From a virus, in the IMG/VR virus record IMGVR_UViG_3300028891_000138, positions 1-21,626 of that record: 21,626 bases of DNA; one strand, written 5' to 3'. Made by a program: the position numbers and the translations under genes. Positions 1 to 21,626 of the stretch are shown piece after piece (position 1 is the first letter of the stretch; every line of letters begins with the position of its first letter). The notes under the pieces were generated by a model that saw nothing but the letters and a program-made list of their open reading frames with translations, searched no databases and was not told where the DNA came from.

Positions 1-351
1 TTTTTGTGATAATTGAATGTTGTGTGTTTGTAATAGAAAATGTGTTGATTGTTGATTGTGAGAGTTGTTGTTTGTGAAGTTGAGTTTGTGAAATTGTGAA
101 TGAGTGAAAGTTGAGTATGAAGAAAGTTAGATGTGTTGATTGTTTGGGTTGTTGAGAGTTGTTAATGTAGAAATTTGTGTATGTTTGAATGTTGATTTGT
201 TTGAGGTTGAGAGTGTTTGAATGTTGATGTGTTGATTTGTTAATTGGTTGATTGTTGAAAGTGTGAGAGTTGAGATTGAGTGAGTTGTTGAGATGTGTAA
301 TTTGTGATATGTTGTGTTGTTAATGTGTTTGTAGTTGAATGTGTATTTTTA
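1..351. other. Cytosine-free, gene-less tract
   Basis: The + strand has no C at all from base 1 to base 351; the first C is at 352. The tract is built from short G/T/A words such as TGTTGATT, GTTGA and GAGAGTTGTTG and is only loosely repetitive. GGG occurs once, so it is not a G-quadruplex array. No open frame over 60 codons lies fully inside it and none looks coding. It begins at or before the window edge, so its true length is unknown. Strand composition flips just after it, where the + strand becomes C-rich. Its position upstream of the terminase genes fits a cis-acting region for packaging or replication, but that is inference. Confidence 0.9.
182..228. repeat. 15-bp direct repeat pair in the C-free tract
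   Basis: The word TGTTTGAATGTTGAT occurs exactly at 182-196 and again at 214-228, 32 bases apart. It is the longest exact repeat I noticed inside the C-free tract. Given the three-letter composition it may reflect low complexity rather than a functional iteron. Confidence 0.6.
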
Positions 352-403
352 CGAAAATGTCAAAATTAAAACACGCCTTTTGTGGAGCAGTCACCCACAC
401 CAC

Positions 404-459
404 ACGTCTCACATCTCATCTCACACGTCTCAGGTCTCACGTCTCACATCTCACGTCTC
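404..459. repeat. Heptameric ACGTCTC/ACATCTC tandem repeat
   Basis: Eight 7-base units lie head to tail: ACGTCTC, ACATCTC, a shifted ATCTCAC unit, then ACGTCTC, AGGTCTC, ACGTCTC, ACATCTC and ACGTCTC. The opposite strand reads GAGACGT/GAGATGT. An open frame with a GTG start at 382 crosses it, but the translation is low-complexity (HVS/HIS/LTS) and unlike the terminase that follows. The array is therefore most likely non-coding, and its place upstream of the small terminase gene would suit a terminase or regulator binding site. Confidence 0.75.
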
Positions 460-510
460 GCCAAACATTGTCTATGGCTATCATTATGTTTATCCAACCT
501 GGCTTCAACC

Positions 511-519
511 ACATATACA
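511..519 (+). promoter_or_regulatory. Candidate TATA box upstream of small terminase
   Basis: The sequence ACATATACA is a plausible archaeal TATA element. It would place transcription start near 541-543, a few bases upstream of the GGAGG at 545-549 and the TTG at 550. No BRE is clear. Weak evidence on its own. Confidence 0.3.
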
Positions 520-549
520 GTCACCTGCCAACTCTCTCACGGATGGAGG

Positions 550-996
550 TTGCCTTGTAAAATCTGCGAGCACCCAAAGGGCGACTATTACACACGTTTA
601 GTCCTGCTTGGAAGAATGACACTTGCAGAGGCAGCTGCCAAGCTTGGCGTATCAGACAAGATGCTTTGGTACCACATCAAGAACCACGTGAAAGCTGAGC
701 CAGAAGAGCTGCCTGACGACTTGCAGGAGTGTCTCCAATACATGCTCGACAAGCTCAAAGTCAAGTTCAGGGAGCTCATGCTTCTTCCCACAGACCACAC
801 TTCAATCAGGTCGATAGCGGCTCTCGTAAAGGAGATGCGTGGCTTGATAATGGACTTGGCCAAACTCCAGAAGAAGATTTCGACTGCGCCTTCTGTTAAT
901 GTCACAGTTATGACCAAGTTAGAGACTGGCATACTGACTCTCCTCTGCCCTGAGTGCAAACAGAAAGTCTTGTCTTACCTGGAGGCTGAGTCATGA
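550..996 (+). CDS. Small terminase subunit-like DNA-binding protein
   Basis: Probable small terminase (148 residues from TTG 550), which would recognise the packaging site and load the large subunit. The N-terminus holds a CKIC-HP motif followed by a helix-turn-helix (AEAAAKLGVSDKMLWYHIKN, about residues 25-45), an arrangement common in small terminases. The middle is helical and a CPEC pair lies near the C-terminus, so a zinc-binding role is possible. The start is uncertain: TTG 550 puts the CxxC motif at the very N-terminus, but GGAGG abuts it with no spacer. The alternative GTG at 382 would add 56 residues encoded by the heptamer repeat and looks wrong. It overlaps the large terminase by four bases (ATGA), as expected for the pair. 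Confidence 0.72.
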   Translation: MPCKICEHPKGDYYTRLVLLGRMTLAEAAAKLGVSDKMLWYHIKNHVKAEPEELPDDLQECLQYMLDKLKVKFRELMLLPTDHTSIRSIAALVKEMRGLIMDLAKLQKKISTAPSVNVTVMTKLETGILTLLCPECKQKVLSYLEAES

Positions 997-2393
997 ACTG
1001 GGAGACGGCTTCTCCAAAAGAGAGGCTACGTGAAATCTTGAAAGCCCAACTCGACCCACTCTACTTCCAAAAGCCACACTTCCTCAACATCGAGTTGTTT
1101 CCTGTCTCGAAGAAAATTGTCACAGACTTCTACAATGGAGACTACAACGAGCTTGTCTTAGTGGCTGGGATGAGAAGTGGCAAGACGACTCTCCTCAGCT
1201 TCTTCGCAGCTTACGAAACGTTTCTGTACTTGACTCAAGACTACATTGCAAAGTACGGCCTTGCAAGAGGCACTCCAGTCTTTGGTTTGTTGGCCGCAGC
1301 CAAAGAAGAACAAGCCAAAGACACTGTCTTGGCTTCTTTCAAAGCACGCCTCCACAACAGCCCCTTCTTCGAGTGGTTCGGCTACTTGGAGCGAAGCGAC
1401 TACATCTTCTTCCCTGAGAAGAACTTTATGGTGAGGGCTGTCTCCTCTTCCAGCGCCACAGAGGTTGGCCGTACAGCCAAGTTCGTCTGCATAGACGAGA
1501 TGTCGAGGCTTGAAGAAACTGAAGGCCCAAGAGGTGGCCTCGAAGTTTATCGAGCCCTAACTAAGGCCACCAGAACATTCAAAGAAGAGGGTCACAGGTT
1601 CATCGTTGGCTCGCCTCGCCACACAGCTGACATCTTGATGAAGCTGTTTCGAAACGCCAGTTCCAAGACACTCACAGTTAAATACGCTACATGGGAGATG
1701 AACCCCAACATTTCGTTTGACGACTTGAAAGATGAGTTTGAGAGGGACCCGCTTGGTGCCTGGCGTGACTATGGCGCCGACCCTCAGGTGACAGTTCAAG
1801 TCTACTTCAGAGACCCCAGTCTGCTCAGAATGGAAGACTCTCCAAACATAATCGAGATGATTAGAGACGGCATTCCAGTTGAGCCTGAGCCTGTCGACTA
1901 TGTCTTGGCAGGCGACCCTGCTCTCAAACACGATGCGTTTGGGCTCTGCGTGGCTCACATGGAAGACGATGTGTTTATCGTCGATGGTGTGGCTCAAATC
2001 AAGCCAGAGAAAGAAATCAATCCATACGAGATTAAGGAGCTCATCTTGAAGATTGTCGAGACGCTTGGCATCAAGCACGTCGTCTTCGATACTTGGCACT
2101 TCGCTGAGCTTCAAAAAGAACTTGAAATCAGAGGAGTGCACGTTTACAACCATATTGTACGCCGGCCAGACTACGACCGCCTTAAAGAGTACCTGTACAA
2201 CAAGAAGGCTGTTCTCATCGAGCATCCAGTTTTGAGGAGAGAGCTTGAGCAGCTTATCATAAAGCCTTCGGGTAAGATTGACCATCCAAGAGGAGGCTCG
2301 AAAGACGTTGCCGATGCAGTTGTGAATGCATTGTGGCTGGCAACCTCCATCCCCAAAGAGAGGGTTTGTTTTGGTTTGGTGAGAGGTGTGTAG
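993..2393 (+). CDS. terL: Terminase large subunit (packaging ATPase-nuclease)
   Basis: Motor that pumps DNA into the procapsid and cuts concatemers. In 466 residues it has a Walker A motif GMRSGKT (about 59-65), a Walker B FVCIDEM (164-170, D168 and E169), and a C-terminal RNase H-like nuclease with acidic positions in AGDPA (D308), VFDTWH (D366) and SKDVADAV (D438, D441). Length and motif order match complete large terminases of tailed viruses. The ATG overlaps the stop of the small terminase and has a GGAGG about seven bases upstream. The portal follows directly, the usual packaging order. A 348-codon open frame on the opposite strand is a shadow of this gene. Confidence 0.96.
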   Translation: MNWETASPKERLREILKAQLDPLYFQKPHFLNIELFPVSKKIVTDFYNGDYNELVLVAGMRSGKTTLLSFFAAYETFLYLTQDYIAKYGLARGTPVFGLLAAAKEEQAKDTVLASFKARLHNSPFFEWFGYLERSDYIFFPEKNFMVRAVSSSSATEVGRTAKFVCIDEMSRLEETEGPRGGLEVYRALTKATRTFKEEGHRFIVGSPRHTADILMKLFRNASSKTLTVKYATWEMNPNISFDDLKDEFERDPLGAWRDYGADPQVTVQVYFRDPSLLRMEDSPNIIEMIRDGIPVEPEPVDYVLAGDPALKHDAFGLCVAHMEDDVFIVDGVAQIKPEKEINPYEIKELILKIVETLGIKHVVFDTWHFAELQKELEIRGVHVYNHIVRRPDYDRLKEYLYNKKAVLIEHPVLRRELEQLIIKPSGKIDHPRGGSKDVADAVVNALWLATSIPKERVCFGLVRGV

Positions 2394-2394
2394 C

Positions 2395-2586
2395 ATGTCT
2401 GAGAAGAAAGTCAAGTTGGGTGCACCCGTCATCGTGTTTCCAGTGGCTGAGGAACTGCGTTTATTTGCAAGGGATTGGAAGTCAGCTTTCAGACGTGCTC
2501 GGAACAGATATGAGCTGTACAGAGACTTGGTGAGACTCGACCCAGAGTTGTGGGGTGCAGTAAAAATTCCATCCAGACTCGGGTAA
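2395..2586 (+). CDS. Portal protein, N-terminal fragment (frame 1 of split gene)
   Basis: Encodes 63 residues ending at TAA 2586. The helical stretch RARNRYELYRDL followed by DPELWGAV looks like the first helices of a portal protein, which ordinarily continue into a longer chain. The portal body starts two bases later in the +1 frame. That +1 frame is open from 2564, just after a TAA at 2561-2563, so the two frames can only be joined between 2564 and 2586. A run of five A (2562-2566) lies at the start of this interval: after GTA AAA, a +1 slip re-pairs AAA perfectly and continues TTC CAT. The joined chain would be about 383 residues. Whether the shift is programmed, a mutation or a base error cannot be told here. 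A GTG nine bases upstream of the ATG is an alternative start. Confidence 0.6.
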   Translation: MSEKKVKLGAPVIVFPVAEELRLFARDWKSAFRRARNRYELYRDLVRLDPELWGAVKIPSRLG

Positions 2587-2587
2587 G

Positions 2588-3547
2588 ATGGAGACAGACC
2601 CAATTCAAGTCGTCAACTACTATGTCTTGAATGAAGGCTACGACCAGCAGCAAGTCTTCAAGGCGTCTGAGTGCGTCCACTTCAACTGGGGCAGAATAGA
2701 GTTAGTCGATGACATTCTTGGCAGGAGGACGCTTGGAGTCTGGAATGTTTCTCCACTTGAGCCTCTGCGCGCCAAGCTTTTATGGAAGCACGTTATCCTG
2801 TTGAATGACATGCTTTGGAGAAGCGTAAACGTGCCTCGTCGACACCACAAGTTGCCAAGTGAGCCTTTCGACCCAGACAAGTTCAGTGGCAAGACTCGTG
2901 AAGAGCGTCTCGAGAAGGCGAGGGCCGCTGCAGTCAAAGCCTTAGAGGAGTACGCTAGTCAACTCAAACTCCATGAAGTTGAACGTGACTTCATCACGTT
3001 AGACGATGTTGAGATTGAGATTGTCGAGCCGAAATTGAAGTGGACTGACCCGAATGAGCTCCTTCAGCAGATAGACGAGTCGATTTATGCGGCAATTGGC
3101 GTGCCAAGAAGTGCCGTGTCTGGCCTGCGTGGAGGCACATTTGCAACTGAGTTGGTAGTCAGCTCCTACTTCTTCCACAGAGCACGTCACCTCGCACACC
3201 TCATAGGACAGAAGCTGATTGAAGTGGCCATCATGCACCTCGAGTCTAAGATTGGCCTCGACTTCGTCGACTTGTACGACTTGATTTCAGTCGATGTTTA
3301 CACAGAGCTGTTCTTGAGGGAGCAGGCGAGGACTGTTGCGATATTGTCTCAGCTGGGCATCTTCTCGAAGAGCGAGTTGAGGGCCATGCTTGGCTTCTCG
3401 CCTCAAGTGCCAGAAGAGCTGCTTGAAGAGACTCTACACGGAGGCACTGTTCGCAGTCCAGGGCAAATTCTCGCATCGGAGGTTAGGCGTACACAGCCTG
3501 AGCGTCCCGAGACTCCTCAGTCGAAGGAGGCGAGGCAGAAGACATGA
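2588..3547 (+). CDS. Portal protein, main body
   Basis: Portal of the capsid vertex, a ring through which DNA enters and to which the neck attaches. Seen here: SECVHFNWGR (about residues 28-37), like the HF motif before the portal stem; a GVWNVSPLEPLRAK segment; and the helix pair with DESIYAAIGVPRSAVSG (around 158-174) followed by ATELVVSSYFFHRAR, typical of HK97/SPP1-like portals. At 319 residues it lacks the N-terminal helices, which are found in the preceding 63-codon frame. Even when joined, the usual stretch of roughly a hundred residues between the first helices and the HF motif seems short or missing, so an internal deletion is possible. The ATG at 2588 has no good ribosome-binding site, which fits expression by frameshift or a damaged gene. 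Confidence 0.85.
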   Translation: METDPIQVVNYYVLNEGYDQQQVFKASECVHFNWGRIELVDDILGRRTLGVWNVSPLEPLRAKLLWKHVILLNDMLWRSVNVPRRHHKLPSEPFDPDKFSGKTREERLEKARAAAVKALEEYASQLKLHEVERDFITLDDVEIEIVEPKLKWTDPNELLQQIDESIYAAIGVPRSAVSGLRGGTFATELVVSSYFFHRARHLAHLIGQKLIEVAIMHLESKIGLDFVDLYDLISVDVYTELFLREQARTVAILSQLGIFSKSELRAMLGFSPQVPEELLEETLHGGTVRSPGQILASEVRRTQPERPETPQSKEARQKT

Positions 3548-3570
3548 AGTGGCTGGCTATAAGATTGTCT

Positions 3571-3579
3571 ATAGTATAT
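3571..3579 (+). promoter_or_regulatory. Candidate TATA box before the MBL gene
   Basis: ATAGTATAT lies in the 61-base gap between portal and MBL genes and would place a start of transcription near 3602-3605, just before ATG 3609. A GGGTGGTAAG ribosome-binding sequence (3597-3606) is also present, so the start does not depend on this promoter. Confidence 0.35.
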
Positions 3580-3608
3580 CCCTCCAGCGTCCATGTGGGT
3601 GGTAAGCC

Positions 3609-4700
3609 ATGAAGCTTACATTTCTTGGCACGAAAGGCGACATCGAAGAGTCTGAGTGGAACCACGAGAAGAACGCCTCGCTTCTCATCGAATACAAGAA
3701 GAAGCGATACTTGATTGACTTTGGCAAAGCTTTTACAAGAGGTGACTTTCAACGTATCAAGCCTGACTACATCTTGCTCACTCACGCCCATGAAGACCAT
3801 ATCGGTGGGCTTGCCAAGCTCAAGCCTGAAGACTTGAAGGATGTCATCGTCCACTGCTCCAAGACTTGCTGGGAAGGCCCTCAAGACGTCAAAGAGCCAT
3901 ACAAGGCCAAAGACATTGAGGCTCTCCAGTCTGCCAAGGTACACTTATTCGACCGTATCTTGAAGAAGCGACACAAGATGGGCGACATCTACTACGTTCC
4001 TGTTCCTTGCTGGCACAGCGTTAAAGCCCCTGCAAACGTGTTTGTCTTGTACGTGGGCGGCAAGAAGATAGTCTATGCACCTGACGTCCTCCACATCAAC
4101 AAGCAAGAGATAGTTCACTTGAGAGACGCTGACCTCTACATCGGCGATGGCTCTTCCCTCGACAGAGACCTTGTGCGTAAACCCAAGAACTACAAGTATC
4201 CTCAAGTAAGAGTTGGTCACGCAAGCATCAAAACTCAGCTTCGTTGGCTTCAAGACCTTGGCATTAAGCAGGCAATCTTCACTCACTTTGGCTCATGGGC
4301 TTTGAAGATGCGCGAGCAAGAATTACGTTCTAAGCTTCTCAAGCTTGGCAAAGAGTATGGAGTTAAGGTCTGGGCTGCTCAAGATGGCACTACAGTTACA
4401 TTCGAGGATGACAAGCCAGTTGTGAGGCTCGAAGCCTTGACTCTTCCAGGCATCTACTTGGTTCCTCCTCACGGTCAACTCATTGCAGAAGGCAAGAAGA
4501 CGCTCATCGTCAAATCCAAGAAATTCATGAAGTATGTTGGACGGCCTCTCTACCTCGTCAGTGGCGACAAAGTCTATGGCATCATCGTCTTGAAGCCGCC
4601 TCGAGGCCCATACGACGCTGACCGTATCCGCACTGCCATGAGAGACAAACACCAGATATCTGACGACTCGACATCGAGACTTTCGACCCATCTGAGTTGA
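3609..4700 (+). CDS. Metallo-beta-lactamase-fold hydrolase with ASCH-like C-terminus
   Basis: Probable metal-dependent hydrolase, likely acting on nucleic acid given its partner gene. Residues 1-265 are an MBL fold: THAHEDHIGG carries the HxHxDH motif (H59, H61, D63, H64), with further candidate ligands H136 (PCWHS), D159 (YAPDV) and H226 (FTHFG). All the metal-binding positions of an active enzyme seem present. Residues about 278-330 (PGIYLVPPHGQLIAEGKKTL through YGIIVL) resemble an ASCH domain, a fold often linked to RNA or nucleotide binding. The last 15 residues look unrelated to either. The +2 frame is open there from 4664 and reads DIETFDPSELNDEQLVHYW, which suggests the ligase or a MBL-ligase fusion once extended upstream. 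Its stop overlaps the ligase TTG start (TTGA). Fold confident; substrate unknown. Confidence 0.82.
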   Translation: MKLTFLGTKGDIEESEWNHEKNASLLIEYKKKRYLIDFGKAFTRGDFQRIKPDYILLTHAHEDHIGGLAKLKPEDLKDVIVHCSKTCWEGPQDVKEPYKAKDIEALQSAKVHLFDRILKKRHKMGDIYYVPVPCWHSVKAPANVFVLYVGGKKIVYAPDVLHINKQEIVHLRDADLYIGDGSSLDRDLVRKPKNYKYPQVRVGHASIKTQLRWLQDLGIKQAIFTHFGSWALKMREQELRSKLLKLGKEYGVKVWAAQDGTTVTFEDDKPVVRLEALTLPGIYLVPPHGQLIAEGKKTLIVKSKKFMKYVGRPLYLVSGDKVYGIIVLKPPRGPYDADRIRTAMRDKHQISDDSTSRLSTHLS

Positions 4701-7636
4701 ACGATGAGCAGCTGGTTCACTACTGGGCTAAATGCGCTGCCTGGCTCAACAAGGCCAAGGAAGGCCATCTCAAGTGGAGTGTCGACGAGGTTCTTCAGAT
4801 TGCATACAAGGTTTATCGTGAGATGATAGGCCGTGGCATCCACCCATCTCCAGACACGCCTCTCTACAAAGCCTTGTCGAAGAAGTTCCACCTGGAAAGA
4901 GACTTGGATTTGGCTCCTGTACACTCGTTTAGACCTGAGTCAGAAAAGGGCGAGCCAATCAAGCTTGACGATGTGCTTCCACTGTTCAAGCCATTCTACT
5001 TGAAGAGGCCGTTCATACTGCTTGTTGGAGGCCTCGTCGAGCATGGAGAGACGAGAGGCGACATCGATGTCTTGATACTGTTTCCACAGCGTATTCCACA
5101 GAGAGACGTGCCACTTGAGTTCAGGCTCGGCCGCATGCTCCCAGCAGAACTTTCAAGCAGACTACACTTCTTGTATGGCGATTATGGTGGCCCATTCACA
5201 GACTACGTTGAGCTGTACGACTTGCTTGTCATTCCATCGAAGTATAGACGCAAAGTCGACATGGAAGACTTGCTTGGCTTCTTGGAAACACACTACCACC
5301 TGAGTAAAGAGATGCCAGAGGAAGCCAAGAGAGCTGCTCTCGTCACTCGAGAGGAAGACAAGATTAAGCTCTTCAGGTTCTTCTTGTTTGCGAAGCCACA
5401 GATTGGTCACAGGCCTGGCGTAGCCTACTCATTAGACGAGCTCAAGCTTCTCGTCGACGAGTTTCCAGTTCACGTCGAGAAGAAGTACGATGGTGTCGTC
5501 TTGCAAATTCACAAGGATGGCAAGAAAGTGAAGGTCTTCACTGAGAGAGGATTCGACGTTACAAAGCGTCTGCCAGGCCTTGTCGAGGAAATTCAGTCTT
5601 GGAAGTATCCTGAGAAGTGCATTCTGCTTGCTGACACAGAGAAATGGACTAAGAGTGGCGAATACATCGGCAGAGAAGAAGTGGCAGCCTACCTCATGGC
5701 TAAGACGCCTCCAGACGACACGGGCATCGTTGCCAACGTGTTTGACATCGTTTACTTCTTTGACCCAGACCTTGTCAAGCATGACTTGAATTGTCAGATA
5801 GGCGACTTGCACCATGAGCCATACAGCGTTCGAAGACGATACTTGGAGCTGTTGCCAATCAAGCAGTCTGTCATCGATGCTCCCTCAATTGACACTCACT
5901 TCAACGTTGCTCCTTCATGGGTTGCCAATGATGCAGACGAGATGATTAAACTTGTCAAGAAAGTCTCCAAAGCCAAGGCATCTGAGGGTGCCGTCATCAA
6001 GTATGCAGGCTCTGAGTATCCTCTGACTGGCGCTTGCTATCACTGGTGGAAGTACAAGAAAGTAGCTACTGCCCACGCCATCATCCTCGAAGTGCATCCA
6101 ACTAAGAAGAAGGGCATCTATCGATACACGATTGGCTTCAAGATTCCCAAGGGCTGGGAAGCAGCTGAAACCTTCAAGCTGGGCGATGAAGAGTACATGG
6201 TTGCTGGCAAGACTATGAACTACAAGGGAAAGCTTAAGCCTGGCACCATTGTCGAGGTTGTGTTTGAAGAGCTGTTCTACTACTTTGACGAGAAGACTGG
6301 CAAGAAGCAAGTCAGGGTTTACCTTTGCCAGATTGTGGGTGTGCGTCCAGAGCAGAATGTGCCAGACACTGCCGAGGAAGTTATGTTAATTGCAAACCAA
6401 GTCGGTGTTCTTCGCCGTAAGACAGTTGAGCTCGAAGAAATCGAAGAAGAGGACATCTTGATTAGGCCAGTGGACGACAAGCCTCGTCAATTCGTCTTGC
6501 AGATACATTGGCGAGGCAAGGGAGCGCATGGAGACCTTCGTTGGGAGCGTGTGCCTGGAGGCAGGATTCTCGATGGCTTCACAATCGCTCTCATGAAGAA
6601 GGGCGTGGCCAAAGAAGACGTCGAAACTCTCGAGCAAGCCAAGAAGCTGTCTGTCTGGGAGAACATGAAGATTAAGCCCGACCCGTCTCCAGTCAGAGTG
6701 TTTGCAGCTGAGAAAGCTCCCGAGCCAAGAGAGTGGCTGACATACGAAGGCGTTGTGCCTCCAGGCTCTGTTGGAGCCACTCGATACGAGCCAGGTGTCT
6801 TCTACATCTTCGATAAAGGCAAGCTGTACCTTGGAGTTCAGTTTCCATGGTTTAGAGAGCTCTTCATCGAAGGCAAGGAGCTCAAGGGCAGGTGGGTTCT
6901 ACGTCTCATTCCGAGGAGAAAGCCTGCCACGGCCAAGACAGCCTTCCTCTGGCTATTCGGCAAGCCTAAAGACCAGACACCATACGTGCTTAGCAGACGT
7001 GCAGTCAAGAAGAGGTTTGTGCCTCCACAAGGCGTGTCTCTACTGCCTCCAGACATCAAGAAGAAAATCCCAAAAGAGTTCCAGTACTGGAGATTCAAAG
7101 ACGAAGAGAAGCGTCTCGAAGTCAGAGATGCTCTTGTCGAGGCAATCAAGAAGGGCAGAGTCAGGCTGTCTTCGTTTGTCGTTAAGCCAGTCGAAAACGT
7201 TCCATTCGTACTGCAGAGACACTGGTGGGTTAAGAGGCCTCTCATCAGAGCTGGGCCCACAGCCATTCACTGGGACTTACGCATCGAGAATGTAAAGGAA
7301 GGCCCTTACCTGCACTTCGTCTGCTACGACGACCCACTTGAAAACGAGTCTCTGGCAGCCTACTTGAAGCCCTGCCCAGACCACGAGTGGATGAAGAAAG
7401 GCCTCAAGAAGGCAGAGACCATTCCTCCTGGTACTCCTGGAAATCCAACCAAAGACACGCCTGCTTACATCTTAGTCACCGACAAAGGCAAGTGCTCCAT
7501 CATCACCGCTTCTGACACATTTCTGCGAATTCAGTTCCACAGCGGCAAGATGAAGGGGCTTTGGACTGCTATCCGCGAAGACCCCAATTCCGACATTTGG
7601 CTTCTGTCCAGAGCCGAAATGCCTCAACCGAAGTGA
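4697..7636 (+). CDS. ATP-dependent DNA ligase with NTase-like domain and two LigD-type phosphoesterase domains
   Basis: Large DNA end-processing and joining protein (979 residues). In order: an N-terminal region with a nucleotidyltransferase-like signature LLVGGLVEHGETRGDIDVLI (108-127); an ATP-dependent ligase core with motif I KYDG (K263 the adenylated lysine), motif III region ILLADTE (309-315), FDIVYFF (349-355), motif IV EGAVIK (430-435) and motif V WWKYKK (450-455); an OB-like domain to about 555; a first 3'-phosphoesterase domain (about 597-742; H604, H611, D613, R615, with YEGVVPPGSVGA at 683-694); and a second (about 836-975; H842, H858, D860, R862). LigD normally has one such domain plus a primase-polymerase, absent here. 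The TTG start overlaps the MBL stop and lacks a ribosome-binding site, implying translational coupling. Domain calls are strong except the NTase, which is tentative; the biological role is unknown. Confidence 0.88.
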   Translation: MNDEQLVHYWAKCAAWLNKAKEGHLKWSVDEVLQIAYKVYREMIGRGIHPSPDTPLYKALSKKFHLERDLDLAPVHSFRPESEKGEPIKLDDVLPLFKPFYLKRPFILLVGGLVEHGETRGDIDVLILFPQRIPQRDVPLEFRLGRMLPAELSSRLHFLYGDYGGPFTDYVELYDLLVIPSKYRRKVDMEDLLGFLETHYHLSKEMPEEAKRAALVTREEDKIKLFRFFLFAKPQIGHRPGVAYSLDELKLLVDEFPVHVEKKYDGVVLQIHKDGKKVKVFTERGFDVTKRLPGLVEEIQSWKYPEKCILLADTEKWTKSGEYIGREEVAAYLMAKTPPDDTGIVANVFDIVYFFDPDLVKHDLNCQIGDLHHEPYSVRRRYLELLPIKQSVIDAPSIDTHFNVAPSWVANDADEMIKLVKKVSKAKASEGAVIKYAGSEYPLTGACYHWWKYKKVATAHAIILEVHPTKKKGIYRYTIGFKIPKGWEAAETFKLGDEEYMVAGKTMNYKGKLKPGTIVEVVFEELFYYFDEKTGKKQVRVYLCQIVGVRPEQNVPDTAEEVMLIANQVGVLRRKTVELEEIEEEDILIRPVDDKPRQFVLQIHWRGKGAHGDLRWERVPGGRILDGFTIALMKKGVAKEDVETLEQAKKLSVWENMKIKPDPSPVRVFAAEKAPEPREWLTYEGVVPPGSVGATRYEPGVFYIFDKGKLYLGVQFPWFRELFIEGKELKGRWVLRLIPRRKPATAKTAFLWLFGKPKDQTPYVLSRRAVKKRFVPPQGVSLLPPDIKKKIPKEFQYWRFKDEEKRLEVRDALVEAIKKGRVRLSSFVVKPVENVPFVLQRHWWVKRPLIRAGPTAIHWDLRIENVKEGPYLHFVCYDDPLENESLAAYLKPCPDHEWMKKGLKKAETIPPGTPGNPTKDTPAYILVTDKGKCSIITASDTFLRIQFHSGKMKGLWTAIREDPNSDIWLLSRAEMPQPK

Positions 7637-7638
7637 CG

Positions 7639-7661
7639 CTTTCTTCTTCTTTCTTTTCTTT
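7639..7661 (+). terminator. Pyrimidine-rich terminator-like tract
   Basis: Three bases after the ligase stop there is a tract of only C and T, mostly T, without an obvious hairpin. Such tracts end transcription in archaea, and a new promoter follows directly. Confidence 0.5.
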
Positions 7662-7683
7662 GAATTCCAGCGTTTCTTCAGTC

Positions 7684-7692
7684 AAAAATACA
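7684..7692 (+). promoter_or_regulatory. TATA-like box of the head gene block
   Basis: AAAAATACA is centred about 28 bases upstream of ATG 7716, the spacing of a leaderless archaeal transcript. No Shine-Dalgarno sequence precedes the ATG, which supports this reading. It would drive the protease-scaffold, decoration and capsid genes. Confidence 0.5.
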
Positions 7693-7715
7693 TTTGCCTT
7701 AAAGAAAAGTAATTG

Positions 7716-8765
7716 ATGTACAAAGCAACCTTTGAGTCACCGCTACTTTGGAAGAAGCTGGGGCCAATCTTAAGGGTAGAGGGAGTTCTCCTCTCAGAAG
7801 GTACTTTCACTGGCCTCGAAGGGAAACCAGTGCATTTCTCGGCTGACGTCCTGCAGAAATACGGCGAGACATTTCTCGGCAAGCCCATCGTGTATCCACA
7901 CACCATAGACGAGGGAGACGAGAAGCAGCTTGCCTGTGGCTTCATTTCGGAAGTTGCTTTCGATGGTGGCTCACTGCTCTTCTCTGGCTATGTCTATGAC
8001 CCCAAAGTCTGCGAGCTGATTGAAACAGGCAAACTCGATGCGTTTTCTGCAGAGGTTGAGATTGAGGAGAGGTTCTGCCCTGAGTCTGGCTGGTTCGAGG
8101 CAGAAAGGCTACGTGGCACCGCCGTAGCCCTGACCTCGAATCCAGCCTGCCCAGAGTGTCGCCTCTTAGGCGCGACACCTGTGCAGCTGGAAAGCGGTGC
8201 GTCAGAAGAGGAAGAGGAGGTGGAGAAAGTGAGTGAGGAGACCACGGCTTCGGCTGTGGTCACTCAAGCGGAGGTAGGCACTTACCCACTGCCGAGGCCC
8301 ACTGTGGTTTCAGTGGCTGCTGTCGACTACGCTTTGAAGCAGATGGGCCTTTCTGACGCAGACATACAGAAGTTCTGGGATGTGATATCGGAGAAGTATC
8401 CGTATCCGTATCCCACTCCGACTGCCACTGGCGAGGCAAGCGAGGCCTCCGAGGAGCTTCAGAAGGAGCTCGAGAACCTCAGGAAAGAGCGTGACGAGCT
8501 CCTCAAGAAGTACAATTCTATACTTGAGGCTCGCAAGGAGGCCTACATTGCTGAGATAAAGAAGCTCGACAAGAAGTTCGACGCTACGAAGCTGCTTGAG
8601 GGCGTTGACGACATTGAGATGCAGCTGAAGATGCTGGAGAGCTACCTGGAGAGCCTCAAGCGCATAACGCCTGCTAAGCTTGAGCTCTCCCCAGAGAAGA
8701 GCGTCGAGCAGCAAGTTAAGAAAGTTGTCGAGGAGCTGTTTGGACCTGGGTTTGTGGAGGTGTGA
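7716..8765 (+). CDS. Prohead protease fused to scaffold
   Basis: Capsid maturation protease joined to the scaffold that shapes the procapsid (349 residues). Residues 1-155 look like an XkdF/Mu-I-type serine protease domain, with a histidine in YPHTIDEG (H62), a GFISEVAF strand (about 75-82) and a serine in DAFSAEVEIEE (S111) that I propose as catalytic. A CPECR pair lies near 145. An acidic linker (SEEEEEVEKVSEE) and a YPYPYP hinge lead to a charged coiled coil (about 240-330), the scaffold part. Fusions of this type sit directly before the capsid gene, as here. ATG 7716 is preferred over the adjacent TTG 7713 because it fits the leaderless promoter. The exact protease family is not certain. 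Confidence 0.78.
   Translation: MYKATFESPLLWKKLGPILRVEGVLLSEGTFTGLEGKPVHFSADVLQKYGETFLGKPIVYPHTIDEGDEKQLACGFISEVAFDGGSLLFSGYVYDPKVCELIETGKLDAFSAEVEIEERFCPESGWFEAERLRGTAVALTSNPACPECRLLGATPVQLESGASEEEEEVEKVSEETTASAVVTQAEVGTYPLPRPTVVSVAAVDYALKQMGLSDADIQKFWDVISEKYPYPYPTPTATGEASEASEELQKELENLRKERDELLKKYNSILEARKEAYIAEIKKLDKKFDATKLLEGVDDIEMQLKMLESYLESLKRITPAKLELSPEKSVEQQVKKVVEELFGPGFVEV
8396..8413 (+). repeat. Triplicated GTATCC hexamer
   Basis: Three perfect GTATCC copies encode the YPYPYP hinge of the protease-scaffold protein. It looks like slippage expansion within a linker. Confidence 0.7.
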
Positions 8766-8770
8766 TGTGA

Positions 8771-9274
8771 ATGGCGATAGTACATCTTCCAGGCACAATG
8801 GTTTCGTTCAAGTGCACCGATGCTCTTGACGAGAAGGGCTACGTCCTTGCTCTCGCCAACGATGGTACAGTACACAAGTGTGCAGCCGACGAGCGCCCGT
8901 TTGGTGTCGCTTTCAAGGACACCAAGAACCCGATAACCGAGGTTGCCGAGGCTAACAGGAATGTGCCTGTCGTACTGCACGGCGTGGCATACGTGCAGTA
9001 TGAGATAGGCGTTGGAGAAGACATTAAGCCTGGCGACTGGGTTGGCATGAAGGGCGCCCACTCTGCTGGCCGTGTCACCAAGTTCGTCGAGGGTGACACA
9101 ACGACTGCTTGGCCAGACACATACGATGCTGCCACAGCTGAGACAATAACCGACGAGATAATCGGCGTCGTAAGAGAGTACGACCTGGTGGTTGGCGTTG
9201 CCCTCGAGGCTGTGGATGCGCCTGCTGAGGGCACCAAGACTGGCCTCCTCAAGGTTCTGTTGGTGAGGCTGTAA
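8771..9274 (+). CDS. Capsid decoration-like protein (DUF2190-like)
   Basis: Small beta-rich protein (167 residues) that likely binds the outside of the capsid and stabilises it. Features shared with the DUF2190/decoration group: an N-terminal DALDEKGYVLALANDGTV segment, RPFGVAF, a central VPVVLHGVAYVQ strand, IKPGDWVGM, and a C-terminal strand ending KVLLVRL. The place between protease-scaffold and major capsid genes is the usual one. A GGAGGTG ribosome-binding site (8756-8762) precedes ATG 8771 and overlaps the end of the previous gene. Family assignment is by pattern only. Confidence 0.72.
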   Translation: MAIVHLPGTMVSFKCTDALDEKGYVLALANDGTVHKCAADERPFGVAFKDTKNPITEVAEANRNVPVVLHGVAYVQYEIGVGEDIKPGDWVGMKGAHSAGRVTKFVEGDTTTAWPDTYDAATAETITDEIIGVVREYDLVVGVALEAVDAPAEGTKTGLLKVLLVRL

Positions 9275-10158
9275 TGAACCTCCAGGAGATAGTTGAGAAG
9301 ATAAAGCTGCAGGTGGCCACTGAAAGCGACGTAATAAAGAGAGAGGTCATCAGAGAAGTCATCTACAAGAAAGTCGAGGAAATGCTAGTGTGGGGCAAGG
9401 TTGTCCCGACGGTCGAGCTGAGGCAGCCTGACATACGCTATGAGTTCCCGAGCAAGATTGACGTTGCTGGGCCTATAGCTCCTGAGACTGAGGCTCCGCC
9501 TGAGCTAGTCACTTGGAGCCACGTCGACGTGTCGCTGTACGACAAGTATGAGGGACGCTTTGTCATCACTGACATGGCCAGGCTGCGCCAGCTCGATAAG
9601 GAGCAGTACAGGGCTGGCGTGAGGAGACTGGCCGAGGCTATGGCTAAGGCTGAGGACGCTGAGATACAGGCGGCCATCGAGGCGGCTGCTGGAAACACGA
9701 TAGCTGCCACGGCTGCCTGGAACGCTGCTGGTGCCGACCCTGCTGCAGACATGATAAACGCTCTGCAGAAAGTGTTGGCTGCTGAGGACGTCACCATAGA
9801 CGACATGAAGAACGTTGCCTTCGTAATGCCAGTCAACTGCTACACAGTGATAATGAAGCTCCAGGACATAGCCAACATACGTACTAGCCTGCTTGAGTGG
9901 ATGCAGGATACGTATGGCGTCAAGTTCTATCCAACCAAGACGCTGACAGACACGATGTACTGCCTCGTCGCTGGTGAGGAGACTGCAAGGCACTTCGTCC
10001 TCAGGCCAGAGGGCATACCTCTGGTTGAGGAGCGCAGGATACCTGGCGTGGGTCAGGAGTACATCATAAGAAGGTTCTTCAAGACTTGGGTGGTGCCTGA
10101 CTCCGCTGACGTGACCACGTCGAGCAGAATCTGTAAGGTGACGGGTGTCTGGGCGTAA
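9274..10158 (+). CDS. Major capsid protein, HK97 fold
   Basis: Main shell protein (294 residues). The N-terminal helix (about 1-40) leads to a segment rich in P and E typical of the E-loop region, then VTWSHVDVSLYDKYEGRF, an alanine-rich helix (RRLAEAMAKAEDAEIQAA, about 116-134) matching the spine helix, and a C-terminal P-domain with FVMPVNCYTVIMK and GVKFYPTK. This is the layout of HK97-fold capsid proteins that lack a long cleaved delta domain. ATG 9274 overlaps the decoration stop (TAATG), with GGTGAGG upstream. Isoleucine is mostly ATA, unlike the ligase gene. Confidence 0.87.
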   Translation: MNLQEIVEKIKLQVATESDVIKREVIREVIYKKVEEMLVWGKVVPTVELRQPDIRYEFPSKIDVAGPIAPETEAPPELVTWSHVDVSLYDKYEGRFVITDMARLRQLDKEQYRAGVRRLAEAMAKAEDAEIQAAIEAAAGNTIAATAAWNAAGADPAADMINALQKVLAAEDVTIDDMKNVAFVMPVNCYTVIMKLQDIANIRTSLLEWMQDTYGVKFYPTKTLTDTMYCLVAGEETARHFVLRPEGIPLVEERRIPGVGQEYIIRRFFKTWVVPDSADVTTSSRICKVTGVWA

Positions 10159-10190
10159 ATAAGTAAGTGACGTCCACATCCACTCCCATA

Positions 10191-10201
10191 TTTTTTTGTT
10201 T
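10191..10201 (+). terminator. T-rich terminator after capsid gene
   Basis: Seven T, then GTTTG T, follow the capsid stop by about 32 bases with no hairpin. It resembles an archaeal oligo-T terminator and would separate the highly expressed head block from the neck genes. Confidence 0.5.
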
Positions 10202-10221
10202 GTCGTTTGAGGGTGATGCTC

Positions 10222-10479
10222 ATGAGTGAGCTTGCCGAGAGATTGGCCAGACTCGAAGCGACTGTCGATGCACTCAAAGAAGACATGTCTGAAGTTAAGT
10301 CTCTCTGGAAGTGTCTCGACCAGAAGATTGATAAGATGTCGAGACAAATCGTCCAGCTCAACGATTACATGCATGGAAGAGCTGGTAACACGAAGTGGGT
10401 GCTCACTCTCTTGATTTCTATGAACGGGGCTTTGTTTGCAGCTGTGTTAGCCTTGTTGAGGGTGATTGCAGGTGGCTGA
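10222..10479 (+). CDS. Small coiled-coil protein with C-terminal membrane segment (XhlA-like)
   Basis: Encodes 85 residues. Residues 1-55 form a heptad-rich coiled coil (LAERLARLEATVDALKEDM), and residues about 59-80 (WVLTLLISMNGALFAAVLAL) form one hydrophobic helix. This two-part build is like XhlA/hemolysin-XhlA-type proteins that accompany holins. Sequence shows only coiled coil plus membrane helix; a role in lysis or as a neck/tail accessory is inference. ATG 10222 is chosen because GAGGGTGAT (10209-10217) stands at good spacing. It overlaps the next gene by eight bases and sits unusually between capsid and neck genes. Confidence 0.65.
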   Translation: MSELAERLARLEATVDALKEDMSEVKSLWKCLDQKIDKMSRQIVQLNDYMHGRAGNTKWVLTLLISMNGALFAAVLALLRVIAGG

Positions 10480-10918
10480 AGTCGTTGTAAGAGTTAAGTG
10501 GGGTCGCATTCCAATTTTAGGTCGTTTAGTTAGCAGACTGCGTAGAAGCGTGTTGCAGGAAGTTGCTCAGACTGCTGTGCGGATTATGAAAGAAGAGGCT
10601 CCTGTCAGGACTGGCCGTCTCAGAGCAAGCATTCGAGCCGAAATCGAGGATACTGAGGCGAGGATTGGCCCAACAGTTGACTATGCCAAGTATGTGATTT
10701 GTTGGACGAGACCTTCTCCAGGCCGCTACGTGCCTGCAATAGGGAAGAGGCTTGTCAACCCAAGGTTCTTCCATGCAAAGTCAGGCAAAGTCTTGATGCG
10801 TGACATAGGCATGCACCCAGGCACACCCGCAAACCCATTTGTAGAAAAGACATGTGAGAAGCTCAAGCAAGTTCTTCCCAGACTTCTTGAAACGGAGGTG
10901 AAGACATGGTTACAGTAA
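10472..10918 (+). CDS. HK97 gp10-like neck/tail completion protein
   Basis: Encodes 148 residues of the HK97-gp10 type, which sits at the head-tail joint. The diagnostic segment is KEEAPVRTGRLRASIRAEI (about 44-62), followed by DYAKYVIC and a C-terminal PANPFVEKTCEKLKQ helix. This order (AP-RTG-LR-SI, YA-YV, PANPF) is characteristic of the family. GTG 10472 is preferred over TTG 10466 because GGTGAT (10461-10466) then has a normal spacer. It lies in the neck cluster before the connector and terminator genes and overlaps the next gene by 13 bases. Confidence 0.85.
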   Translation: MAEVVVRVKWGRIPILGRLVSRLRRSVLQEVAQTAVRIMKEEAPVRTGRLRASIRAEIEDTEARIGPTVDYAKYVICWTRPSPGRYVPAIGKRLVNPRFFHAKSGKVLMRDIGMHPGTPANPFVEKTCEKLKQVLPRLLETEVKTWLQ

Positions 10919-11262
10919 GCGATGTGAGGGCATTCCTTGCAGACTTACCCTCTTCCTTAGTGTCTGACCAAACCATAGAGAAGGCTATTTCTGTTGCCGA
11001 GACAATTGTCAATGCATATGCCAGCGTTGAGGCACCTCCAGAAGACTATGAGAATGCCATCTTAGTGCAGGCCGCCTGGATTACACTTGTATCCTACGCA
11101 ACTGTCATTGAGCGCTCCACAGGTGAGATTCCTCCTGCTGTCGTTGAGCGTCTGAGGGACTTGAGGACTATCGCAGAAAGAGTCTTGCAGGCTGTGTCTG
11201 GCACTAAAGAGACTTTCATGCCTCCCTCAACTATGTCAAAAGCTTTGGAGGATGAGCTATGA
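10906..11262 (+). CDS. Head-tail connector-like protein
   Basis: Encodes 118 mostly helical residues, like the gp6/gp15-type adaptors that bind below the portal. The pattern is VSDVRAFL near the N-terminus, then IEKAISVAETIVNAY and ENAILVQAAWITLVSYAT, a common helix arrangement in the adaptor group. The function is inferred from size, helix content and position between gp10-like and tail terminator-like genes. A GGAGGTGAAG sequence precedes ATG 10906. It overlaps both neighbours, ending ATGA with the next gene. Confidence 0.68.
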   Translation: MVTVSDVRAFLADLPSSLVSDQTIEKAISVAETIVNAYASVEAPPEDYENAILVQAAWITLVSYATVIERSTGEIPPAVVERLRDLRTIAERVLQAVSGTKETFMPPSTMSKALEDEL

Positions 11263-11666
11263 GCTTGGCAGACTACTACCAGTCTCTCGTAGAGAAAATC
11301 AAGTCTGTTGTCGAGGGCACAGGTGTCTTCAAAGAAGTCCACATTGGATGGAAAGAGAGGGTCGATGCTTTTCCATCAGCGTTTATCATTCCAGCCGAGG
11401 TCACTCAGAGGCCAGTCTCTACTCAATCTGAATACAGGTTTAGGTTTGCCATTCAAGTTGTCGACAGAAAGAGCGACCCGCTTGAAGGCTTGAAGGCTGT
11501 CATGTCTCACCTATGCAAAGTGTCTGAGGCTCTCACAGCAGACAGGACTTTGGGTGGCCTTTGCCTCAACTTGGAAGTCTTGTCGTTTTCTCCTTTCGAG
11601 AGAGTGTCTGAGATGCTCAACTATTGGGGCAGTTTGTCTGTTGTTTGTCTCACAGTGAGAGACTAA
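11259..11666 (+). CDS. Tail terminator-like protein
   Basis: Encodes 135 residues, matching in size and layout the proteins that cap the tail tube and join it to the neck. It has an N-terminal helix (YYQSLVEKIKSVV), PSAFIIPAEV, then strands with YRFRFAIQVVDR and a helix DPLEGLKAVMSHL, an alpha-beta pattern common to lambda gpU/SPP1 gp17-type terminators. The C-terminal strand SLSVVCLTVRD ends the fold. The assignment leans on position directly before the tail tube gene; sequence similarity alone would not prove it. The start overlaps the previous stop by ATGA. Confidence 0.62.
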   Translation: MSLADYYQSLVEKIKSVVEGTGVFKEVHIGWKERVDAFPSAFIIPAEVTQRPVSTQSEYRFRFAIQVVDRKSDPLEGLKAVMSHLCKVSEALTADRTLGGLCLNLEVLSFSPFERVSEMLNYWGSLSVVCLTVRD

Positions 11667-11717
11667 CGTTAAGCAACGTTTAGCTGACGTTTAGCATGCG
11701 TTAGGCTAATGTTTAGC
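11666..11717. repeat. Five phased 11-bp repeats upstream of tail tube promoter
   Basis: Five copies of a 9-base core close to ACGTTTAGC begin at 11666, 11676, 11687, 11698 and 11709. The spacing is 10, 11, 11 and 11 bases, close to one helix turn, so all cores face the same side of DNA. Cores two and three are identical; the others differ by one or two bases (ACGTTAAGC, GCGTTAGGC, ATGTTTAGC). The array begins at the terminator-like stop codon and ends just before a TATA-like sequence. A cooperative regulator site is the natural reading. Confidence 0.8.
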
Positions 11718-11719
11718 CC

Positions 11720-11728
11720 TTATATTAT
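11720..11728 (+). promoter_or_regulatory. TATA-like box next to the phased repeats
   Basis: TTATATTAT starts three bases after the last repeat core. It would start transcription near 11750, giving a leader of about 40 bases for the tail tube gene. It may be an alternative to the element at 11758. Confidence 0.4.
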
Positions 11729-11757
11729 CCCTCAGCCTTCACTCCTTCACTTGTATT

Positions 11758-11766
11758 GATATACAT
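11758..11766 (+). promoter_or_regulatory. TATA-like box for a leaderless tail tube transcript
   Basis: GATATACAT is centred 27 bases upstream of ATG 11789. The ATG has no Shine-Dalgarno sequence before it, in contrast to neighbouring genes, so a leaderless transcript is likely. Confidence 0.55.
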
Positions 11767-11788
11767 GTGCCCACAGAAATGATACACG

Positions 11789-12757
11789 ATGAGGGTTCTT
11801 GGGATAGGCAAGGAGACGAGCTTCAAGAGCGGAGCTACGCCAGACCTGTGGCTCGACTTGGTTGGCCACTCAGTGTCAGTCAGAAGAGAAAACCTGTGGC
11901 TTGAGTCGGCTTGGCACAGAACGCCCCATACAATGCTTGGAGGCCCATACGTAGCCGAAGGAGACATCGACCTGATTTTGACGCCACACGGAACGTTACG
12001 ATTAGTTTACCTTGCCATGGGACGACTTGCCTCAACTGAGGCCGATGATGATACTTCACCAACGGCTTGGAAACATGACATTAAGATAACGGATGACCAG
12101 CTTCCCACTGCTGAGTTCGACATCTTCTTCGACAACTATAACTTTAAAGTCCTTGGAGCTGTAGTGAGAAGACTAGAGATATCTATGGTGGCTAGAGAGC
12201 TTGTAGCCGCCACCGTAGGCATTCTGGGAGCTAAGGTACAAGTCGGCACTGGAGGTGGTAGCTCTCCAGCTGAAGAAAAACCTTGGTACCCTTCTACCGT
12301 TGTTGTGAAAAAGGATGGCACAGAGATTCCTGGAAAAGTACAGGCTTTTCGTTTAACAATTGAAAACTCGGTTGCAGACGATGCTCATGTGCTCGGAAGC
12401 TTAGAGCTGCCAAATATGTTTACTCAGGGAGTCGAGGTTTCTGGTGAGATAGAAATACAATTTTCCGACTGGGACGAATATCAGAGCTTCCTTGGAGGTT
12501 CAGAGCCACAGCAAGAAGTTTCTCCTTGCTTTTTGGAGGTTTACATATACGGAGACGAAACTGGCTCTACTGTTGCAGATTTTGAGCGTCACTGTATGAA
12601 AATCTTTCTAAGCAGATGTTACTACACCGAAAGCGATGTCCATTTCACCAGAAGAGAACGGGTTGTGCAGAGAATATCGTTCAAAGCAGCATCCAAGATA
12701 GGCGATGTAGGCGCGCCTTTGTCCATATGGATTTACACTACGAGGAGTGAGCCATGA
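11789..12757 (+). CDS. Major tail tube protein
   Basis: Encodes 322 residues, the probable subunit of the tail tube through which DNA passes. Signs are the N-terminal LGIGKETSFKSGATP, found in many tail tube proteins as a lead into the first strand, a beta-rich body with a repeated layout (FKVLGAVVRRLEISM and PGKVQAFRLTIENS both precede tube-like strands), and a central GGGSS linker suggesting two related tube domains. Its own promoter region fits a protein needed in many copies. It lies between tail terminator and tail assembly chaperone, the usual place. The next gene overlaps by ATGA. Confidence 0.8.
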   Translation: MRVLGIGKETSFKSGATPDLWLDLVGHSVSVRRENLWLESAWHRTPHTMLGGPYVAEGDIDLILTPHGTLRLVYLAMGRLASTEADDDTSPTAWKHDIKITDDQLPTAEFDIFFDNYNFKVLGAVVRRLEISMVARELVAATVGILGAKVQVGTGGGSSPAEEKPWYPSTVVVKKDGTEIPGKVQAFRLTIENSVADDAHVLGSLELPNMFTQGVEVSGEIEIQFSDWDEYQSFLGGSEPQQEVSPCFLEVYIYGDETGSTVADFERHCMKIFLSRCYYTESDVHFTRRERVVQRISFKAASKIGDVGAPLSIWIYTTRSEP

Positions 12758-13101
12758 CGTTCGCCGAAGAGTATCGTAAACAGTTGTACAAGGTTGTGGA
12801 GGTTCCAAGTGGCTTTAAGTTTAAGATACGCAAACTTACTTTGACAGCCTTCAACGAGCTGATGAAGGCTGCCCCTCCAGCAAAGCCTGGCGAGCCAGTC
12901 GACTTCTCCAAGTTTACTGAAAAGATACCAGTCGTCTTGCTTGAATGCGTCGTCGAGCCTAAGCTGAGTGACAAGCCAAGCAAGAACAGGCTTTCTGTTC
13001 ACGAGTTGTCTGCCGTCGACCAGCAAGTCCTCTTCATGGAAATCTTGAAGCTGAGCGGCCTTACAGAGGAAGCCTTGGAAAAGCTTAAGTCCTTTCGCTG
13101 A
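12754..13101 (+). CDS. Tail assembly chaperone, short form (gpG-like)
   Basis: Encodes 115 residues with the chaperone-like layout: an N-terminal strand pair (EVPSGFKFKIRKLTLTAF), a helix with ELMKAAPP, and a helical C-terminus. Proteins of this type bind the tape measure and tube subunits during tail assembly and are made in two forms by ribosomal frameshifting. That fits here, since a second open frame continues coherently past the stop at 13099-13101. The gene sits between tail tube and tape measure, as expected. Confidence 0.78.
   Translation: MTFAEEYRKQLYKVVEVPSGFKFKIRKLTLTAFNELMKAAPPAKPGEPVDFSKFTEKIPVVLLECVVEPKLSDKPSKNRLSVHELSAVDQQVLFMEILKLSGLTEEALEKLKSFR
13090..13101 (+). other. Probable frameshift site of the tail assembly chaperone
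   Basis: The end of the short frame reads TCC TTT CGC TGA. If the Phe tRNA on TTT (13093-13095) slips forward one base it pairs with TTC, and GCT at 13097 follows in the long frame. The long frame has stops at 13046-13054, so the switch must occur between 13055 and 13101. Relative to the first frame the change is +1, equivalently -2. The exact slip codon is inference. Confidence 0.55.
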
Positions 13102-13300
13102 GTCGCCTATAGGGCAGCTTGCAGGGGCAGTAGCAGTCATGACTGGCCAAAGGCCCAGCGACTTACTTGAACTTGAGGCTCCAATCTACATTAGACTGCT
13201 GTTCGACGCGATGGTGCTGAGCCAACAAGCCGAGCCCGAGTCTCTTGCCGACCGTATCCGTAGAAAGTATCTGAGGTGGCCCTCATGGCTGAAGCGGTAA
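13097..13300 (+). CDS. Tail assembly chaperone, frameshifted extension (gpT-like)
   Basis: This 67-codon stretch has no start of its own and follows the gpG-like gene in the +1 frame, ending with TAA at 13298-13300. It reads AESPIGQLAGAVAVMTGQ, then SDLLELEAPIYIRLLFDAMV and a basic LADRIRRKYLRWPSW tail, clearly coding and typical of the T part of frameshifted chaperones. Joined at 13096 the long form has about 181 residues. The tape measure start lies inside its last codons. The short form alone would be much more abundant than the long form in related systems. Confidence 0.75.
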   Translation, partial: AESPIGQLAGAVAVMTGQRPSDLLELEAPIYIRLLFDAMVLSQQAEPESLADRIRRKYLRWPSWLKR

Positions 13301-15135
13301 TCAACATTATCCTTCGTTGGAGAGAAGAGCTGGTCGACGCCTATGAGCGGGTTAAACGTAGAATGCAGGAGCTCTCTGCTGTACGCTATGTTCCTGCCAA
13401 GAGAGCATATGACGAGCTTAAGAAGCATCTCTGGGAGCTGCACGAGGCTTATGCTGAAGGTGCCATAACTGCCAAAGACTTTGTCCAGAGAAGCACCGAG
13501 ACTCGTAGAAAGCTTGAAACCATTGCTCCTGTCGTGAGAGGCATTGAAGGCGAGTTCAGAGAAGTGGGCCGCCGTGTCAGCTCTGTAGGCCGCTTCTTCA
13601 TACGCTTGTCTTGGCAAATGGGTGTTGTCGGATGGATTTTCACATTCCACATGAAACGTATGGTAACATTCGCGAGGCAATGGTACACGAGGCTTAGGAC
13701 TTTCGTCAAGAGAGTCGTACGCATCTTCGTTGGCTTCCTCAAGAAAGTGGCTGAGTTTCCAAAGAGCCTCCAGAGTGCAGCTGAGGCTCTTGGTTGGCTT
13801 CAAGTAACAGGTATGCTGTCTTCTGTGGCTATGCAAGAATTGTCTTCTATAATGGCAGGCCTCGTACAGCTTGGACCACAGGTAAAAGCACTGTTCGAGG
13901 CTTGGCAAGCAACTTTACTTGCAGTCGCCCTTGCCATCGCTGAGGGACTTCAGCCATACATTCAAAGCCTCGTAAACATTCTGTTTGAATTGGCCTCTTC
14001 TCCTGTGTTAGACTGGCTCTCAGACCTCGTGGGAGCCATTGCAGGAGCAGTTGTGCCTGCACTACAGCAGTTTGTAAGCAACTTGTCTGGCCTTGTAGAG
14101 GCACTCCCACCAATAGAGCAACTTTCGCAGAGCTTCCAGAGACTGGCAGAGACAATCTTTAGTGCAGCCTCTTCATTCATCGAAGCCTTCTTGCCTGTCA
14201 TTCCAAGCATCATTGACGTCTTGACGAGTTTAGCTGAGACGCTTAGAGAACATGTGGCAGAGCTTGCTCCTGCATTCGCCGAAGCCTTCGAGCATGTTGG
14301 AGGCGCTCTCGAGGCTATCATTCCAGTCTTGCCTGAAATCACGACCACACTCGCAACATTCACTGAGATGTGTGCCAAACTCTTCTCAGTCTTGTATGAC
14401 ATGTTGGGGCCACAGATACTATCCATTATGCTGGCATTTAACATGCTGGGGCCAGTCATAACTGCTGTTGCCTCGTCAGTCGATGCTCTTGGCTCAGTGT
14501 TAATGAACCTGCCGCAAATCGTTGAAGGAGTCAGCTATGGCTTCCAGATTCTTGGCAGTGTGTTTAACTTCTTAGCAGCTAATCCGATAGTTTTGGTCAT
14601 AGCGGCAATCGCTGCTGTTATTGCAATCCTCGTCCGGCTGTACCAAACAAATGAACAGTTTAGAAACTTTGTCAACTCTTGTTGGAACGCAATCCAGAAT
14701 GCAGTCTCTGTGGCCGTCACAGGCATCATTACTTCTCTCCAAGGAGCACTCAACTGGCTTCAGCAACTCATCGACATGATAAACAAAGTCAAAGAGGGCT
14801 TCAAGAAGGTTCTCGACTGGCTTAAAGAGAATATTTGCTTTGCCCACATTATAGGAGACTCTGTGTCTCAGGCCATCAGACACCTCAACAATCTTCACGC
14901 CACCACTCACAAGACTGTCCAGGTCATCAGAAGAGAGCTTCGAGGCGTTTCTATGCCAGCAGGCAGAGTTGAGTTTGCTGCTCCTGAGAGAAGAATGGCT
15001 GCCCCACGTTACACTCCCATCAACATCAACATGACATTTGAAAATATCACGTTGAGTGAAGAGCTTGACTTTGAGAGGTTCATTGATGAAGTGTCGAGTC
15101 GAGTCGCGTCTGCTGTGAGAGGTGTCTCTGCATGA
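13285..15135 (+). CDS. Tape measure protein
   Basis: Encodes 616 residues that set tail length and are ejected into the host with the DNA. It is largely helical with long charged and coiled stretches near the N-terminus, hydrophobic stretches mid-protein (for example WQATLLAVALAIAEGLQPYI) and NPIVLVIAAIAAVIAILVRL near residue 430-450, a likely membrane-inserting segment. This composition and its place after the chaperone pair identify it. By the usual rule of about 1.5 angstrom per residue the tail would be near 90 nm. ATG 13285 is preferred over GTG 13276 because GAGGTGG (13274-13280) lies at good spacing before it. Confidence 0.88.
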   Translation: MAEAVINIILRWREELVDAYERVKRRMQELSAVRYVPAKRAYDELKKHLWELHEAYAEGAITAKDFVQRSTETRRKLETIAPVVRGIEGEFREVGRRVSSVGRFFIRLSWQMGVVGWIFTFHMKRMVTFARQWYTRLRTFVKRVVRIFVGFLKKVAEFPKSLQSAAEALGWLQVTGMLSSVAMQELSSIMAGLVQLGPQVKALFEAWQATLLAVALAIAEGLQPYIQSLVNILFELASSPVLDWLSDLVGAIAGAVVPALQQFVSNLSGLVEALPPIEQLSQSFQRLAETIFSAASSFIEAFLPVIPSIIDVLTSLAETLREHVAELAPAFAEAFEHVGGALEAIIPVLPEITTTLATFTEMCAKLFSVLYDMLGPQILSIMLAFNMLGPVITAVASSVDALGSVLMNLPQIVEGVSYGFQILGSVFNFLAANPIVLVIAAIAAVIAILVRLYQTNEQFRNFVNSCWNAIQNAVSVAVTGIITSLQGALNWLQQLIDMINKVKEGFKKVLDWLKENICFAHIIGDSVSQAIRHLNNLHATTHKTVQVIRRELRGVSMPAGRVEFAAPERRMAAPRYTPININMTFENITLSEELDFERFIDEVSSRVASAVRGVSA

Positions 15136-16082
15136 GGTTTAGAGGTGCTCCCTACAGATGGATTGGCAAGCTCACGAATGCGAGAGTTGACGTTGACGTT
15201 CCAGATGCTGTTTACAGTGCATTTACTTTTGCTGGCTGGCTTCGAGGAACAAACTACGGAACTTTGTGTGCATTAGACTCTGATGGAAGCGCTGGTTCAG
15301 GCCTTGGTGTGAGAAGCGATGGCAAGCCCGAAGCTCAGCTCACAGACCAAGGCACAGTCAAGACAAGCATTGTTGGAAACGTTAGCGTGCTCGACGATGC
15401 TTGGCACTTCCTTGCCTTCACGTTTGACGGTTCTGTGTTGAAGTTGTTTGTAGATGGAGTGCTGGCCGCTTCACAAGACTATTCATACAGCGTGGTAGGC
15501 ACCTCATCTATTTGGAGAATTGGTGCTGGTACAGGCTCTCACTGGGGCAACCTCAACGACAAGGTTGCGGAGTGCATCTTCTTCGACCACGCTCTAAGCG
15601 ACAGTGAAGTGGAGGGTCTCTTCAAGTCGCCTCACAGCCCTCCTTCAGGAGCAGTGGCCTACGTCAGGTTCATCAAAGGAGAAGGCACTCCAGACGACGT
15701 CTCTGGCAACCCTGTTTCATACACTGGCACACTTGAGTGGCTATACGAGCCATTCACGTCTGGCAAGATAGTTGACATGCCTTGGGAGCCTAAGAGTGTG
15801 ACTAAGACTGTTAGCCGCAAGATGCAGGCCACGCCCATCTTCCAGGCCTATCCACTCTTGGTCAACATAGGTGTCGACAAGCTTGTTTACAGACTTGAGT
15901 ACGTCTTGGATGACGACACGATTGTTTCTGACTTGGAGACACTTGTTGAGCTTGACTCTGAGCAGCCACTGTGGGTCGATGGAGTCATTAAGGGCTTCTA
16001 TTATTGCCAGAGGTTTGACTATGTTAAGAAGCCGCCCAAGTATTATGTTTGTAGATTAGATTTGTGGCAGGTGAAAGTATGA
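15132..16082 (+). CDS. Distal tail-like protein with LamG domain
   Basis: Encodes 316 residues. Residues about 16-207 are a LamG/concanavalin-type sandwich: FTFAGWLRG, DDAWHFLAFTFDG, LKLFVDGVLAA and the closing FFDHALSDSEVEGLF are its standard strands. Residues about 211-316 form a separate beta-rich domain (MPWEPKSVTKTVSRKM, LVNIGVDKLVYRLEYV). The position between tape measure and tail hub is that of a distal tail protein, so the C-terminal domain is likely the structural part and LamG an added sugar-binding module. That role is inference. ATG overlaps the tape measure stop (ATGA), and the next gene starts the same way. Confidence 0.72.
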   Translation: MRFRGAPYRWIGKLTNARVDVDVPDAVYSAFTFAGWLRGTNYGTLCALDSDGSAGSGLGVRSDGKPEAQLTDQGTVKTSIVGNVSVLDDAWHFLAFTFDGSVLKLFVDGVLAASQDYSYSVVGTSSIWRIGAGTGSHWGNLNDKVAECIFFDHALSDSEVEGLFKSPHSPPSGAVAYVRFIKGEGTPDDVSGNPVSYTGTLEWLYEPFTSGKIVDMPWEPKSVTKTVSRKMQATPIFQAYPLLVNIGVDKLVYRLEYVLDDDTIVSDLETLVELDSEQPLWVDGVIKGFYYCQRFDYVKKPPKYYVCRLDLWQVKV

Positions 16083-18076
16083 CAGCCTCTATCGTTATAG
16101 ACGGCAAGGAACATCGCTTTACAATCAAGTCTGCAAAATACGTTGACGGCGTGTTGAAAGTTGAGGGCTATACAGACTTGCAAGTCTTCAAGCAACTCTC
16201 ACTTGGCAAGGAAGTCGAGCTTAAACTTGAAGGCAAACATCTGCAGAACCTTTACGTTGCTTATATGGACGTAGTCTCGAAGAAGACAGTGTTATGGGCC
16301 AAAGCCAAGAAGCTGGCAGGACTTCTATACGTAGACTCTTCCACCACTCCGCCCAAACTTAAATTCGAGAAGACAGACGCTGCTGACGCAATTGTCTCTG
16401 ACATCCTTTCAGGAACAGGCTTTTCAATTGGCTCGTGCCCATCCGACACCATCACCGTTGAATTCGACAACGACAATAAGATGTCAGCCCTTCAGAAGAT
16501 AGCTGACAGACTCGACGCAACGCTTTACTTCGATGACGATAAGCTCTACATCATCCAGTCAGGCCAAGACAAAGGCACAGTCTCCTGCGTTGTGGCAAAG
16601 ATAGAAAACGATGTCGAGACAGTCATCAACCGTGTCCACGCATACAGCAAGAAATGGGAGTACAAATGCATTGGCAATATCTGCCACCCCACACTACAGT
16701 CAGTGTACGTTTGTGTCGAAGACTCAGACAGCATCAGCAAATGGGGTGCAAGAGAACATCTCTTGAAAATCCCACTTGTCGGAAGCGAGACAGAGCTACA
16801 ACAGATAGCAAACGCTATCATACAAGAATACAAAGAACCTGCCAAAACATGTGAACTCATGATTAACCACAACGTTTACATGTCCAAGCTTTTGAAGCCA
16901 CTTGACACCATCTCCTTCAACTTTGAAGGAAACACATACACACTAAAAGTATCTGACATAGAGATTCGAGAATCTTACGTTAAACTTGTTGCGGGCTCCA
17001 AGAAAACGAGCATAGAAGACCTGATAAAAGAAATCCAGCAGAGACAACGTAGAACCAGGCCCTTCGAAGACGGCGAAGGCAAGCCGAGGTATCCATGCCT
17101 GACAGAAGACGGCTTCCTAAAAGCCTCAGCCATAGCCGAGCCTGGTGTGGGCCTGAGACCCGTACTCAGCTTTGACGGAGTGGACGACTTTGTGGAGCTT
17201 TCCCAAGGCTTCTACGACCCCTATAATGTCACATTCATGGCGTGGGTTCGACAAGAAAGTGAGAAGGCTGGCAAAGCACATATCGGAGGCGACTGGCTTA
17301 GCGACCCCGACAATCGGGGCTTCGACATTCTCTTCGTTGACTCCAGCTTTCTCCGAGTTGAGTTGAAGACTGGCTACTTTGATACGCCTGGTGGTTCTGT
17401 TACTTGGGGCAAGTGGCACCACATAGCCATAAGGTACTCCTCCGCTGAGCTTGGAAAGATTGAAGCATTCATTGATGGCAAGTTAGTTGCGTCTCACGAT
17501 TACACCGACGCGGTAAGCACCCAATCGCATCCTTTCTGCTTAGGCAAGAGAGGAGCGGGAGGCGATTACTGGAATGGCGTTATCGTAGGAGTGCTGTTCT
17601 ACAACAGAGCCCTTTCCGAAGATGAGATTCAGTGGAACTACCTGCATCCAGACAACCCTGTCAGAGACGGACTCGTCTTGTGGCTGAAGCTGGACGAAGG
17701 CGAGGGGACAAAAGTGTTTGACTACTCCGGCCAGAACAACGACGGCACAGTAAACGGTGCTACATGGACGCATGGCCATGTTCCTGTTGGCTTAGACTAT
17801 CCCACAAAAGTTGCTCCTCCAAGGCTGTTGCCTGGAATTCCAGCTGAGAAGGCTGACCCAGACTTTGGAACTACCGGCGATAGAATTTATGTCACCACTG
17901 ACACAATGTTTGAAACATCATCGACGTCATATGTTAAAGTGTGGGAAGTCGTGGCTGAAGCTGTCGACGACGTGAAAAACGCTATTACTAAGGTGGCCGC
18001 GTCCATTCGAGTGGGACCTGAGGGCGGAGGTGGGAGTAGTGCGCCACCTGGGTCTGAAAACTACTGTGCAATTTGA
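16079..18076 (+). CDS. Tail hub (Tal-like) protein with LamG domain
   Basis: Encodes 665 residues. The first ~325 look like a tail hub: an N-terminal sandwich (KEHRFTIKSAKYVDGVLKV), a helix-and-strand part with MSALQKIADRLDATLYFDDD, a motif widely seen in gp27/Tal-like hubs, and a final LLKPLDTISFNFEGNTYTL barrel strand. Residues about 362-565 are a LamG domain (LSFDGVDDFVELS, WGKWHHIAIRY, IEAFIDGKLVASHDY, GLVLWLKLDEGEG). About 100 C-terminal residues end in a glycine-serine-proline tail and may anchor further tail parts. ATG 16079 has AGGTGA five bases upstream and overlaps the previous stop. No endopeptidase motif is seen. Confidence 0.78.
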   Translation: MTASIVIDGKEHRFTIKSAKYVDGVLKVEGYTDLQVFKQLSLGKEVELKLEGKHLQNLYVAYMDVVSKKTVLWAKAKKLAGLLYVDSSTTPPKLKFEKTDAADAIVSDILSGTGFSIGSCPSDTITVEFDNDNKMSALQKIADRLDATLYFDDDKLYIIQSGQDKGTVSCVVAKIENDVETVINRVHAYSKKWEYKCIGNICHPTLQSVYVCVEDSDSISKWGAREHLLKIPLVGSETELQQIANAIIQEYKEPAKTCELMINHNVYMSKLLKPLDTISFNFEGNTYTLKVSDIEIRESYVKLVAGSKKTSIEDLIKEIQQRQRRTRPFEDGEGKPRYPCLTEDGFLKASAIAEPGVGLRPVLSFDGVDDFVELSQGFYDPYNVTFMAWVRQESEKAGKAHIGGDWLSDPDNRGFDILFVDSSFLRVELKTGYFDTPGGSVTWGKWHHIAIRYSSAELGKIEAFIDGKLVASHDYTDAVSTQSHPFCLGKRGAGGDYWNGVIVGVLFYNRALSEDEIQWNYLHPDNPVRDGLVLWLKLDEGEGTKVFDYSGQNNDGTVNGATWTHGHVPVGLDYPTKVAPPRLLPGIPAEKADPDFGTTGDRIYVTTDTMFETSSTSYVKVWEVVAEAVDDVKNAITKVAASIRVGPEGGGGSSAPPGSENYCAI

Positions 18077-18087
18077 GGTGACGTGAA

Positions 18088-18336
18088 GTGCCCACATGCT
18101 ACCTCAAGGTGACCGTTCAGTTGGGCGATGGGACAGAGGAGACTGTCTATGAGACTTCGACTACCAATACAGACTGGACTGACGTCGAGCAAGCTGTAAC
18201 TAAGATTGGTGCGTATAATCAGAAGGTTACTGTTAGGTTTTACCTGAAGACTGACGATTCAAATTACCCTGCCCAGATGTGTAACCCAATAGTGAGGGGG
18301 AGGAGATATGGCAGAAGGCTCCAAATCCCGACGTAG
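18088..18336 (+). CDS. Small beta-rich tail-region protein, unknown
   Basis: Encodes 82 residues that I do not recognise. The GTG 18088 is preceded by GAGGTGA (18075-18081) at good spacing, and the gene follows the hub with a short gap. The body alternates hydrophobic and polar residues (YLKVTVQLGDGTEETVYET, VTVRFYLKTDD), consistent with a small beta sandwich, and the C-terminus is basic. It overlaps the next gene by 29 bases. A minor tail component is the likeliest role from position only. Confidence 0.6.
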   Translation: MPTCYLKVTVQLGDGTEETVYETSTTNTDWTDVEQAVTKIGAYNQKVTVRFYLKTDDSNYPAQMCNPIVRGRRYGRRLQIPT

Positions 18337-18547
18337 AACACATGTGCGGATTACTTGGGACCTCTATGACTTAGTGAGAGAGGTGATGCCCCGAACGCCA
18401 GTCGTCATTCGGCGAAAATTTATGCCATCTCTTCACGTTGAGTTCAATGCTCCTCTCTCCGAAGAAGAGAAGGAAGAACTCAGGCAGAAGATACGGCGGC
18501 TGCACGGAAAGAGAGTCAATGTGTTGATTTGGGATGACGAGGAGTAG
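18308..18547 (+). CDS. Small basic protein, unknown
   Basis: Encodes 79 residues, unrecognised. GGGGGAGGAG stands directly upstream of ATG 18308, a strong ribosome-binding site. The N-terminus is basic (SKSRRRTHVRIT), the middle has RKFMPSLHVEFNAPLS, and a charged helix (SEEEKEELRQKIRRLHGK) precedes an acidic end. It is the last gene of the + strand block and lies tail-to-tail with the beta-propeller gene, 41 bases apart. No clear terminator is seen between them. Confidence 0.6.
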   Translation: MAEGSKSRRRTHVRITWDLYDLVREVMPRTPVVIRRKFMPSLHVEFNAPLSEEEKEELRQKIRRLHGKRVNVLIWDDEE

Positions 18548-18588
18548 TTGCCGAGTTGATAGTCAATGCAAATGGCTTGAAGGCTGAT

Positions 18589-19992
18589 TCACTTCCTCAC
18601 AAATGTCACTATAATCTTCCAATTAGAGCCCGACCCTGCTGTTGTTCGCTTTCCAAAGACTCTTAGTGCTACCCACTTCGAGTCTACTATTACATTCTTT
18701 ATTGCCCCACTATCTACAGTTCCATAGTCTACCATGTCCCAGTGAGAAGGCCAGTCGCCCTCAATTAAGAACATCATCTTTGTACCTCGAATTTCATAGT
18801 CTAACGGATTTTCGCCTCGGTTTATGAATGTTATATACACCTCATCCCACTCAAAAGTTTCTAAGGGAGGGTCGTAGTAGGTTCCTTCATCGCCTGGGTC
18901 ATGGTCTTGAGCCAAGCAGAACCAGAGTGTCGTCTTTCGAGGCCAGTGTGTTATCTCGATGACTTTGCTGGCCCACTTGCCACTTGCGTCCACTGCACCT
19001 ACGGTGCCCCACAGTGTAGGAAACACGTGGAACGTTTCCATTAAGCCGTAAGTTGTTGGCCTGTAAATCCACTTGGGAAATCCGTCAGTTTGTGGCTTCA
19101 TGAAGCCCCATCTAGGTCTACAGTTTCTGTCGATTGCCACTATTCCTCCACCAGCTTCAAACCCTATGACTGTAAGATTCCCTTCAAGCTCAACTAAGCC
19201 AAGTCTAAATGCACTATGTGGCTTCATCGTGAAAAACACATTTAATCCTCCAAACGCGCCTGCACGCCAGACAATCTCTCCGTCGCTGTCTCTTAGCTCG
19301 TAGACGCCAGTAGATTCCCAGTTGCCTGCGACTAAATAGTCTCCTCCAAAGCTGTTGCTATGTCCTCCAGAGGTCGTTGTGCCCTCAACCACACTAATCT
19401 TGGCTGGGTCTCCTATGTCTGCTCTTTCCCAAATCACCGAACCGTCGAACCCCACTTTTCTAACAAAATCCTCTCCATAGTTGGTGATGATAAAGCCTGC
19501 TTTGTCTTTCGCCAGCAAAATGTCATGTGCCCAGTCAGCGTCAGGTTGAGTAAGAGTCCATTTCACTTCTTTCTTGTCCCTGTCAATCAGAATCCATCTA
19601 TTATCTCTGTCTGCACAGATGATGTCGCCCGCCTCCGCTCCAATGTCGGGCACGTCCTCAAGTAGCATTCGAGCGACGTGGGGATTACTGCTCATAGTGG
19701 TTCCTGGAACCGTAAACTCCCACTCAATCTCCCTGTTCCTCAGGTCGTATATGAATGCTGAGCGTCGAATATGTGGGTCTGCCATCATCAGTTTTTCTCT
19801 TCCATCACGTGGGTCTACGACATGCTCAGCAAAGTGAGGCATGTAGCCATACTTGTAGAACAGTATGTTGTACTCGAAGTCGCCGAAGCCCATACGCTTG
19901 TAATAGTATTTCCCAAGTTCATCTCTTAGTATCCGCCTTACAGTTTCTTCGAATGGTGAGCTACTTGAAACCGATTTCACTTCTATTGTCAT
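18589..19992 (-). CDS. Beta-propeller protein, probable tail fibre or receptor-binding protein
   Basis: Encodes 467 residues. From about residue 75 to 345 the chain repeats short units, each a strand ending in an aromatic-plus-charged turn: FIYDLRNREIEWEF, WILIDRDKKEVKWTL, VRKVGFDGSVIWE, VYELRDSDGEIVWR and GIVAIDRNCRPRWGF. The recurring D-x-x-G/K-x-x-x-W pattern is that of PQQ-like or arylsulfotransferase-like propeller blades. Residues about 384-467 form a separate beta sandwich, possibly the attachment or binding domain. No enzyme motif is evident. Location beside tail genes suggests a virion surface role, which is inference. Its start overlaps the previous gene by ATGA. Confidence 0.68.
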   Translation of the reverse strand: MTIEVKSVSSSSPFEETVRRILRDELGKYYYKRMGFGDFEYNILFYKYGYMPHFAEHVVDPRDGREKLMMADPHIRRSAFIYDLRNREIEWEFTVPGTTMSSNPHVARMLLEDVPDIGAEAGDIICADRDNRWILIDRDKKEVKWTLTQPDADWAHDILLAKDKAGFIITNYGEDFVRKVGFDGSVIWERADIGDPAKISVVEGTTTSGGHSNSFGGDYLVAGNWESTGVYELRDSDGEIVWRAGAFGGLNVFFTMKPHSAFRLGLVELEGNLTVIGFEAGGGIVAIDRNCRPRWGFMKPQTDGFPKWIYRPTTYGLMETFHVFPTLWGTVGAVDASGKWASKVIEITHWPRKTTLWFCLAQDHDPGDEGTYYDPPLETFEWDEVYITFINRGENPLDYEIRGTKMMFLIEGDWPSHWDMVDYGTVDSGAIKNVIVDSKWVALRVFGKRTTAGSGSNWKIIVTFVRK

Positions 19993-20297
19993 TTTCTCAC
20001 ATCCTCTAGGAACATTACAAGTATCTGGCCAAACGTTCTAACTTCACCATTCCTCCGGCCTTCAAGCTCTCCAACACCGACGCCAACTGCATCTGTGTCA
20101 GAAGCGGTTAAAGTGACTCTTGCTTTGCCTTCGGGAGGGTTCCAGACTTCACATTCTCTCTCCAACACGGTTGTCTCTCCGATTTTGACGGCGAAGAAGA
20201 CTTGCCATTCGGTTAAGTCGATTGGCTGGCCCTCAAGGTCTTTGACTGTAAACTCCAAGGTTGGCGTGTCACCTCTATACAACATTAACCGTTTCAT
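19989..20297 (-). CDS. BppU N-terminal-like baseplate protein
   Basis: Encodes 102 residues. It opens with LYRGDTPTLEFTVKDLEG, then PIDLTEWQVFFAVK and GKARVTLTASDTDAVG, the strand pattern of the Ig-like N-terminal domain of baseplate upper proteins (BppU/DUF2479), which links tail fibres to the baseplate. Here the domain stands alone, so a separate gene product would connect to the beta-propeller encoded next. It overlaps both neighbours by ATGA, showing one operon. Confidence 0.72.
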   Translation of the reverse strand: MKRLMLYRGDTPTLEFTVKDLEGQPIDLTEWQVFFAVKIGETTVLERECEVWNPPEGKARVTLTASDTDAVGVGVGELEGRRNGEVRTFGQILVMFLEDVRK

Positions 20298-20761
20298 TCA
20301 AGCTCCCTCCACATAACTAACATTCTATAGTCAACCGCGTTTGAAGCGTCTCCGTTTTTAAACTTGATTTTGCAGCCATTTTTGAATGAATGGTTTAGTT
20401 CGAGGCACATGCTGTACACGTAGCTGCTGTCATCCCATTTATGTATGAAGGCTTTCTGTGAGTATCTTCCGAAGTCGCCCCACTGGAGTTCATGCACTTC
20501 CCAAGGCGAGACATGTTCTATTGTTTCGCCGTCGCTCTCAACTATGATTCTGCTGTCATGAGCGGCGGCAGAAGCTGCACGTCCATCTATACTCACACTA
20601 ACCAAGACTACGACGCCTCTTCCTTCGATTGACAGTACTTCTACGGTTTCTCCTGCTGGACACGAGCCAGTCAAATATTTTGTGTGGCACTTGCCGTAGA
20701 GTGTCTTGTGTAAGTTTTCGAAGAATGTTCTCTCTCTAAAACCAACTATGATGCCCGACAT
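20294..20761 (-). CDS. Unknown beta-rich protein of the adhesin operon
   Basis: Encodes 155 residues from ATG 20761; the frame is open further upstream to 20860, but that start would overlap the previous gene by 65 bases. I do not recognise a family. Hydrophobic strands dominate (GETVEVLSIEGRGVVVLVSV, AVDYRMLVMWREL), with cysteines at CHTKYLTGSC and MCLEL. The composition suits a jelly-roll or beta sandwich like other virion surface parts. It overlaps the BppU-like gene by ATGA, so it likely acts with it. No clear ribosome-binding site is seen. Confidence 0.58.
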   Translation of the reverse strand: MSGIIVGFRERTFFENLHKTLYGKCHTKYLTGSCPAGETVEVLSIEGRGVVVLVSVSIDGRAASAAAHDSRIIVESDGETIEHVSPWEVHELQWGDFGRYSQKAFIHKWDDSSYVYSMCLELNHSFKNGCKIKFKNGDASNAVDYRMLVMWRELE

Positions 20762-20795
20762 CACATGTAAACATAGAAGGTACTCATTGTTATAT

Positions 20796-21254
20796 TCAAG
20801 ACCATAGACGCAGACGCTTCGCTTGTTCTTCGAGCCACTTCTTGTCAGCAGAGTATCCAAGCTTAGTTAACTTGGCACAAAGTGCTTCACAAAGAGGCCA
20901 AGCAGCATCCACATCGAAGTTCATGGCAACCAGAATCTCGTTTATCTCAGAGATGATTGCAGCCACCTTCTTACTCGTCTCAATTTTACGATACAATTCT
21001 TCCTCCTCCTTTAACTTTTCTTCAAGAAGAGACTTTCTCTGCTCAAGCTCCTTCAAGTGAGCCCTCAAAGCAGAGATTGAAGCTTCGAGGCGAGAAATCT
21101 CTTCTCTCAACTGTTGAATAGTGTAAGACGACACGTGGATGCCCTCAAGAAAGTCTTCGAGAAGCTTCTTTACAAGTGCTGAGCGATTTTCGATGCCTCG
21201 CTTCTTCAACTCTTCGATAATCCACTCAGGTAGATACACAGACACTATGCTCAA
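20796..21254 (-). CDS. Ribbon-helix-helix protein with long coiled coil
   Basis: Encodes 152 residues. The N-terminus is a ribbon-helix-helix DNA-binding fold: a strand (SIVSVYLPEWIIEELKKRG) then helices with NRSALVKKLLEDFLEG. A coiled coil follows (about 45-95, QQLREEISRLEASISALR), then a helical C-terminal domain. It is probably a dimeric regulator, with the coil as extended dimer interface. TTG 21254 is preferred over the upstream ATG 21302: it overlaps the previous stop as TTGA, has AGGTGAG upstream, and starts right at the fold. A regulator placed ahead of adhesin genes could control them or the late genes. Confidence 0.72.
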   Translation of the reverse strand: MSIVSVYLPEWIIEELKKRGIENRSALVKKLLEDFLEGIHVSSYTIQQLREEISRLEASISALRAHLKELEQRKSLLEEKLKEEEELYRKIETSKKVAAIISEINEILVAMNFDVDAAWPLCEALCAKLTKLGYSADKKWLEEQAKRLRLWS

Positions 21255-21626
21255 CGCAGACTCACCTTCCCTTCCTGCAACTTCAAAATCCTGTTTCGAC
21301 AAAGAGTGTAGATGAGGTTAGTCGACTTAGCGTAGTCGATGCCGAAGTCCAGCAGCCTCTCCCTGAGATGCTCGAGGTACATCGAGCCTCCATGTTCACG
21401 CAAGATTGAGATTATCTGAGCAAACTCTGTTCCTTTTCTGATTTGGTCTCTCCAGAAGAAAGCCATTTTCACAAGACGCTTTGCCTCATCATCGATTGTC
21501 ACGTAGAGTTCCTTCTCCAAGTCAGATGACATTACGAAATAGCCCAGCAATATCCTCTCAGCAAGCACCTCCTCAAAATGCAAGATGTGAAGCTCATCAA
21601 AGAACTTATAGACTTCCTTTTCGAAG
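21251..21626 (-). CDS. Winged-helix-like protein, partial at window edge
   Basis: The frame is open from the stop at 21251 to the last base, so the start lies outside the window; 124 residues are visible. The TTG at 21583 is only one internal candidate. The C-terminal half (EFAQIISILREHGGSMYLEH, then DYAKSTNLIYTLCRNRILKL) reads as helix-turn-helix plus wing, as in archaeal winged-helix regulators. The N-terminal half is acidic and helical. It overlaps the ribbon-helix-helix gene by TTGA, so the two are co-translated. DNA binding is likely; the target is unknown. Confidence 0.6.
   Translation of the reverse strand, partial: FEKEVYKFFDELHILHFEEVLAERILLGYFVMSSDLEKELYVTIDDEAKRLVKMAFFWRDQIRKGTEFAQIISILREHGGSMYLEHLRERLLDFGIDYAKSTNLIYTLCRNRILKLQEGKVSLR

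Follow-up and report, generated by a model that had tools for sequence, protein, structure and literature searches.

Results

Two adjacent viral genes, one for a metallo-beta-lactamase (MBL)-fold hydrolase and one for a multidomain DNA ligase, may form a single DNA end-healing and sealing machine that is built with the prohead of a tailed virus and acts at packaging or right after ejection, a reading that we hold with about even confidence. The genes lie at positions 3609–7636 of the window, by which we mean the whole stretch of 21,626 nt analysed here (positions 1–21,626 of IMGVR_UViG_3300028891_000138), derived from a tailed virus, probably of an archaeal host (Table 1). The ligase ORF starts with TTG and overlaps the 363-aa MBL ORF by 4 bases; in 50 shuffled versions of the window no stop-free run was longer than 228 codons, so the ligase ORF's length of 979 aa is not due to chance.

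Table 1. Features of the window that are discussed in the text.
Feature	Position	Strand	Evidence
Terminase large subunit (context)	993–2393	+	phrog terminase E 7e-19
Portal-like gene (context)	2386–3547	+	two frames: 2386–2586, 2588–3547; ~100 residues shorter than relatives
MBL-fold hydrolase (res. 1–265) with ASCH-like tail (res. 280–333)	3609–4700	+	Lactamase_B_2; ASCH profile
ASCH-like module (MBL residues 280–333)	4446–4607	+	iterated HMM
NT1-NTase-ligase-OB-PE1-linker-PE2 protein, 979 aa	4697–7636	+	domain HMMs, profiles, structure model
NT1, ~46 residues	4703–4840	+	HMM E 9e-20
Minimal nucleotidyltransferase (Pol-beta superfamily)	4955–5233	+	D122/D124, candidate D175
ATP-dependent DNA ligase adenylation domain	5465–6082	+	K263, E315, K452; Pfam DNA_ligase_A_M
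Ligase OB-fold region	6107–6376	+	by position and family HMM
PE1, LigD-type phosphoesterase	6458–6916	+	H604/H611/D613/R615
PE1-PE2 linker domain, conserved	6953–7153	+	HMM
PE2, second LigD-type phosphoesterase copy	7211–7612	+	H842/H858/D860/R862
Head maturation protease/scaffold-like gene (context)	7713–8765	+	directly 3' of ligase; phrog_530 E 8e-4
Major capsid protein (context)	9274–10158	+	Phage_capsid_4 E 3e-7; phrog major head protein E 4e-9

The original prediction placed the pair between a portal and a protease gene. The large terminase gene upstream and the protease-like and capsid genes downstream agree with this placement, but the shortened portal-like gene resembles portals by profile only (80% for 2588–3547, with no match in Pfam and PHROG searches). 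The product of the gene at 7713–8765 matched those of the genes found 3' of the ligase in L006, L009, L010 and L018 (profile match, 95%), and a relative of this gene is present in L026 (13370–14578).

The first gene is an MBL-fold hydrolase, as predicted and at the coordinates that had been given for it. Its ORF matched Pfam Lactamase_B_2 (E 4.5e-18) and carries the HxHxDH motif (H59/H61/D63/H64) together with the further ligands H136, D159 and the last histidine H226, all kept in the four aligned homologues; it also scored against RNase Z/PhnP models. Residues 280–333 matched genuine ASCH domains in profile-profile comparison (89%, E 2e-6, 46 columns; controls <1%), and we call this tail ASCH-like because a Pfam search at the sequence level gave no ASCH match. 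In relatives, the module is found at the C-terminus of the portal protein (in six loci by iterated HMM) or at the N-terminus of the ligase/NTase chain.

The ligase chain begins with NT1, a segment conserved in most relatives for which nothing rose above the cut-off in a Pfam search. It is followed by a region with the signature G111G..G117ETRGDID124V, whose D-x-D is invariant in 26 of 26 aligned rows while the third acidic residue (candidate D175 here) is lost in some relatives. The top PDB matches of its structure model were minimal nucleotidyltransferases (Z 6.2, 3.1 A, 72 residues); the profile match to NTP_transf_2 was 74%, and that to Pol X was 57% across 43 columns only. No Pol X thumb domain was found in a Pfam search of the chain, and the nearest folds were minimal NTases of the toxin-antitoxin type, not template-using polymerases. 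Taken together, the G[GS]..DxD motif and the fold give moderate evidence for a Pol-beta-superfamily NTase in this part of the chain. The ligase core itself is complete, in agreement with the predicted presence of the main ligase motifs: it matched DNA_ligase_A_M (E 2.4e-16) and contains nucleotidyltransferase motifs I–V (K263-Y-D-G with the KxDG lysine, E315, F349DIVYF, S429EGA and K452YKK) of an ATP-dependent DNA ligase.

Two LigD-type phosphoesterases had been predicted in the C-terminal part of the chain. LigD_N HMMs alone gave weak matches to PE1 (E 0.03 and 0.001) and none to PE2, and we therefore applied profile-profile searches with controls and a structure model. Both copies matched the LigD phosphoesterase profile (96.5% for PE1 and 97.3% for PE2) and each matched the other in a cross-search, which confirms the doubling. 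The PE1-PE2 model matched solved LigD phosphoesterases over PE1 (archaeal enzyme 3p43, Z 15.4, 2.1 A), these being the only structures above Z 5; the absence of PE2 rows from these VIA/Foldseek results does not count against the PE2 fold. The linker between the copies yielded nothing above the cut-off in a Pfam search.

The two copies differ in their conservation. The H-H-D-R set of PE1 is kept in 20 of 21 rows, whereas the metal ligands of PE2, intact in the window, are kept in only three of the 21 rows (the window included) and lost in the other 18. Both residue sets of the window thus stand as predicted, but two active phosphoesterases would be a lineage-specific state at most, since PE2 is degenerate in most rows; across the family PE2 may be mainly a structural or DNA-binding copy, and it may be active in the window virus. 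Equivalents of the Mn triad H42/H48/D50 and of R52 of LigD are present in PE1 and in PE2 of the window. The phosphate ligands His84 and Tyr88 of the LigD enzyme (PMC8656161) have no counterparts in PE1, where Glu676 and Trp680 take their places, so the substrate of PE1 may differ from that of LigD.

Next, we studied the relatives of the locus. A single-sequence scan of viral contigs was empty, but a two-sequence profile recovered the ligase family. Its known members come from 25 IMG/VR loci, the ANMV-1 virus and archaeal MAG contigs. The MBL protein as sole query had no match among GenBank phages, and the ligase query had none among plasmids. The MBL and ligase parts are fused into a single chain in L026 and L027 (MBL-ASCH-NTase-ligase-PE1) and in L032 (MBL-ASCH-NTase-ligase), which supports the pair as a conserved functional unit. 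Moreover, an XkdF/Peptidase_S78_2 prohead protease is part of the ligase ORF in L011, L012, L008, L028 and L013 (E 5e-36 to 3e-17), at the end of the chain in all five. Where flanks are available, the usual order is portal, ligase and protease/capsid, and it holds across divergent portal types. These observations support head-module placement as a feature of the ligase family that reaches as far as fusion with the prohead protease.

The ligase slot also holds other genes in some relatives. Further domains with a connection to DNA ends or lesions are found there, namely SNase, LigT/2H phosphoesterase (LigT in L011) and DUF6884, the last related to YaaA, with one member linked to DNA lesions (PMC11701544). 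D12 and C5 methylases are present in L011; L005 carries QueC, radical SAM and a Vut_1-family transporter, and L008 carries radical SAM. The methylase, QueC and radical SAM genes could be general cargo or mark an anti-restriction hotspot. We rejected 7-deazaguanine insertion as the main function because such genes occur in only two relatives.

Discussion

Our reading is drawn from the fusions of the MBL and ligase chains, the XkdF fusions, the ASCH-like module on portal proteins and the portal-ligase-protease/capsid order. It also draws on the PE1 residue set and its match to LigD structures, the D-x-D of the NTase, the SNase, LigT and DUF6884 genes in the slot, and the precedent of T4, in which ligase deficiency impairs the formation of DNA-full heads (PMC10893049). 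The machine would be brought to the portal or prohead by the ASCH-like module and, in relatives, by the prohead-protease fusion. Judging from their active-site residues, the MBL hydrolase would trim or open blocked DNA ends and PE1 would take off 3'-phosphates or 3'-ribonucleotides; the NTase might add nucleotides at gaps or ends, the weakest step, and the adenylation and OB domains would seal the nick or the joined ends with ATP. The fusions to a hydrolase or to a capsid-maturation protease suggest a DNA-repair machine within particle assembly, and the late packaging or end-repair role put forward in the original prediction appears better supported with them, although the protease-ligase fusion could reflect translation or dosage coupling, not packaging.

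Tentatively, and at slightly less than even confidence, we extend this proposal to a class of tailed viruses whose members probably infect mainly archaea, and in which a single-polypeptide MBL-NTase-ligase-PE machine sits in the prohead, tethered via the portal or protease, and the genome is repaired inside the capsid or at its gate during packaging or ejection. The family presents a LigD-like toolkit in which an NTase replaces the primase-polymerase and which is welded to virion-assembly proteins. If it is active, capsid-linked DNA repair in tailed viruses becomes testable, and these little-studied viruses, of which some are linked to methane-oxidising archaea, would supply a compact multi-activity enzyme for joining DNA. 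Our literature search, of incomplete coverage, found no description of an MBL/NTase/ligase/PE head-gene architecture.

An unpackaged enzyme for NHEJ-like repair, end joining or circularisation of viral DNA in the cell, merely encoded in a late operon, would also suit a LigD-like toolkit, since end-joining enzymes combine ligase, phosphoesterase and polymerase (PMC8656161). However, neither Ku (PF02735) nor the LigD AEP primase-polymerase (PF21686) was found in 19 records, which are mostly fragments and whose hosts could supply Ku; their absence also favours the end-healing/prohead reading. An intracellular ligase leaves the prohead-protease fusion and the ASCH-like fusion on the portal unexplained as well, and we consider it unlikely. 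The same searches agree with the predicted lack of a LigD polymerase and Ku, but the polymerase cannot be called missing outright: the chain carries a Pol-beta-superfamily NTase, itself of putative activity.

The methylases of L011 and the modification-related genes of L005 and L008 would fit a slot whose genes protect DNA by modifying or repairing it, with the ligase mending breaks left by restriction or CRISPR nucleases of the host. Such an anti-defence island is improbable, as the ligase is a constant feature but the modification genes turn up only sporadically, and no defence system is known as its target; it is moreover compatible with the end-healing/prohead reading. Somewhat more doubtful still is RNA repair, in which NTase, phosphoesterase and ligase would mend tRNAs of the host or the virus after cleavage by anticodon nucleases: the minimal-NTase fold, LigT in L011, the RNase Z/PhnP scores of the MBL protein and a weak RNA_ligase match in L006 (E 0.004) point that way, but DNA_ligase_A_M is the best ligase match (E 2e-16 to 4e-20), PE1 is of the LigD DNA-end type and the head-gene fusions are left unexplained. 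The damaged portal-like gene next to the pair might hint at a chance insertion or an assembly artefact of one contig, an explanation with a vanishingly small chance that we rejected because both the architecture and the neighbourhood recur in more than 25 relatives.

The end-healing/prohead reading can be compared with several known systems. The ligase of ANMV-1 (AJP62006.1, KP703175) is 30% identical to that of the window over 93%, shares the order NTase-ligase-OB-PE1-linker-PE2 and lies directly downstream of a portal gene; unlike in the window, no MBL gene was found beside it, NT1 is absent and the PE2 metal ligands are lost. It is annotated as a DNA ligase only, and the word "ligase" is absent from the main text of the ANMV-1 paper. 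LigD shares the ATP-dependent ligase, and both LigD and archaeal stand-alone LigD-type phosphoesterases share the Mn-binding H-H-D and R set and the fold of 3p43. The window enzyme differs from LigD in its NTase in place of the AEP primase-polymerase, its doubled phosphoesterase, the missing His84, the lack of a detected Ku, its location among head genes and its fusions.

In bacteria, ligase-associated MBL exonucleases are encoded beside an ATP-dependent DNA ligase in cellular gene clusters. These resemble the pair in the window but are cellular and lie outside a head module, and the model of that exonuclease was absent among the best 25 NCBIfam matches listed for the MBL protein. Large eukaryotic viruses carry a repair kit in the particle, such as PolX and ligase in ASFV, and CroV is another case; the idea of particle-borne repair is shared, whereas those viruses belong to another realm and use separate proteins, and packaging of the window enzyme would be a prediction. 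The eukaryotic NHEJ set comprises LigIV, the MBL-fold enzyme Artemis and Pol X of the Pol-beta superfamily. It is thus made of the same kinds of parts, a ligase, an MBL-fold enzyme and a Pol-beta-superfamily NTase, and is offered as an analogy of parts; the NTase of the window is without a recognised PolX thumb, and the MBL protein was assigned to the MBL fold, not specifically to SNM1/beta-CASP. LigIV has been described in complex with a fragment of Artemis (PMC3664939).

Architecture of the ligase protein

The ligase protein of the window, a linear virus DNA of 21.6 kb, is composed, in this order, of a small, conserved N-terminal module (NT1), a nucleotidyltransferase (NTase), a ligase adenylation domain, an OB region, a first LigD-type phosphoesterase (PE1), a linker domain and a second phosphoesterase (PE2). 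In 50 shuffles of the window, the longest stop-free run was 228 codons. The adenylation domain matches DNA_ligase_A_M (E 2.4e-16), and K263, D265, G266, E430, G431, K435 and K452 are invariant in a 16-row alignment. The NTase fold has moderate support: the model covering residues 64-245 (pLDDT 73.8; >90 in much of the core) had minimal nucleotidyltransferases as its top matches (HI0073, 1no5, Z 6.2; MNT, 8xeo, Z 5.9), with unrelated folds scoring below them (Z <=3.8). Since the Foldseek E-values were weak (at least 0.1), the assignment rests on motif, profile (74%) and structure combined. The NTase D-x-D is invariant in aligned relatives and the third acidic residue is variable.

Profiles of the LigD PE, made with archaeal PF13298 proteins, matched PE1 at 96.5% and PE2 at 97.3% (off-target controls <1%). 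A model of residues 575-979 (pLDDT 83) bore out the predicted phosphoesterase fold for PE1, as above Z 5 it matched only LigD PE structures, over PE1, the best being 3p43 (Z 15.4, 2.1 A, 123 residues). The HMMs of PE1 and PE2 cross-hit in relatives, so the domain is duplicated, in agreement with the original prediction; a third copy is present in the related loci L019 and L020. The H-H-D-R set, predicted for both domains, occurs in PE1 and PE2 of the window and is retained by PE1 in 20 of 21 rows, but the PE2 set is found elsewhere only in L003 and L017. In LigD, H42/H48/D50 bind Mn and R52/H84/Y88 bind phosphate (PMC8656161); PE1 has Glu676 at the place of H84 and an invariant Trp680 at that of Y88. 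The linker domain is among the better-conserved parts of the family and has no Pfam match.

MBL protein, fusions and gene order

The metallo-beta-lactamase fold (MBL) protein matches Lactamase_B_2 (E 4.5e-18), and all metal-ligand motifs are kept among four aligned homologues. Profile-profile comparison identified its 54-residue tail as ASCH-like (89%, E 2e-6), against 0.2-0.5% for controls. An ASCH-like module is also located at the portal C-terminus in L006 (a portal by PHROG) and in L009, L010, L018, L022 and L025 (portals by homology). In L005, L011, L017, L020, L023, L026, L027 and L032 it lies close to the N-terminus of the NTase/ligase protein. A single chain of ~1360 aa in L026 and L027 joins MBL, ASCH-like module, NT1, NTase, ligase, OB and PE1, its MBL part matching the window MBL with E 1e-39 to 1e-41, while the L032 chain fuses MBL through OB. 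These MBL-ligase fusions indicate that the two window genes form one unit.

Connector, tape-measure and tail genes also surround the pair in the window. The proposed placement in a head module held in our survey: in loci with differing portal types, a portal repeatedly precedes the ligase and a protease and/or capsid gene follows it. Moreover, an XkdF-type prohead protease ends the ligase ORF in L011, L012, L008, L028 and L013, all above the Pfam cut-off; because L011 and L012 are near copies, these amount to about four independent records. In the virus ANMV-1, a portal (Phage_portal_3) lies directly upstream of the ligase, with terminase and protease elsewhere. In both L026 and L003, TerL is enlarged by a big insertion, located at roughly the same position in the two genes. 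The damage to the window portal-like gene is either an assembly error or a real deletion.

Features of the window and insertions or neighbouring genes in related loci
Feature	Coordinates	Remarks
T/G-rich imperfect short tandem repeats (TGTTGAT-like); 7-bp CACGTCT repeat, ~8 copies	1-345, 403-459	directly upstream of terminase genes
TerL gene	993-2393	
Portal-like gene, damaged	2386-3547	two frames, stop at 2584-2586; ~100 residues short vs L026, L027, L029
MBL protein, 363 aa	3609-4700	overlaps ligase gene
Ligase protein, 979 aa	4697-7636	TTG start; overlaps MBL gene
Linker domain	6953-7153	
Head protease-like gene	7713-8765	
Capsid gene	9274-10158	
Tail protein with LamG_3 concanavalin-like domain	15132-16082	E 8e-17
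Adjacent tail protein with LamG_3 concanavalin-like domain	16064-18076	E 3e-21
Intein with LAGLIDADG domain	L003:2669-4951	interrupts portal gene
QueC/Vut_1/radical SAM genes	L005:4035-6346; L008:72-752	between MuF-like gene and ligase
Insertion of ~260 residues	L013:10700-11900	PE1/linker junction
~2.1 kb with two ORFs	L018:7797-9919	splits ligase gene inside adenylation domain

Distribution of the family

Profile scans yielded 18 IMG/VR loci, then 7 more, as well as 5 loci on MAG contigs, whose labels are Methanosarcinales, Methanophagales and Omnitrophota. Misbinning is possible for the Omnitrophota contig; its head gene shares 96.5% identity with the one in viral locus L006, and among 193 genomes of its phylum the PE1-PE2 profile gave one strong case, that same MAG. 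Of 58 genomes in the class to which the Methanophagales genome belongs, six (G001, G003, G010, G029, G030, G031) have hits that we read as family members, not host ligases. Among GenBank phages we found no relative besides ANMV-1, which comes from methane-seep sediment and has ANME archaea as its suggested hosts; its copy (AJP62006.1, KP703175) is annotated only as DNA ligase. A literature search found no paper describing an MBL-NTase-ligase-PE machine.

A putative machine for broken DNA ends

Healing and sealing of broken DNA ends would call for just such parts. We infer substrates and activity as follows: MBL and PE1 would remove the ends, the NTase would add nucleotides and the ligase would ligate. 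Such a machine would work in the manner of LigD and, by analogy, of the eukaryotic ligase/Artemis/PolX set. Nevertheless, it is not LigD: an NTase is present, the PE is duplicated, and neither primase-polymerase nor Ku turned up in 19 records, most of them fragments, as the original prediction had noted for the window; a host might supply Ku. Given the portal and protease fusions, the simplest reading is that it would be assembled with the prohead and act while DNA is packaged or once it has been ejected. Phage T4 deficient in ligase is impaired in forming DNA-full heads (PMC10893049).

The same set of enzymes might instead serve cellular end joining, which we consider unlikely, or anti-defence, a function the original prediction had entertained and to which we give a small chance; repair of RNA seems to us more improbable still.

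Other enzymes occupy the interval between portal and ligase in relatives of this putative prohead-associated machine: an SNase in L006, a LigT-type phosphoesterase and a D12 methylase in L011, QueC, a Vut_1-family protein and a radical SAM gene in L005, and radical SAM in L008. The Vut_1-family protein is possibly a queuosine-precursor transporter, and the L005 and L008 genes could be involved in 7-deazaguanine DNA modification. Fused to the ligase are a C5 methylase in L011 and, in L003, DUF6884, which is related to YaaA, one member being among DNA-lesion interactors (PMC11701544).
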